Source of the DNA: Schaalia sp. HMT-172
GTDB taxonomy: Bacteria; Actinomycetota; Actinomycetes; Actinomycetales; Actinomycetaceae
Direction of reading: 5' to 3'
NCBI RefSeq assembly: GCF_030644365.1
Contig: NZ_CP130058.1
Coordinates: 2,108,001 to 2,172,000, forward strand
Length of the DNA stretch: 64,000 nt
The notes below the pieces were generated by a model. The model made no database searches, was not told where the DNA came from, and saw only the letters and a list, made by a program, of their open reading frames with translations. Both the position numbers and the translations under genes were made by a program. Positions 1 to 64,000 of this stretch are shown here, in pieces; within the stretch, counting starts at the first letter, position 1; each line of letters starts with the position of its first letter.

Positions 1-101
1 AATGACGCGAAAAAATGCGCGTCGTAACGTGTCGTTCTTCACGACAATTCGATTAATGGGCGTGATGGAAATGCCGGCGAGCGCGGGGTTAGGCTGTTGT
101 C

Positions 102-1229
102 ATGGTGGATTTCCCCGACATTGACCCGGCTCTCCTACCGGCCGACGGACGCTTCGGCTGCGGCCCCTCCAAGGTGCGCACCGACCAGCTCGAAGCCCTT
201 TTTGCGCCCCTCCTCATGGGCACCTCCCACCGCGCGGCCCCCGTGCGCCGCGTCGTCGCCGACCTGAAAGAGGGCCTGCGCGCCCTCCTGAACGTGCCCG
301 ACGGCTACGAGGTCGTGCTCGGCAACGGCGGCGCCTCCGCCTTCTGGGACGCCGCCTGCGCCTGCCTCATCTCCTCGCGCGCCGCCTTCGGCTCCTGGGG
401 CGCCTTCGGCGCGAAGTTCGCCGCCTCGGCGAAGCGTGCACCCCACCTCGCCTCCCCCCTCATCGACGAGGCACCGGCCGGCTGTCTGGCCACGCTCGCC
501 CCTCGCGACCCTGAGCAGGGCGTCGACGCCTACGCATACCCCCACAACGAGACCTCAACCGGCGTGGCCTCCCCCGTCTACCGCGTCGACGCCCCGGGAG
601 CGCTCACCCTCGTCGACGGCACCTCCATCGCAGGCGCCGCGCCGATCGACCTCACCCAGGTCGACGCCTACTACTTCTCCCTGCAAAAAGCCCTCGGATC
701 GGACGGCGGCCTCTGGGTCGCTATTCTCTCCCCCGCCGCCATCGAGCGGGCCCGCCGCATCGAGGCCTCCCCCTGCGGGCGCTGGATCCCCCCATTCCTG
801 TCCCTGTCCGCCGCCATCGACAACTCGCGCAAGGACCAAACCCTCAACACGCCCGCGGTCGCGACGATCATTATGGCGCAGCGCCAGGTCGCGTGGCTCA
901 ACGAGCGCGGCGGCATGGAGGCCGTGAGCGCCCACTGCGCCCAGGCCTCGTCCCTCATCTACGACTGGGCGAACGCCCACCCCGCGCTCTACCCCTTCGT
1001 CGCCGAGGAGGCGTGGCGATCCCCCGTGACGGCCACGATCGAAATCAACGCCGACATCAAGGCCACCGACCTGGCGGCGCACCTGCGCGCCCACGAGATC
1101 GTCGACATCGGCGCCTACCGGGGCGTGGGGGCCAACCAGCTGCGCATCGGCACGTGGCCCAGCGTCGAGATCGGCGACGTCGAGGCCCTCCTGGAGTGCA
1201 TCGACTACTGCCTGGAGCGCGTGCTCTAA
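102..1229 (+). CDS. serC: Phosphoserine aminotransferase
   Basis: PLP-dependent class V aminotransferase converting 3-phosphohydroxypyruvate and glutamate to phosphoserine in serine biosynthesis; cytoplasmic. At 375 aa it matches the actinobacterial SerC branch. Visible marks are the GPSK motif near the N-terminus (residues 21-24), the TSHR substrate-binding motif (41-44), the VDGTS stretch with the PLP-contacting Asp near 172, and the SLQKALGSDGG motif holding the Schiff-base Lys near 196. The ATG has no Shine-Dalgarno; TAGGCT at 90-95 lies 6 nt before it, suggesting a leaderless transcript. The next gene is convergent. Confidence 0.93.
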   Translation: MVDFPDIDPALLPADGRFGCGPSKVRTDQLEALFAPLLMGTSHRAAPVRRVVADLKEGLRALLNVPDGYEVVLGNGGASAFWDAACACLISSRAAFGSWGAFGAKFAASAKRAPHLASPLIDEAPAGCLATLAPRDPEQGVDAYAYPHNETSTGVASPVYRVDAPGALTLVDGTSIAGAAPIDLTQVDAYYFSLQKALGSDGGLWVAILSPAAIERARRIEASPCGRWIPPFLSLSAAIDNSRKDQTLNTPAVATIIMAQRQVAWLNERGGMEAVSAHCAQASSLIYDWANAHPALYPFVAEEAWRSPVTATIEINADIKATDLAAHLRAHEIVDIGAYRGVGANQLRIGTWPSVEIGDVEALLECIDYCLERVL

Positions 1230-1252
1230 CTCCCGGTCCCCCGGGGCGCGCC

Positions 1253-2542
1253 TCAGTCCTCGTCCAGCGAGCGGCGCGGCGCGTCCACGGAGGAGTCAGC
1301 CTCCACGCCCACCCACGGGAAGGTCGGGCGGGCAACAACGCGCCCCTTCCAGTGGATCATCGCCCAGACCCCGCAGATGAGCGCGATGCCCAGAGACGCG
1401 ATGCCGCCCACCAGGATCGACCATCGCGCCCCGAACATCGTCCCCACCCACCCGATGAACGGCGAGCCGATCGGCGTCGCACCCAAGAACACGAGGGAGT
1501 AGAGCGCCATGACGCGCCCGCGCTTGTCGGGATCGGTGCGGGTCTGAACCAGGGCGTTCGCGCTCGTGTTCATCGTCAGCATGCCATAGCCCGTGGGGAT
1601 CGACAGGAGCGCAAACCACCAGTAGGAGGGGGCCAGGCCCAAGAGGATCTCGGCGGTCCCATAAAACGCCGCGCCCAGGAGAATCGTGCGCAGGCGCGGA
1701 ACGCGGCGCGCGGCTCCCGTCGACCCGAGAATCGACCCGAACGCCATGAAGGTCGACAAAATACCGAACGACCCGGCCGCCTTACCGAACACGGTCGTGG
1801 CCATCAGCGCGCTCGTCATCTGGAAATTCATGCCCAGGGCGCTGACGACAAAGATCAGGGCGAGGATGATGCGAATATCCGTGCGGCCATGCACGTACGC
1901 AACAGATTCGCGCAGCTGCCCGCGAGCGCGCGGGATGAGGGTGCGCGGGTAGAGGCGGTCGGCGCGCATGAGGGCCAGGGCGATGACGGGGGCGGCAAAC
2001 ATCCCGGCGTCAATCAGGAAAACGGGGCCCACCCCCCACCAGTCGATGAAGAAACCCGCCGAAGCCGGGCCAATGAGGCGCGCGGTGTGGAAGGCGGTGG
2101 CGTTCAGGGCGACGGCGTTCGCCATCTTGTCCTGGGGCACGAGCTCGCCGACGAATGCCTGGCGTGCGGGCGTGTCGACCGCGGAGATCGTCCCGGAGAT
2201 GAAGGCGAGGATGTACTGGTGCCACAGCTCGCCCGTACCCGTCAGCACGACGACACCGATGACGAGGGAGACGAGGCCCACCCCCGTCTGCGTGCACTGG
2301 AGGAGGCGCCGCCCGGGGATGCGGTCCGCGAGCACACCCGCCCACGCGGAGAACAGGATGATGGGCAGGAACTGCAGGGCGGTGACGACGCCGACCTGCG
2401 AGGCGTCGTGATCGGTGAGAACCGTCAGTACGTACCAGTCCTGGGCGACGCGCTGGAGCCACGCGCCGGTGGACGCAATCAGGGAGGCAACGAACCAATA
2501 CCGGTAGTTCACGTAGCGCATGGATGCGAATGTTGCCGACAC
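1253..2542 (-). CDS. MFS transporter, EntS-like exporter family
   Basis: Major facilitator superfamily protein of about 429 aa with roughly 12 hydrophobic segments. Overall resemblance is to the MFS group that includes enterobactin exporter EntS and related drug/siderophore exporters, but the substrate cannot be read from sequence. The open frame runs upstream to 2626, but a GTG at 2542 is chosen because AGGGAGG (2549-2555) sits 6 nt before it and the extension is Arg-rich and non-homologous looking. It is convergent with serC, and a hairpin separates it from the purine permease gene upstream. Confidence 0.82.
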   Translation of the reverse strand: MSATFASMRYVNYRYWFVASLIASTGAWLQRVAQDWYVLTVLTDHDASQVGVVTALQFLPIILFSAWAGVLADRIPGRRLLQCTQTGVGLVSLVIGVVVLTGTGELWHQYILAFISGTISAVDTPARQAFVGELVPQDKMANAVALNATAFHTARLIGPASAGFFIDWWGVGPVFLIDAGMFAAPVIALALMRADRLYPRTLIPRARGQLRESVAYVHGRTDIRIILALIFVVSALGMNFQMTSALMATTVFGKAAGSFGILSTFMAFGSILGSTGAARRVPRLRTILLGAAFYGTAEILLGLAPSYWWFALLSIPTGYGMLTMNTSANALVQTRTDPDKRGRVMALYSLVFLGATPIGSPFIGWVGTMFGARWSILVGGIASLGIALICGVWAMIHWKGRVVARPTFPWVGVEADSSVDAPRRSLDED

Positions 2543-2641
2543 GCCAGACCTCCCTCTCTCTCGCTGCCGCTGCGCGCGCCGAACGAGGCGGGGGCAGCCT
2601 TTGGCGATCTCCCCTCCTCGGCGCATGTTCCTAGGATACGA

Positions 2642-2674
2642 CTGCCCCGCCGGAGTGAGGCTCCGGCGGGGCAG
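2642..2674 (-). terminator. Hairpin terminator after the purine permease gene
   Basis: A 14-bp stem (2642-2655 with 2661-2674) and 5-nt loop lies just beyond the stop of the permease gene on the minus strand. There is no clear T-run, as is common for actinobacterial hairpin terminators. Confidence 0.75.
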
Positions 2675-2696
2675 GAAGGGGACGACAGGTGACGAA

Positions 2697-4148
2697 TCAG
2701 CCGATGCCGAGGAGGCGCTGGAGCGGGCCCATCAGGAAGTAGATGATGAACAGGACGGACACCAGCCACATGAGCGGGTGAACCTTGCGGGCCTGGCCCT
2801 TGACGAGCTGGATGAGCGAGTAGGTCACGAAGCCGACGCCGATGCCGACGGACACGGAGTAGCCGAAGGGCATGAAGGCGATCGTCATGAAGGCGGGGAT
2901 CGCAACTTCCTCGGAATCCCAGTCGATGCCAGTCACCTGGGTCATCATGAGGAAGCCGACGAACACGAGGGCCGTGGAGGCGGCCTCGGTCGGGACCAGC
3001 TCGACGAGGGGCGCCAGGAAGGTCGACATCAGGAACAGGATACCGGTGACCACGGAGGCCAGGCCCGTGCGCGCACCCTCGGCGACGCCCGAGGCGGACT
3101 CGACGTAGGAAGTGTTCGAGGAGACGCCGCCGACGCCACCGGCCACCGCGGCCAGGGAGTCGATGATCAGGATCTGGCGGGTCTTGGGCGGGTTGCCATC
3201 CTTGTCGAGCAGGTTACCCTCGGCGCCGACGGCCACCATGGTCCCCATCGTGTCGAAGAAGTCGGCGAGCATGAGCGAGAAGACCAGCAGGATCACGGAG
3301 ACGACGCCGAGCTTGCCGAAGCCGCCGAAGAGGTCCACCTTGCCGAGCGTGTCGAAGACGGGAACCGCGATCGGCGAGCCCTTGAGCTCGGGCACGGTCT
3401 GGCCCCAGCCGGTCGGGTTCGTGTCGGAGATGCGATCAATGTGGGCGAAGGCCTGAACGATGACGGCGAGGATCGTGGAGGCGATGATCGAAATCAGCAC
3501 CGCGCCCTTCACCTTACGCACGTAGAGGATCATCATGAGGAACAGGCCGAACACGAAGACGAGGGCTGGCCAGCCGTCGAGCGAGCCCGAGATGCCGAAC
3601 TGGACGGGGGTCGCGCCGGTGCGCACGATGCCCGCGTTCACCAGGCCGATGAGGGCGACGAAGAGACCCAGGCCCACCGTGATGGCGGTCTTGAGGGCGG
3701 CGGGAACCGCACGGAAGACGGCCTCACGGAAGCCCGTGAGAACGAGCAGGAAGATGAGGATACCTTCCCAGGCGATGATGCCCATGGCCTCGCCGTAGCT
3801 GAGGCCGGCGCCAAGGACCAGGGTGAAGGCGACGACCGCGTTGAGGCCGAGGCCTGCGGCGAGCGCCAGCGGGTAGTTCGCGACAACACCCATGAGGATC
3901 GTCATGATGCCCGCGACGAGCGCGGTACCTGCGGCGATGCCCTGGGTCGTGATGGAGCCGTCCTTGGGAACGGCATTGCCCAGGATCGCCGGGTTGACGA
4001 CCAGGATGTAAGCCATCGCGAAGAAGGTGACAATTCCACCGCGGATTTCGTGACTAATAGTCGAGCCGCGCTTGGAGATCTGGAAGAACGAATCAAGTGA
4101 CTGTGTGAAGCCGCCGTGGGATGGGGCGGTCTGTGCTTGTGTGCTCAC
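2697..4148 (-). CDS. NCS2-family purine permease (AzgA/PbuG-like)
   Basis: 483-aa polytopic membrane protein of the nucleobase:cation symporter-2 family, AzgA-like branch (adenine/guanine/hypoxanthine uptake in characterised members). Supporting features are the N-terminal FFAMAYILVVNPAIL segment, GLGLNAVVAF, and the ADFFDTMGTMVAVG motif typical of this branch, with about 12-14 hydrophobic spans. It starts at a GTG with no Shine-Dalgarno; a CACGAT hexamer 6 nt upstream may give a leaderless mRNA. It is flanked by hairpins on both sides, so it is probably monocistronic. The exact base transported is not determinable here. Confidence 0.88.
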   Translation of the reverse strand: MSTQAQTAPSHGGFTQSLDSFFQISKRGSTISHEIRGGIVTFFAMAYILVVNPAILGNAVPKDGSITTQGIAAGTALVAGIMTILMGVVANYPLALAAGLGLNAVVAFTLVLGAGLSYGEAMGIIAWEGILIFLLVLTGFREAVFRAVPAALKTAITVGLGLFVALIGLVNAGIVRTGATPVQFGISGSLDGWPALVFVFGLFLMMILYVRKVKGAVLISIIASTILAVIVQAFAHIDRISDTNPTGWGQTVPELKGSPIAVPVFDTLGKVDLFGGFGKLGVVSVILLVFSLMLADFFDTMGTMVAVGAEGNLLDKDGNPPKTRQILIIDSLAAVAGGVGGVSSNTSYVESASGVAEGARTGLASVVTGILFLMSTFLAPLVELVPTEAASTALVFVGFLMMTQVTGIDWDSEEVAIPAFMTIAFMPFGYSVSVGIGVGFVTYSLIQLVKGQARKVHPLMWLVSVLFIIYFLMGPLQRLLGIG

Positions 4149-4215
4149 CGCTTAATCGTGCCTGCTCACGCGCCCGGGCGCAAACATACCCGCCGTGTTC
4201 CCACTTGTTGAGAAA

Positions 4216-4240
4216 GCACCCGGGTGCTCGTCCCGGGTGC
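4216..4240 (-). terminator. Hairpin terminator after the DUF3027 gene
   Basis: GCACCCGGG (4216-4224) pairs with CCCGGGTGC (4232-4240) across a 7-nt loop. On the minus strand it is followed by TTTCT, placing it as the terminator of the cold-shock/DUF3027 operon. Confidence 0.72.
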
Positions 4241-4268
4241 TTCCCATCAGTGGGCGCTCGCCGAGGCC

Positions 4269-5132
4269 TCAGCCGACCTCGGGCCGCTCCGCTTCCTCAG
4301 TCACGTCCCCCGAGGGCGTCGCCTCCTGCGCCTGCCGTGCCACGGCCTCGTCGCCCGCCTGCTCTGACGCGCGCGGCATCGGCTCGGCGTCGAGCGCGCC
4401 CTCGTTGACGCGCGAGGGCCGCACGGGCCACGCGGTGCCGTTCTTCGGAACGTCCGTCTCCGAGTGAGACCCGCAGGTGTGGTCCAGGGAGACGACGGCG
4501 CCGTCGTCGGTCGCCCATTCGTTGGCGCACACGCCGAACATCGTGCGCATGCCGCCGCCCATTTTCATGAGAAAACCGCAGGTCGAGCACGTGTTGCGCG
4601 GACGACGGCCCGACTTGGGGCCGCGCTCCGACTCATACCAGCGCTTCGCAGCCTGGCTGCGACCCTCCTCGGACAGGACGCGGGGTCGGCCCAAGCCGAG
4701 CTCGCGCACGACCGGCAGGTCGAGGTCCTCGCTGGTGTCTTCGAAGCCCTGCTCCAGGCGCTCGTCGTCCGCCACGTAGGGCAGCGTGTCCTCGCGGGAA
4801 ATATCGGAGGGGCGCAGGCGAGCCTCCCACGGCACCCACTCGGGCGCGAGGAGTGCCCCCTCGCGCGGCGTCATGTCGACCTCGCACACGGTGGCGACGC
4901 GGCCGCGCGGCACTCGGGCGACCGTCACCGACCAGCACCAGCCCACGTACCCGGCGTCAGTCGACGCGAAGTAGTGGGTTCCCAGGCGCTCCGACACCAT
5001 CTCGAAGCCCACGTGCTCGCCGACGGGACGCGGGTGCGCCACGGCCTCGGCGCCCGCGCGGGCCACGTCTTGCGCGGCCTCCAGGACGGCGTCTTTCTTC
5101 ACTGCCCGAACGCGGGCACCAGTCTTAGGCAT
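4269..5132 (-). CDS. DUF3027 family protein with a Cys zinc-ribbon-like motif
   Basis: 287-aa cytoplasmic protein matching the actinobacterial DUF3027 family; no biochemical function is established. A CxxC at Cys182/Cys185 followed by Cys202 and Cys220 looks like a small metal-binding ribbon; the C-terminal 60 residues are acidic and low complexity. The open frame extends to 5291, but the start is placed at the ATG at 5132 because it overlaps the stop of the upstream cold-shock gene by 8 nt (ATGCCTAA). This tight overlap implies translational coupling and joint expression with the cold-shock protein. Confidence 0.82.
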   Translation of the reverse strand: MPKTGARVRAVKKDAVLEAAQDVARAGAEAVAHPRPVGEHVGFEMVSERLGTHYFASTDAGYVGWCWSVTVARVPRGRVATVCEVDMTPREGALLAPEWVPWEARLRPSDISREDTLPYVADDERLEQGFEDTSEDLDLPVVRELGLGRPRVLSEEGRSQAAKRWYESERGPKSGRRPRNTCSTCGFLMKMGGGMRTMFGVCANEWATDDGAVVSLDHTCGSHSETDVPKNGTAWPVRPSRVNEGALDAEPMPRASEQAGDEAVARQAQEATPSGDVTEEAERPEVG

Positions 5133-5502
5133 CGAATTCCTCTGCGACGGCGCGCAGCACCTTCGCGATCTTGGTCGCGTTGTCCGGGTAGGAGCCGCGG
5201 CGCAGGGTAGCGCTCGAGGCGTCGAGGAGCTTGATGAGGTCCTCAACGACCGGCACCATCGCCTGCGGCTTGCGACGCTTGGCTCGGGCAACGGAAGCTG
5301 TCTCTTTCAGGAAGCGCACGCTCAGGGCCTGCGGTCCCTTGCGCCCGTCGGCCACCGAATACTCCACGCGAGCTCCCACCCTGGGGCTCGGCGCGTCGGA
5401 CGGCAGCGCGGACGAGTGGAGGAAGACATCCGCCCCGTCGTCTCCCGTAATGAAGCCGAAACCGCGATCAGCGTCGAAGAACCTCACTTTACCGGTGGGC
5501 AT
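5125..5502 (-). CDS. Cold-shock domain protein
   Basis: 125 aa: an N-terminal cold-shock domain (residues about 1-67) with RNP1 (GFGFIT) and RNP2 (VFLH), followed by about 55 extra residues that classical 67-70 aa CspA proteins lack. It binds single-stranded RNA or DNA in characterised homologues. AGGAGGGG lies a few bases before the ATG. It is the first gene of a two-gene operon with DUF3027, an arrangement common in actinobacteria. The C-terminal tail (Arg/Lys-rich, then helical) may modify nucleic-acid binding; this is inference. Confidence 0.9.
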   Translation of the reverse strand: MPTGKVRFFDADRGFGFITGDDGADVFLHSSALPSDAPSPRVGARVEYSVADGRKGPQALSVRFLKETASVARAKRRKPQAMVPVVEDLIKLLDASSATLRRGSYPDNATKIAKVLRAVAEEFDA

Positions 5503-5688
5503 GGTCCCCTCCTTCTATCAATAGTCTGTAGGCCGGGTAGGCTCCCCCTATCATAGGGCCCTCCCGCGCCCCGTGTGCGAGGCGTGCTCCCGCCTGTAGC
5601 GAACAGCACCGCCCGCTCCATCCCCCGCGCGCTTTCGCGTAGACTGACCCCACGGCAGTAATCACACGTCGCACACTGCGTCACATGG

Positions 5689-5716
5689 TGGACGCGCGTG
5701 CGTGACGTGGTATATC
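5689..5716 (+). promoter_or_regulatory. Possible promoter of the first TPM gene
   Basis: TGGACG at 5689-5694 and TATATC at 5711-5716 are spaced 16 bp and lie 33 bp before the GTG start. The match is moderate and read by eye. Confidence 0.4.
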
Positions 5717-5748
5717 TTTGCCTGTTCGCCACAACGCAGGAGGGCCCC

Positions 5749-7797
5749 GTGTCACGAATCCGCCGTTTCAGCCTCGTCGCAGTTCTCGCAACGCTACTGC
5801 TCACCCTGGGCGCGCCCGCCTTCGCGACCGCACCGGTCACAACGAGCGGAATCGTCACCGACCCGGGCGGCTGGCTCTCCGACTCCGAGCGCGCGCTCAT
5901 CGAAACCGCCGCACGCTCCGCGCGCGCGAAGGGCATCTCCGTCGACGTCGTCATCGTCGACAACCTCTCGGGCATCGACGGCGTCGAATGGTGCCACAAG
6001 ACCCTCAATGCCTCCGGCACCTCGGACGGCAACATCATCTACTACATCGCCTACGACGAGCGCGTGGACGGCGAATGCGTCAACGGCGGCTCCATCTCGC
6101 AAAGCGCGCGCAACACCGCGCGCACGGCCGCCGAGTCAAAACTGTCCAGCAAGCCCCTGACCTCTTCCGACGCCGCCGCGGGTGCCGTCGCCTTCATTAA
6201 TACCCTCGCGAACAGGTCCACCACCTCCTCCAGCGGCACGAGTAGCTCGGGCAGCTCAGCGAGCTCCACCTCCTCCGAGGGTCGGGGCGGCGCCATCATC
6301 GTCCTCATTCTCATCGTCGGCGGCTTCATCGGCATCGGGCTCGCCGTGTCCTCCTCCTCGCGTCGCAACGAACGCGCCGCGGAGCAGGTGACCCGCACCA
6401 GAACCGAAGACGCCGAGAAGAAGGTCTCGCAGGCCAACCGCCAGCTCCTCGCGGCAGACGAGCAGGTGCGTTCCGCCACCGACGAGCTCGACTTCGCGCG
6501 CGCCCAGTTCGGCATCGCCGCGACCGACCAATTCGCCCGCACCCTGGAGGCCGCCCGGGACTCCGTCGCGCGCTGCTTTGACACTCAAAAGCAGATGAAT
6601 GACTCCACCAACCCGATCTCGCGCGCGAACCTGGCGACGAGCATCATGCGCGACCTGGGGACCTCCATGAACCCCCTGAGCGCCGTCCAGGCCTCCTTCG
6701 CGAAGAAGCGCAGCGAGCAGGCGACGCTGCCTAACCGCATCACCGAGACCCACGAACGCCTTATCGAGCAGCGCGCCGATCTGGAGCGCGCGAAGGCGGA
6801 GCTGGTGAGCATCGCGGGTATCTACCCCGCGCAGATGCTCGCCTCCCTCCAGGACAACCCCGAGCAGGCCGCCGCCCTGCTGACAACCGCCGGCACCGCC
6901 CTGGAGGAGGCCCAGCGGGTGGCCGAGACGGACCGGGCCCGCGCGGAGAGCGCCCTCGACACCGCACACCGCGCCCTCATGATGGCCACGCACCAGACCG
7001 ACGCGATCTTCTCCGCCAAGTCCGACCTCGACGCGATCCACGACCGCCTCGGTGCCGCCATCGGCTCCATTTCGTCGGATATCAACGACGTGTCGTCCCT
7101 GAAGGCGGACCCGGCCATCTTCGACCCGCTCGTCGCCGATGCGCGCGCGGCGATCTCCGAGGGACAGGCCGCCCTCCTCAACAATGGCGACCCGTTGGCG
7201 GCCCTCGAACACCTGCGCAGCGCGGAGTCAAACATCGACGCCGCGCTCGCCCCGCTGCGCTCCAAGCGGGACAACGACGAGAGGGCTCTGTCCGCCGCCC
7301 GTTCCCAGGTGTCCCTCGCCGAGTCCGCTGTCATGCGCGCCCAGCGCTACGTCCAGGGGCGACGCGGCGCCATGAACATGAACGTCCGCTCCACCCTCCA
7401 CGACGCCGAGCACTCCCTCGAGGCGGCCCGCGAGGCCCTGAAGAGCGACCCGAACGAAGCGACCTCCCAGGCATCGCGGGCGCGCACCCTCGCCGACCGC
7501 GTCATGGCCACGCCCCTGGCCCGACCCGATACGAGCTGGTACGACGAGGACGATGATGACGACTACCGCTCGAGCAGTTCCGGCTCCTCCCTCGGTGAGC
7601 AGATCCTGTGGTCGATCCTGTTCTCCAACAGCGGCAGCTCGCACTCGAGCTCCTCGTGGGGGTCCAGCTCGAGTTGGGGCAGCTCCCGCTCGAGTTGGGG
7701 CAGCTCCAGCTCCAGCCATTCCTCGGGCGGCGGGTTCTCCGGGAGCTCCGGCAGCTTCGGCGGCGGCGGGTTCTCCGGCTCCAAGGGCCACTTCTAA
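5749..7797 (+). CDS. TPM-domain coiled-coil membrane protein (paralogue A)
   Basis: 682 aa from a GTG at 5749, preceded by AGGAGG (5738-5743); the longer frame from 5698 would mask the signal peptide. Order: signal peptide (1-26, ending APAFA), TPM domain (about 30-150) with Cys82 and Cys110, Ser/Gly linker, one membrane span (about 181-201), a long charged helical region (about 210-600) with the shared FARAQFG block, a run of acidic residues, and a Ser/Gly/Trp-rich tail of about 80 residues absent from the other paralogues. Predicted topology places TPM outside and the coiled coil in the cytoplasm. TPM proteins are linked to envelope stress and PspA systems; the function here is inferred. 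Confidence 0.85.
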   Translation: MSRIRRFSLVAVLATLLLTLGAPAFATAPVTTSGIVTDPGGWLSDSERALIETAARSARAKGISVDVVIVDNLSGIDGVEWCHKTLNASGTSDGNIIYYIAYDERVDGECVNGGSISQSARNTARTAAESKLSSKPLTSSDAAAGAVAFINTLANRSTTSSSGTSSSGSSASSTSSEGRGGAIIVLILIVGGFIGIGLAVSSSSRRNERAAEQVTRTRTEDAEKKVSQANRQLLAADEQVRSATDELDFARAQFGIAATDQFARTLEAARDSVARCFDTQKQMNDSTNPISRANLATSIMRDLGTSMNPLSAVQASFAKKRSEQATLPNRITETHERLIEQRADLERAKAELVSIAGIYPAQMLASLQDNPEQAAALLTTAGTALEEAQRVAETDRARAESALDTAHRALMMATHQTDAIFSAKSDLDAIHDRLGAAIGSISSDINDVSSLKADPAIFDPLVADARAAISEGQAALLNNGDPLAALEHLRSAESNIDAALAPLRSKRDNDERALSAARSQVSLAESAVMRAQRYVQGRRGAMNMNVRSTLHDAEHSLEAAREALKSDPNEATSQASRARTLADRVMATPLARPDTSWYDEDDDDDYRSSSSGSSLGEQILWSILFSNSGSSHSSSSWGSSSSWGSSRSSWGSSSSSHSSGGGFSGSSGSFGGGGFSGSKGHF

Positions 7798-7979
7798 GCG
7801 CGTCGCACCGCCTGAGAGCCACCGCCGCGCACCCGGCTCGCGGCGGCCTGCCCGCCTGAGCGCCCACGTCGCGTACACTGACCCCAGACACACAACGTGA
7901 CGCAGATTGCAACGCTTTGGCGACATGGAGCCGCTTCTGAGCGCATGCCGTTCCGTTCACCACCGACCAGGAGGGCCAC

Positions 7980-9824
7980 GTGGCACTGATCCGACGCCTG
8001 GGCATCGCCGCCGTCATGATGGCAGCGGTGATGCTCGGTGGCTCGCCCGCCTTCGCAACCGAGCCGCTCACGACGAGCGGATACGTCAGCGATCCCGACG
8101 GCTTCCTCAGCGCGGAGCAACGGGGAATGATCGAGACGTCAGCTCAGTCTTTCTATTCCGCGTACTCCATGTACATCGACGTTGCAATCGTCCCCACTTT
8201 CTCCGACCAGGAACCATCGACGTGGTGCCGGGCCACCCTGATGCAATCGCGCACAGCAGATAAGGGCATCCTCTACGTCCTGGCCTACGAGGACGGCACC
8301 GACACCTACTGCACGGATGCGAACCTGGGGCAGAAGGCGGCGTCGGACCCGATGACCAAGATGATGCTGGACGACGCGCTCGGTTTCGCCCGCCGCAAGC
8401 ACACATCCACCCCCCTCACTCCCGACGAGGCGGCGGCGGGCGCTCGCGCGTTCATCGACGACGTGCGCTCCACGACCGACTTACACGCACGCATTGCTGC
8501 CAAGAGTCGCGAGAGGCAGCAAGCGGCAGAAGAAGAACGGAAGAGGGAGGCAGAAAGGAGCCTCGGCGGTCATATCACCTTGGGCGTCGTTGTGGTGATT
8601 GCAGCCGTCATCAGCATATGGGCCGCGGTGCGAGAAGACAACGGTCACGACGATTCCAGCGTCGATTCCGGGGCGTCCGTTCCGATCGTGGACCCCGTGA
8701 GGCGTGAGGCCCTGAGGGCCGCCGATGCGGCGAATCGGCGCCTGTCGGAAGCCGCGGAACAGATCCGCGCCGCCGAGGAGGACTGGAACTTCGCCCGCGC
8801 ACAGTTCGGCACCGCCGCAGCCGAAGAGTACGGTCGTCGCCTTGAGGCGGCCAAGGAGGCCGTCGCGCGCGGACGCGACACCTACACACAGATGTGCCAC
8901 ACCGCCGACTCCCTGGCTAAGAAACGCCTGGCGGCGACAATCACGAAGGATCTGGACGAGGTCCTCCCTCCCCTGGACAAGACGCGCGCGGAGTTTACGG
9001 CACGGCGAAGGGAGCGCTCCACGCTGCCCGCGCAGCTTAGTGAGGCTCGTGAGCGTCTGGTCGAGGAACTCGACGATCTGGAACGCTCGAAGGAAGAGCT
9101 CTCCAGCATCGCGGGTCTCTACCCCGATTCCATGCTTGCTTCCCTCCAGGACAATCCACAGCGCGCGGCGGCGTTCCTGGAGTCCGCTCGCTCGGCATTG
9201 GACACGGCGAGCGCGCATATCGAGGCGGACCCGACGCGTGCCGCCTCGGCGCTGGACACCGCGCAGCGTGCTCTGACGATGGCGAATGCGCAGACGGACG
9301 CGATCTTCTCGGCGAAGACCGATCTCGACGCGATCCGGGATCGTCTCGGCGCCGCCATCGGGGCCCTGTCCGGCGACATCGCCGAGGTTGACGGCCTCGA
9401 GGCCGACACGGCGTTCCTGGCCCCGCTGGTCGCCGACGCGCAGGAGGCGATAGCGCTCGGCCAGCGCGCCCTGGTCAACGACGAGGACCCCCTCGGCGCG
9501 CTCGAGACCCTTCGCGACGTGGAGCTTCGCCTGGAGGCGGTGCTCGCTCCCCTTCGAACGCAAGAAGCGGCGGCGCTCAAGGCGCACGAGAGCGCTCAGC
9601 GTCACATTCGTGACGCCGATGCGACCCTCGCGTGGGCGCGCAAGTCCTTGAGGAACCGCCAAGGCTCCGCCCTGTTTGACGCGAACAAGCTCCTGCGCGA
9701 AGCGGAACAGGCGATTGGCGAGGCTCGCGTAGCCCTCGACAAGGACCCTCTACAGGCGCGTGCGGCGGCCTCGAGGGCCACCGTCCTGACCAACCGCGCG
9801 CTCGCGACACCGGGGCGCCAGTAG
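7980..9824 (+). CDS. TPM-domain coiled-coil membrane protein (paralogue B)
   Basis: 614 aa from a GTG at 7980 with GGAGGG upstream. Signal peptide (1-26), TPM domain (about 30-150) with Cys83 and Cys111, a charged juxtamembrane segment, one membrane span (about 198-217), then about 390 residues of Ala/Glu/Arg-rich helix. It shares FARAQFG and YPDSMLASLQDNP blocks with its neighbours. The Cys pair, 28 residues apart as in paralogues A and D, suggests an extracytoplasmic disulfide. It lacks the Ser/Gly/Trp tail of A. Its last codons and stop lie inside the 296-bp direct repeat that recurs upstream of paralogue D. Confidence 0.83.
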   Translation: MALIRRLGIAAVMMAAVMLGGSPAFATEPLTTSGYVSDPDGFLSAEQRGMIETSAQSFYSAYSMYIDVAIVPTFSDQEPSTWCRATLMQSRTADKGILYVLAYEDGTDTYCTDANLGQKAASDPMTKMMLDDALGFARRKHTSTPLTPDEAAAGARAFIDDVRSTTDLHARIAAKSRERQQAAEEERKREAERSLGGHITLGVVVVIAAVISIWAAVREDNGHDDSSVDSGASVPIVDPVRREALRAADAANRRLSEAAEQIRAAEEDWNFARAQFGTAAAEEYGRRLEAAKEAVARGRDTYTQMCHTADSLAKKRLAATITKDLDEVLPPLDKTRAEFTARRRERSTLPAQLSEARERLVEELDDLERSKEELSSIAGLYPDSMLASLQDNPQRAAAFLESARSALDTASAHIEADPTRAASALDTAQRALTMANAQTDAIFSAKTDLDAIRDRLGAAIGALSGDIAEVDGLEADTAFLAPLVADAQEAIALGQRALVNDEDPLGALETLRDVELRLEAVLAPLRTQEAAALKAHESAQRHIRDADATLAWARKSLRNRQGSALFDANKLLREAEQAIGEARVALDKDPLQARAAASRATVLTNRALATPGRQ

Positions 9825-10090
9825 AGGAGGTGAACGACGACCCACTGACAATGGAGCCAGACGACCGCGGGCCACAGCGCTCGCGTCCGCACCCGGCCAC
9901 CGGGTCATCAACAAATCACAATAATGTGACGGACCGCATATCATAGTGAATGCGCGGCGGCCCACGATCATGTACCTTATTCTGTTTGCCACCAACCAAG
10001 GAGGATAGCGTGCCACGGATTCGACGCCTAGGCATCGCAGCCGTCATGACGGCCGCGATAGCGCTCGGTGGCGCGCCCGCGTTCGCGACC
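9795..10090 (+). repeat. Direct repeat copy 1 (296 bp)
   Basis: Matches 11345-11640 at a constant offset of 1550 bp with only about 9-10 differences counted by eye. It covers the C-terminal codons of paralogue B, the intergenic region with its promoter and RBS, and the signal-peptide codons of paralogue C. This is the footprint of a recent tandem duplication or gene conversion. Confidence 0.9.
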
Positions 10091-11332
10091 AAGGCCGTGG
10101 GAGGCGCAGAGTCTGTCGTTGCTTCCGCCTCCACCCTCCCACACGCAGGATTCTGGCCTGATGCGCACCGCGTCGCGGCTCAGTCCTCCTCCCCCAGCCG
10201 GTCCTCGTCGCCCTCCCCCAGCCGATCCTCGTCGTCCGGCTCGACCGAACACGGCCGAGGATTCCTCTGGATGGTGGCCGCGGCATGCATCGGGCTGATC
10301 AGCTTGGCCATCAAGGGCACCAAGGACTCGCAGGAGAGCGAGAGCGCCGACCCCGAGCCCGCACCCACCACCGACGATACGGCACGGCGCGCACGCCTCA
10401 AGGCGCGCGAGGAACGACTCAGGGCTGCCGAGGAGGCCCACCGCCGCGTGCAGGGTGCGAACAAGCGCCTCGTCGAGGCAGCCGAGCTCGTGCACACCGC
10501 CGAGCAGGAGTGGGACTATGCGCGCGCCCAGTTCGGACTGTCCGCGACCGAGCGTTTCCATCGCCAGGTCGAGGAGGCCAAGGCGGCTCTCTCACGCGGG
10601 TACGACACCCAGAAGCGCATCCAGGCCGCGGTTGTCCCCCAGACCAGGATGCGTCTCGCCGCCGAGATGTCGAACGACCTGGACGCGGCCGTGTCCCCCC
10701 TGCGCGCGGCCACCGCGGAATTCACCGCCAAGCGCGCCGAGCACGCCGCACTTCCTTCTCGGATCGCACAGGCGCGCGAGCGCCTGGCCGAGGAGCTCTC
10801 GGACCTTGAGCGTGCCAGGGAGGAGCTGGCGAGCATCGCGACCATTTACCCCGCCAAGACCCTCGCTTCGCTTCAGGGCAACCCGGAGCGTGCCGCGCAG
10901 CTGCTCGAATCCGCCCGCGCCGCGCTGGAGACGGCGAGCGCGACGGTCACCAAGGACAACGCCCGCGCCGCCTCGGCCCTGGACACCGCGCGCCGTGCCC
11001 TGACCATGGCCAATGCGCAGACGGACGCGATCTTCTCCGCGAAGACCGATCTCGACGCGATCCGGGACCGCCTCGGCACCGCCATCGGTTCCCTCTCCGC
11101 TGACATTGGAGAGCTTGAGAGCCTCGAGTCCGACACGGTGCTCCTGGCCCCGCTGGTCGCCGACGCGCAGGAGGCAATCGCCGTCGGCCAGGCCGCCCTC
11201 ATCGCCAACGACAGCCCGCTCGAGGCGCTCGACCACCTGCGCACCGTGCAGGCCAGGCTCCGCGCCACCCTCGAGCCACTGCGCGAGGCCACCCCGGCCT
11301 CGCGCCCAACGCCCGGTGAGGATCGATCATGA
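10010..11332 (+). CDS. Coiled-coil membrane protein that has lost its TPM domain (paralogue C)
   Basis: 440 aa from a GTG at 10010 with AAGGAGG upstream. It has the same signal peptide as paralogue D, then, instead of a TPM domain, a short Ser/Pro/Arg-rich stretch, followed directly by a membrane span (about 84-101) and the shared helical region with the EWDYARAQFG and YPAKTLASLQGNP blocks. The Cys pair of the other members is missing because the whole TPM domain is missing. The frame is intact and bounded by the duplication repeats, so it reads as a domain-deleted paralogue rather than a pseudogene. It could act as a partner or regulator of the TPM-bearing members. Confidence 0.8.
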   Translation: MPRIRRLGIAAVMTAAIALGGAPAFATKAVGGAESVVASASTLPHAGFWPDAHRVAAQSSSPSRSSSPSPSRSSSSGSTEHGRGFLWMVAAACIGLISLAIKGTKDSQESESADPEPAPTTDDTARRARLKAREERLRAAEEAHRRVQGANKRLVEAAELVHTAEQEWDYARAQFGLSATERFHRQVEEAKAALSRGYDTQKRIQAAVVPQTRMRLAAEMSNDLDAAVSPLRAATAEFTAKRAEHAALPSRIAQARERLAEELSDLERAREELASIATIYPAKTLASLQGNPERAAQLLESARAALETASATVTKDNARAASALDTARRALTMANAQTDAIFSAKTDLDAIRDRLGTAIGSLSADIGELESLESDTVLLAPLVADAQEAIAVGQAALIANDSPLEALDHLRTVQARLRATLEPLREATPASRPTPGEDRS

Positions 11333-11344
11333 CGCCTCTGCCCA

Positions 11345-11640
11345 CGCGCGCTCGCGACACCGGGGCGCCAGTAGAGGAGGTGAACGACGACCCACTGACA
11401 ATGGAGCCAGACGATCGCGGGCCACAGCGCTCGCGTCCGCACCCGGCCACCGGGTCATCAACGACCCACAATAATGTGACGGACCGCATATCATAGTGAA
11501 CGCGCGGCGGCCCACAATCATGTATCTTATTCTGTTTGCCACCAACCAAGGAGGATAGCGTGCCACGGATTCGACGCCTAGGCATCGCGGCCGTCATGAC
11601 GGCCGCGATAGCGCTCGGTGGCACGCCCGCGTTCGCGACC
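11345..11640 (+). repeat. Direct repeat copy 2 (296 bp)
   Basis: Second copy of the repeat at 9795-10090. Here the first about 30 bp are a non-coding remnant of the C-terminal end of a TPM paralogue (they end in a TAG at the position equivalent to paralogue B's stop), showing that this gap once followed a full-length B-like gene. Confidence 0.9.
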
Positions 11641-13194
11641 GAGGCGCTCACGCCAAGCGGATACGTCACTGATGTGGACGGCTTCCTCAGCGACGAAGAA
11701 CGCACAACGATCGAGACTCGTGCAGAGTCCTTCTCCTCCAAGTATTCCACTGTTATCACCATCGTCATCGTCCCCACCTTTTCCGACCAGACACCATCCG
11801 AATGGTGCCAGGCCACCCTCACCAAGGTGCAGGACAACGACAATGTCCTTCTCTACGCCGTCGACTACGAGGAGGGAATAGACACATACTGCTTTGGCCA
11901 GGAGCTTACTCAGTGGATGCGCAACGATTCCATCGTCAAAAGGTACGTGGACAGCGCACTATCGGAAGCCCATCGGACATACACATCGACTCCGTTGACC
12001 TCCAAAGAGGCAGCGGCGGGCCCCAAGACCTTAATCAACAGTCTGCGCAGCTCCTTTGACACATACAAGCGCATTCGTTCCGAATACGACGCAAGCAGCC
12101 AGAACCTGAAGGATGAAGCCAGAAAGGAAGAAATCAAGAGCTTTTTTGCGTTCCTCATCGTGGGCTTACTTCTCGTCTTCGGCATTTTTTTTGGCCACTG
12201 GAAAAAGCTGCGGGAGCAAGAAGAACACGACGCAGAAATCGAATCCGCTGCATGGCGAATCCAACACCGCAGGGAAGAACGCGACGACAAGGCCGCTCAG
12301 CACGCTGCGGACAAGCTGGTCCAGCAGGCGAATGACCGACTGGCCGCAGCCGATCTGGAAGTGCGCGATGCCGTGAAGGAATGGGACTACGCCCGCGCAC
12401 AGTTCGGCATCGCCGCGACTGAACAGTTCCGCAACCGGATTAAGGGAGCGAAGGAAGCCCTGTCTCGCGGGGACGCCCTCCAGCAGAAGTGCCGCATAAC
12501 CTCGAACCCTGAGACTAGGAAGACCCTGGCGACCCAAATCATCAGTGATCTCGACACGCACATGGGTTTGTTGAGCGACGCGCAGGCCCCTTTCAGCACG
12601 AAGCGTTCCGAGCTCACCTCACTGCCGACCCGCCTGGCAGAGGCGCGTGAACGCCTGGCAGAAGAACTGGCGGCCGTGGAACGTTCCAGGGACGAGTTGG
12701 CGACAATCGCCGGAATCTACCCCGGCACGATACTAGCCTCGCTCGAAGACAACCCCGACAAGGCAGCATCTTTGCTCGCCTCGGCGCGCAGCGCCATTGA
12801 GTCTGCCCAGGCAATCATCGACACGGACACCGAGCTCGCCACCTCTGCTGTCGACACCGCCGAGCGTGCACTCCTCATGGCGCACCATGAGATGAACGCT
12901 ATCTTCACGGCAAAATTAGACCTGGACAACATCGAGGAGCGGCTCGGCGCCGCTATCGCGTCCCTTTCCTCGGACATCGAGGAAGCCGACCTCCTGCAAA
13001 CTGATCCGACACTACTTGCTCCTCTCATCACCGATGCCCGTGCGGCGATCACACGGGCTCAGGAAGCCCTTATCCACAACGACAATCCGCTCGACGCTCT
13101 CGAGCATGCTCGCGCCGTCGAGACCAAGCTGGACGCTACGCTTGACCCGCTTCGTACGGCCGAGCACCAATCCGGAGGAACACGCTCACCATAA
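11560..13194 (+). CDS. TPM-domain coiled-coil membrane protein (paralogue D)
   Basis: 544 aa from a GTG at 11560 preceded by AAGGAGG. Signal peptide nearly identical to paralogue C, TPM domain (about 30-150) with Cys83 and Cys111, membrane span (about 194-213), then a helical region with the EWDYARAQFG and YPGTILASLEDNP blocks. The segment around 12050-12260 is visibly more AT-rich than the other paralogues, so this copy has diverged in composition or was exchanged from a relative. The gap to pspA is only about 130 bp without an obvious terminator, so read-through into pspA is plausible. Confidence 0.82.
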   Translation: MPRIRRLGIAAVMTAAIALGGTPAFATEALTPSGYVTDVDGFLSDEERTTIETRAESFSSKYSTVITIVIVPTFSDQTPSEWCQATLTKVQDNDNVLLYAVDYEEGIDTYCFGQELTQWMRNDSIVKRYVDSALSEAHRTYTSTPLTSKEAAAGPKTLINSLRSSFDTYKRIRSEYDASSQNLKDEARKEEIKSFFAFLIVGLLLVFGIFFGHWKKLREQEEHDAEIESAAWRIQHRREERDDKAAQHAADKLVQQANDRLAAADLEVRDAVKEWDYARAQFGIAATEQFRNRIKGAKEALSRGDALQQKCRITSNPETRKTLATQIISDLDTHMGLLSDAQAPFSTKRSELTSLPTRLAEARERLAEELAAVERSRDELATIAGIYPGTILASLEDNPDKAASLLASARSAIESAQAIIDTDTELATSAVDTAERALLMAHHEMNAIFTAKLDLDNIEERLGAAIASLSSDIEEADLLQTDPTLLAPLITDARAAITRAQEALIHNDNPLDALEHARAVETKLDATLDPLRTAEHQSGGTRSP

Positions 13195-13326
13195 CGACGA
13201 TTCCTCCACCACAGACGCCGGCTCAGTGACCGGTTTGGGCTCGCCGGAGCCCACCCACCGACCTGCGGGGCCCTGGCCTCGCGCTCAACCCGCGCACGAG
13301 CGCACATCACCACAAAGGAGAACATC

Positions 13327-14049
13327 ATGGCTGAGAAGCAGACGATCCTGGGCCGTATCGCCCAGCTCGCGAAGGCCAACATCAACGCGATCCTCGACAA
13401 GGCCGAGGACCCGCAGAAGATGATCGACCAGCTGATCCGCGACTACACCAACTCCATCGTCGAGGCCGAGAACGCGATCGCCCAGACCCTGGGCAACCTG
13501 CGCATGGCCGAGAAGGACTACGAGGAGGACGTCAAGGCCGCAGCCGACTGGGGTCAGAAGGCCGCCGCCGCCTCCGCCAAGGCCGACTCCCTGCGCGCCG
13601 CCGGTGACGAGGCCGGAGCCACCAAGTGGGATGACCTGGCCAAGGTCGCCATCGGCAAGCAGATCCAGTTCGAGAACGAGGTCAAGACCGAGGAGCCCGC
13701 CCTTAAGGCTCAGCGTGAGGTCGCCGAGCGCCTGAAGAAGGGCCTGTCGCAGATGAAGGACAAGCTCTCCGAGCTCAAGTCCCGCCGCGACCAGCTCATC
13801 GCCCGCGAGAAGACCGCAAAGGCGCAGGCTCAGGTCACCGACGCCCTCTCCTCCATCAACATCCTGGATCCCACGAGCGAGCTCGGCCGCTTCGAGGATC
13901 GCGTGCGTCGCCAGGAGGCCCTGGCTCAGGGCAAGGTCGAGCTGGCCGCCTCCAGCCTCGACGCCCAGTTCGCGGAGCTCGAGACCGACTCCTCGCAGAT
14001 CGAGATCGAGGCCCGCCTGGCTGCCCTCAAGGGCAAGTCGGCGGAGTGA
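13327..14049 (+). CDS. pspA: PspA/IM30 family phage-shock protein
   Basis: 240-aa, almost entirely helical peripheral membrane protein of the PspA/IM30 (ESCRT-III-like) family, which protects the inner membrane and keeps the proton-motive force under envelope stress. Family features are the amphipathic N-terminus, the ILDKAEDPQKMIDQLIRD segment, and heptad-rich helices through residue 220. AAAGGAG precedes the ATG. It closes the array of TPM coiled-coil proteins, and linkage of TPM-domain proteins with PspA is known from comparative genomics of the Psp system, supporting a shared envelope-stress role. No pspB/pspC-like or clgR-like gene is nearby. Confidence 0.92.
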   Translation: MAEKQTILGRIAQLAKANINAILDKAEDPQKMIDQLIRDYTNSIVEAENAIAQTLGNLRMAEKDYEEDVKAAADWGQKAAAASAKADSLRAAGDEAGATKWDDLAKVAIGKQIQFENEVKTEEPALKAQREVAERLKKGLSQMKDKLSELKSRRDQLIAREKTAKAQAQVTDALSSINILDPTSELGRFEDRVRRQEALAQGKVELAASSLDAQFAELETDSSQIEIEARLAALKGKSAE

Positions 14050-14079
14050 TCCGCGGCTAGCGTCGCACTCATAGAGCGG

Positions 14080-14107
14080 CCGGGCGGCCCCGCGAGGGGC
14101 CGCCCGG
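14080..14107. terminator. Bidirectional terminator between pspA and the NYN gene
   Basis: A 12-bp GC stem (14080-14091 with 14096-14107) and a GCGA tetraloop lies between two convergent genes. Confidence 0.82.
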
Positions 14108-14157
14108 TTCGCATGTCACGAAGGCGTCGTTCGATCCCGCGGGCGCGGGTCGGCGCC

Positions 14158-14730
14158 TCACAGGAAGGACATCGGGTCGAAGTCGTCGATGTCGATGATG
14201 TGGAGCCTGGGCAGGCGCACCTGGAATGCGTGCACGTCGTATTCGAGGTCGATGATCTCCAGGCCGCGTTCCTCCAGCTCGTGGAGCTGGGAGGAGAGGA
14301 ACTCCTTGAAGCACATGACCGCGACGCGGCGGCCCTGGTCCAGGAGCGTCTCGATCTGGGGCAGGAAGTCGGCGTCGTGGCTGGCCAGGATGACGTCGCC
14401 CGTGCCGATCTGCGCGATCGCGTCCATCGTGCGCTGCAGGCCGACGTCGACGACCTTCATGTCGGCGGGACCCGACAGGGGGATCACCGAGTAGTCCATC
14501 GCCGTCAGGGCCTGGACGAATCCCATGGGCAGGAAGCCCGAGGAGCCGTTGAGGAAGAACAGGCCCTTGGCGCGCTGGCCCCAGCGACCGTGCGCGCACT
14601 CCAGGACGCGATCCCATCGGGGGCGTTCCTCGGGGTTGGGGCGCCGATCCAGGACCGACAGGCCGAGCGTGGCGTCGATATTCTCACCGTCGACGACGAG
14701 GTATGTCGTTTGATTATTAGAGCTTTCCAT
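14158..14730 (-). CDS. NYN-domain (PIN-like, LabA/DUF88) protein
   Basis: 190 aa. NYN domains are PIN-like ribonuclease folds. The signature acidic residues are visible: VVDGENID near the N-terminus, VDVGLQRTMDA in the middle and SHDADFLP after the central strand. The start is placed at the ATG at 14730, where the conserved domain begins, rather than 14763. TACAAT (14738-14743) lies 7 nt upstream with no Shine-Dalgarno, indicating a leaderless mRNA. The protein probably acts on RNA in the cytoplasm; the target is unknown. It is convergent with pspA. Confidence 0.85.
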   Translation of the reverse strand: MESSNNQTTYLVVDGENIDATLGLSVLDRRPNPEERPRWDRVLECAHGRWGQRAKGLFFLNGSSGFLPMGFVQALTAMDYSVIPLSGPADMKVVDVGLQRTMDAIAQIGTGDVILASHDADFLPQIETLLDQGRRVAVMCFKEFLSSQLHELEERGLEIIDLEYDVHAFQVRLPRLHIIDIDDFDPMSFL

Positions 14731-14815
14731 GGGGTTAATTGTAGATGCTGCGGCGGGGGCCACTGTCGGCCTTGGGTCCTAGGACGGCACCGGCCGGCCC
14801 GCGAGCGCGACCGGC

Positions 14816-15400
14816 TCACACCCCACCGATGAAGTATGGTGCCTCGATGACGTCGTGGGCAAAGCGCTGCGCCTCTTCCGCGGCGCCGAGTGCCGGAGGC
14901 CCATCGAGGACGAGGGTGGCGAGGCCGTGCACGTAGGCCCACAGGGTGACCTCCGCGCGCGGGTCGTCAGTGCCGTACGCAAGCGCGGCTAGCGAGCGTA
15001 GCTGGGTGCGCGCAGCCAGGCTGGCCGCACGCAGGCCCGAGTGAGCGCCCGCGTCGTACATGTCTGATCGGAACATGATCCGGAAGACACCGGGGTTCGT
15101 CAGCGCGCAGGCGAGGTAGGCGTGTCCCGCGGCGCGCGTCACGTCCTGCGGCGCACGTCCCTCGCTCGTCTCCCTCGCCTCACGCAGCGCCCGTTCGAGG
15201 TCTCGGTATCCCTCCTCGACGAGGGCGACGAGGATGGCCTCGCGCCCCTGGAAGTAGTGGTACGGGGCTTGGTGGGTGCAGCCCGCGCGTCGTGCGACCT
15301 CGCGCATGGACAGGGATGATGGCCCGCCCTCGTTGAGCAGGTTGCGGCTGATGCGAAGGATCGTCTCGCGCAGGCCATCGGGGTTCGTATGGCGCGTCAT
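14816..15400 (-). CDS. TetR family transcriptional regulator
   Basis: 194 aa. N-terminal helix-turn-helix (about residues 10-55; SMREVARRAGCTHQAPYHYF is the recognition region) and a C-terminal all-helical ligand domain of the WHG type. The start at 15400 is supported by TACACT (15407-15412) exactly 6 nt upstream (leaderless) and by family length; the frame to 15451 would run into the operator. It is divergent from the flavoprotein-reductase fusion, and two palindromic operators lie between them, so it most likely represses that gene and itself. Confidence 0.88.
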   Translation of the reverse strand: MTRHTNPDGLRETILRISRNLLNEGGPSSLSMREVARRAGCTHQAPYHYFQGREAILVALVEEGYRDLERALREARETSEGRAPQDVTRAAGHAYLACALTNPGVFRIMFRSDMYDAGAHSGLRAASLAARTQLRSLAALAYGTDDPRAEVTLWAYVHGLATLVLDGPPALGAAEEAQRFAHDVIEAPYFIGGV

Positions 15401-15431
15401 GATCTCAGTGTAGCCGAGAAACAACCACGAC

Positions 15432-15477
15432 TTGACAGTGTCTACCAACACATGTTCCCATAAGTAGACACTGTCTA
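15432..15477. promoter_or_regulatory. Paired TetR-type operators
   Basis: Two 13-bp palindromes in the tetR-oxidoreductase gap: TTGACAGTGTCTA (15432-15444, one mismatch) and TAGACACTGTCTA (15465-15477, perfect). Centres are 33 bp apart, about three helical turns, and the two sites are inverted copies of one another (GACAGTGTCTAC / GTAGACACTGTC). This suits two TetR dimers on one face of the DNA. Confidence 0.78.
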
Positions 15478-15492
15478 GTTTTGGGAGTTCCC

Positions 15493-17775
15493 ATGTATGA
15501 CGCCATCATCATCGGCTCCGGCATCGGCTCACTGACCACTGCCGGACTGCTCGCACGCGCCGCCGGCGCACGCATCCTCATCCTCGAACAACACACCACC
15601 CCCGGCGGCCTCACCCACTCGTTCCGGCGACTGGGAGCCACCTGGGACGTCGGCGTGCACTACGTGGGAGACATGGAACCCGGCTCACGCCCACGACAAC
15701 TCATGGACTACCTCACCGCAGGAGCCCTCACATGGAACCGCATGCCCGCAGGCTACGACCGCTTCTACCTGCCCGGCCACGGCCTCGACGTCACAATTCC
15801 CGCCGGCGCCGACGAGTATCAACGCCTCCTCACCTCACTGTTCCCCCACGAAAAGAAAGCCATTCGCCGCTACTGCAGGGACGTGAAGCGCGCCTATTCC
15901 TGGATGTCACTGCACTACGCCCGCGAGATGGTGCCCCCGCGCACGGCCCCCACCGTCCGCCTCGCCCAACGCGCGCTCGTAGGCCACGCGCTCGAACGGA
16001 CGCAGCACTACATGGAACGCAGATTCCGCGACCCCGCACTTCGCTCCCTCCTGACCACTCATTGGGGCGACTACGGCGTCGAACCCGCGCGCAGCGCCTT
16101 CGTCGCCCACGCCATGATCGTCGGCCACTACATGAACGGCGCGTGGTTTCCCAGCGGCGGAAGCGCACAGATCGCGCGCATGATCGAGAAGGGAATCACG
16201 AGCGCCGGCGGACGCATCCGCCTCGGGCAAAACGTCGAAGAAATCCTCGTCGAGGACGGGGCCGCCGTCGGCGTGCGCGTCACCGACCATTCCGGTGCCG
16301 TGCCTCTCACCTACGAGGAGCGAGCGCCGATCATCATCTCCGGTATCGGCGCCCGCGAAACCTACCAGCACCTGCTCCCCACAACCGGGCCGACCGGAAG
16401 GCTGACCGCGCGCGTGCGAGAACAGGTCGCCGGCCTCGGCCACGGCGGCTCCGCCGTCACCGTCTACCTCACCCTCGACCACTACCCGGAGGGCGTGACC
16501 GGGGCGAACGTCTGGATCAACACGGACACGGGCCGCGCCGACCCGGCCCGTATGACCGCCGACCTCCTCGACGGGCACCCGCGCTCGGCGTTCATCTCCT
16601 TCCCCGCCATCAAGTCCGGGGAACCACACGCGACCGCGGAGATCATCTCTTTCGTCACGCCCGAGGCCTTCGAACGCTGGGAGGGAACGAGGCCGAAACA
16701 CCGAGGCCGGGACTACGAGGCCCTCACGTCATCCATAGCACGCGCACTCATCGACCTCGCCGAGAGCGCCGTGCCCGGCCTGACAGACGCCGTCCGATAC
16801 GTCGAGGTGGGCACGCCGCTCACCGTCGAACACTACACGTCCCACGCCCGCGGCTGTTTCTACGGGCTACCCCTCACGCCCGAACGCTTCGCCGCCGACC
16901 TCGCCTCTCCCTCGACCCCCATCGACGGCCTCTACCTGACCGGGCAGGACGCCGGAATGCCCGGTATCGTGGGCGCCGCCCTGGCCGGCATGTCCACGGC
17001 CTGCAAAGTACTCGGGCCCGCGGGATATCCCCGCATCATGCGCGCACTGCGCGATCAGGTCCCCACCCAGGATCACGCGAGCTCCTCCCACGACACGACG
17101 ACTGAACGCACCGCCGGAGCGGCACGCCATCGGGCGACAGTACAACGCACTCGTTGGATGAGCCCCACCACCCGCGATATCACACTCGAGCTACCGGAAT
17201 GCGCGACGTGGGAGGCAGGCCAGTACGCGCTCGTTCGGGTCGCCCCATTCGAATGGCGACCTTACTCGCTCGCATCAGCCCCTGGGCGCACCGTCAGGCT
17301 CCTCGTTGACGTGCGCACGAAGGGCATGGGCGCCTCCTGGGCGAGCACCACCGCACCCGGCGACGACGTCGACCTTGAGCTGCCCTACGGCCACTGGCTC
17401 GTCACGCCAGACCGGGACACGACCGACGCCGAGGCACCACACCGGCGCATTTTCATCGCAACAGGGACGGGCATCGCCCCATTCCTCACAGCGTTCGAGG
17501 CTGACAGGCGCGACGACGACATACTCATCGTCGGATGCTCACAGACGGAAGACGACCTGACAGGCCGAGTCGACACACCGCTGCCCCGGCTCATTCGATG
17601 CGTCAGCCGCGAGGCGGCGCCCGGCACGTTTCACGGGCGAATCACCGACTACCTGAACGCCGAGGGCATCGATCCCCAGGCCACGTACTACGTGTGCGGC
17701 TCCGCCCGCATAGTCCGCGACATTTCGCGCATCATCCAGGCCGGGGGCGCACGCGTTTCCTACGAGACGTTCTAA
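15493..17775 (+). CDS. CrtI/retinol-saturase-like flavoprotein fused to a ferredoxin-reductase (FNR) domain
   Basis: 760 aa from an ATG at 15493 with GGGAG upstream. Residues about 1-520 form an FAD-dependent desaturase/isomerase-type oxidoreductase (phytoene desaturase, retinol 13,14-reductase superfamily) with the dinucleotide motif IIGSGIGSLTTAGLLA and C-terminal TGQDAGMPG. Residues about 545-760 are an FNR-like module: RPYSLAS binds FAD, GTGIAPF binds NAD(P), and YVCGS is near the end. There is no 2Fe-2S ferredoxin domain. The fusion implies that NAD(P)H electrons are delivered in cis to the N-terminal flavin. The substrate is unknown. Divergent tetR and paired operators suggest induction by a small hydrophobic ligand. 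Confidence 0.85.
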   Translation: MYDAIIIGSGIGSLTTAGLLARAAGARILILEQHTTPGGLTHSFRRLGATWDVGVHYVGDMEPGSRPRQLMDYLTAGALTWNRMPAGYDRFYLPGHGLDVTIPAGADEYQRLLTSLFPHEKKAIRRYCRDVKRAYSWMSLHYAREMVPPRTAPTVRLAQRALVGHALERTQHYMERRFRDPALRSLLTTHWGDYGVEPARSAFVAHAMIVGHYMNGAWFPSGGSAQIARMIEKGITSAGGRIRLGQNVEEILVEDGAAVGVRVTDHSGAVPLTYEERAPIIISGIGARETYQHLLPTTGPTGRLTARVREQVAGLGHGGSAVTVYLTLDHYPEGVTGANVWINTDTGRADPARMTADLLDGHPRSAFISFPAIKSGEPHATAEIISFVTPEAFERWEGTRPKHRGRDYEALTSSIARALIDLAESAVPGLTDAVRYVEVGTPLTVEHYTSHARGCFYGLPLTPERFAADLASPSTPIDGLYLTGQDAGMPGIVGAALAGMSTACKVLGPAGYPRIMRALRDQVPTQDHASSSHDTTTERTAGAARHRATVQRTRWMSPTTRDITLELPECATWEAGQYALVRVAPFEWRPYSLASAPGRTVRLLVDVRTKGMGASWASTTAPGDDVDLELPYGHWLVTPDRDTTDAEAPHRRIFIATGTGIAPFLTAFEADRRDDDILIVGCSQTEDDLTGRVDTPLPRLIRCVSREAAPGTFHGRITDYLNAEGIDPQATYYVCGSARIVRDISRIIQAGGARVSYETF

Positions 17776-17795
17776 CGCGCCGCTCCCACGCGCGG

Positions 17796-17830
17796 CGAGG
17801 CCGGGACCGCTTCACGCAGCCCCGGCCTCG
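17796..17830. terminator. CGAGGCCGGG-type terminator
   Basis: CGAGGCCGGG (17796-17805) pairs with CCCGGCCTCG (17821-17830) between the convergent fusion gene and glpK. The same palindrome core recurs at several other convergent gaps in the window. Confidence 0.78.
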
Positions 17831-17851
17831 TCACTGTCTATGGAGTGACAA

Positions 17852-19375
17852 TCACAACACGTCGTCGTCGACCCAGTCGAGCGTACGCGTGACGGCCTTC
17901 TTCCACAGGCGGTAGGTGCGGTCGCGCTCGGCGGGCTCCATGGTGGGCGTCCAGCGCTTGCCTTCCTGCCAGTTGGCAACGACGTCGTCGGTGCTCTCCC
18001 AGTAGCCAACCGCCATGCCGGCCGCGTAGGCGGCACCCAGGGCGGTGGTCTCGATGACCTTCGGGCGAACGACGTCCACGCCGCACAGGTCGGCCTGGAA
18101 CTGCATGACCAGGTCGTCGTGCGTCATGCCGCCGTCGACCTTGAGCTCCTTGAGCGGGACGCCGGAGTCGGCGTTCATCGCGTCGAGAACCTCGGCGCTC
18201 TGGAACGCGGTCGACTCCTCGACGGCGCGGGCGATGTGGCCCTTGTTGACGTAGCGGGTCAGGCCCACGATCGCGCCGCGCGCGTCCGCACGCCAGTAGG
18301 GGGCGAACAGGCCGGAGAAGGCGGGCACGAAGTAGACGCCGCCGTTGTCCTCGACCGTGCTGGCCAGCTTGCCGATGTCCGAGGACTTGACGATCATGCC
18401 GAGGTTGTCGCGCAGCCACTGGACCAGCGAACCGGCGACGGCAATCGAGCCCTCAAGGGCGTAGACGGCCGGCTGATCACCGATCTTGTAGGCCACGGTG
18501 GTAAGCAGGCCGTTGTCGGAGAAGACGGGCTCGGTGCCGGTGTTCATGAGCATGAAGCAGCCCGTACCGTAGGTGTTCTTCGCCATGCCCTTCTCGAAGC
18601 AGGCCTGGCCGAAGGTGGCGGCCTGCTGGTCGCCGAGGATGCCGGAGATCGGAGTGTCGACGAGGAGGCCGTTCTTGCGGCCGTAGCCGTAGATCTCGGA
18701 CGAGGACTTGATCTCGGGGAGCATCGACATGGGAATACCGAAGATCTCGCAGACGTCCTCACGCCAGGAGAGCGTGCGAATATCCATGAGCATGGTGCGC
18801 GAGGCATTGGTGACGTCCGTGCAGTGCACGCCGCCGTTGATGCCGCCCGTCAGGTTCCACAGGACCCAGCAGTCGGTGTTACCGAAGAGCAGGTCGCCGG
18901 CCTCGGCGCGCTCGCGGGCACCCTCGACGTTGTCGAGGATCCACTTGATCTTGGAGCCGGAGAAGTAGGGGGACAGACCGAGGCCACAGATCTGGCGGAA
19001 GCGGTCCGGGCCCTCGTCGCCCTCGAGCTCCTTGACGATGTCGGAGGTACGCATGTCCTGCCAGACGATCGCGTTGTAGACGGGCTCGCCGGTGTTCTTG
19101 TCCCACACGACGGTGGTCTCACGCTGGTTGGTGATGCCGACGGCGGCGAGGCTGTGGCGGTTAATCTCCGCCTTCTGCAGGGCCTCGGCAACGACGGTGC
19201 GGGTGGTCTCCCAGATTTCGATGGGGTTGTGCTCCACCCAGCCCGGGTTCGGGAAGATCTGGGTGAACTCCTTCTGTCCGACGGAGACGATCTCGCCGGA
19301 GTGGTTGAAGATGATCGCACGGGTCGAGGTCGTGCCCTGATCGATGGCAAGAACGAACTTTTCGGTGGGGGTCAT
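17852..19375 (-). CDS. glpK: Glycerol kinase
   Basis: 507-aa FGGY-family kinase phosphorylating glycerol to sn-glycerol-3-phosphate. N-terminal [12 protein letters not shown] is the phosphate-binding motif; the C-terminal half has the [15 protein letters not shown] region typical of GlpK, and length matches the family. AAAGGA precedes the ATG. It lies downstream of the aquaglyceroporin gene on the same strand, with a 155-bp gap containing three hairpins, so uptake and phosphorylation genes may be expressed at different levels. Confidence 0.96.
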
Positions 19376-19440
19376 GAGTGTCCTTTCGGATGCGTTGTCA
19401 CGTCGTTGTGTGTGCCGCGCCGGGCCACCTGCGCGGCTTG

Positions 19441-19521
19441 AGGGGCATCAGTGCCCCTGCGAACTTGTTATTCCCCAGCGCTGGGGATGGTGCGGGCGAG
19501 GCCGCGGCGGCCTCGCCCGCG
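19441..19521 (-). terminator. Three consecutive hairpins between glpF and glpK
   Basis: Hairpin 1: 19441-19447 with 19452-19458. Hairpin 2: palindrome CCCCAGCGCTGGGG (19473-19486). Hairpin 3: 13-bp stem 19492-19504 with 19508-19520, 3-nt loop, the strongest. Transcription from glpF meets hairpin 3 first. They may terminate, attenuate or protect mRNA ends. Confidence 0.72.
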
Positions 19522-19530
19522 CACTCACTC

Positions 19531-20316
19531 TCAGTGGAGAGCGAGGTAGTAGACAGCGGTACCGACGATAGCACCGATGATCGGGCCGACGACGGGAACC
19601 CAGGAGTAGCCCCAGTCGGAGCCACCCTTGCCCTTGATGGGCAGGATCGCGTGGGCGATACGCGGGGCGAGGTCACGGGCCGGGTTGATGGCGTAGCCGG
19701 TGGGGCCGCCCAGCGAGTTGCCGATGACGACGATGATGAGGGCGACGCCGAGGGGGCCGACCGCGGTCTCGGTGTAGCCGGAGACGTAGACCCACAGGAT
19801 CAGGACGGCGGTGCCGATGGCCTCAGTGAGGCAGTTCCATCCGTAGGAGCGGATCTCGGGGCCGGTGGAGAAGACGCCGAGCTTGAGGGCAGGGTCGCAG
19901 TCCTCGTCGAAGTGCTTCTTGAAGGTGAGCCAGCACAGGACGGCGCCGACGAAGGCGCCGAGGAACTGGGCGACAATGTAGACCGCGACGTTGGTGCCGG
20001 TGACGGGGATGTCGCCCGCCAGGGTGACGCTGGGGTCGAACATGTGGCCGACGACCTTGGCGATCGTGACGGCGGGGTTCAGGTGGCCGCCGGTGCGGAA
20101 CGCGACGTAGACGCCGGCGAAGACCGCGAGGCCCCATCCCCAGTTGATGAGCAGCCAGCCGCCACCCTTGCCCTTGGACTTGGGAAGCAGGTTCGTGGCG
20201 ACGACGCCGCCACCGAGGAGCAGCAGGACAGCTGTGCCAAGGAACTCAGACATGAAAATCTGGCCCGTGGTAGGGACAGCCGCCTCTGCGGCTGCCGGAA
20301 GCAGTGTTGAGAGCAT
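19531..20316 (-). CDS. glpF: MIP-family aquaglyceroporin (glycerol facilitator)
   Basis: 261-aa, six-span membrane channel of the MIP family. Both pore motifs are present: HLNPAVT in the first half and INPARDLAPR in the second; the Asp directly after the second NPAR motif is typical of glycerol-conducting members. The ATG at 20316 is chosen because AGGA lies just upstream and the earlier frame is Arg-rich. It pairs with glpK for glycerol uptake and phosphorylation, and the divergent SorC-type regulator is the likely controller. Confidence 0.92.
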   Translation of the reverse strand: MLSTLLPAAAEAAVPTTGQIFMSEFLGTAVLLLLGGGVVATNLLPKSKGKGGGWLLINWGWGLAVFAGVYVAFRTGGHLNPAVTIAKVVGHMFDPSVTLAGDIPVTGTNVAVYIVAQFLGAFVGAVLCWLTFKKHFDEDCDPALKLGVFSTGPEIRSYGWNCLTEAIGTAVLILWVYVSGYTETAVGPLGVALIIVVIGNSLGGPTGYAINPARDLAPRIAHAILPIKGKGGSDWGYSWVPVVGPIIGAIVGTAVYYLALH

Positions 20317-20430
20317 TTTTCCTATCTTTCTCCGGCGCGTCCTCACGCCGGGTCACCGGTGGGATACCACCGCTAACTGTGTGCCATCGAACAATATCAA
20401 CGCGGACACTGTTGACGGGTCACCCCAAGT

Positions 20431-20473
20431 ATTGCACTTGATGCACGTTAGCCCAAAACGAATGCACGTTCGT
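20431..20473. promoter_or_regulatory. Direct repeats, candidate SorC-type operator
   Basis: ATGCACGTT occurs at 20441-20449 and again at 20462-20470, exactly 21 bp apart (two helical turns), with a related TTGCACTT at 20432-20439. They lie in the gap between glpF and the divergent sorC-type gene. Repeated half-sites on one DNA face are typical for tetrameric SorC/CggR-like regulators. Confidence 0.55.
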
Positions 20474-20589
20474 TCAGCATCGATAGTGTGACCCTGACCA
20501 TCTGACGCAGATCAATCTAGCGGCAACGGGAGCCAAATGAATACTCAAAATCACACATCTGCACGCTTGTGCATGGCACACTAGAAAAT

Positions 20590-21570
20590 GTGACAATACG
20601 TGACGAACAGGCGCACGAGGCAGCCTCGATGTACTACCTGCAGGGGCAGACGATGGAGACAATCGCCCGCCACCTGCAGGTATCGCGCTCTTCCGTGTCC
20701 CGACTCCTCGCCCACGCGCGCGAAGTCGGCCTGGTGCGCATCTCCGTCTCCGCCTCCCCGGGCACCAAGGGAACGCTCGCCGGGCAGATCGCCGACCTCT
20801 TTGGCGTCCAAGTCTCCGTCGTGCCCGTCCACGACGTCCACACCGAGGTCAACAGGCTCCACAACGTCGCCCTGGTCGCCGCCGAGCACCTCGTCGACAT
20901 GCTCTTCCCCGGAGTCACCCTCGGCATCGCGTGGGGCAACACGACCGCCGAGGTCGCCCGCGCCATGCCCCACGTCACCTTCGCCGGCTCGACGGTCGTC
21001 CAGCTCAACGGCGCCGCGACCGCCACCGAGTCCGGCATGCCCTACGCCGAGGCCATCATCTCCTGCGCAGCCAAAGCCATCGGTGGGCGCATCGTCAACT
21101 TCCCCGTGCCCGCCTTCTTCGACTACGCCGACACCAAGCAGGCACTCTGGCGCGAACGCTCCGTCCAGTCCGTCCTCAACACGATCGACAGCGCCGACGT
21201 CGCCCTCTTCGGCGTCGGATCCATGTCCGCGCGCCTGCCCTCCCACGTCTACTCGGGCGGATTCCTCGAGCCAGACGAGATCGCCTCCGCACAAAACGAC
21301 GGCGTCGTCGGCGACGTGTGCACCGTCCTCATCCGCGAAGACGGCTCGACGAACATGCACCTCAACGAGCGGGCCTCGGGCCCCAGCCCTTCAACGCTCA
21401 AGAGGATCCCGCGACGCCTGTGCGTCGTCTCCGGCACCTCCAAAGCCCTGCCACTACTGGGCGCCCTACGCGCCGGAGTCGCCACCGACCTCGTCCTCGA
21501 CGACGGCGCCGCACACGAGCTCCTCGACCTCGTCCACACGCGCGCCCTGCACCCCCGGCCACGCGCCTAA
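20590..21570 (+). CDS. SorC/DeoR-type sugar-binding transcriptional regulator
   Basis: About 326 aa. N-terminal helix-turn-helix (QGQTMETIARHLQVSRSSVS) followed by a C-terminal sugar-binding domain of the SorC family, an NagB/ISOCOT-like fold that senses phosphorylated sugars. Either GTG at 20569 or GTG at 20590 could start it; 20590 is preferred because CACACT lies 7 nt before it (leaderless spacing) and the extra residues are not conserved-looking. It is divergent from glpF-glpK, so it probably regulates glycerol use in response to a phosphorylated C3 effector; that is inference. Confidence 0.83.
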   Translation: MTIRDEQAHEAASMYYLQGQTMETIARHLQVSRSSVSRLLAHAREVGLVRISVSASPGTKGTLAGQIADLFGVQVSVVPVHDVHTEVNRLHNVALVAAEHLVDMLFPGVTLGIAWGNTTAEVARAMPHVTFAGSTVVQLNGAATATESGMPYAEAIISCAAKAIGGRIVNFPVPAFFDYADTKQALWRERSVQSVLNTIDSADVALFGVGSMSARLPSHVYSGGFLEPDEIASAQNDGVVGDVCTVLIREDGSTNMHLNERASGPSPSTLKRIPRRLCVVSGTSKALPLLGALRAGVATDLVLDDGAAHELLDLVHTRALHPRPRA

Positions 21571-21633
21571 GGATCGTCCCGCGCGCATTAGCGCCCGCCC
21601 CCGCCAAGGCGCGCCCGACAACGCGACGGGCCC

Positions 21634-21661
21634 CGGCCTCGTCCACAAAAGAACGAGGCCG
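21634..21661. terminator. CGGCCTCGT / ACGAGGCCG terminator
   Basis: 9-bp stem (21634-21642 with 21653-21661) and 10-nt loop between the convergent sorC-type gene and lysS. Confidence 0.78.
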
Positions 21662-21681
21662 AGGCCCACTCTCAGCTCAGG

Positions 21682-23298
21682 TCAGCCCAGGCGCTTGACC
21701 AGCGGGAACGGAATCGTCTCGCGGATGCCCTGGCCGGTCAGGACCATGAGCAGGCGGTCGATGCCCATGCCCATGCCGCCGCACGGCGGGAAGCCCTGCT
21801 CCATGGCGACGAGGAAGTCCTCGTCCATGACCATGGCCTCGGGGTCGCCGTTGGCAGCCGCGAGGGCCTGCGCCTCGAAGCGCTCGCGCTGGACGACCGG
21901 GTCGGCCAGCTCGGAGTAGGCGGTGCCCGTCTCGAAGCCGCGCACGTACAGGTCCCACTTTTCCGTCAGGCCGGGGCGCGAGCGGTGGTAGCGGGTCAGC
22001 GGGGAGGTGTCCTCCGGGAAGTCGTAGACGAAGGTCGGCGCCCACAGCTTGGACGCGACGAGCTCCTCGAAGATGTCTTCGACGATCTTGCCGGACACGG
22101 CGTAGTCGTCGACCTCCAAGCCGATACGCTCCGCGTACTTGACGAGGGTCTCGCGCGGCGTCTCCACCGTGACCTCCTCGCCGAGGGCCTCGGAGGTCGA
22201 GCCGTACAGGTCGATGCGATCCCACTGCCCCGACAGGTCGTACTCGGTGCCGTCGGCCAGCCGCACGATTTCCTCACCCTCGGACAGGTCGAAGGCGTCG
22301 CGCGCGGCCTGCTGGATGAGGTCACGCGTCAGCTCAGCCATGCCGTTGTAGTCCGAGTAGGCCTCGTAGGCCTCCAGGGACGTGAACTCGGGGCTATGCG
22401 AGGAATCCATGCCCTCGTTGCGGAAGTTACGGTTCATCTCGAAGACGCGATCCACGCCGCCAACGACCGCGCGCTTGAGGTAGATCTCCGTCGCGATGCG
22501 CAAGTACAGATCGGTGTCGAGCGCGTTCATGTGCGTGACGAATGGACGCGCGGCAGCGCCACCGTGGATCATCTGCAGCATCGGCGTCTCGAGCTCGATG
22601 TAGTCGCGGCGGAAGAAGTTCTCGCGGATCGAGCGGTTGACGGCCGCGCGGATGCGGACCATGTCGCGCGCGGCGGGGCGCGTGATGAGGTCGAGCTCGC
22701 GGCGGCGGATACGCTGGTCCTCGGACAGGGTGATCTCTTCGCCGTCCTCGGTGGTCCAGGTCTTGGGCAGGGGGCGCAGCGCCTTGGAGGCGATGGCCCA
22801 GGAGGCGTCGGGGGCGGGCAGCGCGGTGGGCGCGGCGTCGTAGGCGGCCTGAGCCTCGGGGGTGACCTCGGCGGGGGTCGCGAAGATCGACAGCTCGCCG
22901 CGGCGCGAGGAGATGACACGGCCGTGGACGAAGAGGTGATCGCCCAGGTCGACGTCGTTCTTGTAGGCTGCCAGGGACTCGGCGCCGACGGAGGCGGCGG
23001 AGAGCATGACCTGGATCTTGTTGCCCTCACCATCCATGAGGGTCGCGAAGCAGAGCTTGCCGCCGTTGCGCGCGAGGATGACGCGGCCCGCCAGGCCCAC
23101 GTAGTCCTCGGTCTCTTCTCCGGCCTCGAGGTGGGCGTACTTCTCACGCACCGCCTTGATGGTGGTCGTGATCGGCAGGCGCACGGGGTAGGCGGGAATG
23201 CCGGCCTCCATGAGGCGCGCGCGCTTGGCCGCGCGAACCTTGACCTGCTCGGGGGTGTCGTCTGCGGGTGCTTGCGTGGGCGTAGAAGAATCGGTCAT
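21682..23298 (-). CDS. lysS: Lysyl-tRNA synthetase, class II
   Basis: 538 aa. OB-fold anticodon-binding domain (about 75-190) followed by a class II catalytic core: motif 2 region FRNEGMDSSHSPEFT and motif 3 near GMGMGIDRLLMVL at the C-terminus. It charges tRNA-Lys. The ATG at 23298 is preferred over 23358 because TACGAT (23305-23310) lies 6 nt upstream without a Shine-Dalgarno (leaderless) and the extension is Arg-rich. It ends at a terminator shared with the convergent regulator. Confidence 0.95.
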   Translation of the reverse strand: MTDSSTPTQAPADDTPEQVKVRAAKRARLMEAGIPAYPVRLPITTTIKAVREKYAHLEAGEETEDYVGLAGRVILARNGGKLCFATLMDGEGNKIQVMLSAASVGAESLAAYKNDVDLGDHLFVHGRVISSRRGELSIFATPAEVTPEAQAAYDAAPTALPAPDASWAIASKALRPLPKTWTTEDGEEITLSEDQRIRRRELDLITRPAARDMVRIRAAVNRSIRENFFRRDYIELETPMLQMIHGGAAARPFVTHMNALDTDLYLRIATEIYLKRAVVGGVDRVFEMNRNFRNEGMDSSHSPEFTSLEAYEAYSDYNGMAELTRDLIQQAARDAFDLSEGEEIVRLADGTEYDLSGQWDRIDLYGSTSEALGEEVTVETPRETLVKYAERIGLEVDDYAVSGKIVEDIFEELVASKLWAPTFVYDFPEDTSPLTRYHRSRPGLTEKWDLYVRGFETGTAYSELADPVVQRERFEAQALAAANGDPEAMVMDEDFLVAMEQGFPPCGGMGMGIDRLLMVLTGQGIRETIPFPLVKRLG

Positions 23299-23416
23299 GC
23301 GCCTATCGTACCGGGATTTGGCCCCGCGACGAGGCAGGGGTCCGGTTGGGCTCCTCACGAAGCGTCCGGGCCACTTCCTTCTCGTACTGCGATTGAGACT
23401 CTCCGGCGCGCGTTCA

Positions 23417-24670
23417 TTAGGCGGTGAGAGCGGCCAGTGGGAACGTGGTAACCCCGCCCTCGAGCGTCATCGTTGGACCATCTGCCGTCACGACAGCGGC
23501 GAAGGAAGGCGCTCCCATACGCTCATTGTCAACCACCTCAAGGAATCGCATCAGACTCTTGGCTCCAGCAGGTATTGCGGGCTGTCCGAGCTTGACCTCA
23601 ATCGCTCCCCATCGACCGTCAGGCAGCTCGACAATCACATCGACCTCGCGTCCCGCCTTATCTCGATAGTGCATAACCTGCCCCCCAAGCTCCTGCATGT
23701 AGCTGCGCATATGCTGGACGACCATAGATTCAAACCAGAATCCCGCCGTGTTCAAGTCGGCGAGCAGCTTACGCGAGGATGCTCCCAAGGCCGCAGCAGC
23801 CAGTGCCGGATCAACAAAGTGAACCTTAGAGGCGGAGCGAATAGCAGTCTTCGAACGTATCTGTGGAGACCATGCATATTGTTCCTCGACAAGGAAAATA
23901 CGTTCCAACGAACCGATGTACCCGCTAACGGTACGCGGCTGAATACCACCCACGCCTCGCATATCCGCCGCGATCGTTGTCAGCTTCAGCTCGGACGACA
24001 GGTTGCGCGCCAGCGAGCGCAGCAAGGCTGTCACTGTTCGTGGGTTACGGCGAGGTTCATCATCCAGACGCGCAATGTCACTGACAGCAACATCCTCAAG
24101 GTACGCGCGCAGATTACGCTGGGCATCCTTCTCTACCAAATCAAGGTCTGCGGGCCACCCTCCATGCACAAGGGCAGAGAGCATTGTGGGAACATCCATC
24201 GGCGAGGTGAGAGCAGGGGTTGGCAGATCACCGTCAAAGAGTCCCTCGAGCGAGACGGTTCCAACTCCTAGCCCACGCTCTTCGAGAGTCATAGGGCGCA
24301 TCCGCAGACGCACGAATCTATGTGCACCAGAGTGTCGCATCGCATCCTGAGCGGGAACCGATGACCCGGTGAAGATGAACTGCCCCTTCGTACCACGCCG
24401 ATCGATCTCATGCCTGGCCGTATTCCATAGCTCGGGCGCCAGCTGCCACTCATCAACGAGGCGCGGAGTCTCGCCCTCGAGCAGCAAACGCGGGTCCACC
24501 TGGAGCGCAGCTGCAACACTAGGCGAGCCACCATCGAGGATCACGACCGATGCGGCGTGGTGGCGCCCCGTCTGTGTCTTGCCGGACGCGCGGACACCAT
24601 CGATCAGCACACCACCCGAGGTTCGCAATGCAGATTCGACGCTGCGATCAAGAATGCGCGGACGGTACAT
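23417..24670 (-). CDS. DUF4143-type AAA ATPase with C-terminal nuclease-like fold
   Basis: 417 aa. N-terminal P-loop ATPase with Walker A GVRASGKT (about residues 25-32) and Walker B-like RLVDEWQLAP; C-terminal DUF4143 region with a PD-(D/E)xK-like pattern (REVDVIVE then IEVKLG). Such proteins are common, often horizontally acquired, and functionally uncharacterised; a few lie in defence or toxin contexts. GAGGG precedes the ATG. Codon use is less GC-biased than in lysS and panC, consistent with transfer. Three direct repeats just upstream may be its operator. Confidence 0.85.
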   Translation of the reverse strand: MYRPRILDRSVESALRTSGGVLIDGVRASGKTQTGRHHAASVVILDGGSPSVAAALQVDPRLLLEGETPRLVDEWQLAPELWNTARHEIDRRGTKGQFIFTGSSVPAQDAMRHSGAHRFVRLRMRPMTLEERGLGVGTVSLEGLFDGDLPTPALTSPMDVPTMLSALVHGGWPADLDLVEKDAQRNLRAYLEDVAVSDIARLDDEPRRNPRTVTALLRSLARNLSSELKLTTIAADMRGVGGIQPRTVSGYIGSLERIFLVEEQYAWSPQIRSKTAIRSASKVHFVDPALAAAALGASSRKLLADLNTAGFWFESMVVQHMRSYMQELGGQVMHYRDKAGREVDVIVELPDGRWGAIEVKLGQPAIPAGAKSLMRFLEVVDNERMGAPSFAAVVTADGPTMTLEGGVTTFPLAALTA

Positions 24671-24713
24671 TTTCCCTCTCTTTCAAGTAAAAAGTAGCAC
24701 ATTTAGCTAATGT

Positions 24714-24776
24714 AGCGCATGTTTTGGACGACAATTAGCGCATGTTTTGGACGCATTTCAGCGCGCGTTTCGGACG
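24714..24776. promoter_or_regulatory. Three 17-bp direct repeats with 23-bp periodicity
   Basis: AGCGCATGTTTTGGACG at 24714-24730 and 24737-24753 (identical), and AGCGCGCGTTTCGGACG at 24760-24776 (3 differences). Spacers are 6 bp, so the period is exactly 23 bp. They start 43 bp upstream of the DUF4143 ATPase start and look like an operator array or iteron-like binding sites. Confidence 0.75.
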
Positions 24777-24842
24777 GAAAATTGCACCCGTTACGCCTGC
24801 CTCGGCTCTGGCGTCACCTCTTCACGGCAGCTGGACCCCACT

Positions 24843-24906
24843 GGTGGCAACGCAGGCAGGGCACCCACACTGCCACCACGGGGTTAACGCGCGCATGAAA
24901 GGGCCC
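24843..24906 (+). repeat. Dispersed intergenic repeat, copy 1
   Basis: Roughly 65 bp resembling 37856-37920: both begin GGTGGCA, contain GCAGGGC and GGGTTAACG, and end CATGAA then GG and CCC, with scattered substitutions between. No reading frame is conserved. Confidence 0.55.
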
Positions 24907-24916
24907 GAGATACGCG

Positions 24917-24944
24917 AAGCGCCCACTGTCACCAGTGGGTGCTT
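24917..24944 (-). terminator. Terminator after panD
   Basis: 12-bp stem (24917-24928 with 24933-24944, one G-T pair) and TCAC loop, 22 bp beyond the panD stop. Confidence 0.75.
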
Positions 24945-24965
24945 CCCCGTGCTGTCACGCGTTGC

Positions 24966-25400
24966 TTAAACGCCGGAGCTCTTCAAGCCGAGCTCGCGGG
25001 CACGCGCGGAGTCCTCTGGCACGGAGCCCGCGTGGTTGCCGGCGCTGACGATGCGGTTGGAGCCATCGACGAAAACGACGGACGGCTTGACCTGACGCAC
25101 GAGGGACTCGGGCACCTGGGCATAGGCCATGATGATAACCAGGTCGCCGACACTCACCTTGTGGGCGGCGGCGCCGTTGAGCTGGATCGTGCCGCTGCCT
25201 CGCTCGCCGGCGATCGTGTAGGTCGAGAGGCGCTCGCCGTTGTTGACGTCGACGATGTCGACCTTCTGGCCGGGGACGATATTCGCGGCATCCAGCAGAT
25301 CCTCGTCCACGGTGATCGAACCGACGTAGTGCAGGTCGGCGCCGGTGACGACGCCGCGGTGGATCTTGCCGATCGCCATCTCGCGCATCATTTCCATCAT
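24966..25400 (-). CDS. panD: Aspartate 1-decarboxylase
   Basis: 144-aa pyruvoyl enzyme making beta-alanine from aspartate for pantothenate. The self-cleavage site is the Gly-Ser in [10 protein letters not shown] (residues 23-32), where Ser28 becomes the pyruvoyl group; MAIGKIHRG precedes it as in mycobacterial PanD. Its ATG overlaps the panC stop as ATGA, with GGGGGAG 5 nt upstream, so the two are translationally coupled. A downstream in-frame ATG at 25391 aligns even better with M. tuberculosis PanD and is an alternative. The longer open frame through panC is an out-of-frame shadow. Confidence 0.93.
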
Positions 25401-26350
25401 GCGAGCTCCCCCGAGCGCTCGGCGAAACGGCCGGCGGGACCGGAGGTGTCGCGCAGCGGCACCTCCATGTTGTCGATGAGGCGGGTCGTGCCCACCTTGG
25501 CGGCGACGAGGAGGCGCCCCTCGCGCGAGCCGTCGGACAGGATGGTGGGCGCGGCTGCGCCCTCGCCGACGGGCACAGACTCGGTGCCGGCGAGGATCTC
25601 GAAGGTCCCAGCGTCCACGAGAGCAATGTAGTCCAGGTCGATGCCGCCCTCGGCGTCGATGACCGCTCGGCACTGCGCCACGATGTCCGCGGGAGCGGCC
25701 CCGGCCTCGGCGACCTCGGCGCCGCGGCGAAGCGCGCGCGAGAGGGCACGGGCGCGGATGCGCTCGTCGTCGCTCAGGTACTGGTTGCGGCTGGACAGAG
25801 CGACGCCGTCCTCGGCGCGCACGATCGGCACGGCGTGGACGCGCACGGGGATGTCGAGCTGGGTAAAGACGGTGCGCAGGACGGCCAGCTGCTGGGCGTC
25901 CTTCTGGCCGTACAGGGCCACGTCGGGGCGCACGAGGTTGACGACCTTGGTGCACACGAGGGCGACGCCCGCGAAGTGCGTGGGGCGCGTCTTGCCCTCG
26001 AGGACGCGCGCGATGGGACCCGGGTCGATGGTGACGGTCGCGGGCGTGGGGTACACATCCTGGGGCGCGGGCGCCCACACGAGGTCCGCGCCGACCGTCT
26101 CGAGGGCATCCATGTCCGCATCCAGGGTGCGCGGGTATGCGTCGTAGTCCTCGCCGGGCGCGAATTGCGTGGGGTTGACGAAGATTGTGACGATCACGTG
26201 GTCGGCGAGCTGCCGGGCTTCGCGCACGAGCTGCAGGTGCCCGTTGTGCAGGGCGCCCATGGTCATGACGAGCGCCTTCGTGCCGGGCAGCTTCGCCAGC
26301 GCCTCGGCCAGCTGGGCGCGCGTGTGGGTCAGGATGGGACGGTGGGTCAT
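25397..26350 (-). CDS. panC: Pantothenate synthetase
   Basis: 317 aa. It condenses pantoate and beta-alanine with [12 protein letters not shown] carries the HIGH-like nucleotide motif, FVNPTQF and LSSRNQYLS are PanC signatures. It sits directly upstream of panD, and the DUF2520 gene precedes it, as in the mycobacterial DUF2520-panC-panD cluster. AAGAAT (26357-26362) lies 6 nt before the ATG with no Shine-Dalgarno, so panC may have its own leaderless promoter. panB is not in the window. Confidence 0.95.
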
Positions 26351-26457
26351 GTTTCTATTCTTGCAAATGTTGATCCCCGGGCGCGAAAGAGAGTCGCTAT
26401 CCTCACGCCTCGCTCTGTGGGGGACGAGGTCTGGGCGCGGCCGGCGGATGCCCGGGG

Positions 26458-27345
26458 TCAGGCGCCGGGGTCGAGGAGGGCGGCCTCGACGGCGGTCGCG
26501 GCTCGCTCGTCGAGGAGCCGGGCCTCGCGCAGGAGCCGTGTGAGGGCGCGTGTCATGTCCGCGTAGGTGTCGCGCTCCCCCGCGAGTTCCTCGCGCGAGC
26601 CGAGGCAGCGGGCGTGGGCCGCGATGGTGCCCGCGTCCCCGCGGGCGGCGGGTCCGGAGATGCCCGCGACGCCCTCGGTGAGAGCCCGGTCGAGGGCGGC
26701 CTCAAGGAGGGGGCGCACGTACAGGGCGGGGTTGTCGATGCCGGCCGCGGCGAGGATGCGCGTCGTCTGGACGGTGATGCCGGCGATGAAGTTGGCGCCG
26801 TGGGCGAGGCCCGCGTGGTAAAGGGGGCGGTCGTCCTCGGCGACGACGACGGGTTCGCCACCCATTTCGACGACGAGAGCCTGGGCGATCGGCAGGAAGG
26901 GCACCGCCGCCGTCACCGCGAAGGGGGTACCCACGAGGCGTGCCACGTCGACGCTGGTCCCCGTGAAGGTCATCGCCGGGTGGATCGCCAGAGGGATCGC
27001 TCCGGCGGCCGAGGCCGGTGCCAGCAGCCCGACGCCCGAGGCACCCGACAGGTGGATGACGATGTGGCCACTCTGCCAGGCGCCGAGGTCGGCGAGGCCG
27101 GATGCGAGGGGGCCGATCTGGTCGTCGGGCACGGCCAGGATGACGACCTCGGAGCGTCGGGCAACCTCCTCGGGGGACGCCAGGGGCACCCCGGGCAGCA
27201 TCGCGTCGGCCCGCTCGCGCGAGGCATCCGACGAGGCGGAGACGGCGACGATCTGGTGCCCGACGGCGCGCAGGGCGGAGCCGATGACGGGGCCGACGTG
27301 GCCCATGCCGATGATGCCGATACCGAGGCGTCCGGGGGTGCTCAT
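26458..27345 (-). CDS. Rossmann-fold/DUF2520 protein
   Basis: 295 aa. N-terminal NAD(P)-binding Rossmann domain with GIIGMGHVGPVIGSAL, then a DUF2520 domain, resembling the 6-phosphogluconate dehydrogenase/ketopantoate reductase superfamily. Next to panC-panD it is a candidate for a pantoate-related or other dehydrogenase role, but no activity is established for the family. The start at 27345 is supported by the Rossmann motif beginning at once and by GACAAT (27352-27357) 6 nt upstream; the frame to 27687 overlaps the PH-domain gene. Confidence 0.85.
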   Translation of the reverse strand: MSTPGRLGIGIIGMGHVGPVIGSALRAVGHQIVAVSASSDASRERADAMLPGVPLASPEEVARRSEVVILAVPDDQIGPLASGLADLGAWQSGHIVIHLSGASGVGLLAPASAAGAIPLAIHPAMTFTGTSVDVARLVGTPFAVTAAVPFLPIAQALVVEMGGEPVVVAEDDRPLYHAGLAHGANFIAGITVQTTRILAAAGIDNPALYVRPLLEAALDRALTEGVAGISGPAARGDAGTIAAHARCLGSREELAGERDTYADMTRALTRLLREARLLDERAATAVEAALLDPGA

Positions 27346-27370
27346 GGTGTCATTGTCGCCGATCCGCGCC

Positions 27371-28933
27371 TCACTCGCCGCGCGCCGTCGCGCGCGAGGT
27401 CGCCTCGACGACCTCGGTGACGCGCGAGAGCCAGCGTTCGGGGGCCTCGGCCTCGCGGCGCACCTTCGAGGCCTCGGACAGGTCGGCCCACAGCTCCAGG
27501 GAACGGCCCGCCTCGACGTGCTCGGCCATCGACGCGACCGGGCCGGGGACCAGCTCCGCGCGCACCGAGGCGACGCTTCGCCACCGCTGGATGGGCCCCT
27601 GACGCACGGACACCGACTGGATGCGCGTGAGCGGGATGATGGAGAATCGCAGGTTAAAGAACCCGTCACGGATCGCGAATACAGCATCGGTCAGGGCGAA
27701 GGCGCGGCGCTTGTACACCAGAGGATCCAGGATCCTCGCGCTGCGCGGGATCGGTGTCATCCAGCGGTCCTCGCCCGTGCCCGCGCGAAGGGACTCGATG
27801 AAGCCCTCGGGATCGTCCACCCCGAGGTCGGGGATCGCGATCGCGATGGCGCGCAGGAGATCGGCTCGGTGACCCACGGGCAAGAGCACGTCGGATGCGA
27901 CGTCCACGGCCATGCCCTTATTCTTCTCATCCTTGGTGGTCGAGGCGTTACCCGCCTGCGTGATTTCCACGCGGTACCAGCCGAAAATACGCCAGATCAG
28001 CGGCTGAGTGACCTGGAGGGCGTGAATGCGCCCCGGAGGAATCGTCACCTGGCGGCGGGCCGTCAGGCCCCGGCTGATGCGCACGCCGTCGGCCGCGATG
28101 GACGCCGTGAAACCGAACTCTCGATCGAAACGCGCCCAGACGCCCGCCAAGAGGCTGAACGCGCCCAACAGGATGCCCAGGAAGCTCATCCGCGAGGTGA
28201 CGCCGACGACCCCGACCAGGAAGCCGTTAAGGCCGAGGAGGAAGACACCGAAGAACAGGGCCACGGCGTTGTCAAAGGTCGCCAGCATGGAGGCCAAGAG
28301 TTTCACGAAGCCGACCTTGAAAACCGGACGCTCCGGGGCTTCCAGCGGGGACGCACCACTGCGGTACCCCACGGTCGCGGCCACGGAGTCGGCGCGAGGA
28401 TCCACGGCCTCGTCGATCGCGCCCGAGGCAAGGGCGAGCAGGAGCGAACGCAACTCTTCGAGGCGGCGGCTCGCGAGCAGGCCCAGCTTGATGCTCGAAT
28501 CCGCACCGCCGGCGACCTCAATGTCGAGGTACCCCAGGCCGACGATGCGACCGAGGAGCGAGTGGGAGACGTTCACCGTCTGGATGCGCGACAGGCGCGC
28601 GTGGCGCTGGGTGCGCTTGAGGATACCGGCGCGATACCACACGGCGGTCGAGGTCACCGCATAGCGCGTCATCTTCCACGACAGGTAGCAGTAGACGACG
28701 GAGAGAGCCAGGACCGCCACGACGACAGCAGTGAGGCCCAGCAGGACACGGACGCTCCCGAACAGGGCGGGATCCTCGCCCGACAGCCACGCCGCAATGA
28801 CCGACGCGTTCGCCAGGATCACACCGCCGATGATGCCCGTCACCGATCCCACGACGCGGGGAAGGTAGGTCAGCGGGTGAAGCGGCTTCCATTCCTCGGG
28901 GGCGACCCCGTCAGCGGACAGGTCCTTACTCAT
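27371..28933 (-). CDS. Bacterial PH-domain (bPH2) membrane protein, YdbT-like
   Basis: 520 aa with several bPH2 repeats and hydrophobic spans, resembling B. subtilis YdbT. Two membrane hairpins (about 30-75 and 210-265) separate soluble bPH2 modules such as the YRAGILKRTQRHARLSRIQT segment. Its ATG overlaps the stop of the smaller YdbS-like gene by 4 nt (ATGA), so the pair is co-translated. In Bacillus, YdbS-YdbT confer resistance to certain cationic peptides; whether that holds here is unknown. Confidence 0.85.
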   Translation of the reverse strand: MSKDLSADGVAPEEWKPLHPLTYLPRVVGSVTGIIGGVILANASVIAAWLSGEDPALFGSVRVLLGLTAVVVAVLALSVVYCYLSWKMTRYAVTSTAVWYRAGILKRTQRHARLSRIQTVNVSHSLLGRIVGLGYLDIEVAGGADSSIKLGLLASRRLEELRSLLLALASGAIDEAVDPRADSVAATVGYRSGASPLEAPERPVFKVGFVKLLASMLATFDNAVALFFGVFLLGLNGFLVGVVGVTSRMSFLGILLGAFSLLAGVWARFDREFGFTASIAADGVRISRGLTARRQVTIPPGRIHALQVTQPLIWRIFGWYRVEITQAGNASTTKDEKNKGMAVDVASDVLLPVGHRADLLRAIAIAIPDLGVDDPEGFIESLRAGTGEDRWMTPIPRSARILDPLVYKRRAFALTDAVFAIRDGFFNLRFSIIPLTRIQSVSVRQGPIQRWRSVASVRAELVPGPVASMAEHVEAGRSLELWADLSEASKVRREAEAPERWLSRVTEVVEATSRATARGE

Positions 28934-29430
28934 AGGCCCATCAGCTCCGCAGAACCACGCTCGGCCAGAACGTCGCGCAAGCCCACCGCGTCGGCAACCG
29001 GCACGCCGCTAAGACTCGCGTCGGTCTTCGCGCTCGCGGTCGAGAGCTTGATCGTGGCGATACCCATGAAGCGCAGGACGGGCCCCTGCTTGATGTCGAC
29101 GTACTGGATGCGGCCGTAGGGGACCAGGGTGAGGGAGCGGTTGATGACGCCACGGCGGATCACGAAATCCGTCTCCGCCAGGGCGTAGCGCAGGGCTCGC
29201 ACCTGGGCGGGGATCAGCCACAGGCAGAGCAGGGCGATGAGGGCTGGGACGAGCATGAGCCACCACAGTGCGGGGATGCCGACGATGAGGACGAGGGCCG
29301 AGATCGCACCACACAGGGCGCCGCACAGGGCGAAGGCGTTGCCGAGGCGCAGGGCGGCGAGCCTGGGGGACACGTGCTGGAATTCGATGCCTGCGGGAGA
29401 CAGGACATCCGTTGTGTTTCGAGGGGACAT
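28930..29430 (-). CDS. Bacterial PH-domain membrane protein, YdbS-like
   Basis: 166 aa. Two membrane spans (about 27-72) then one bPH2 domain with the typical DFVIRRGVINRSLTLVPYGRIQ core. It is the first gene of the pair and overlaps the larger YdbT-like gene by 4 nt. AAGAAT (29437-29442) lies 6 nt before the ATG and there is no Shine-Dalgarno, the same arrangement as at panC. Divergent from a two-component system that could regulate it. Confidence 0.86.
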   Translation of the reverse strand: MSPRNTTDVLSPAGIEFQHVSPRLAALRLGNAFALCGALCGAISALVLIVGIPALWWLMLVPALIALLCLWLIPAQVRALRYALAETDFVIRRGVINRSLTLVPYGRIQYVDIKQGPVLRFMGIATIKLSTASAKTDASLSGVPVADAVGLRDVLAERGSAELMGL

Positions 29431-29559
29431 GTTTCAATTCTTACATAATAATTCCGCGCGCTTTCTTGTTGATCGGATGAGGGCGCCCGATTCGCGCGAG
29501 GGACAGACGCCGACATCATCGCGCGATTCACACCGACCTCCCAGGAAACATTCAGACTC

Positions 29560-30282
29560 ATGGGCGACACTGACACCATGAGCACCACCGGAACAGAGGC
29601 GAAACTGCTCGTCGTCGACGACGAGCCCAACATCCGCGACCTCCTCGCCTCCTCTCTGCGCTTCGCCGGCTTCGACGTCGTCACCGCCGAGGACGGAAGC
29701 GGCGCATTTCACGAAGCCCAGGCCTCGCGCCCCGACCTGATCGTCCTCGACGTCATGCTCCCCGATATGGACGGCTTCACCGTCACGCGCCGCCTGCGCG
29801 ACGCCGGCATCACCACCCCCGTCCTCTTCCTCACCGCGCGCGACGACATGCGCGACAAGATCCAGGGCCTCACCGTCGGCGGCGACGACTACGTCACCAA
29901 ACCCTTCGGCCTCGAAGAGGTCGTCGCGCGCATCCGCGCCATCCTGCGCCGCACGATGGGCGCCGAGGAGGATGACGCCTTCCTGCGCGTCGGAGACCTG
30001 GTCATCGACGAAGACGCACACGAAGTCACGCGCGCAGGCGTCCCCATCGACCTGTCCCCCACCGAGTTCAAGCTCCTGCGCTACCTCGTCATCAACGCCG
30101 GGCGCGTCGTGTCCAAGATGCAGATCCTCGACCACGTGTGGGAATACGACTGGGACGGCGAGGTCGCCATCGTCGAGTCCTACATCTCCTACCTGCGCCG
30201 CAAGCTCGCGGTCGAGGGCGCGTCCGGGGAGCTCATCCACACCAAGCGAGGCGTGGGCTACATCCTGCGTGCCGAGGAGTAA
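29560..30282 (+). CDS. OmpR/PhoB-family response regulator
   Basis: 240 aa. Receiver domain with acidic pair Asp20/Asp21, phospho-acceptor Asp64 (LIVLDVMLPDMDG) and Lys114 (YVTKPF); C-terminal winged helix with SPTEFKLLRYLV and the final IHTKRGVGYILR. An alternative start at 29578 has GACACT 6 nt upstream (leaderless spacing). The sensor kinase GTG follows its stop after 1 nt, so the two form an operon. Confidence 0.93.
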   Translation: MGDTDTMSTTGTEAKLLVVDDEPNIRDLLASSLRFAGFDVVTAEDGSGAFHEAQASRPDLIVLDVMLPDMDGFTVTRRLRDAGITTPVLFLTARDDMRDKIQGLTVGGDDYVTKPFGLEEVVARIRAILRRTMGAEEDDAFLRVGDLVIDEDAHEVTRAGVPIDLSPTEFKLLRYLVINAGRVVSKMQILDHVWEYDWDGEVAIVESYISYLRRKLAVEGASGELIHTKRGVGYILRAEE

Positions 30283-30283
30283 C

Positions 30284-31750
30284 GTGCACCCCAGCCTGGC
30301 TCAACGCGTCGAGGCCTGGTGGGACGCCAAACCCCTGTCCTCGCAGCTCGTCACGCTCATCACCTTCCTGCTCGCCGTCGGCCTCTCGCTGTCCGGCACG
30401 GTCATGATCGGCCTCCTCCAGCGCCACCTGACCTCGCAGATCGACGACCAGCTGATCGCCACCGCGCACACACTCCAGATCTCCGCCTCCACCGCGACCT
30501 TCTCCGCCGACGGCCAGGGCGCCATCCCCACCCTCTATTACATTCAGATCCGTGACACCAGCGGAAACGACCGCTACTTCTACTCCGAGGACACGCTCAA
30601 GGCCTCGGGCACACCCAACCTGCCCGAGCTCGTCGACACCTCCTCCGCTCCCATCTCATCGTTCCGCACGCTGCCCATCACCGTCTCCTCCTCGAAGATG
30701 GGCCTCGGATGGCGCGCCCTCGTCGTCCCCGTCTATGACCAGGACTCCGGCTTCTTCTCCGGGTACATGACGATCGCCCTGCCCCTATCCGACGTCCAGC
30801 ACACCCTGCGCACCACGGCCTCGTACTTCGCGGTCGCCGGCTCAATCATCGTCCTCGTCGGTGGATGGGCGGGCCGCATCCTCGTGCGCCGCGCCCTCCT
30901 GCCGCTGCGCTCCATCGAATCCACCGCCGGCAAGATCGCCGCCGGAGACCTCACCAAGCGCGTCACCCCCCACCCGCCGACCACCGAGGTCGGCTCCCTG
31001 GCCCTCTCCCTCAACTCGATGCTCACCCAGGTCGAACAGTCCTTCGAGGCCCGCCAGACCTCGGAGCGCAAAATCAAGCGCTTCGTCTCCGACGCCTCCC
31101 ACGAGCTGCGCACCCCCCTGGCGGCTATCTCCGGATACTGCGAGCTCTACTCCATGGGCGGCGTGCCCGCCGAACGCATCGACGAGGTCATGGGCCGCAT
31201 CGGCTCCGAGTCGGCGCGTATGGCCAACCTCGTCGAGGACCTCCTCACCCTCGCCCGCCTCGACGAGGGCCGCCCCCTCGACATCACCGACATCGACCTG
31301 GTCAAACTCGCCGACAACGCCGTCTTCGACCTGCAGGCCCTCGACCCCACGCGCACCGTCGGGCTCATCGGCATCAACGGGCGCACGCCCCCGATGACCC
31401 TCATCGTCCCCGGCGACCGCGACCGTCTCTCCCAGGTCTTCACCAACCTGATCGGCAACATCGTGCGCTACACCCCCCAGGGTTCCCCCGTCGAGATCGC
31501 GCTCGGACGCAGCGGCGACACCGCCATCATCGAACTGCGCGACCACGGTCCCGGCATCGACGAAACCGACCGCGGCCGCGTCTTCGAGCGCTTCTACCGG
31601 GCCGACTCGTCACGCAATCGCAAGTCCGGCGGCTCCGGCCTGGGCCTGGCCATCGTCTCCGGCATCCTCGCGGCGCACCGCGGCAACGCCTCGCTCACCA
31701 AAACGAAGGGGGGCGGGTTGACCGTGCGCATCGAGCTCCCGACAGCGTGA
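30284..31750 (+). CDS. Sensor histidine kinase with HAMP domain
   Basis: 488 aa from a GTG at 30284, with GAGGAG (30274-30279) inside the end of the regulator gene. Two membrane spans (about 21-45 and 180-203) bracket an extracytoplasmic sensor of about 130 residues; HAMP follows (about 203-256), then HisKA with SDASHELRTPLA (His273) and an HATPase_c domain with GPGID and GSGLGLAI. The open frame extends back to 29972 out of frame with the regulator and is not used. The signal is unknown; proximity to PH-domain genes hints at envelope sensing. Confidence 0.93.
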   Translation: MHPSLAQRVEAWWDAKPLSSQLVTLITFLLAVGLSLSGTVMIGLLQRHLTSQIDDQLIATAHTLQISASTATFSADGQGAIPTLYYIQIRDTSGNDRYFYSEDTLKASGTPNLPELVDTSSAPISSFRTLPITVSSSKMGLGWRALVVPVYDQDSGFFSGYMTIALPLSDVQHTLRTTASYFAVAGSIIVLVGGWAGRILVRRALLPLRSIESTAGKIAAGDLTKRVTPHPPTTEVGSLALSLNSMLTQVEQSFEARQTSERKIKRFVSDASHELRTPLAAISGYCELYSMGGVPAERIDEVMGRIGSESARMANLVEDLLTLARLDEGRPLDITDIDLVKLADNAVFDLQALDPTRTVGLIGINGRTPPMTLIVPGDRDRLSQVFTNLIGNIVRYTPQGSPVEIALGRSGDTAIIELRDHGPGIDETDRGRVFERFYRADSSRNRKSGGSGLGLAIVSGILAAHRGNASLTKTKGGGLTVRIELPTA

Positions 31751-31863
31751 AAGACGTAACGAAGAGGCCCGCACATGGGTATTTTTCCCTGTATTTCAAA
31801 CATTTCGGGCCGGACAGTTCCCAGCAAACCATAGGAACTTTCCCCGATTTTTGACCAAAGGAT

Positions 31864-31892
31864 GTGACCTCGGGGAAAAAGCGCACTAGCAT
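31864..31892 (+). promoter_or_regulatory. Candidate promoter of the HD-like gene
   Basis: GTGACC (31864-31869), 17-bp spacer, TAGCAT (31887-31892); the RBS AAGGAGAG follows at 31911-31918 and the ATG at 31925. Confidence 0.5.
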
Positions 31893-31924
31893 GGCTGAGT
31901 ATCCCTCAACAAGGAGAGTGGCCC

Positions 31925-32887
31925 ATGGGTGCACAAGCACCTCAGTGGCTGCTGGCGTCGTTCGTCGACGCCATGCAGCAGATCGGCGCAACCGCGACCG
32001 ACACAGACCTCGAACATGAGGGCGCGGACCTCATGCAGCGGTGGAGCGCGCCCAACCGACACTTGCACAACCTGCGTCGTCTCATGAACACGCTGACCTA
32101 CATCGACGAGATCGCCTCCTCCGCGCACGACCCCGACATCCTGCGCGTCGCCGCCTGGTACCACGGCGCGTTCCTCAACAAGGCTCTCGAGATTAAGCTC
32201 GGCGGCTTCCAGGCGAACTTCGCGGCCACCCGCTGCATCGACCACGCGCATAACCGCCTCACCAACCTCGGCGTTCCCGAAGAGGTCGTCGCCCGCATCG
32301 ATGAGCTCATCGCCTTCCTGACGCGCCACCGCGCCCCGCGCACCGACTTCGACGCGCAGGTGCTCGTCGACGCCGACCTGGCGTGCCTGTCGTGCAGCCC
32401 GCAGGATTACAAGAAGCTGCGGTACTCACTGCGCGCCGAGCTCAGCGAGCTCGACGACCTGCAGTTCACCAAGGCCCGGATGGCACTCGTCAAGAAGCTG
32501 CTCAGCTACGAGACGATCTACCAGTCCCCGCTCGGCTCCGCCTGGGAGGACACCGCCCGCGCGAACCTCGAGGTCGAACTGACGCGCTTGGAGCGAGACA
32601 AGATCAAGCTGTGCGAGGCCACCCACACCGAGGACACGGACGACGCCGACGATGCGGACGACGCCGACGAGGTCGTAGAGGACTCCACTACCACGACCGG
32701 CACCCTGATCATCAAGCGCCGTTCGATCAAGAAGCGCGTACCCGTCGCAACCCCCGACAACGAAGCCACGTCGTCCGGCGTCCTTCCCCGCAAGATCGAG
32801 GAGCCCAGCGGTTCCGACGAGCACGAGGAGGCCACCTCCTCCCTCGAGTCCGCGGTCGAGTCGCTCGACCTGCCCAACGCCGACTGA
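31925..32887 (+). CDS. HD-like (COG4339-type) predicted hydrolase, degenerate HD dyad
   Basis: 320 aa. The first about 200 residues resemble the HD-domain family COG4339 (predicted metal-dependent hydrolases): RHLHNLRRL, AAWYHGAFL and VDADLACLS stand in the positions of RHYHxxxH, WxHDxxY and DADLA. The central HD dyad appears as His-Gly, so one metal ligand seems to be missing. The C-terminal 110 residues are acidic, low complexity and include a basic patch (IKRRSIKKR). AAGGAGAG precedes the ATG. Catalytic activity is therefore doubtful. Confidence 0.68.
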   Translation: MGAQAPQWLLASFVDAMQQIGATATDTDLEHEGADLMQRWSAPNRHLHNLRRLMNTLTYIDEIASSAHDPDILRVAAWYHGAFLNKALEIKLGGFQANFAATRCIDHAHNRLTNLGVPEEVVARIDELIAFLTRHRAPRTDFDAQVLVDADLACLSCSPQDYKKLRYSLRAELSELDDLQFTKARMALVKKLLSYETIYQSPLGSAWEDTARANLEVELTRLERDKIKLCEATHTEDTDDADDADDADEVVEDSTTTTGTLIIKRRSIKKRVPVATPDNEATSSGVLPRKIEEPSGSDEHEEATSSLESAVESLDLPNAD

Positions 32888-32904
32888 GCCCATTTCACGC
32901 GCCA

Positions 32905-32940
32905 CACGGCCCGGCGCGCCACACGGCGCGCCGGGCCGTG
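32905..32940 (+). terminator. 16-bp perfect hairpin terminator
   Basis: 32905-32920 pairs perfectly with 32925-32940 around an ACAC loop, just after the HD-like gene. Confidence 0.85.
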
Positions 32941-32941
32941 C

Positions 32942-33105
32942 ATATCCACAGGGAGCCGCCCGCCCGATCGCTGTCCGCGCCCCAAGCCTCGCTCGGTGCG
33001 ACCTCTCGAAACCACGCCGCCGCGGGCACCGTGCCCCTCCACGGGCACCGCGCCCCTCCACGCGGGCTATCCACAGGCACTTATTGGCGCGGGCAGTTAT
33101 CCACA
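32942..33105 (+). promoter_or_regulatory. Cluster of three DnaA-box-like sequences
   Basis: ATATCCACA (32942-32950), CTATCCACA (33067-33075) and consensus TTATCCACA (33097-33105), all in the same orientation and each followed by GG. The last two are 30 bp apart. Confidence 0.5.
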
Positions 33106-33193
33106 GGGCGTTGTTTCCGCCTCGATTATGCGTTGTCACGCGCGTAGCGTCGAGGGTGACGGGCCCACCCGGGGCCCACAAAGGAGTGACATC

Positions 33194-33487
33194 ATGACCG
33201 CTTACGCCGTTGACGCCGAACAGGTATCCGCAGCATCCGCACAGGCCTGCGCGACCGCCTCCACGATTCGCACCGAAGTCGACACGCTCATGTCCCAGCT
33301 GCTCGCCCTTCAGGACTCGTGGACGGGCGGAGCACAGGCCAACTTCCAGGCCACGATCACCCAGTGGCAGGGCATCCAGGCACAGACCCACGACGCGCTG
33401 GACTCCATCTCCACGCAGCTACAGGCTGCGGCGACCACCTACGCGGACGCCGAGGCGCACTCGTCGGCCCTGTTCGCAGGCGCTTAG
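33194..33487 (+). CDS. WXG100 (ESAT-6-like) small secreted protein
   Basis: 97-aa helical-hairpin protein of the WXG100 family: the WTG turn at residues 43-45 lies between two amphipathic helices, and length is typical. Such proteins are usually substrates of ESX/type VII secretion. AAAGGAG precedes the ATG. No EccC-type ATPase or partner gene is in the window, so it is an orphan here. It is convergent with groEL. Confidence 0.88.
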   Translation: MTAYAVDAEQVSAASAQACATASTIRTEVDTLMSQLLALQDSWTGGAQANFQATITQWQGIQAQTHDALDSISTQLQAAATTYADAEAHSSALFAGA

Positions 33488-33552
33488 ACATGCACCTGAG
33501 GCGAGACGCGTCATCCCGCCCCCGGTGCAGTGCGCGTCGTCCGCCAGACACG

Positions 33553-33592
33553 CGCCTGGGGGCGGGACCCTCACGGGCCCCGCCCCCAGGCG
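33553..33592. terminator. Bidirectional terminator between WXG100 gene and groEL
   Basis: 14-bp stem 33553-33566 with 33579-33592, 12-nt loop. Confidence 0.8.
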
Positions 33593-33615
33593 GATCAGCA
33601 TTAACGCCGAGCGGC

Positions 33616-35316
<1,701 letters not shown>

Positions 35317-35365
35317 TCACCGGACCTGTGGTCTTGTCACTCTCCATGTCGGAGTGCCAAGTACG

Positions 35366-35394
35366 ATTCTGGCACTCACCAGCATCGAGTGCAA
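35366..35394 (-). promoter_or_regulatory. groEL promoter overlapped by a CIRCE (HrcA) operator
   Basis: CIRCE-like GCACTC (35372-35377), 9-nt spacer, GAGTGC (35387-35392). On the minus strand TTGCAC (35389-35394) and CAGAAT (35366-35371) form a promoter with a 17-bp spacer entirely spanned by the operator. A third half-site, GAGTGC at 35352-35357, lies inverted 20 bp downstream. Confidence 0.85.
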
Positions 35395-35508
35395 GGCGAG
35401 GTAGGGGACGTGAGCCCGATGCGCTCAGGGCGTAACGCGCGCGACCCAGATATGCGCGAGCCGCCGGAACCCACGCGGGGCCGGGCGGCTCGCAGAACTC
35501 GCGCGCGC

Positions 35509-36099
35509 TTAGCGCAGGACGACGACGATGTCCGGGTTTCCCAGGCCGTTCTCCTGGCGGACGTTGTCGATACCGAGCTTGGACGCGATGTCCTTCGCGG
35601 TCCCTTCCATGCTGGGGTCCTCGTAGTACACGGTCGAGGTCTGCGTCGCCCAGCCGTCGGCGTTGGCCGCGGAGGTTCCGGCGTAGCCCGCCTGGTTGAG
35701 GATCGCCGCCTGCTGGCTGGCGTAGCCCTGGGTGCCGGTGCCGTTGAGGACCTGGATGACGGCGCCATGATCGGGCGCGGAGGATGCCGCGGACGAGGAG
35801 GGGCTCGGCGAGGGGGTGGCTTCGGTGCCGCTCTCGGCGGGCGCGGCGCTGGAGGGCGCGGCGCTGGGGGCGGGGGTCGTGCCACTGGTCGTCGTGATGG
35901 GCGCGGGGGTGGGGTTGACGGTGGTGGTCTGCTGGCGCGACAGGGCAGTGGCTGCTGCCCAGCCGAGCGCGGGAACGATCACGAGGATGGCCAGGAAGGG
36001 CCACACGTTCTTCCACTTGGACGGCTTGGGGCGGTGCATGCCGACGGGCATGTCTTCACCGGCGCGGTCAAATTCATCCCTGGGGTACTGAGAGCTCAC
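35509..36099 (-). CDS. LytR_C domain membrane-anchored protein
   Basis: 196 aa from a GTG at 36099, with TAGTCT (36106-36111) 6 nt upstream (leaderless). N-terminal cytoplasmic part, one membrane span (about 33-53), a Pro/Ser/Thr/Ala-rich linker (about 55-108), then a LytR_C domain beginning VIQVLNGTGTQGYA. LytR_C domains often follow LCP-type wall-polymer ligases; here it stands alone, so it probably acts at the cell wall, but the partner is unknown. Confidence 0.82.
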   Translation of the reverse strand: MSSQYPRDEFDRAGEDMPVGMHRPKPSKWKNVWPFLAILVIVPALGWAAATALSRQQTTTVNPTPAPITTTSGTTPAPSAAPSSAAPAESGTEATPSPSPSSSAASSAPDHGAVIQVLNGTGTQGYASQQAAILNQAGYAGTSAANADGWATQTSTVYYEDPSMEGTAKDIASKLGIDNVRQENGLGNPDIVVVLR

Positions 36100-36185
36100 A
36101 CGTTCAGACTATCGGAAAAGACCGGCAGGGGCTCGTGTGGCACGCGGGATGTGTGGGGTGGCATGCGCGGCATTAGGCTGGTGTC

Positions 36186-36890
36186 ATGAGCGATTACAAT
36201 CCGCGTCCGCTGTCCGAGCTGATCGATCCGGGATGGGCCGCGGCTCTGGCGCCGGTCGAGGGCCGCGTCCACGAGTTGGGCGCGATGCTGGCCGCCGAGG
36301 TGGACGAGGGGTGCGGCTACCTGCCCGCGGGGACGGACGTGCTGCGCGCATTCACCTACCCCTTCGATTCGGCGAAGGTACTGATCGTGGGACAGGACCC
36401 GTACCCGACGCCAGGTCACGCGATGGGCCTGTCGTTTTCGGTTCGTCCGGGGGTCGAGATCCCTAAGTCCCTGGTCAACATTTTTCGGGAGCTCGGCGAG
36501 GACGTGGGCTGCCCACCCCCGTCGTCGGGCGATTTGACGCCATGGAGCGAGCAGGGAGTGTGCCTGCTCAACCGCGTGTTGACCGTGCGCCCGGGAGCCC
36601 CCGCCTCGCACAGGGGGCGCGGCTGGGAGGAGGTCACGCAGTGCGCGATCGACGCGCTGGTGGCTCGTCGGCGCGCGGACGGATCGCGCGCGCCCCTCGT
36701 CGCGATCCTGTGGGGCAAGGACGCGCAGTCGTTGGCCCCTCGCCTCGGGGACACGCCGATTATCGCGTCGCCGCATCCCTCGCCCCTGTCCGCGTATCGA
36801 GGTTTTTTTGGGTCGCGACCGTTCTCGCGCGCGAACCGGTTGCTCGAGGAGCAGGGGGCGTCGGGCGTCGACTGGTCGCTGGGGCGCTGA
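36186..36890 (+). CDS. ung: Uracil-DNA glycosylase, family 1
   Basis: 234 aa. It excises uracil from DNA. Catalytic motif [17 protein letters not shown] carries the water-activating Asp; the Leu-loop motif [19 protein letters not shown] carries the His. The ATG is 6 nt after TAGGCT (36174-36179), nearly the same leader as serC, and lacks a Shine-Dalgarno. It is the last gene before the 1.7-kb gene-free stretch. Confidence 0.95.
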
Positions 36891-37206
36891 GAGGGAAACG
36901 AGGCGACAAGGCCGGGCATGGCCGCGAGGGCGGCGTCCGCGCCGCGGTGAGAAGTGCCGCGAGGAGGGGCTCGGCGGATACTTCTCTCTCTCCAATTAGA
37001 CACACCACGACGGTTAGGGTGCCACGAGTTCACCCGCCATACGGGTCACGGCGGGATATATCGGGCCGAAGAAGCACGTTGTACGACACAACGTGTTGGT
37101 CAGGGCTCGGTCCCTGGCATCGTCGAGGGGGCGTCATCGGGCAAGCGCGCTCGCGCCGCCGCGCCTCCGACAGGATGCGCCCATCGAGGGATGACACCTG
37201 ATCGAT

Positions 37207-37260
37207 AAGATTCCACCTGATCAGGAAGATTCCATCCGATCAGAAGGGGTTGAATCTTCC
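37207..37260. repeat. 19-bp tandem repeats ending in a hairpin
   Basis: AAGATTCCACCTGATCAGG (37207-37225) is followed by AAGATTCCATCCGATCAGA (37226-37244). GGAAGATTC (37224-37232) pairs with GAATCTTCC (37252-37260). The CCGATCAGAAGGGGT core recurs at about 50246. Confidence 0.65.
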
Positions 37261-37320
37261 CAATCAAGTGGATCGCTTCATCGGCGACAAGCGTCGTCGC
37301 GGAACTCGCCGACCAGGCCC

Positions 37321-37428
37321 CGCGCCAGCGAGGCCCTCCAAGGTTCGTCGCGACCGGCACCTCCCTGTCCGCCACGACCAAGTCCGTCACCCCCGCGCCA
37401 GCGAGGCTCTCCAAGGTTCGTCGCGACA
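37321..37428 (+). repeat. 34-bp direct repeat, two copies
   Basis: 37321-37354 and 37395-37428 are identical except for one C/T in the GAGGCYCTCC position; the period is 74 bp. Confidence 0.75.
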
Positions 37429-37704
37429 CCAGCCGTCGACACCGTCCCCGACGCCCAACAGGGCCTGGCCGGGCAGTCCTGCACCAGCGATGGAGCATAC
37501 ACCAGGGGTAATGGAGGGGGTTTTGCACCATTAGAAGCCTCCCCTCGGCGTGTCGCCGGCGTGTCGCGCCTCTATTGGTGCAATTCCCCCCCGTTTGGTG
37601 GCGCCCTCGACGTGGGCCAAGCTCGACCGTGCACCTCTCACAGCGCAATTCCCCCCATTTGGTGGCGGTCCGCGCGTGGCTTTGGTTGGTGTGGCGCCCA
37701 AAGT

Positions 37705-37761
37705 GCAGACCACCTCGGCGAAAAATGCTGAAAATCGGGTGTTGTGGGCGAGGTGGTCTGC
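37705..37761. repeat. 13-bp perfect inverted repeat with 31-nt loop
   Basis: GCAGACCACCTCG (37705-37717) and CGAGGTGGTCTGC (37749-37761). Could fold as an RNA stem-loop. Confidence 0.65.
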
Positions 37762-37855
37762 GATGTGGGCACAACGGCGCCTGGCCTCGCGTGCTGCTCG
37801 CGCGCGAACCCCCGAACATGCACAGTAACCCGTCAATGCGCAGCTAAACCCTATT

Positions 37856-37920
37856 GGTGGCATGGTGGGCAGGGCGCCCAGGCCACCACCCATCGGGTTA
37901 ACGTGCACATGAAGGGACCC
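37856..37920 (+). repeat. Dispersed intergenic repeat, copy 2
   Basis: Counterpart of 24843-24906; the best-conserved block is GGGTTAACG followed by CATGAA. Confidence 0.55.
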
Positions 37921-38069
37921 AGGCCGCCACCGGCCGGGCCCAAGCCGCCACCTCACGGGTGAGCATGCGAGTGAAAAGACTCACGCGCGCACGATGCGTT
38001 CACACAAACACAAGAGGGCCCCACAGCTCGCAGGCGTCCCGACGCTCTCTCTATTCCCAGGGAGACGAC

Positions 38070-38099
38070 AGAGGCGCGACCCCGAAGGATCGCGCCTCT
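38070..38099. terminator. Hairpin with no gene upstream on either strand
   Basis: AGAGGCGCGA (38070-38079) pairs with TCGCGCCTCT (38090-38099), 10-nt loop. It has the look of a terminator and may end an unannotated transcript. Confidence 0.55.
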
Positions 38100-38548
38100 C
38101 GTTACGGACGGTGGCCGCGCCATCGGCGCTGACAAGTCGACCATCCAGCAACACGTTTTGTCCAACCTCCACGTTGGCTCCCAACCAACTAAAACACCAA
38201 CTTTCCCGCACCAAAAAGCCCAAAAGTCACGCTACCAGCAACACGTAGTGTCCTATAACCCGAAGAAGACGGCCGGGCCGCGCGCGGCCAAGCGCCGCCC
38301 CGAAGAACGACTATTGGGCCATGATGAGTTCCTTCGTTGCCGCGCGATCTTTGATTTGCCCCAGGGGCGCGCCAAACTGGATGAATCTAGCGCCAGCAGA
38401 CCCCATCAACCCGCAAAGTACCCGCGCAGCCGCTACCAACCAACAGGTACGAATAAGCCGGGCACCCACTTTCCCGCAATAACAGGGGAAAACAGGCCAC
38501 CCGGCCAGTGCCAGCCACACAACGGCCCTACCCGTGTGAACTAACCAT

Positions 38549-38624
38549 TGGAGCCGGCTATCGGACTCGAACCGATGACCTGCTGTTTACAAGACAGCTG
38601 CTCTACCAACTGAGCTAAGCCGGC
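38549..38624 (-). tRNA. tRNA-Thr (anticodon UGU)
   Basis: 76 nt including an encoded CCA. Acceptor stem GCCGGCT/AGCCGGC, D-loop AGTTGGTAGA, anticodon stem GCTGT/ACAGC with loop CTTGTAA (anticodon TGT), T-arm loop TTCGAGT. All four arms fold canonically. Its 3' side faces the gene-free stretch. Confidence 0.96.
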
Positions 38625-38697
38625 GGCGGACACTAGTGTGCCACAGGTTGGGGGCCCGGCGCGCGGGAGGAAGAGTGACACACCACGCCCCAGGTCA

Positions 38698-38736
38698 GTG
38701 GTGGGGCGGGCCCGCCACGCGAACCCGCCCCACCAC
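38698..38736 (-). terminator. Terminator after the DsbA-like gene
   Basis: 13-bp stem 38698-38710 with 38724-38736, 13-nt loop. Confidence 0.8.
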
Positions 38737-38747
38737 CGTCTCGACGA

Positions 38748-39683
38748 TCAGTTCGAGCTGGTGGTCGTCCCCTCGCTCTGCGACTGGCCGTCACCGCTCT
38801 GGGAGGGCTCGGTGGCGGCGGGCGCCGAGGTGGGATCGACCAGCGGGGTCGCGGAGTCGGAGAATCCGAAAAGCTCCTTAATGGTGGAACGCATGGACTC
38901 GGGGTCGTTGGTGAGCGTCACCAGGGTGGAGTGGTCCTTGACCAGCTCGGGGGTACCGAGCTTGTTGGGCTCACGCCCGTCGACGGACGCGTTCTTCCAG
39001 GCGTTGGAGGAGGCCTCGAGGTAGGGCTCGACGGCGTTGACCGGGAAGGTGGCGATGACGTCTGCGGGGACGCCGACCTCGGTGGCGATCTGCTTGACCT
39101 GCTTCCAGGACGCATCGAGGTTCTGGACGACCGTGCCATTGCCCGCCTGGAACTGGGAGCGGAAGTAGGCCAGGAGCGCGTGGTGGAACTCGACCCACTT
39201 GTCGGGGGCCTTCTGGGCGACGACCAGGGAGGCACCGGTCGCAGGCTTGAGGTAGTTCATGTTCACGGTAATAACGGGCTGCAGCTCAAGGTTGTAATGC
39301 CCTTCGGATGCCCAGGTCGTCAGATCCTCGCCCAGGACGGCATCGAGGTCGGCACACGCGTGGCAGGAATAGTCGAAGTACTCGGTGAGCGTGGGCAGAT
39401 TCGGGTCGGCCTGGGAGGACACGCCGTTGCCGTTGACGACGATCGGGCGCCCATCCGCGAAGACTCCGAGGACCTCGGAGGCGTCGACGTTGCGGGCGGC
39501 GTTGATCTGGGACTGCTGCTTCCAGATCACGCCGCCGACGGCGCCGACGACGGCCAGGACGATCGCGGCGACGACGGAGATGACGATGATGCGGGTGCGA
39601 CGGTCGGCGCGCTCTTGCGCCAGGCGCATCTGCGCGGCCTTCGCGCGCACGGGATCGACGTCGGGCTTCTTCTTCTGAGCCAT
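38748..39683 (-). CDS. DsbA-family membrane-anchored thiol oxidoreductase
   Basis: 311 aa. Short basic cytoplasmic N-terminus, membrane span (about 32-54), then a thioredoxin-fold DsbA-like domain with the redox motif Cys107-His-Ala-Cys110 and a helical insertion. It would oxidise or isomerise disulfides of exported proteins. The C-terminus is Ser/Thr/Glu-rich and disordered. The ATG at 39683 is preceded by AAGG; the longer frame to 40019 runs into the kinase gene and is rejected. Lies directly downstream of the kinase on the same strand. Confidence 0.88.
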   Translation of the reverse strand: MAQKKKPDVDPVRAKAAQMRLAQERADRRTRIIVISVVAAIVLAVVGAVGGVIWKQQSQINAARNVDASEVLGVFADGRPIVVNGNGVSSQADPNLPTLTEYFDYSCHACADLDAVLGEDLTTWASEGHYNLELQPVITVNMNYLKPATGASLVVAQKAPDKWVEFHHALLAYFRSQFQAGNGTVVQNLDASWKQVKQIATEVGVPADVIATFPVNAVEPYLEASSNAWKNASVDGREPNKLGTPELVKDHSTLVTLTNDPESMRSTIKELFGFSDSATPLVDPTSAPAATEPSQSGDGQSQSEGTTTSSN

Positions 39684-39742
39684 GACCTTACCTTCCAGAA
39701 TTAGTTGAATGTTGCAATAGTAGCGAGCGCAAACGCATTCGC

Positions 39743-41704
39743 CTAGTGCGACAGGCCACCCGTGATGGCGTACCAGGAGCCAATCAGGAACCCCACACAG
39801 CCTACCGCGAGGAGGGCTCGCCCCCAGAGCGGACGCACGACACTCCGCAGGGAGGTGGCGATTCCGACGCGCAGGTCGGCCGCGAAAGGCATGAGCCAGG
39901 CCGCCAGCAGCGTGAACGTCGCGAGCCCCCACACGATGGCCGCCCCCGTCGGATCGCTCGACCAATAGTCCTCGTGCGAGGGACTGGCCGAGCTGGCAGC
40001 ATCGAAGGGCCAGCTCCACAGGATCACGCCCTGGTGGGAATAGGAGACGAGGACCCAGACCAGGTAGGGAATAAGCCCACCAATGACGAGCGCGAGGGAG
40101 CTGGTCAGCACGGATCGCACGAGCAGGATCGGGGACATGGCGATGACGGCCGCCCCGTCGCTAGATTTGGGCCCACGCAGGATACGGCGCCGCTCAACCC
40201 ACCTGGTCATGGCGCCGACGAGGCCGAAGGCTGTCAGCGCGATGCCGACGATCATCGAGCCGGTGACGCCAAGCATGAACGGGAGGGCTGCGAGCGCGGC
40301 GAGCAGGGCGGCGCCGGAGAACCATGCCCCCTTGCTCCACGACGAGGCCGTGGCCCCCTGCCCCGAGGGGAAAGAGCCCGGCTCGCCAGCACCGGGAGCC
40401 CACGCGGGGCCAGAGGCCAGGGGCGCCCCGGGCATCTGGCGACCGCCGCCGGGAGCATACCCGCCGCGGGGGTCAAGGTATCCCCCTTGAGGGCCGGGAT
40501 AGCCCCCTTGGGGAGCGAGATAGCCGCCCTGGGGGGCAGGGGGCGAGGGGCGGTCATACGGGGGAATGACCTCGGTCGGGTCCGCGTCATCGACCGCCTG
40601 CCAGGTGTCGGTCGCGTCGTCGTGCCAGGCGACCTCGCTGGGGTCGTCGTCCCACTCCTCCTCGTCCCACGCGACGGAGGCCGTGTCGACCTGTTCGGTG
40701 TGGTCGTTGGCGGCGGTGAATTCCGAGGCGTCGCGGCGCGGATGCTCGGGGTATGTGACAGCTCGGGCGCCGGTGGCACCGGGGCGCACGCCGGCCTCGT
40801 CCCACTGGGGAGGGGCGGCGATTTCCTGCGGGTCGGAGTTGATGGACTGGGTGCGCACGCCCGTGTCAAGGAGCTGAGCCCAGTTGACGGTCACGTAGTC
40901 GAGTTCGCCGGGAGCCCAGCCGACGGCGCTCATGAGATCGGCGACGATCAGGGAGGGCGAGGGACGATCGTCGGGGTCGGGGGCCAGTCCCCCCGCGAGC
41001 GCGTCGGCGACCATCGGGTGCAGCCCGGCCAGGTCGGGATCACCCTCGATGACGCGCAGCATGGTGGCGGTCACGTCCCCCTTGCCGAAGGGCGGGCGTC
41101 CGGTCGCGCACGACAGGAGCGTCGCACACCAGGCCCACCAGTCGGATTCTTTGGTGGCGTGGCCACCCTGAAGGAGCTCGGGCGCGGTGTATCCGGCCGT
41201 GCCGGAGACGAGGCCGGTGCGCGTCAGGTGCTGGTCCTCCACGGCCATCGCGATGCCGAAGTCGATAAGGACGGGCCCGCGCGGAGAACAGATGATGTTG
41301 GAGGGCTTGATGTCGCGGTGGATGATGTCGGCGTGATGAACGGCCGCGATCGTCGAGGCCAGGTGGTAGGACATGGCGGCGACACCGCGCAGCGGGATCG
41401 GGCCGGACACGAGGATCTCCGCGAGGGTGGGCCCATCCACGTATTCGGAGACAACGAAGGGCTGGCTCGCCTCCGTCTCCGCGTCGACGATGTGGGCGAC
41501 GAAGGGGGAACGCACCGAGTTCACGGTGCGGGTCTCTCGCTCGAGGCGGGCGCGCGATTCCTCGGAGGCCGCCATCGCGGGATGCATGGCTTTGAGGGCG
41601 ACGCGCGTGCCGCCCCCATCTTCGGCGAGCCACACCGTGCCCGCGCCGCCCGTTCCGAGTCGGCGGATGAGCCTGTAGCCGCCCAGTTCCTCGCCTTCTT
41701 CCAC
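39743..41704 (-). CDS. Membrane Ser/Thr protein kinase (PknB-like catalytic domain)
   Basis: 653 aa from a GTG at 41704, with TACTCT (41711-41716) 6 nt upstream (leaderless); the longer frame to 41983 would cross the divergent promoter. Kinase domain (residues about 10-270): glycine loop RLGTGGAGTVW, Lys38, HRDIKPSN (Asp131), DFG (Asp148), TAPELLQGG. Then an acidic linker, a Gly/Tyr/Pro repeat (APQGGYPGPQGGY type), and four membrane spans at the C-terminus. There are no PASTA domains, so it is not the PknB wall sensor itself. Confidence 0.88.
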   Translation of the reverse strand: MEEGEELGGYRLIRRLGTGGAGTVWLAEDGGGTRVALKAMHPAMAASEESRARLERETRTVNSVRSPFVAHIVDAETEASQPFVVSEYVDGPTLAEILVSGPIPLRGVAAMSYHLASTIAAVHHADIIHRDIKPSNIICSPRGPVLIDFGIAMAVEDQHLTRTGLVSGTAGYTAPELLQGGHATKESDWWAWCATLLSCATGRPPFGKGDVTATMLRVIEGDPDLAGLHPMVADALAGGLAPDPDDRPSPSLIVADLMSAVGWAPGELDYVTVNWAQLLDTGVRTQSINSDPQEIAAPPQWDEAGVRPGATGARAVTYPEHPRRDASEFTAANDHTEQVDTASVAWDEEEWDDDPSEVAWHDDATDTWQAVDDADPTEVIPPYDRPSPPAPQGGYLAPQGGYPGPQGGYLDPRGGYAPGGGRQMPGAPLASGPAWAPGAGEPGSFPSGQGATASSWSKGAWFSGAALLAALAALPFMLGVTGSMIVGIALTAFGLVGAMTRWVERRRILRGPKSSDGAAVIAMSPILLVRSVLTSSLALVIGGLIPYLVWVLVSYSHQGVILWSWPFDAASSASPSHEDYWSSDPTGAAIVWGLATFTLLAAWLMPFAADLRVGIATSLRSVVRPLWGRALLAVGCVGFLIGSWYAITGGLSH

Positions 41705-41839
41705 GCCACCAGAGTAGCGGCACCCTCCCTCATCTGTGTCCACCCGCGCGGGCAACCCCGGCCTCGTGAAGGAAAACGAGGCGAGCGCCACACCCACTCG
41801 TCCCCCTCCCGATCCACGATCCGACACGGACTGTACATG

Positions 41840-41860
41840 CACGGTCGACCGTGGTAATTT
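41840..41860 (+). promoter_or_regulatory. 14-bp palindrome between candidate -35 and -10 of the ABC ATPase gene
   Basis: CACGGTCGACCGTG (41840-41853) is perfect. It lies between CTGTAC (41831-41836) and TAATTT (41855-41860). A related CCACGGTCGCC occurs about 75 bp downstream. Likely an operator for a carbohydrate-type repressor. Confidence 0.5.
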
Positions 41861-41976
41861 CTGCTCTAGTCGCGCGCGCGGAACGATCCGCGTTCGCACT
41901 CCGTGGGCGAAGACGCTCCACGGTCGCCCCACAACGGATCGTCCGGCACGTACCTGCCGGTGGGAAGGAATTGAAC

Positions 41977-43107
<1,131 letters not shown>

Positions 43108-43133
43108 CGCGCGCCTAGCGCTCACCCCCTAGC

Positions 43134-43176
43134 AGCCCCGGCCTCGTTCGTTCATCTCCCGAACGAGGCCGGGGCT
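43134..43176. terminator. 17-bp CGAGGCCGGGGCT-type terminator
   Basis: 43134-43150 pairs perfectly with 43160-43176 around a 9-nt loop, after the ABC ATPase gene. It contains the palindrome core shared with other terminators here. Confidence 0.85.
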
Positions 43177-43278
43177 CGTTCGTGGGCGCGCCGACGCACG
43201 CACGTGTTGTACGCCGCGAAGCGCGCCTGACCTACTGTCGGGCTATGCGAGAGCCGCGAGAGATGAGAGAATGAGGGT

Positions 43279-44541
43279 ATGGCTTTGGACATTACGGCGG
43301 CCGCGGCCGAGCCCGCGCTCCTTGACCTCCCTTGGGACATTCCTCTGGAGGAGTGGCCGTCGTCGCTGCTCGCCGCCCTACCGCGCGGTATTTCCCGCCA
43401 CGTCGTGCGCTTCGTGAACCTGTCGGGACGCGTCCTGGCGGTCAAGGAGATCGGCGAGACGGTGGCCCACCACGAGTACGACATGCTGCGCGACCTCTCG
43501 CGCCTGGACGCACCCTCGGTCGTCCCGGTCGCGGTCATCACGGGCCGCGTCGGAGCGGACGGCGAAGAGCTCAACGCGGTGCTCATCACCGAGCACCTAC
43601 AGTTCTCCCTCCCCTACCGCGCGCTCTTCTCCCTGTCGATGCGCGAAGACACGGCGACCCGCCTCATCGACGCGCTCGCACTGCTGCTCGTGCGCCTGCA
43701 CCTCATCGGCTTCTACTGGGGCGACGTCTCCCTGTCGAACACGCTGTTCCGCCGCGACGCCGGCGAGTTCGCCGCCTACCTCGTGGACGCCGAAACAGGA
43801 GAGCTGCACCCCGATCTGACCCCCGGCCAGCGCGAATACGACGTGGACTTGGCCCGCACAAACATCATCGGCGAGCTCATGGACCTCCAGGCCGGCGGCT
43901 ACTTCCCGCTGGAATCCGACCCCATCGACGTGGGCGACCGCATCCGCACCCAGTATGACCTCCTATGGACCGAAGTCACCGCGGAGGAGTCCCTGCCCAA
44001 CCAACAGCGCCAATACCTCGTCAGTGAGCGCATCCGGCGCCTCAACGAGCTTGGCTTCGACGTCGCCGAGCTGCGCATGGCCTCGGACGACACCGGCGAG
44101 CACCTCGTCATTCAGCCGAAGGTGGTCGACGCGGGACACCACAACCGCAAGTTCATGCGCCTGACGGGCATGGACGTCGGCGAGCATCAGGCCCGCCGCC
44201 TCCTCGGCGACATCGACGCGTGGCGCGCCACCCACGACATGCAGGACGTTCCCCTGGAGGAGGCCGCCCACGACTGGCTCACCGACGTCTTCGCCCCCAT
44301 CGTCCGCGCGATTCCCCGCGAGCTGGCGGGCAAACTGGAGCCCGCGCAGCTGTACCACGAGTACCTCGAGCACCGCTGGTACATGGCCCAGCAGGCCGGC
44401 CACGACATCCCGCGCGAGGAGGCCCTCGCCTCCTACATCACCAACATCCTGCAGTCGAAGCGCGACGAGGCCGTCCTGCTCGAACCCGCTTCGGAGCGTT
44501 CCTCCACGTTCAGCGCGGCATCGCACCCCGACCTATGGTGA
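43279..44541 (+). CDS. DUF4032 protein with kinase-like N-terminal half
   Basis: 420 aa of the actinobacterial DUF4032 family. The N-terminal half looks like a lipopolysaccharide-kinase/protein-kinase-like fold: LAVKEI could be the Lys strand and FYWGDVSLSNTLF resembles a catalytic HxDxxxxN loop. The substrate is unknown. It is commonly found next to UgpC-type ATPases, as here. No clear Shine-Dalgarno; GAGAAT lies 6 nt upstream. Confidence 0.82.
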   Translation: MALDITAAAAEPALLDLPWDIPLEEWPSSLLAALPRGISRHVVRFVNLSGRVLAVKEIGETVAHHEYDMLRDLSRLDAPSVVPVAVITGRVGADGEELNAVLITEHLQFSLPYRALFSLSMREDTATRLIDALALLLVRLHLIGFYWGDVSLSNTLFRRDAGEFAAYLVDAETGELHPDLTPGQREYDVDLARTNIIGELMDLQAGGYFPLESDPIDVGDRIRTQYDLLWTEVTAEESLPNQQRQYLVSERIRRLNELGFDVAELRMASDDTGEHLVIQPKVVDAGHHNRKFMRLTGMDVGEHQARRLLGDIDAWRATHDMQDVPLEEAAHDWLTDVFAPIVRAIPRELAGKLEPAQLYHEYLEHRWYMAQQAGHDIPREEALASYITNILQSKRDEAVLLEPASERSSTFSAASHPDLW

Positions 44542-44581
44542 AGGGGTACCGATACTCGCCCCTCGCACGCTAGGAGCACCT

Positions 44582-45325
44582 ATGTCTGAATTTCCCCGCA
44601 TCTTCGCCCACAGGGGCGCATCCTCGCTGGCTCCGGAGAACACGATCGCCGCGTTTTCTAAGGCCATGGAGGTCGGCGCGCGCTGGTTCGAGTTCGACGT
44701 GGACATCACGGGCGACGGCTCCCTGATCGTCATCCACGACGACACCCTGGATCGCACGACGACGGGTTCGGGTTCCTACTATCAGCTGGGTTTCTCCGAT
44801 ATTCGTCGCCTGGACGCGGGCCGCTGGTTCTCTGACACGTACCGCTTCGAGCGCATTCCAGAGGCCACCGACGTGCTCGCCTTCGCGCACGCTCAGCAGA
44901 TGGGCGCAAACCTGGAGATCAAGCCGTGCGCGGGCGGCGACCGCCTGCGCGAACGCCTCATCGAGACCCTGGCCGTCACGCTCGCCGGGGACAAGGTCCC
45001 CTCGCGCCTCCTCGTGTCCTCCTTCGACCACGACCTGCTGCGTGCCTTCCACGAGGCCTGCCCGTCGGTTGCGCTCGGCTGGCTCATCGAGCGCGCGTCC
45101 GAGGAGTGGCGTGAGGGCGCTGCCACCCTCGGCGCCGCGGCGATCCACCCTGGCGTTGAGGGTCTCACCGAGTCCGATGCGCACGCCATGCGCGACGCCG
45201 GCTTCGAGGTCAACGTGTGGACCGTCAACGACGTGGAGCAGGCCCGCGAGCTGGCCTCGTGGGGCGTCACGGGCATCTTCACGGATCGCCCGCAGGATTT
45301 CCCTGCCGAGGCCCTGGCGCGCTAA
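44582..45325 (+). CDS. Glycerophosphodiester phosphodiesterase
   Basis: 247 aa, GDPD TIM-barrel family. HRGASSLAPENT (His10, Arg11) and FEFDVDITGDG, VIHDDTLDRTT carry the metal and catalytic residues. It hydrolyses glycerophosphodiesters to glycerol-3-phosphate and alcohol. There is no signal peptide, so it acts in the cytoplasm. AGGAG precedes the ATG. The nearby UgpC-type ATPase suggests glycerophosphodiester uptake and use, feeding the same G3P pool as glpK. Confidence 0.93.
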   Translation: MSEFPRIFAHRGASSLAPENTIAAFSKAMEVGARWFEFDVDITGDGSLIVIHDDTLDRTTTGSGSYYQLGFSDIRRLDAGRWFSDTYRFERIPEATDVLAFAHAQQMGANLEIKPCAGGDRLRERLIETLAVTLAGDKVPSRLLVSSFDHDLLRAFHEACPSVALGWLIERASEEWREGAATLGAAAIHPGVEGLTESDAHAMRDAGFEVNVWTVNDVEQARELASWGVTGIFTDRPQDFPAEALAR

Positions 45326-45368
45326 AGGCGGCTGGGCGCGGCCGCGCTCGCCCACCGGAAACGAAACG

Positions 45369-45400
45369 ACGGCCGGGGACGCGTGAGCGTCCCCGGCCGT
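45369..45400. terminator. 14-bp hairpin terminator
   Basis: 45369-45382 pairs with 45387-45400 around GTGA; TTCCC follows. Between convergent genes. Confidence 0.85.
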
Positions 45401-45424
45401 TTCCCGTCGTGGGGCGTTGGCTCG

Positions 45425-46630
45425 TTACGCCTCGCCCGCGCGGCGCGCGAAACGCTTGGACACGTGCTTGGCCAGCGAGAGCTCCGCGATGGAGTCGACC
45501 ACCATGAGGCCGCCGACGATGCCCGCGACACGCATCCAGCCCGAGCGCGGAGGGGTCGCGCGCACGGCGGCGACGAGCATGCCGACACCGACGATGGCCT
45601 CGGCGGCGACGGCCGCATGGATGATCCAGGGGCGTTCGACGGCGACGGACTCGTAGGAGTTCCACAGGGGCTTGACCACCGACTGCGGCTGCCCCATCAT
45701 GATGTCGACGCTGCGGCCAATCGCGTTGGAGATGCCGCGCGCGAGGTGCACGGTGACGCCCTCGACGTCCTCAATATCCGTGGTCCCCAGGAGGAAGCCG
45801 GCGATGGAGCCGGGCAGCCCGAGTGCGCGCACGACCTTCCACACGGATTCTTCGCCCGTGGTCGCGACGGAGGCCCACAGGGCGTCCGCGTCGGCGCCGG
45901 GCACGGCCTGGGCGATGGCCTGCAGGTCGAGGCGGTCGCCGACCAGGTCGATGACCTCGCCGGGCAGGTTCAGTGCCTTGTCGTGGCCGCCGGGGACGAT
46001 CGCGGCGTCCATGCCCCAGTTGTGGGACACGATGTGCTCCAGGTGGTCGTCGGTCACCAGGAACACCTGGAATTCGCCGTCCGTGACGGACAGGGTGACG
46101 AGGGGCAGGTCGCCGAAGTTCCAGCCTTCCTTCTCGGCGGGCAGCTCCGCGAGGAGCGCGCGGTGGTCGTCGGCGAGCTCCAGGTCGCCCAGATCCACGC
46201 CCTCCAGGGCCGCCAGGAGCGGCACCGACGAGGCGGGGGTGCGTCCGATCTCGACGATGCGGGTCGGAGTCGGCTCCGCGGTCGCCGAGGCCTCCTCATC
46301 AGAGGGCCACACGGTGCCCAGCGGCGAGTCGCCCTCGGGCAGGTGGTCGGCCGTCGCGTTACCGATGCGTACCTCGGCATCGAACAGAATAGCGAGCTCG
46401 TCGGCCAGCTCGGCGGGGGTGGGACCCGGGACGACCTCAGTGGAGCCCGCGGGGACGGTAGCAACGCGGTCGTCTGCGACCGCGACGTTGAGGCCGAGCA
46501 GCTGCGGCGTAGAGGGGAACCATTCGAGCTGGGCGAGGATCGCACGCTCCTTCAGCTCCCCGGCAACCACGCCGGGATCCAGCTCGTGGCCGATAATCAT
46601 GCCTTCACTGCGGGTCCAATCCTGGGCCAT
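45425..46630 (-). CDS. Uncharacterised protein with two C-terminal membrane spans
   Basis: 401 aa. I do not recognise a family. Soluble, acidic first 300 residues, with patches such as FLLGTTDIEDVEGVTVHLARG, then two membrane spans (about 335-360 and 365-385) and a short basic tail. GGAAGG lies just before the ATG at 46630; the frame to 46756 would overlap the next gene. Separated from the upstream gene (46720) by 89 bp. Confidence 0.75.
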   Translation of the reverse strand: MAQDWTRSEGMIIGHELDPGVVAGELKERAILAQLEWFPSTPQLLGLNVAVADDRVATVPAGSTEVVPGPTPAELADELAILFDAEVRIGNATADHLPEGDSPLGTVWPSDEEASATAEPTPTRIVEIGRTPASSVPLLAALEGVDLGDLELADDHRALLAELPAEKEGWNFGDLPLVTLSVTDGEFQVFLVTDDHLEHIVSHNWGMDAAIVPGGHDKALNLPGEVIDLVGDRLDLQAIAQAVPGADADALWASVATTGEESVWKVVRALGLPGSIAGFLLGTTDIEDVEGVTVHLARGISNAIGRSVDIMMGQPQSVVKPLWNSYESVAVERPWIIHAAVAAEAIVGVGMLVAAVRATPPRSGWMRVAGIVGGLMVVDSIAELSLAKHVSKRFARRAGEA

Positions 46631-46719
46631 GTCACTACCTTCCTGTCCGTGGTGACGTCGTCTCACCACTCTATGATTCCATTGTGTCGCGTGGGTCGCT
46701 TTTTCGCTCGCCCGAGCGG

Positions 46720-47418
46720 TCAGCGATGAGACTTTTGTTGCTCCGTGCCGCCCCATTCGACGACCGTGAAGCCGCTGCGCGTCGGTGACGGCGCGAGGGT
46801 CTGCGGTTGGACGACGGTGTTCGCATCGGCCTCGCGAATCGTCATGAACACCCTGATGAACGTGTCCGGCGTGACCCTCGCCCCGGCCTCGTCCGTGAAG
46901 CTGTAGGAGGCGTGCTGCGTATACGCGCTCGCGTCGAAGGAGACGAACGTGTAGTCGTAGGCGCGGATGCGCGGCGCCCAGTACGTGATGAAGTCAGCGG
47001 ACTCCCGGTCGCTGAGGCCGAGCAGCGCCAGCTTCTCTTCCAGGAAGGGCACCGCGTCCTCGCGCGCGACGACGAATCCCTGCTGCGGCGGTTCCTGCCT
47101 CACCGGCCCATCCCAGAACAAGTACGGGTAGGTGCGCCCGCTCGCGTCGGTCAGCGTCCCATCGGGTGAGGCCGTCACCGTCCACGAGGCCTGGGTCCCT
47201 CGATCGGTCGCGCGTTGGTCGTCCGGGGCCGGGTACACGGTGTCGAGACTGCCCTCCAGATCGAGCGTCACCGTCAGTTGCTGCTCCTCCTGCGGATACA
47301 GATACAGGACCGGTTTCTCCGACACTCCACGCTCCCTCTCGTACACCAGGAGGAAAGCAGTGGCGAAAGCAAGAACAGCAACGACAATGCAGCTGAGGAT
47401 GATGAGGGCTTTTTTCAT
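46720..47418 (-). CDS. Membrane-anchored protein with KPVLYLYP motif
   Basis: 232 aa. N-terminal membrane anchor (about 4-26), then a secreted domain starting EKPVLYLYPQEEQ and containing YPYLFWDG and a Trp/Tyr-rich core. Similar KPVxYLYP/YLFWE proteins occur in actinobacteria and Bacteroidetes and have no assigned activity to my knowledge. No Cys lipobox follows the anchor. The Shine-Dalgarno is weak (GGAAA). Confidence 0.75.
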   Translation of the reverse strand: MKKALIILSCIVVAVLAFATAFLLVYERERGVSEKPVLYLYPQEEQQLTVTLDLEGSLDTVYPAPDDQRATDRGTQASWTVTASPDGTLTDASGRTYPYLFWDGPVRQEPPQQGFVVAREDAVPFLEEKLALLGLSDRESADFITYWAPRIRAYDYTFVSFDASAYTQHASYSFTDEAGARVTPDTFIRVFMTIREADANTVVQPQTLAPSPTRSGFTVVEWGGTEQQKSHR

Positions 47419-47590
47419 GAGGTTTCCGTCTCTCTCAGGATGCCCCTCGTTGGGCGATCAACGCTGCGGACCATTGCGCAGGTACTCCATGATACGGCCC
47501 GCAATCCCTTCGTTTCAAGGGCGCACAGCCCGCTGCGCAACGATGTCCACGCCAGCAGTGCCTCTGGTGTCTGGACAAACAACAACCTGG

Positions 47591-47619
47591 TTGAGACCCG
47601 CAACATAGCCTGCTATCCT
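47591..47619 (+). promoter_or_regulatory. Promoter of the flotillin gene
   Basis: TTGAGA (47591-47596), 17-bp spacer, TATCCT (47614-47619), about 60 bp before the ATG at 47681. One of the best sigma-70-type matches in the window. Confidence 0.65.
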
Positions 47620-47680
47620 GACCGGTTATGCGGCTACTCGGATACAAGGGGGCCGCATCCCTCTCCTGAAAGCAGCTATC

Positions 47681-49144
47681 ATGCCTCTCCTCAGTATCGC
47701 AGCCATCGCCGTCGCTGCATTTGTCTTGATCGTCCTGTTCCTGTGGGCAAGCTTCGTGTCCGCTTCCCCGGGCGAAGTCAAGGTCATTTCCGGCCCGCGC
47801 GGCCAGCGCGTGCTCCACGGTAAGACGGGTTGGAAGGTCCCCTTGCTGGAGCGCGTGGACACGATGACCGCCTCGATGATTTCCGTGGACGCCCAGACCA
47901 CGGATTTCGTCCCCACGAACGACTACATCAACGTGCGCGTCGACGCGGCCGTCAAGGTCCGTATCGCGACCGAAGACCAGACGCTGTTCCGCGCGGCGAC
48001 TCGTAACTTCCTCTACAAGACGACCTCCGAAATCTCCGAGGAGGTGCGCGACACCCTGGAGGGCCACCTGCGCGCCATCATCGGCCAGATGCGACTGACC
48101 GACATCATCACCGACCGCGCGGCCTTCTCCGAGCGCGTTCAGGAGAACGCGAAGCAGGACCTGGAGGAGATGGGCCTCGAGATCGTCGCGTTCAACATCC
48201 AGAACGTCACCGACCAGAACGGCGTCATCGACAACCTCGGTATCGACAACACCGAGCAGATCCGCAAGACCGCGGCCATCGCCAAGGCGAACGCGCAGAA
48301 GGAGGTCGCGCAGGCGACCGCCGTCGCTCAGAAGGAAGCCAACGACGCGCAGGTCGCCTCCCAGCTGGAGATCGCCCAGAAGCAGACGGACCTCGCCAAG
48401 CGCCAGGCCGCCCTGAAGGTCGAGGCCGACACTGAGAAGGCGAAGGCAGACGCCGCCTACGAGATTCAGTCGCAGATTCAGCGCCGCGACATCGAGCGCG
48501 AGACCGCGCAGGCCGACATCGTCAAGCAGGAGCAGCAGGCGGTCATCAAGGAGAAGGAAGTCGTCGTCACCAAGCAGGCCCTGCAGGCCGAGGTGAACGC
48601 GAAGGCCGACGCCGACCGCTACGCCGCCGAGAAGAAGGCCGACGCGGCCCTGTACGCGCGTCAGCGCCAGGCCGAGGCCGAGGCCTTCGAGCGCACGAAG
48701 AAGGCCGAGGCCGACAAGCAGGCCATGCTCGCCGAGGCGCAGGGTATCGAGGCTCGAGGCCGCGCCGAGGCCTCCGCGATCGGCGCGAAGCTGACTGCCG
48801 AGGCCGAGGGCCTCGAAAAGAAGGCCGAGGCCATGACGAAGATGAACCAGGCGGCCGTGCTGGAGATGTACTTCCGTGCGCTGCCCGAGGTGGCGCGCGC
48901 CGTGGCCGAGCCACTGTCCAAGGTCGACACCATCACCATGTACGGCGAGGGCAACAACGCCCAGATGGTCGGCGACATTACGAAGTCGATCAGCCAGATC
49001 AACGCGGGCCTCGGCGACTCGCTGGGCCTGGACCTGCAGCAGCTGTTCTCGGCTCTCGTGGGCGCCAAGCTCGTGTCCCCCACGATCTCCGAGGCAGTCG
49101 AGGAGGGCGTGCGCGACGCCATCCCGAACCCCCCGCAGCAGTGA
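47681..49144 (+). CDS. Flotillin-like SPFH-domain membrane protein
   Basis: 487 aa. N-terminal membrane span (about 5-26), SPFH/band-7 domain (about 30-200), then a long Ala/Glu/Lys coiled coil (about 200-400) with AEA-type repeats, and a flotillin C-terminus. Homologues (FloT/YuaG) organise membrane microdomains and often co-occur functionally with envelope-stress genes. No NfeD-like partner is adjacent. A terminator preceded by a tandem-repeat array follows. Confidence 0.92.
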   Translation: MPLLSIAAIAVAAFVLIVLFLWASFVSASPGEVKVISGPRGQRVLHGKTGWKVPLLERVDTMTASMISVDAQTTDFVPTNDYINVRVDAAVKVRIATEDQTLFRAATRNFLYKTTSEISEEVRDTLEGHLRAIIGQMRLTDIITDRAAFSERVQENAKQDLEEMGLEIVAFNIQNVTDQNGVIDNLGIDNTEQIRKTAAIAKANAQKEVAQATAVAQKEANDAQVASQLEIAQKQTDLAKRQAALKVEADTEKAKADAAYEIQSQIQRRDIERETAQADIVKQEQQAVIKEKEVVVTKQALQAEVNAKADADRYAAEKKADAALYARQRQAEAEAFERTKKAEADKQAMLAEAQGIEARGRAEASAIGAKLTAEAEGLEKKAEAMTKMNQAAVLEMYFRALPEVARAVAEPLSKVDTITMYGEGNNAQMVGDITKSISQINAGLGDSLGLDLQQLFSALVGAKLVSPTISEAVEEGVRDAIPNPPQQ

Positions 49145-49237
49145 GGCTCATGCTCGACGCGGGCGGCCACCCGTGCCGCGGGCGCGCGAAGCGCGACAGT
49201 GCGCGAGGAGCCCCCATGCGTGAGGCGGGCTCGTAAT

Positions 49238-49334
49238 ACGGGGCGGCTCGCGATACGGGCCGCTCGCGACACGGGCCGCTCGTGAAACGGGCCGCTCGTG
49301 ATACGGGGCGCTCGCGATAGGGACCGCTTGTGAT
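49238..49334. repeat. 16-bp tandem repeat array, six units
   Basis: Units of GGGCCGCTCGYGAYAC type at 49238 (17 bp), 49255, 49271, 49287, 49303 and 49319, diverging at 1-4 positions; a partial unit precedes them. Confidence 0.85.
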
Positions 49335-49364
49335 ACGGGGCGGGATCCTACGGGATCCCGCCCC
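49333..49364 (+). terminator. Terminator of the flotillin gene
   Basis: 14-bp stem 49333-49346 with 49351-49364 around TACG. The last tandem-repeat unit runs into its left arm. Confidence 0.85.
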
Positions 49365-49440
49365 GTTGCTATGCCCAGCTTTCCCGCCGTCGGTGGCCCA
49401 TCCCGCTATCGGCGCCCCACGGCACTGTTACACCCGCCTC

Positions 49441-49567
49441 CCCCACAAAAGTCGCACGTAATTTAATCCGGTCACTTTTTGAGACACCTAGAAAACGTTG
49501 CAATTCCAACGACGCTACTTCACATATTTAAGTAGTCGCTGGGGAATTACGTGCGACATTGGTGGGG
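49441..49567. repeat. 127-bp element with 23-bp terminal inverted repeats
   Basis: 49441-49463 and the reverse complement of 49545-49567 match at 21 of 23 positions. Inside are smaller palindromes (CGTTG/CAACG at 49496-49511; CTACTT/AAGTAG near 49515-49535). It is AT-richer than its surroundings. It could be a MITE-like insertion or a structured leader. Confidence 0.7.
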
Positions 49568-49680
49568 AACCATCATGCCTCGTGTCCTGGTGTCCCCCGT
49601 TGCAGCCACCACGAGAACCTAGCCTCCGCAAAACGCCACCGAAACGTTCCACGCGACGCCGTCAAGTTGTACGCTTAAGT

Positions 49681-50103
49681 ATGGAACGGTTAGCAAAAGG
49701 ATCCCTCCTCGTGAGGGTTGGCGCTGCCCTGAGCACCCTCGTCGTTCTCGGCGTATCAGGACTGGCGTACCTATTGGTCGCCGACGTGTACGACACGTAT
49801 CCGCAGCTCGCGTATCGCGCTATTTTTTCAGTCCTCGGCGTGCTCATACCCCTCCCGTTCGCTTTCTTCTTCGGGTTGGTCGCGCTGCGCATCCACACGC
49901 TGTCACTACACCGGCTGACGACATGCGCAGCGAGATGCATGTGGGGCTTCTTCGGTCTCTTCCTGCTCACCTGGTTGCTTGAGGGACTCCTCATCGGAGA
50001 GGCACCCGGCCCCTTCATGTACGTGTGTGTCGGCACTCTCATCCTGTCGGCAACGATCGCACACCTCCTCACGCTCGGCGCACGCGCCGCGAAATCCTCA
50101 TAG
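49681..50103 (+). CDS. Small uncharacterised membrane protein
   Basis: 140 aa with about four hydrophobic segments (residues 10-30, 45-68, 82-105, 110-130) and a short charged C-terminus. I recognise no family. The ATG at 49681 is preferred to 49498 because hydrophobic coding sequence begins there and TACGCT lies 5 nt upstream; the longer version would have a Pro/Arg-rich, unlikely N-terminus. Flanked by gene-free DNA on both sides. Confidence 0.55.
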   Translation: MERLAKGSLLVRVGAALSTLVVLGVSGLAYLLVADVYDTYPQLAYRAIFSVLGVLIPLPFAFFFGLVALRIHTLSLHRLTTCAARCMWGFFGLFLLTWLLEGLLIGEAPGPFMYVCVGTLILSATIAHLLTLGARAAKSS

Positions 50104-50195
50104 GGCCAGGGCAGGCAACGCACAGACAGCAAGCCCGACCGATTGGAGGCCGCCGCGGGGCCTGCGGGGCCTGGCCGCGGTGCCGGTGGGCGGTG

Positions 50196-50248
50196 GTGGC
50201 GCTGCACCCGTTACGTGGCGCTGCACCCGTTACGTGGCGCTGCACCCG
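50196..50248. repeat. 19-bp tandem repeat, 2.8 copies
   Basis: GTGGCGCTGCACCCGTTAC at 50196-50214 and 50215-50233, then a partial GTGGCGCTGCACCCG at 50234-50248 that runs into ATCAGAAGGGGT. Confidence 0.8.
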
Positions 50249-50596
50249 ATCAGAAGGGGTGTAATGCCTACGGTTCGGGTGCACTGCCCACACCAACAAG
50301 CCCAACCGCGGATACGCACACCTCCCCATGGGCAGGCATTGCACCACTGGGCGTGTGCGCACGTTGTTGAGGGTTTGTTTATGCGGCTGTGGTCCAGGCC
50401 GCTCATCGTTGCTGGGACTGGCGTAGTGTCGCAGGGACCAGAGGAGGGCCAGGCCGCGGTGCCGGCGGGCGGCGGCGGGGCCTGGCCGGGCTTCGAGATC
50501 GACCACTCCGAGCCGCAGGCTCGCGTGTGGCGATCTCGCGGGCGGGCCGCCGCCCACCGGCACAAACACTCAGCCACAAACGCATAGGCACAACGA

Positions 50597-50627
50597 AGCC
50601 GCCCGGCCCCACAGGGGCCGGGCGGCT
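50597..50627 (-). terminator. Terminator after fba
   Basis: 14-bp stem 50597-50610 with 50614-50627, 3-nt loop. Confidence 0.85.
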
Positions 50628-50664
50628 CACGCTTCAGGCCGCTAGGCGGCTGTCAGCGATTGTT

Positions 50665-51690
<1,026 letters not shown>

Positions 51691-51915
51691 TTGGAGCCTC
51701 CTAATCGAGTGACAGTTCTGTCGTGATCGATTGTCTCACATTTTGCACGTGCGGGAGGGGATGGAAGTCCCGTTCGGACAGGGTCTTTTCTTCCCACGGT
51801 CGCATGTGGTAGGCGTTTCGCAAGTCCGGGGTATTCGGCGCGTTTCCTCTCGGGTCTGAGCCGCGACGAGGCCTGGGCACTCGTCGCGGGTTGGGCGCCC
51901 TGTGCGGTGGCGGGT

Positions 51916-52623
51916 TCAGGTGCTGGAGGGGGCACTAAGGCGCGAGGCGTGCGCCCACATGACGATGGCGGCGGCATGACCGACGTTCATGGAGCGCGTC
52001 GACCCCCGTTGAGTGATCGCCACGATGACCTCGCAGGCGGCGAGCATCTCCTCGCTCAGGCCCGAGGCCTCGGAACCGAAGACCAGGCACGCGCGCCTGG
52101 GCAGCACCACACCCTCGAGCGCGACAGACCCCTCGACGTTATCGACGCCGACGAGGGCCAGTCCCTCGCGCGCACAGTGCTCGACGAGCTCGCTCACCTG
52201 GGCGCGATGATCCACCGGCAGGTAGCGGTCGGTGACCATGGCGCCGCGCCGATTCCAGCGCTTGCGCCCTACCACGTGCACGCGCCGAGCACCCAGCGCG
52301 TTCGCAGTGCGCACGATCGAGCCGATATTGAAGTCGTGATCCAGGTTCTCCACGGCGACCTCGAAGGGGAGGGCGTGCGCGGCAACGTCCGCGCGGATCG
52401 CCTCCATCGTCCAATAGCGGTACCGGTCTTCGACGTTGCGATGGTCCCCCATCCGCAGGAGCTCGGGGTCGTAGCGCTCCCCCACCGGCCAGGCGGCCTC
52501 GCCTCCGGGCCACGGCCCGACCCCCACCTGCCCGCGGGAGGAGGTCACGGCCTCGTCCGCCGACGCTGCGCCGACGGGGGCGTCCCGACGCGCGATGTCA
52601 CACCCATTTTCGAAGTCGTTCAC
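51916..52623 (-). CDS. SpoU/TrmH-family RNA 2'-O-methyltransferase
   Basis: 235 aa, SPOUT fold. Motif 1 DFNIGSIVRTANALGA, motif 2 LVFGSEASGLSEEML and motif 3 MNVGHAAAIVMW form the knotted SAM-binding site; the Arg in motif 1 is the likely catalytic residue. It methylates ribose in tRNA or rRNA; which one is uncertain. A GTG at 52623 is chosen because TAGGGT (52631-52636) lies 7 nt upstream; the frame to 52923 crosses the divergent HAD gene. Confidence 0.88.
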   Translation of the reverse strand: MNDFENGCDIARRDAPVGAASADEAVTSSRGQVGVGPWPGGEAAWPVGERYDPELLRMGDHRNVEDRYRYWTMEAIRADVAAHALPFEVAVENLDHDFNIGSIVRTANALGARRVHVVGRKRWNRRGAMVTDRYLPVDHRAQVSELVEHCAREGLALVGVDNVEGSVALEGVVLPRRACLVFGSEASGLSEEMLAACEVIVAITQRGSTRSMNVGHAAAIVMWAHASRLSAPSST

Positions 52624-52630
52624 GAATCCC

Positions 52631-52651
52631 ACCCTAGCGGGAACGTAGAAT
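52631..52651. promoter_or_regulatory. Back-to-back leaderless -10 elements
   Basis: TAGGGT (minus, 52631-52636) and TAGAAT (plus, 52646-52651) lie 7 and 6 nt from the divergent start codons at 52623 and 52658. The whole intergenic gap is 34 bp, so each promoter's -35 must lie in the other gene. Confidence 0.55.
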
Positions 52652-52657
52652 GGTGGC

Positions 52658-53479
52658 ATGAATCCGCTGATGAACGAAGAAACAGCATTGAGCGAATTGC
52701 CGCCGGTGAGCGCGTGGCTCTCCGACATGGACGGCGTCCTGGTCAAGGAAAACCGCGCTCTGCCCGGCGCGAATGAATTCCTGGCAGCCCTGCGCGCCAA
52801 CAACATCCCTTTCCTGGTCCTCACCAACAATTCGGTGTTCACCAACCGCGACCTGTCCGCGCGCCTGGCGAACTCGGGCCTGGACATCCCCGAAGAGAAC
52901 ATCTGGACCTCCGCGAACGCCACGGCCGCGTTCCTCCAGCAGCAGTCCCCCGGCTCGACCGCCTACGTCATCGGCGAGGCCGGCCTGACCACCGCGATCC
53001 ACGCCGCCGGGTATGTCATGACGGAAACGGACCCGGAGTTCGTGGTGCTCGGCGAGGTTCGCTACTACGATTTTCACGCCCTGACCCACGCGATTCGCCT
53101 CATTGAGGGCGGCGCGAAGTTCATCGCGACGAACCCCGACGTCTCGGGCCCCTCCGACGAGGGAACCCTGCCCGCGTGCGGCGCGATCGCCGCGATGATC
53201 ACGGCGGCCACCGGCAAGCAGCCCTACTTCGTGGGCAAGCCGAACCCGGTCATGATCCGCGCTGGCCTGAACAAGATCGGCGCCCACTCGGAGCGGGCCG
53301 CGATGGTCGGCGACCGCATGGATACCGACGTGCGCGCCGGCGTCGAGGCGGGCCTGCGCACGCACCTGGTCCTGTCGGGCTCCACGGCCCGCGAGGACGT
53401 CTGCAACTACCCGTTCCGCCCCTTCGGTATCCACGAGGGCATCGGCGATCTCGTTGAGCTCGTCGAGGCGGCCCACTGA
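52658..53479 (+). CDS. HAD-IIA (NagD-like) phosphatase
   Basis: 273 aa. HAD motif I LSDMDGVLV (Asp23 nucleophile, Asp25), motif II TNNS, the C2 cap in the middle, then KPNP with Lys and motif IV GDRMDTDV. It resembles NagD-type sugar or nucleotide phosphatases; substrate unknown. The ATG is 6 nt after TAGAAT and no Shine-Dalgarno is present. pyrE follows after 23 bp, so the pair probably forms an operon. Confidence 0.92.
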   Translation: MNPLMNEETALSELPPVSAWLSDMDGVLVKENRALPGANEFLAALRANNIPFLVLTNNSVFTNRDLSARLANSGLDIPEENIWTSANATAAFLQQQSPGSTAYVIGEAGLTTAIHAAGYVMTETDPEFVVLGEVRYYDFHALTHAIRLIEGGAKFIATNPDVSGPSDEGTLPACGAIAAMITAATGKQPYFVGKPNPVMIRAGLNKIGAHSERAAMVGDRMDTDVRAGVEAGLRTHLVLSGSTAREDVCNYPFRPFGIHEGIGDLVELVEAAH

Positions 53480-53502
53480 CCCCCACACGGAAAGGCATCC
53501 CC

Positions 53503-54072
53503 ATGACCAACGATTCCCACAAGGCGCGCCTGGCGGCGCTCGTCCAGGAGCTGTCCGTCATCCACGAGAAGGTCACCCTGGCCTCGGGGCGCGAGTCCGA
53601 CTTCTACGTCGACATGCGCCGCTCGACGCTGCACCACGAGGCGGCTCCCCTCATTGGCCACGTCATGCTGGATCTCCTGGAGGAGTCCGGCTTCTCGGTC
53701 GGCGAGGAGTACGTGGCCGTGGGCGGCCTGACGATGGGCGCGGACCCGGTGGCCACCGCGATGCTGCACGCCGCCGCCTCGCGAGGCCTGGACCTGGACG
53801 CCTTCGTCGTGCGTAAGGCGGCGAAGGATCACGGCATGAAGCGCCGCATCGAGGGCCCGGACGTCGTGGGCAAGAACGTCGTCGTCCTGGAGGACACGTC
53901 CACGACCGGCGGTTCCCCGCTGGAGGCGGCGCTCGCCCTGCGCGACGCCGGCGCGAACGTGGTGGCCGTCGCTGTGATCGTCGACCGCGCGACGGGCGCG
54001 AAGGAGCGCATCGAGGCCGAGGGCTTCCCGTACTTCTACGCGCTGGGCCTGGAGGATATCGGCCTGGCCTGA
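53503..54072 (+). CDS. pyrE: Orotate phosphoribosyltransferase
   Basis: 189 aa. It joins orotate to PRPP in pyrimidine synthesis. The PRPP loop is VVVLEDTSTTGGSPLEA (residues about 126-142); FVVRKAAKDHG is the flexible catalytic loop. GGAAAGG precedes the ATG. It lies downstream of the HAD phosphatase gene and ends at a CGAGGCCGGGG-type terminator; other pyr genes are not in the window. Confidence 0.94.
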   Translation: MTNDSHKARLAALVQELSVIHEKVTLASGRESDFYVDMRRSTLHHEAAPLIGHVMLDLLEESGFSVGEEYVAVGGLTMGADPVATAMLHAAASRGLDLDAFVVRKAAKDHGMKRRIEGPDVVGKNVVVLEDTSTTGGSPLEAALALRDAGANVVAVAVIVDRATGAKERIEAEGFPYFYALGLEDIGLA

Positions 54073-54089
54073 TTGTCGACTCCGCATTG

Positions 54090-54134
54090 ACGAGGCCGGG
54101 GCTGGGTTCTGCGCGAACCTGGCCCCGGCCTCGT
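54090..54134. terminator. CGAGGCCGGGGC-type terminator after pyrE
   Basis: 13-bp stem 54090-54102 with 54122-54134; the loop contains a nested 5-bp hairpin (54105-54109 with 54115-54119). TTG follows. Between convergent genes. Confidence 0.83.
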
Positions 54135-54150
54135 TTGTGCTTGTGCGCCC

Positions 54151-54939
54151 TCACATGTGGGGGACGGCGCGCATGGCGCGCGCGGTCACCCAGCGTGGGG
54201 CGATCTTCATGGCGCCCATGGCGACCTTGTAGGGGATGGTGGGTGTGACCTGGACGCGGCCCGCGCGCACGGCGTCGAGGGCCTCCGTGACGACCTGCTC
54301 GGGGCTGGCCATGAGCCAGGAGGGCGTGGCGCGCATGTCGACGCCGGCGCGCTCGAAGAAGGGCGTGTCGACGGGGCCGGGGCACACGACGGTGGCGGTG
54401 ATGCCGGAGCCTGTCAGCTCGGCGGCGAGGCCTTCGGTGAAGGCGACGACCCAGGCCTTGTGGGCGGAGTAGGTGCCCGCGCCGGTGCGCGAGGCGACGG
54501 AGCCGACGTTGAGGATGGCGCCGCGCCCGCGCGATCGCATCGAGATCCCCGCGTGGTGGGCGAGGGTCATGACGGCTCGGACCATGACGTTCAGGCCGTT
54601 CATTTCGTTGTCGAGGCTGTTGTCCAGGAACGCGGTCCCCAGCCCGAATCCGGCGTTGTTGACGAGGAGGTCAACGGGTGCCAGGTCCGGCTTGTCGCGG
54701 TCGGCGGGGCCTCCCACGTCGAGGCGGGCGGCGACGCGCGCACACCCCTCGTCGGTCGACAGGTCGGCGGCGATGACCTCGGCGCGCACGCCGGCGACGT
54801 TTGCGAGCGAGTCTGCGAAGGCGCGCAGGGCGTCCTCGCGGCGCGCAACGAGGACCAGGTCGTGGCCCGCGGCGGCCAGCTGCCAACAGAATTCTTCACC
54901 AATGCCGGAGGTCGCTCCGGTGACCAGCGCTGTTCCCAT
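54151..54939 (-). CDS. Short-chain dehydrogenase/reductase
   Basis: 262 aa, classical SDR: GATSGIG nucleotide motif at the N-terminus, NNAG, and the catalytic YSAHK pair with an upstream Ser (VGSVAS). Substrate unknown. The start at 54939 is chosen because the Rossmann strand begins immediately and TACACT (54946-54951) lies 6 nt upstream (leaderless); the frame to 55023 is Arg-rich. It lies downstream of the surface-protein gene but behind that gene's terminator. Confidence 0.9.
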   Translation of the reverse strand: MGTALVTGATSGIGEEFCWQLAAAGHDLVLVARREDALRAFADSLANVAGVRAEVIAADLSTDEGCARVAARLDVGGPADRDKPDLAPVDLLVNNAGFGLGTAFLDNSLDNEMNGLNVMVRAVMTLAHHAGISMRSRGRGAILNVGSVASRTGAGTYSAHKAWVVAFTEGLAAELTGSGITATVVCPGPVDTPFFERAGVDMRATPSWLMASPEQVVTEALDAVRAGRVQVTPTIPYKVAMGAMKIAPRWVTARAMRAVPHM

Positions 54940-54976
54940 GGAGGAAGTGTAGCGCCGCGTGGTCCGGGCAGCACGA

Positions 54977-55020
54977 AGCCGGGGCGCTCTCACGCGGTGT
55001 CTCGCGAGTGCGCCCCGGCT
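54977..55020 (-). terminator. Terminator after the surface-protein gene
   Basis: 11-bp stem AGCCGGGGCGC (54977-54987) with GCGCCCCGGCT (55010-55020), 22-nt loop. Confidence 0.75.
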
Positions 55021-55027
55021 CATCGTG

Positions 55028-57991
55028 TCAACGGGTTCGAATCAGGAATCCGGCTCCGCCTCCGGCGAGCGCGGCCGGGATGATGAGGAGAAGCAGCCAG
55101 TAGGGGCTCCATCCTCCCGATCGGCTGGACTCGGCCGATGTGGCGACTGGCAGCGCCGCGGCAGCCGCGTCGTTCGAGCCGTAGGTGGTGGCCTCGGGTG
55201 CGGCGCTCTGGGGGGTCTCACCGCTTTGGGCGCCGCTGCCCGCAGCCGCAGAGGGGCTGGGCGTGGCCGCCGGCGCGGCCTTGGGGGCGCTCACCGTGGT
55301 ACCTGCCGACGACGCTGCCGGCGCGGAGCCGGAGCCGGACGTCGTCGCGGTCCCTCCCGCCGAGCGGAGGGCGCCGCCGCCCGTCGTACCCGACGCGCCC
55401 GTGGGGGCGATCCTGCTCAGGGCCTTGCCCTGTGGGGCGCTCGGTGCGGGTGCAGGGTTAGCGCTCGGTGCGGGTGCAGGGTTAGCGCTCGGCGCGGGTG
55501 CGGGGTTAGCGCTCGGTGCGGGTGCAGGGTTAGCGCTCGGCGCGGGTGCAGGCGCCGGATCAACCGTCGGAACGGGCGCCGGGGTGGGCTCGGGGTCGGG
55601 CCCGGGCGAGGGGGTCGGCACAGGCTCGTCGCCCGGCGCGGGCACCGGGTTAGCGCTCGGCGCGGGCGCCGGATCAGTGCTCGGCGCGGGTGCAGGCACC
55701 GGGTCAACCGTCGGAACGGGCGCCGGGGTGGGCTCGGGGTCGGGCGTGGGGGCGGGCCCGGGCGAGGGGGTCGGCACTGGCTCGTCGCCCGGGGCGGGCG
55801 CGGGCTGCTCGTGGTGTCCGCCGCGCACGATCACTGTGAAGCCCTGCGGCTCGGCCAGGACGCGCTCGCCGCTGCGGGCGCCCACCTCGATGCGGTAGGT
55901 GCCGGGCGCGGAAAACACCCAGTTGCCATGCATATGAGTGGACTCGGTCGTGTGGACGACGCCGTCACCCTTGGTGGAGTCGAAGTGGACCTTCGCGCCT
56001 GCACCAAAGGTGCCGCCCTGGAAGAAGGCGACGCGCGCGCCGACGGGGGCCTGCGCGAGGTGCAGGGTCAGGTCGGCGCCCTCGGGCAGGGCCGCGTAGT
56101 CGATGCCCTCGGTGGACAGGCCGGGCCACACGATGTCGCTGTTCTGCGTCTCGGGTAGCACGTAGGTGGCCGCACCCACCGGCCCGAGCACGTCGTAGCT
56201 CGCGTCCGACAGGGAGGCCGGGCGCACGAAGCGCGCGTTGGGGGCGACCGCCAGGGTGGTCGATTCAAGGGTACGCAGCACGGAGGTTCGCGCGGCCGTC
56301 AGGGAGTCGTCCTTGACGGCGAGCCCGTAGGTGGTTCCGTTCTCACCGGCCGCCTGGGTCAGGCGCACGTCCAGGTGGCCTCGCGCGATCTCGACGGGGT
56401 CGGAGAGCAGGGACGAGGCCGGGGCCGGGGCTTCCCCGTTCCCGTGACCGGGCGAGGGGCTGGGGTCTGGAGTGGGCGTGGGCGCCGGTTCAGGATCCTC
56501 GGGGGCGGCGACTCCGTCGCGCAGGTTGAGCGTGGCGGTGAGGCCGACGTGCTCTCCGACGGTGACATCGGAGGCGTCGGCGACGGTCATGATGGCGTCG
56601 GACAGCGGGTGGGGGCGCAGGGTGATGCGCACGTACATGGGGTCGGACTGGCACACGCCGAGGTCCTGCGGCTTCGTATCCACGCCGCCCGCTCCGAGTG
56701 TGCCCTCCATGGAGCACCAGGGGCTGAAGTCGTACTTGGACTCGAGGAATTCGATCTTGTAGGTGGCGCGCAGAGTCGGGTCTGCCGCGCGCACGGTGGC
56801 CGTGTACTGGTCGGTCGTACCGGGAACGAGGTCGTAGGAGACGTCGACGCGGCGCGAGGCCACGGGCAGGCGGTCGGGGTTCCACACGGGCGCGGGATCC
56901 GGGTTGGAGGGGCCGAGGATCGTGTCGCCTCCGCCAACCGTCACTGGCTCGGTGTCCTTTTGAGAGTACTGGGCGGGTTGGGAGATCCAGCGGGCGGAGG
57001 TGGAGTCGCCGGGGATGTAGATCGCCTGGACAGCCGCCGCGTCCGCGCCGAGCAGCTCGGAGACGGTGACGCGACCGCCCTCAACCACGGCCTCGGTCAG
57101 GAAGTAGCCGTTGACGGTGATCCATGCGCGCCCGCTATCGGTGGCGACGCCCGTGTCGAGCGTGATGTCAGTGAGGTAGTTGTCGCCGGGGTGTTCACGC
57201 TCAGCGTGGTGGGACAGGGTGAGCATGGGTGTGGCGGCGTTGCCGTCGGTGCGCTCGGCTCGTGCCGCGTTGTAGGACGAGACGATGTCCTTGATGGTGC
57301 CGTCGGCGGGGTTCGCGCCGCCGACCTGCCAGACCAGCGGGGTGATCGGTGAGGAGTAGATAGCGGTGCCGTCGGCGCTGCGAGCGGTCATCTTGTAGTT
57401 CGCGACGTAGCGACCCGGCTGCGTGAAGGTCGTGTACAGGTGGGTGTGACGTGGGTTGTAGACGCTGCGGTAGGCGGTGTCATGGCTGGAGAGGAAGCGG
57501 TTGACGCTGTCTCCGTTGTCGATGAACATCTCCATGCGGCCCGGGCCGTCAACGCTGATGAGGTCGAGGGTGTAGGTCTCGCCCTCGAACTTGTCAGTGT
57601 CGCCGATCTCGCCGGCGCCGAGGCCAGCCCAGATGGGCGTGTTGCCGGGGCCGGGGTTCTGGGGCGCGGCGTTCAGGACGGTGCCCTCGGCACCCAGGAA
57701 CGCCAGGTCGGGGCGCTTGGCCGGGATGACGAGCTGCGACTTGGCCTCGTCCTTTTCGCCGGTGCCGGTCCATGCCTTCGGGATCCACAGGGCGGTCTTC
57801 TCCATCGGCATGTTGATGGTGTTGAGCGAGAAGCTGTTGGTGTCGTCGTGCCAGACGGGGATGGGTGCATCGACGTGCTGGCCGGTAACGATCCATTCCT
57901 TGTCCTGGTCGGGTCCGGCCCACGCAGCGGCGGGGGTCAGGGCCAGGAAGAGAGCGAGCGCCGCTGTACTGATGCGTCGCAGGTATGACAT
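55028..57991 (-). CDS. Choice-of-anchor-M type surface protein with Pro/Ala repeat stalk
   Basis: 987 aa from an ATG at 57991. Signal peptide (1-24, ending AWAG), two copies of an actinobacterial wall-repeat module (HTHLYTTFTQPGRYVANY near 155 and MHGNWVFSAPGTYRIEV near 690), then about 180 residues of PAPAP/PSAN repeats, a Ser/Ala/Gly region, and a C-terminal membrane span with RTR tail. No LPXTG is seen, so anchoring is by the membrane span. Such proteins accompany metal ABC transporters in actinobacteria. The Zur-like box upstream suggests zinc-limitation control; no transporter is adjacent. Confidence 0.82.
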   Translation of the reverse strand: MSYLRRISTAALALFLALTPAAAWAGPDQDKEWIVTGQHVDAPIPVWHDDTNSFSLNTINMPMEKTALWIPKAWTGTGEKDEAKSQLVIPAKRPDLAFLGAEGTVLNAAPQNPGPGNTPIWAGLGAGEIGDTDKFEGETYTLDLISVDGPGRMEMFIDNGDSVNRFLSSHDTAYRSVYNPRHTHLYTTFTQPGRYVANYKMTARSADGTAIYSSPITPLVWQVGGANPADGTIKDIVSSYNAARAERTDGNAATPMLTLSHHAEREHPGDNYLTDITLDTGVATDSGRAWITVNGYFLTEAVVEGGRVTVSELLGADAAAVQAIYIPGDSTSARWISQPAQYSQKDTEPVTVGGGDTILGPSNPDPAPVWNPDRLPVASRRVDVSYDLVPGTTDQYTATVRAADPTLRATYKIEFLESKYDFSPWCSMEGTLGAGGVDTKPQDLGVCQSDPMYVRITLRPHPLSDAIMTVADASDVTVGEHVGLTATLNLRDGVAAPEDPEPAPTPTPDPSPSPGHGNGEAPAPASSLLSDPVEIARGHLDVRLTQAAGENGTTYGLAVKDDSLTAARTSVLRTLESTTLAVAPNARFVRPASLSDASYDVLGPVGAATYVLPETQNSDIVWPGLSTEGIDYAALPEGADLTLHLAQAPVGARVAFFQGGTFGAGAKVHFDSTKGDGVVHTTESTHMHGNWVFSAPGTYRIEVGARSGERVLAEPQGFTVIVRGGHHEQPAPAPGDEPVPTPSPGPAPTPDPEPTPAPVPTVDPVPAPAPSTDPAPAPSANPVPAPGDEPVPTPSPGPDPEPTPAPVPTVDPAPAPAPSANPAPAPSANPAPAPSANPAPAPSANPAPAPSAPQGKALSRIAPTGASGTTGGGALRSAGGTATTSGSGSAPAASSAGTTVSAPKAAPAATPSPSAAAGSGAQSGETPQSAAPEATTYGSNDAAAAALPVATSAESSRSGGWSPYWLLLLIIPAALAGGGAGFLIRTR
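55437..55560 (-). repeat. 24-bp coding repeats (PAPAPSAN), five units
   Basis: Five in-frame 24-bp units encoding an eight-residue Pro/Ala/Ser/Asn repeat in the surface-protein stalk. A larger repeat of about 130 bp flanks it (around 55556-55650 and 55698-55800). Length is likely polymorphic. Confidence 0.82.
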
Positions 57992-58020
57992 TCGGGTGCC
58001 TTTTCTAGCTATGTTGCAGG

Positions 58021-58035
58021 TGAGAATCATTATCA
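58021..58035 (-). promoter_or_regulatory. Zur/Fur-type operator
   Basis: TGATAATGATTCTCA on the minus strand, a 7-1-7 imperfect palindrome (one mismatched pair) with the AATGATT core of actinobacterial Zur boxes. It starts 30 bp before the surface-protein ATG and overlaps a GATAAT -10-like hexamer. Confidence 0.7.
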
Positions 58036-58130
58036 CTCTAAATAAAGCCTCGCACAACTCACACCCATCGCGCATGTTTCACGCGTGTTTCACGCAGCCA
58101 CTCCCCCGACCCGCCGATAGGCTCAAACCC

Positions 58131-58946
58131 ATGAGATTCGCGACCTGGAACGTCAACTCCATCCGCACGCGCGTCGACCGCGTCATCGCCTTTCTTGAGC
58201 GCTCAGGCACAGACGTGCTGGCCATGCAGGAAATTAAGTGCCGCCCCGACCAGTTCCCCATCGAAGCCTTCGAGCAGGCCGGCTACCACGTCGCCATCCA
58301 CGGCCTCAACCAGTGGAACGGCGTCGCCGTGGCCTCGCGCCTGCCGATCCTGGAGATTCAGGATCACTTCCCCACCCAGCCCGCCTTCGGCGAGCCCCCG
58401 GTCGTCGAGGCGCGCGCGCTCGGCGTCACCATCGACACGACCGACACCTTCCCCTCCCAGGACGGGCAGGCCTCGTCGGTGACGATCTGGAGCCTGTACG
58501 TGCCCAACGGGCGCGAGCTCACCCACGCGCACTACGCCTACAAGCTCCAGTGGCTCGCCAACCTCGCCGAACAAGGGCGCGGTTGGCTCAAGGACCCCAC
58601 AGCCCGCATCGCCCTGGTCGGCGACTGGAACGTCGCGCCCCTGGACGAGGACGTGTGGGACATGAGCGTCTTCGAGGGCTCCACCCACGTCTCGGCCCCC
58701 GAGCGCGAGGCCTTCGCCGCCTTCGCCGCGGACGGATGGGTCGAGGTCACGCGAGACCGCGTCACGAACTACACCTACTGGGACTACCAGAAGCTGCGCT
58801 TCCCGAAGAACCAGGGGATGCGCATCGACTTCGTCTACTGCTCGCCCGCGCTGGCGGCGCGCGTGAGCGGCGCGCAGATCGACCGCGACGAGCGCAAGGG
58901 CAAGGGCGCCTCCGACCACGTGCCCGTCATCGTCAACGTCGACTGA
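58131..58946 (+). CDS. xthA: Exodeoxyribonuclease III (ExoIII/ApeA-type AP endonuclease)
   Basis: 271 aa of the endonuclease/exonuclease/phosphatase fold, repairing abasic sites. MQEIKC carries the metal-binding Glu, VGDWNVAP the Asp-Asn pair, and ASDHVPV the final Asp-His. The ATG at 58131 begins the conserved ATWNVNSIR strand; TAGGCT (58118-58123) lies 7 nt upstream (leaderless). The frame back to 57591 overlaps the divergent surface-protein gene and is rejected. Together with ung it supplies base-excision repair. Confidence 0.94.
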   Translation: MRFATWNVNSIRTRVDRVIAFLERSGTDVLAMQEIKCRPDQFPIEAFEQAGYHVAIHGLNQWNGVAVASRLPILEIQDHFPTQPAFGEPPVVEARALGVTIDTTDTFPSQDGQASSVTIWSLYVPNGRELTHAHYAYKLQWLANLAEQGRGWLKDPTARIALVGDWNVAPLDEDVWDMSVFEGSTHVSAPEREAFAAFAADGWVEVTRDRVTNYTYWDYQKLRFPKNQGMRIDFVYCSPALAARVSGAQIDRDERKGKGASDHVPVIVNVD

Positions 58947-58985
58947 GAGAAGCGACCAGGCCGGGACACGGTCGCCAACAGGAAC

Positions 58986-59013
58986 CGAGGCCCGGGTGCG
59001 CGCCCAGGCCTCG
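58986..59013. terminator. CGAGGCC...GGCCTCG terminator
   Basis: 7-bp outer stem (58986-58992 with 59007-59013) and 3-bp inner stem after one mismatch, between convergent xthA and the serine hydrolase gene. Confidence 0.72.
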
Positions 59014-59024
59014 TTCCCTCGCGC

Positions 59025-59828
59025 TCAGGCTCGCTCGCGCGCGAGGCGCAACAGCTTCGAGTTGAGGGCCGACCAGTTGTCGCGATGCCACGCCCCGAAA
59101 GGCTCCGCGCCGACGAAGGCAGCGGCGGCCCGAAGGTCGCGGTCCGCCCACACGAAGGAACCGGACTGGCCGAAGTGCCCGATGGTACGAGGGGAGGCAT
59201 CGGGGGCGGTCCAGTGCGGCGACTTCTCGCCGCGAATCTCCACGCCGAGGCCCCACGGGCAGGGGGTGAAGCGCCCGTAGCCGGGCGTAACTCCGGCGAG
59301 CGCAGGAAACTGCGACAGTGCGGCGAGGGCTGCCAGCGGCGCGCTCACCAGCGTCGGGCGCGCGAGCTCGGCGCCGAAGAGGCTCACGTCTGTCGCCGAC
59401 GCGACACCCGCGTACGCGGGGCTGCCCGGAATATCAGCCGACACCATGCCGAGGGGCTCGAAGACGCTGCGCCGCACCCACTGCGCGACGTCCATGCCGG
59501 TCGCCCCGGCCAGGACCTCGCCCAGGACGTCGAAGCCCTGGTTGGAATAGATGCGGCGCTTGCCCGGCGCCGCGACGGGGCGTCGCCCCTCGAAGGGCAG
59601 TCCCGAGGCATGGGCGAGCAGGTGACGAACCGTCGACCCCTCGGGGCCCGCCGGATCATCCAGGCCCACGAGCCCCCGATCGACGGCGACGAGCGCAGAC
59701 CACGCGACGATCGCCTTGGTCACCGAGGCGAGCGGAAAGACGCGATCGACGTCGCCGTGCGAATAGACAACGTCGCCCCCGACACGAAGGACGAGGGCGA
59801 CATCGAAGGACGGCAGGGGGCCGATCAC
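59025..59828 (-). CDS. Serine hydrolase, beta-lactamase/transpeptidase-like (class C fold)
   Basis: 267 aa from a GTG at 59828. Motifs: SVTK (Ser35, Lys38), YSN (in IYSNQGFD) and a late GHFGQSG in the KTG position. No signal peptide is visible, so it is probably a cytoplasmic esterase/peptidase-like enzyme rather than a penicillin-binding protein. Its GTG overlaps the TetR stop by 4 nt (GTGA), meaning translational coupling and direct control by that regulator. The longer frame to 59984 lies inside tetR. Confidence 0.85.
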   Translation of the reverse strand: MIGPLPSFDVALVLRVGGDVVYSHGDVDRVFPLASVTKAIVAWSALVAVDRGLVGLDDPAGPEGSTVRHLLAHASGLPFEGRRPVAAPGKRRIYSNQGFDVLGEVLAGATGMDVAQWVRRSVFEPLGMVSADIPGSPAYAGVASATDVSLFGAELARPTLVSAPLAALAALSQFPALAGVTPGYGRFTPCPWGLGVEIRGEKSPHWTAPDASPRTIGHFGQSGSFVWADRDLRAAAAFVGAEPFGAWHRDNWSALNSKLLRLARERA

Positions 59829-60607
59829 GCGGTGGCCTCCGGGGCGGGCGCAGCTTCCGCGGCCGCCGTGGTCTTTTCGCTGATCTTGCGCAGCGTGCGC
59901 GCGTAGACTTCGGCAACCTCCTCGGGAACCGAGGCCCCGAGCTGGAGGACGTAGTGGGCGGGCAGGTGCAGGAGCTGCACACACACGGCCAGGAAGTCCG
60001 CGACGAACTCGCGAGCGTCGATGGGCTCGTCGTTGTAACGAGCCGACACGACGGAGCCGTACCAGTAACGAATCAGAATCTTCGCCAGCGTGCGAGGCGT
60101 GGTGCCGATGTCGGCACCCTCCTCGTCGACGAAGTTCTGAATCATGACGGTCAGAGCTTCCTCCATCTGCTGCGTGCGGTACTTGTAGTGCGCGTGAGCG
60201 GGGTGCGCCTCCGAGGAGGACTCAGCCCACAGGACGCAGTCCAGAGCGATGGCCGCGTCGGCGCCGGGCTTCATAGCGAAGCGCATCTCGCCGACCGCCC
60301 AATCGACGAAGGACCCAGCGGTGATGCCGCCCTCGTCGAAGCCGCCCTCCGCCTCGTCATTAATGGTGACGTCGAAGAGCGCGTTCATCTCTTCGTGACG
60401 CTGGATCGCGCTGCGCAGGATCGCTTCCTTGGAGGGGAAGTGATAGACGACGGCGGGGTGCGAAATACCGACTCGACGGCCGAGGTCGCGCAGAGAGAAG
60501 CCGTTGTAGCCTCGCTCGGCAATGAGAACCATCGCTGCCGAGAGGATGGATTCACGCGTCGCCTGTCCTACGGAATAGGCTCCACGGGCCTTCCTCTGGG
60601 TTGTCAT
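59825..60607 (-). CDS. TetR family transcriptional regulator
   Basis: 260 aa. Helix-turn-helix at about residues 32-62 (FSLRDLGRRVGISHPAVVYH), long helical ligand domain, Ala/Pro-rich C-terminus. The ATG at 60607 is chosen over 60634 because AGGAG lies 5 nt upstream. It overlaps the downstream serine hydrolase gene by 4 nt. A 17-bp palindrome at 60655-60671 upstream is the likely autoregulatory operator. Confidence 0.9.
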   Translation of the reverse strand: MTTQRKARGAYSVGQATRESILSAAMVLIAERGYNGFSLRDLGRRVGISHPAVVYHFPSKEAILRSAIQRHEEMNALFDVTINDEAEGGFDEGGITAGSFVDWAVGEMRFAMKPGADAAIALDCVLWAESSSEAHPAHAHYKYRTQQMEEALTVMIQNFVDEEGADIGTTPRTLAKILIRYWYGSVVSARYNDEPIDAREFVADFLAVCVQLLHLPAHYVLQLGASVPEEVAEVYARTLRKISEKTTAAAEAAPAPEATA

Positions 60608-60654
60608 ATCATCTCCTGCTGTTGCGGACGTCACATACCGCTAGTCCGAAATAC

Positions 60655-60671
60655 ACACTGGTATTCAGTGT
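60655..60671. promoter_or_regulatory. TetR operator candidate
   Basis: ACACTG (60655-60660), 5-nt spacer, CAGTGT (60666-60671), in the 75-bp gap upstream of the TetR start and just past the clpB stop. Confidence 0.6.
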
Positions 60672-60682
60672 AGCGCGAAATC

Positions 60683-63295
60683 TCAGGGTTTATCAACATT
60701 CATGACAAGCCCGTCGAACGATCCATTAATGTCAACTGTCACATTCTGACCGTCCTGCACGTCGCCACCAAGCAGCAACACAGCCAGCCGATCGCCGATT
60801 TCGCGCTGAATCAAGCGGCGAAGCGGACGCGCGCCAAAAGCGGGATCGTAGCCCGTTCGGGCTAGCCAACCGCGAGCAGGTTCACTCACTGTCAAGTTAA
60901 TCCTTCGATCACGCAGCCGCGCCTGGAGCGATGCAACCAGAAGGTCAACGATCTCGCCAAGATTTTCGCGGGACAAAGCGTCAAACATGACAGTCTCATC
61001 CAACCTATTGAGGAATTCAGGCCGGAAACTCGCACGCACGACAGACATCACGGCTTCCTTCTTACCCTCTGCTGTCAAATCGGGATCCGACAGGAACTGG
61101 GATCCCAGGTTCGACGTGAGGATCAGGATCGTATTCCGGAAGTCAACCGTGCGCCCCTGCCCGTCGGTGAGACGCCCGTCATCGAGAACCTGGAGAAGAA
61201 TGTCGAAAATCTCAGGGTCAGCTTTCTCCACTTCGTCCAGGAGGACCACGGAATACGGCCGACGACGCACAGCCTCGGTCAGCTGTCCGCCCTGCTCATA
61301 GCCGACATACCCCGGAGGGGCACCCACCAAGCGGGCGACCGAGTGCTTCTCGGAGTACTCGGACATGTCGATACGCACCATGGCACGCTCGTCATCGAAG
61401 AGGAACTCCGCGAGTGACTTAGCCAGCTCGGTCTTACCCACGCCGGTGGGCCCCAGGAACAGGAAGGAACCAGTTGGGCGATTCGGATCCGACAGCCCCG
61501 CGCGGGAACGCCGAACGGCGTCCGACACGGCGCGCACGGCGTCCTTCTGCCCGATCAGGCGCTTGCCCAGCTCGGCCTCCATGTGGAGGAGCTTGTCCGT
61601 CTCGGTTTGCAAGAGTTTACCCGTGGGAATTCCCGTCCACGCCTCGATGACCTCGGCAATCTCGGCCGGACCAACCTTCTCCGCGATCATGGGCTCTTCG
61701 TCACTGCGAGCATCCTGGGCCTCCGCCTGCGCTTCCGCCTCGGCGATCTGGCGCTCGACGGCGGGAATCTCGCCGTTCTGCAGCCGACCGGCCTCCTCCC
61801 AGCGCCCCTCGCGCACGGCGAGTTCGAGCTGAGTGCGCAGCGTGTCGAGCTGGACACGCAGGTCACCCACGCGGTTATGGCCGGCCTTCTCGGCCTCCCA
61901 GCGCGCGGTGAGGGCGCGCAGCTGCTCCTCACGGTCCGCCAGGTCTGCTCGCAGCTTACTCAGGCGATCCTGGGTCGCCTCGTCGAGGCTCTCCGGGTCG
62001 GACTCGGTCAGGTAGGACTCCTCCATGCGCAGGCGGTCCACGCTGCGGCGCAGCTCGTCGATTTCCACCGGGGAGGAGTCGAGCTCCATACGCAGACGCG
62101 AGGCGGCCTCGTCGATCAGGTCGATCGCCTTGTCCGGCAGCTGACGCCCCGTGATGTAGCGATTCGACAGGGTCGCGGCGGCCACGAGCGCACCGTCCGA
62201 GATCGTCACCTTGTGGTGGGCCTCGTACTTCGGAGCGATGCCGCGCAGGATCGCGACCGTGTCCTCGACGGAGGGCTCACCGACGAAGACCTGCTGGAAG
62301 CGGCGCTCGAGCGCCGGATCCTTCTCGATGTTCTCGCGGTACTCGTCGAGCGTGGTGGCACCCACCATGCGCAGCTCACCACGGGCGAGCATGGGCTTGA
62401 GCATGTTGCCCGCGTCCATCGCACCCTCGGAGCCGCCGCCCGCACCGACAACCGTGTGCAGCTCGTCGATGAAGGTAATGATCTGCCCGTCCGAGCGAGC
62501 GATCTCAGCGAGGACGGCCTTCAGGCGCTCTTCGAACTCGCCGCGATACTTGGCTCCCGCGACCATCGAGGAGACGTCCAGCGAGATCAGGCGCTTGTCG
62601 CGCAGGGACTCGGGGACGTCACCGGCGACGATGCGCTGGGCCAGGCCTTCGACGACGGCAGTCTTGCCGACGCCGGGCTCGCCGATGAGGACCGGGTTAT
62701 TCTTCGTGCGCCGGGACAGGACCTGGACGACGCGGCGGATCTCGTTGTCGCGTCCAATGACAGGGTCGAGCTTTCCTTCGCGTGCGACCTCGGTCAGGTC
62801 GCGGCCGTACTTCGACAGGGCCTCGAAAGAGCCTTCGGGGTCCGCCGAGGTGATCGGCTCGGGTCGCAGTTGGGCCAGGGCGGCGCTCAGCGCGTCGGCC
62901 GTGGCCCCTCCCTGAGTCAGGATGCGCCCCGCCTCAGTATCCGAGGCGGCCAGCGCGATGAGCAGGTGCTCAGTCGAGACGTACTGGTCGCCCGACTGCT
63001 CCGCGAGGCGGTCGGCCTCCTGGACGGCGGCGAGCAGTGCTCGCGAGGCCTGGGCGGAGCCGGCGGACGCACCCTGGGTGCTCGGCAGGGCCACGAGGGC
63101 GTTGCGGGTGCGCGCGCCGATCGCGCGTGCGTCCGCGCCCACGGCCTCGAGCAGGGACAGGGCGATGCCTTCGCGCTGCTCGATGAGGGCCTGCAGCAGG
63201 TGGATGGGTTCGACCTGCGGGTTTCCAGCCGCCGAGGCGGACTGGAGCGCGGAAGCGACGGCTTCCTGCGCCTTCGTTGTCATCTCACGTGCCAT
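60683..63295 (-). CDS. clpB: ATP-dependent disaggregase ClpB
   Basis: 870 aa, two AAA+ modules. N-terminal Clp_N repeats (about 1-145), first Walker A GEPGVGKT, the middle coiled coil (about 400-520), second Walker A GPTGVGKT and a C-terminal D2-small domain. It reactivates aggregated proteins with DnaK. GGAGG precedes the ATG. Regulation by HspR is indicated by a HAIR element at 63372-63394, whereas groEL in this window is under a CIRCE element. dnaK, grpE and hspR are not in the window. Confidence 0.96.
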
Positions 63296-63371
63296 GAGAT
63301 CGTTCCTCCAAATGGTTCATACGTGTCGCGCCGACCGTTCTCGGCGCCTCTGGTGAACACAACGAATCCAA

Positions 63372-63394
63372 AGTTGAGTCTATTCCACTCAACT
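63372..63394 (-). promoter_or_regulatory. HAIR element (HspR operator)
   Basis: AGTTGAGT (63372-63379), 7-nt spacer, ACTCAACT (63387-63394), matching the consensus TTGAGT-N7-ACTCAA, 77 bp upstream of clpB. Confidence 0.85.
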
Positions 63395-63419
63395 TAAAAT
63401 TTATGAACGAGGCCGCAGC

Positions 63420-63989
63420 TCAGTCCTCGGGAAGCCAGGCGGGACCGCCGAAGCCGCGCTGATGTCCATCCGCCGGACCAGAACTATCCGAATCCTCAAC
63501 CCCGTAGCGCTCCTCGAGCGCACGGAACAGCTGGAGCGTCGTCGCCAACGCGCACATGACCTGCTGCACCAGCTGCGCATCCGTCGCACCGTACTCGTAG
63601 TCGCCATTCACCTCGGCGACGACACGATCACCCTCAAGCTGCTCCGCCACGTAGGCCTTGGGCCACAAGAACTCCCCGTGCCACGCCTGCAGGAAGTCGC
63701 GCAGGTCATCCCCGTACTCAAGAGGAACGAGCTGCTTCATGAACGCGACGATCGAAAGCACCTCGCGAGAATCGCCGAGGAAGCGGAAGCAGAACAGATG
63801 CCCCTCCCACAGCCCGCACAGGTCTCCATCGTTATCGATACGCCAAGCCCAGCCCTCAGAATCGAAGAGGAGCCCCAGTCGCTCCTGCGTGATAGGCCGG
63901 ACCATATCGAAACGATTGGCCTCAAACTCCGAGTTACCCGTGGCGATTCCTTCCGCCGACGTTGCGCTACTACCTTTCCATTGTCCCAT
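63420..63989 (-). CDS. YbjN-domain protein
   Basis: 189 aa. The core from residue about 30 (ITQERLGLLFDSEGWAW) through 160 resembles the YbjN/type III secretion-chaperone-like fold, whose function is unknown (linked to stress and motility phenotypes in E. coli). The C-terminus is Gly/Pro-rich. The start is uncertain: ATG at 63989 gives this length, an in-frame ATG at 63905 would begin just before the domain; neither has a clear Shine-Dalgarno. It is upstream of clpB on the same strand, with the HAIR element between. The gene upstream lies outside the window. Confidence 0.72.
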   Translation of the reverse strand: MGQWKGSSATSAEGIATGNSEFEANRFDMVRPITQERLGLLFDSEGWAWRIDNDGDLCGLWEGHLFCFRFLGDSREVLSIVAFMKQLVPLEYGDDLRDFLQAWHGEFLWPKAYVAEQLEGDRVVAEVNGDYEYGATDAQLVQQVMCALATTLQLFRALEERYGVEDSDSSGPADGHQRGFGGPAWLPED

Positions 63990-64000
63990 ATCAGAGCGGA

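Follow-up and report, generated by a model that had tools for sequence, protein, structure and literature searches.

Among the closest described relatives of the locus analysed here are the pspA-ydjGHI genes of Bacillus subtilis. YdjH is a TPM-domain protein (available text of PMC11237479) which, according to the accessible part of PMC8581546, interacts with PspA in a two-hybrid assay and is required for PspA foci; the same part ties loss of YdjG or YdjH to delocalised peptidoglycan synthesis. TPM-PspA gene neighbourhoods are already in print in a PSP survey, the available text of which describes the combination of TPM, helix and PspA as a kind (PMC11237479). The first-pass annotation of this DNA was thus right to call the linkage known and went too far in proposing an undescribed system. 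That text does not mention a tandem TPM array, a dedicated PspA subfamily or exchange of ectodomains. A further counterpart is found in Actinomyces oris (NZ_CP116225.1), where genes for a TPM protein, PspA and an NYN protein follow one another; the first two carry the annotations 'TPM domain-containing protein' and 'PspA/IM30 family protein'.

The window, a stretch of 64,000 nucleotides from an odontolytica-clade Schaalia genome (NZ_CP130058.1, positions 2,108,001 to 2,172,000), carries four paralogues on the same strand followed by pspA, at the positions given in the first-pass annotation:

5749..7797, plus strand: paralogue 1, with signal peptide, TPM ectodomain, Ser-rich linker, one membrane span, predicted cytoplasmic helical domain and Ser/Gly/Trp tail
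6493..6513, plus strand: FARAQFG block of paralogue 1, residues 249-255
7549..7797, plus strand: Ser/Gly/Trp low-complexity tail of paralogue 1, residues 601-682, missing from paralogues 2-4
7980..9824, plus strand: paralogue 2, with signal peptide, TPM, charged juxtamembrane stretch, membrane span and helical domain, tail-less
10007..11332, plus strand: paralogue 3, with signal peptide, a short Ser-rich segment replacing TPM, membrane span and helical domain, tail-less
11560..13194, plus strand: paralogue 4, with signal peptide, TPM, membrane span and a shorter helical domain, tail-less
13327..14049, plus strand: pspA, of the subfamily accompanying the TPM-helical protein (Pfam PF04012, E 1.1e-37)
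14816-15451, minus strand: TetR-type frame (Pfam PF00440 and PF13305)

All array and pspA frames are intact, and the four paralogues use GTG starts, each with a ribosome-binding site, at 5749, 7980, 10007 and 11560. The intergenic gaps measure 182, 182, 227 and 132 bases from paralogue 1 through to pspA, so that pspA, starting 132 bases 3′ of paralogue 4, does directly follow the array as had been claimed, but the packing is not tight. The kinship of the four is far beyond chance: with paralogue 2 as query, paralogue 4 is recovered at E 1.5e-138, paralogue 1 at 1.8e-121 and paralogue 3 at 1.5e-91. A TPM domain (PF04536) scores over the curated cut-off of 22.1 bits in paralogues 2 and 4 (E 8.2e-6 and 3.5e-8) and just below it in paralogue 1 (E 1.9e-4, 21.9 bits), while paralogue 3 has no Pfam match to it. 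The three TPM members keep a Cys pair exactly 28 residues apart (Cys82/Cys110 in paralogue 1, Cys83/Cys111 in paralogues 2 and 4), in agreement with the first reading of the sequence. The common block described there as FARAQFG reads so in paralogues 1 and 2 only, paralogues 3 and 4 having YARAQFG; conservation of the helical block does extend outside the strain, and the Phe and Gly that end it (Phe254 and Gly255 in paralogue 1 numbering) are invariant in 56/56 rows of alignment A4. The predicted topology places TPM outside and the helical domain inside. Profile comparison did not relate the helical domain to PspA (hhalign E 0.78 across 10 columns), and a search for internal repeats within it gave weak matches at most.

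As in B. subtilis, going by the available text of its description, a TPM-domain membrane protein is encoded beside PspA, with TPM partners in paralogues 2 and 4 and a borderline one in paralogue 1, and as in A. oris the TPM gene is directly 5′ of pspA. In contrast to these two species, each with a single copy (YdjH in B. subtilis), the array here has four. Pfam searches of the ten neighbouring window frames recognised no YdjG-like or band-7 (YdjI-like) protein, no NYN gene of the kind that follows pspA in A. oris, and no PspF, PspB/C, ClgR or LiaRS regulator or PspC partner; the only regulator among these frames is the TetR-type frame.

The TPM-membrane span-helical protein and an adjacent pspA are a widespread actinobacterial gene pair. 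In 66 of the 78 named loci a same-strand pspA follows downstream within 1.5 kb, and of the 28 genus genomes holding both genes, 24 have them directly adjoining. In the class sample, the two genes are adjacent in 27 of the 29 genomes that have a strong, near-full-length match to the TPM-helical protein outside family f19, the remaining two being interrupted by contig ends. A scatter of homologues independent of pspA was not seen overall. In f19 the protein is encoded away from pspA in 16/16 genomes. The f19 proteins have the same layout of TPM, membrane span and helical domain, along most of the profile length, and so the TPM-helical protein can exist without an adjacent PspA. Our guess is that f19 is mycobacteria-like. 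Cg2496 of Corynebacterium and Rv2345 of Mycobacterium are putative members of the TPM-helical family. Unlinked relatives without TPM occur, and G234 has an additional unlinked relative that bears TPM. Another TPM protein, with borderline scores, is found elsewhere in the genus.

A finding that we believe to be new is that the PspA encoded with the helical protein belongs to a subfamily of its own. On a profile built solely from linked PspA, all 18 linked proteins score 357-426 bits, including 357-416 bits for the eight outside its training set, and all 15 unlinked proteins score 29-43 bits. This distinction uses the score gap, a PspA tree having been set aside as distorted by fragmentary unlinked-PspA rows. 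Also new, in genera g21 and g220 the partner is an extra pspA that accompanies the helical protein: all 13 strong-match carriers have a second pspA, as against 1 of 18 other genomes (Fisher p 6.8e-8). One g21 genome, G308, has a single pspA and an unlinked, near-full-length copy of the gene split in two frames which, at E 4e-56, falls below the strong-match cut; counted as a carrier it changes the figures to 13/14 versus 1/17 (p 9e-7).

On balance we favour the view that these proteins are membrane anchors recruiting a dedicated PspA, and that the anchors have multiplied here into a series whose outside modules vary. Facts that count against it are the unlinked genes of f19, G308 and G234, the unlinked relatives without TPM, and the helical domain's lack of profile similarity to PspA. 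The proteins might instead be chaperone-like factors that help to assemble membrane complexes, in which case PspA would work alongside them rather than being their output, and the array would serve different clients. Such a role has been proposed for TPM beside PspA in the available text of PMC11237479 and would fit the retention of the protein in f19 without an adjacent pspA, but the coupling with one particular PspA subfamily suggests PspA as the main partner, and we regard the chaperone role as unlikely.

In one group of oral actinobacteria the usually single gene beside pspA has been multiplied into a tandem array. Within the genomes and loci searched the array is confined to one clade (7/35 genus genomes, 5/78 named loci). 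Paralogue 1 falls among the clade's single-copy genes, and paralogues 2-4 form one later, tail-less clade. Because a Ser/Gly-rich tail is present in 11/11 TPM-bearing single-copy relatives in the genus (alignment A1), the tail is ancestral and was lost in paralogues 2-4, which reverses the original proposal that one paralogue had gained it. TPM appears to have been lost repeatedly among relatives; a single origin of the two TPM-less array copies (window paralogue 3 and the copy in G022) is also compatible with the tree test (AU p 0.286).

Loss of TPM and tail could also be plain decay of tandem duplicates in a neutral array. Array copy number indeed differs between close species, an in-frame stop occurs early in the S. 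odontolytica (G039) paralogue 2, and inserted genes lie between array and pspA in G041 and G022, with a gap of similar size in G039. Against this, paralogue groups 2 and 4 are kept as orthologues in several species, the window frames are intact, and dN/dS in the central part of the helical domain is well below 1 (0.00-0.08 in seven paralogue 1 pairs, 0.05-0.06 in two paralogue 4 pairs and 0.21-0.41 in seven paralogue 2 pairs), showing that the inside domain is under purifying selection. We regard decay as an unlikely explanation for the array.

The outside half has a different history. Earlier Fisher tests had used hand-picked pairs, and the question was repeated with a scan at fourfold sites that picks its own segment, for which 29 of 69 possible orthologue pairs were inside preset limits and 40 were dropped. 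Eight of the 29 attain the floor of p = 0.003, and seven of these place the segment from about residues 34-100 to 172-220, that is, the ectodomain through the end of the membrane span; six of the seven compare the same two species groups and are not independent. There thus appears to have been ectodomain exchange among the relatives, a mosaicism of about two events. Synonymous-site tests gave no breakpoint signal in the window's own copies. An inside half kept in every copy and an outside half lost or exchanged suggest several outside sensors serving one repair protein, and the first-pass view that this PspA-linked family varies in its outside module from member to member is borne out.

The recruiting-anchor model can be put as follows. 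The ancestral unit would have comprised two genes, for a dedicated PspA and for a single-pass membrane protein with TPM outside and a long helical domain and Gly/Ser tail inside. Most likely the anchor would bring its PspA to the membrane's inner face and tune PspA assembly in step with the state of its outside domain, as is thought for YdjH in B. subtilis. Tandem duplication of the anchor gene in the odontolytica clade would then have given copies that retain the inside domain, have dropped the tail and have had the outside domain varied, exchanged or lost. Since the inside domain is shared and the outside domain varies, several outside modules may feed the same PspA; contact with PspA, recruitment and sensing are inferred here. 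A cell-division or cell-wall factor is very unlikely: Cg2496 and Rv2345 are listed as candidate ZipA-like proteins in a portion of PMC3989709 that itself describes their division role as still to be validated, and the peptidoglycan phenotype of B. subtilis lacking YdjG or YdjH (PMC8581546, in part) points the same way, but the linkage here is to pspA. If the recruiting-anchor model is true, the locus offers a tractable case of where and when PspA-type membrane repair acts in Gram-positive bacteria, and a natural series of anchors with the same inside and different outsides whose comparison would tell sensing and recruitment apart.

One member of the clade is A. odontolyticus XH001, the strain that hosts the cultivated epibiont TM7x (PMC4742689). 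The array may therefore, if the recruiting-anchor model is true, connect envelope repair with epibiont tolerance. On a bolder reading its copies would be diversifying surface receptors, their outside modules exchanged and deleted under pressure from envelope-contacting agents (Saccharibacteria TM7x, phage, bacteriocin), with a constant inside domain relaying to the dedicated PspA, a proposal that we rate as improbable. In the available part of PMC7784981 a table records a 'TPM domain' for all 10 resistant, all 3 nonpermissive and 4 of 10 permissive TM7x hosts. In all six cases tested, TPM domains of paralogues 2 and 4 in the clade exceed the 22.1-bit Pfam cut-off, at 26.3-38.2 bits, whereas those of paralogue 1 and single-copy genes score 15.6-24.8 bits or not at all (seven tested), so that permissive genomes recorded as TPM-negative are probably without array copies that bear TPM. 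The lead is weak because strain ancestry differs, the paralogue 1 score sits at the cut-off (in G038 it varies with the computation, 19.1 versus 22.9 bits) and the genus has the other TPM protein. A search of the main texts of some further papers on S. odontolytica and TM7x returned none of the terms 'PspA', 'TPM' and 'TPM domain'. The description 'Tetracyclin repressor-like, C-terminal domain' has host counts identical to those of 'TPM domain' (PMC7784981, same part), and a PF13305 gene, which carries such a description, lies beside pspA in 6/10 clade genomes regardless of copy number. Several Pfam families may carry that description.

Two promoter-like sites were seen where 0.8 are expected, and five terminator-like sites where 5.0 are expected. 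The leaders and gene boundaries of the array contain these repeated elements:

5638..5651, plus strand: CGTANACTGACCCC block, about 100 bases ahead of paralogue 1
7872..7885, plus strand: CGTANACTGACCCC block, ahead of paralogue 2
9795..10094, plus strand: 300-base repeat, copy 1, covering the paralogue 2 end, the intergenic leader and the paralogue 3 signal peptide
11345..11644, plus strand: 300-base repeat, copy 2, before and into paralogue 4, 97% identical to copy 1

The CGTANACTGACCCC block, possibly a -10 region, was not found ahead of paralogues 3 and 4 and is not significant within the window (three matches at up to two mismatches, equalled in 13 of 100 shuffles). Judged by eye, a CGTANACT core is present in 17 of 21 clade leaders; it is missing before window paralogues 3 and 4 and G023 paralogue 2, and has one mismatch in G011 paralogue 4. 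The 300-base repeat is probably the footprint of a recent duplication or gene conversion.

The five genes at 5749–14049 run in a single direction and are, as the first-pass annotation had placed and described them, four paralogues followed by pspA. They lie in a genome of 2.53 Mb whose named relatives are found in Schaalia, Pauljensenia and Actinomyces, including S. odontolytica and A. bouchesdurhonensis.

Array and neighbouring genes in the window
upstream of the array, divergent: cold-shock gene (PF00313, E 1.3e-15)
upstream of the array, divergent: DUF3027 gene
5749–7797, +: paralogue 1, with TPM domain and the only Ser/Gly/Trp tail of the four
7980–9824, +: paralogue 2, with TPM domain
10007–11332, +: paralogue 3, a short Ser-rich stretch at the TPM position
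11560–13194, +: paralogue 4, with TPM domain
13327–14049, +: pspA
14816–15451, −: TetR-type gene with TetR_C_33 (PF13305), 0.8 kb downstream of pspA

In paralogues 1, 2 and 4, a signal peptide is followed by a TPM domain, a single membrane span and then a long helical region (signal peptides and spans assigned by eye), and their TPM domains do contain the claimed cysteine pair exactly 28 residues apart. Paralogue 3 retains signal peptide and span, and the reported TPM loss is real. The supposedly common FARAQFG block is found in two paralogues but reads YARAQFG in the other two. A further TPM-domain protein, with a frame of ~560 aa and similar frames in relatives, is encoded outside the window at G000:C1:1025157.

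Within the genus, the profile of this TPM–span–helical family matches in 30 of 35 genomes and PspA is found in 29, both together in 28 and neither in four; the family occurs without PspA in G021 (70% completeness) and G040 (contig end), and PspA without the family in G047 (contig end). A family gene and pspA are adjacent on the same strand in 24 of the 28 genomes with both, G022 being included on its third copy. The remaining cases have a gap of 1.4 kb (G003) or ~3 kb (G039, G041) or a convergent order (G048); genes are inserted between the family copies and pspA in G041, and inserted genes are also found in G022. Seven of the 35 genomes have more than one copy (the window genome G000, G011, G019, G022, G023, G039 and G041), the second matches in G042 and G044 (75–81 codons, E near 1e-3) having been left out of this count.

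The DNA between array and pspA in G041 and G039 is low in GC and the G022 insert is similar (L051 5800–8600; L054 1300–4100; L052 5430–8350), with 46% GC in L051 and L052; by eye, the L051 insert has short frames resembling transposase remnants beside an LtrA gene (PF06772, E 7.6e-58). G022 also has equal-scoring pspA genes on three contigs (L053, which is G022:C48 1–4045, L054 and L055) and a TPM-less paralogue sandwiched by two pspA copies; this multiplicity may reflect either tandem duplication or an assembly artefact. The public contigs L074, L078 and L086, titled Xylanimonas cellulosilytica 352_XCEL or Sanguibacter keddieii 250_SKED, correspond to G022 and G011 and are probably mislabelled, with both genomes placed in the same genus as the window genome.

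Patterns derived from the genus, scanned against GTDB genomes, gave 126 relatives; the top 80 of these, at 78 loci, were analysed. Among these best 80 of 126, pspA lies on the same strand ≤1.5 kb downstream at 66 of the 78 loci, exceptions being L073 and L074, with 3.2–3.4 kb between, and the convergent L087; L134 was counted outside the 66 since its overlapping frames failed the linkage rule. No pspA is seen at eight loci, including L083, L096, L127, L143 and L146, which end ≤0.4 kb from the gene, and L077, which has masked letters; none was found over 7.8 and 1.5 kb at the Nesterenkonia loci L103 and L123, respectively. Multiple copies occur at five of the 78 (L072–L075, L078), all in the odontolytica clade.

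In an even draw of 197 genomes of the class, with six candidates scored per genome, at least 45 match the family strongly and over nearly its full length (E about 1e-58 or lower, as read from the score table), and a PspA gene is present in 45 of 45 such genomes versus 163 of 197 overall. Scoring of co-occurrence with pspA, which the first-pass annotation had proposed, favours linkage outside family f19, where the genes are adjacent in 27 of 29 strong-match genomes and the other two (G407, G467) are interrupted by contig ends, but not within f19, where this is so in 0 of 16. With a narrower profile and four candidates scored per genome, at least 40 of 298 genomes matched in a phylum draw.

The linked PspA appears as an additional gene in two genera. 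Two pspA genes are found in 4/4 strong-match genomes versus 1/15 others in g21, and in 9/9 versus 0/3 in g220 (pooled p 6.8e-8); if G308, whose unlinked copy is broken over two frames and falls just below the strong-match cut, is taken as a carrier, a second pspA occurs in 13/14 versus 1/17 (p 9e-7). A profile of the linked PspA gave 357–426 bits with linked proteins (18/18, eight of them absent from profile building) and 29–43 bits with unlinked ones (15/15). Since this profile is narrow, the gap shows a different subfamily and not a different function. The two f19 PspA proteins sampled are not of the linked kind by profile score.

In helical-domain trees, window paralogue 1 groups with the G010 single copy (100/99), while paralogues 2, 3 and 4 and their counterparts form one 12-row clade (100/99) nested in the odontolytica clade. 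A Gly/Ser-rich tail is present in 11/11 TPM-bearing single-copy members of alignment A1 and absent in the 3/3 that are TPM-less (L017–L019). Together with the trees, the tailed single copies show that the tail, earlier read as gained by one paralogue, is ancestral and was lost in the duplicates. The sole-copy match begins past TPM in four genus genomes (G001, G002, G014, G048), which places TPM loss outside the array as well. A stretch of 300 bases that runs from the end of paralogue 2 through the leader into the signal-peptide codons of paralogue 3 is repeated at 97% identity in front of paralogue 4 and into its coding sequence, a pattern expected from unequal recombination or gene conversion. 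By eye, a CGTANACT core lies ~100 bases upstream in 17 of 21 clade leaders, being present before window paralogues 1 and 2 and absent before 3 and 4; separate putative promoters for the array genes are likely.

Between G019 and G022, nucleotide identity in paralogue 2 is 96% over codons 1–30, 73–48% through TPM and linker and 84–96% in the helical domain, with 74% at its end; for paralogue 1 of G023 and G041 it is 92, then 59–74, then mostly 82–93%. Of 69 possible orthologue pairs, 29 went through a two-breakpoint scan of fourfold sites; the other 40 were too divergent or had too few differences. Eight reached the permutation floor (p 0.003), seven with a segment at about residues 34–100 to 172–220 and the eighth with one within the helical domain; one further pair (p 0.010) had its segment also outside the ectodomain, and the remaining 20 were weaker. 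Because six of the seven ectodomain pairs set G022, G039 and G041 against G019 and G011, they were counted as about two events. The scan gave no breakpoint signal for window paralogue 4 (p 0.15 and 0.28), and in paralogues 1 and 2, too divergent for it, TPM and helical synonymous divergence were equal in one pair each. For TPM, 15 of 16 pairs had a dN/dS of 0.14–0.69, and the remaining pair, in which synonymous changes were very few, had 1.07; values for the central part of the helical domain were 0.00–0.08 (paralogue 1), 0.05–0.06 (paralogue 4) and 0.21–0.41 (paralogue 2). The cysteines are 28 residues apart in 19 of 20 TPM-bearing genus rows of alignment A4 (31 in the other) and in 2 of 32 rows from other named loci. 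Judging from these alignments, a lineage-specific disulfide is likely; unlike the window TPM domains, the best solved match, 2kpt_A (E 4.1e-23), has other residues at both aligned positions.

TPM-less forms of the helical-domain protein are found in f17 as unlinked proteins of 440–460 aa, and further such forms in g21; several f17 genomes carry additional dispersed members, mostly TPM-less, with one in G234 retaining TPM. These forms point to the helical domain as the constant part and TPM as an optional head. For the helical domain, all Pfam and NCBIfam matches stayed below the curated cut-offs. Three unlinked TPM-less f17 proteins (L149 4091–5416, L150 3902–5242, L151 3393–4733) form a separate branch of the family.

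The accessible text of PMC11237479 describes B. subtilis YdjH as a TPM protein, and that of PMC8581546 reports that it interacts with PspA and that PspA foci depend on it. By analogy, the helical domain would be the PspA-facing part and TPM the outward part, and the array could pass several outside inputs into one PspA; from the linkage, we infer that the paralogues may contact and recruit PspA and act in sensing. In the literature covered, mostly main text outside subscription journals, no tandem arrangement of TPM genes is described, nor are a PspA subfamily dedicated to such proteins or an exchange of ectodomains. A TetR_C_33 gene adjoins pspA in six of ten clade genomes (the window genome, G010, G011, G023, G039 and G043), in single-copy and array genomes alike, and a table in PMC7784981 lists a domain described like PF13305 with the same TM7x-host counts as TPM.
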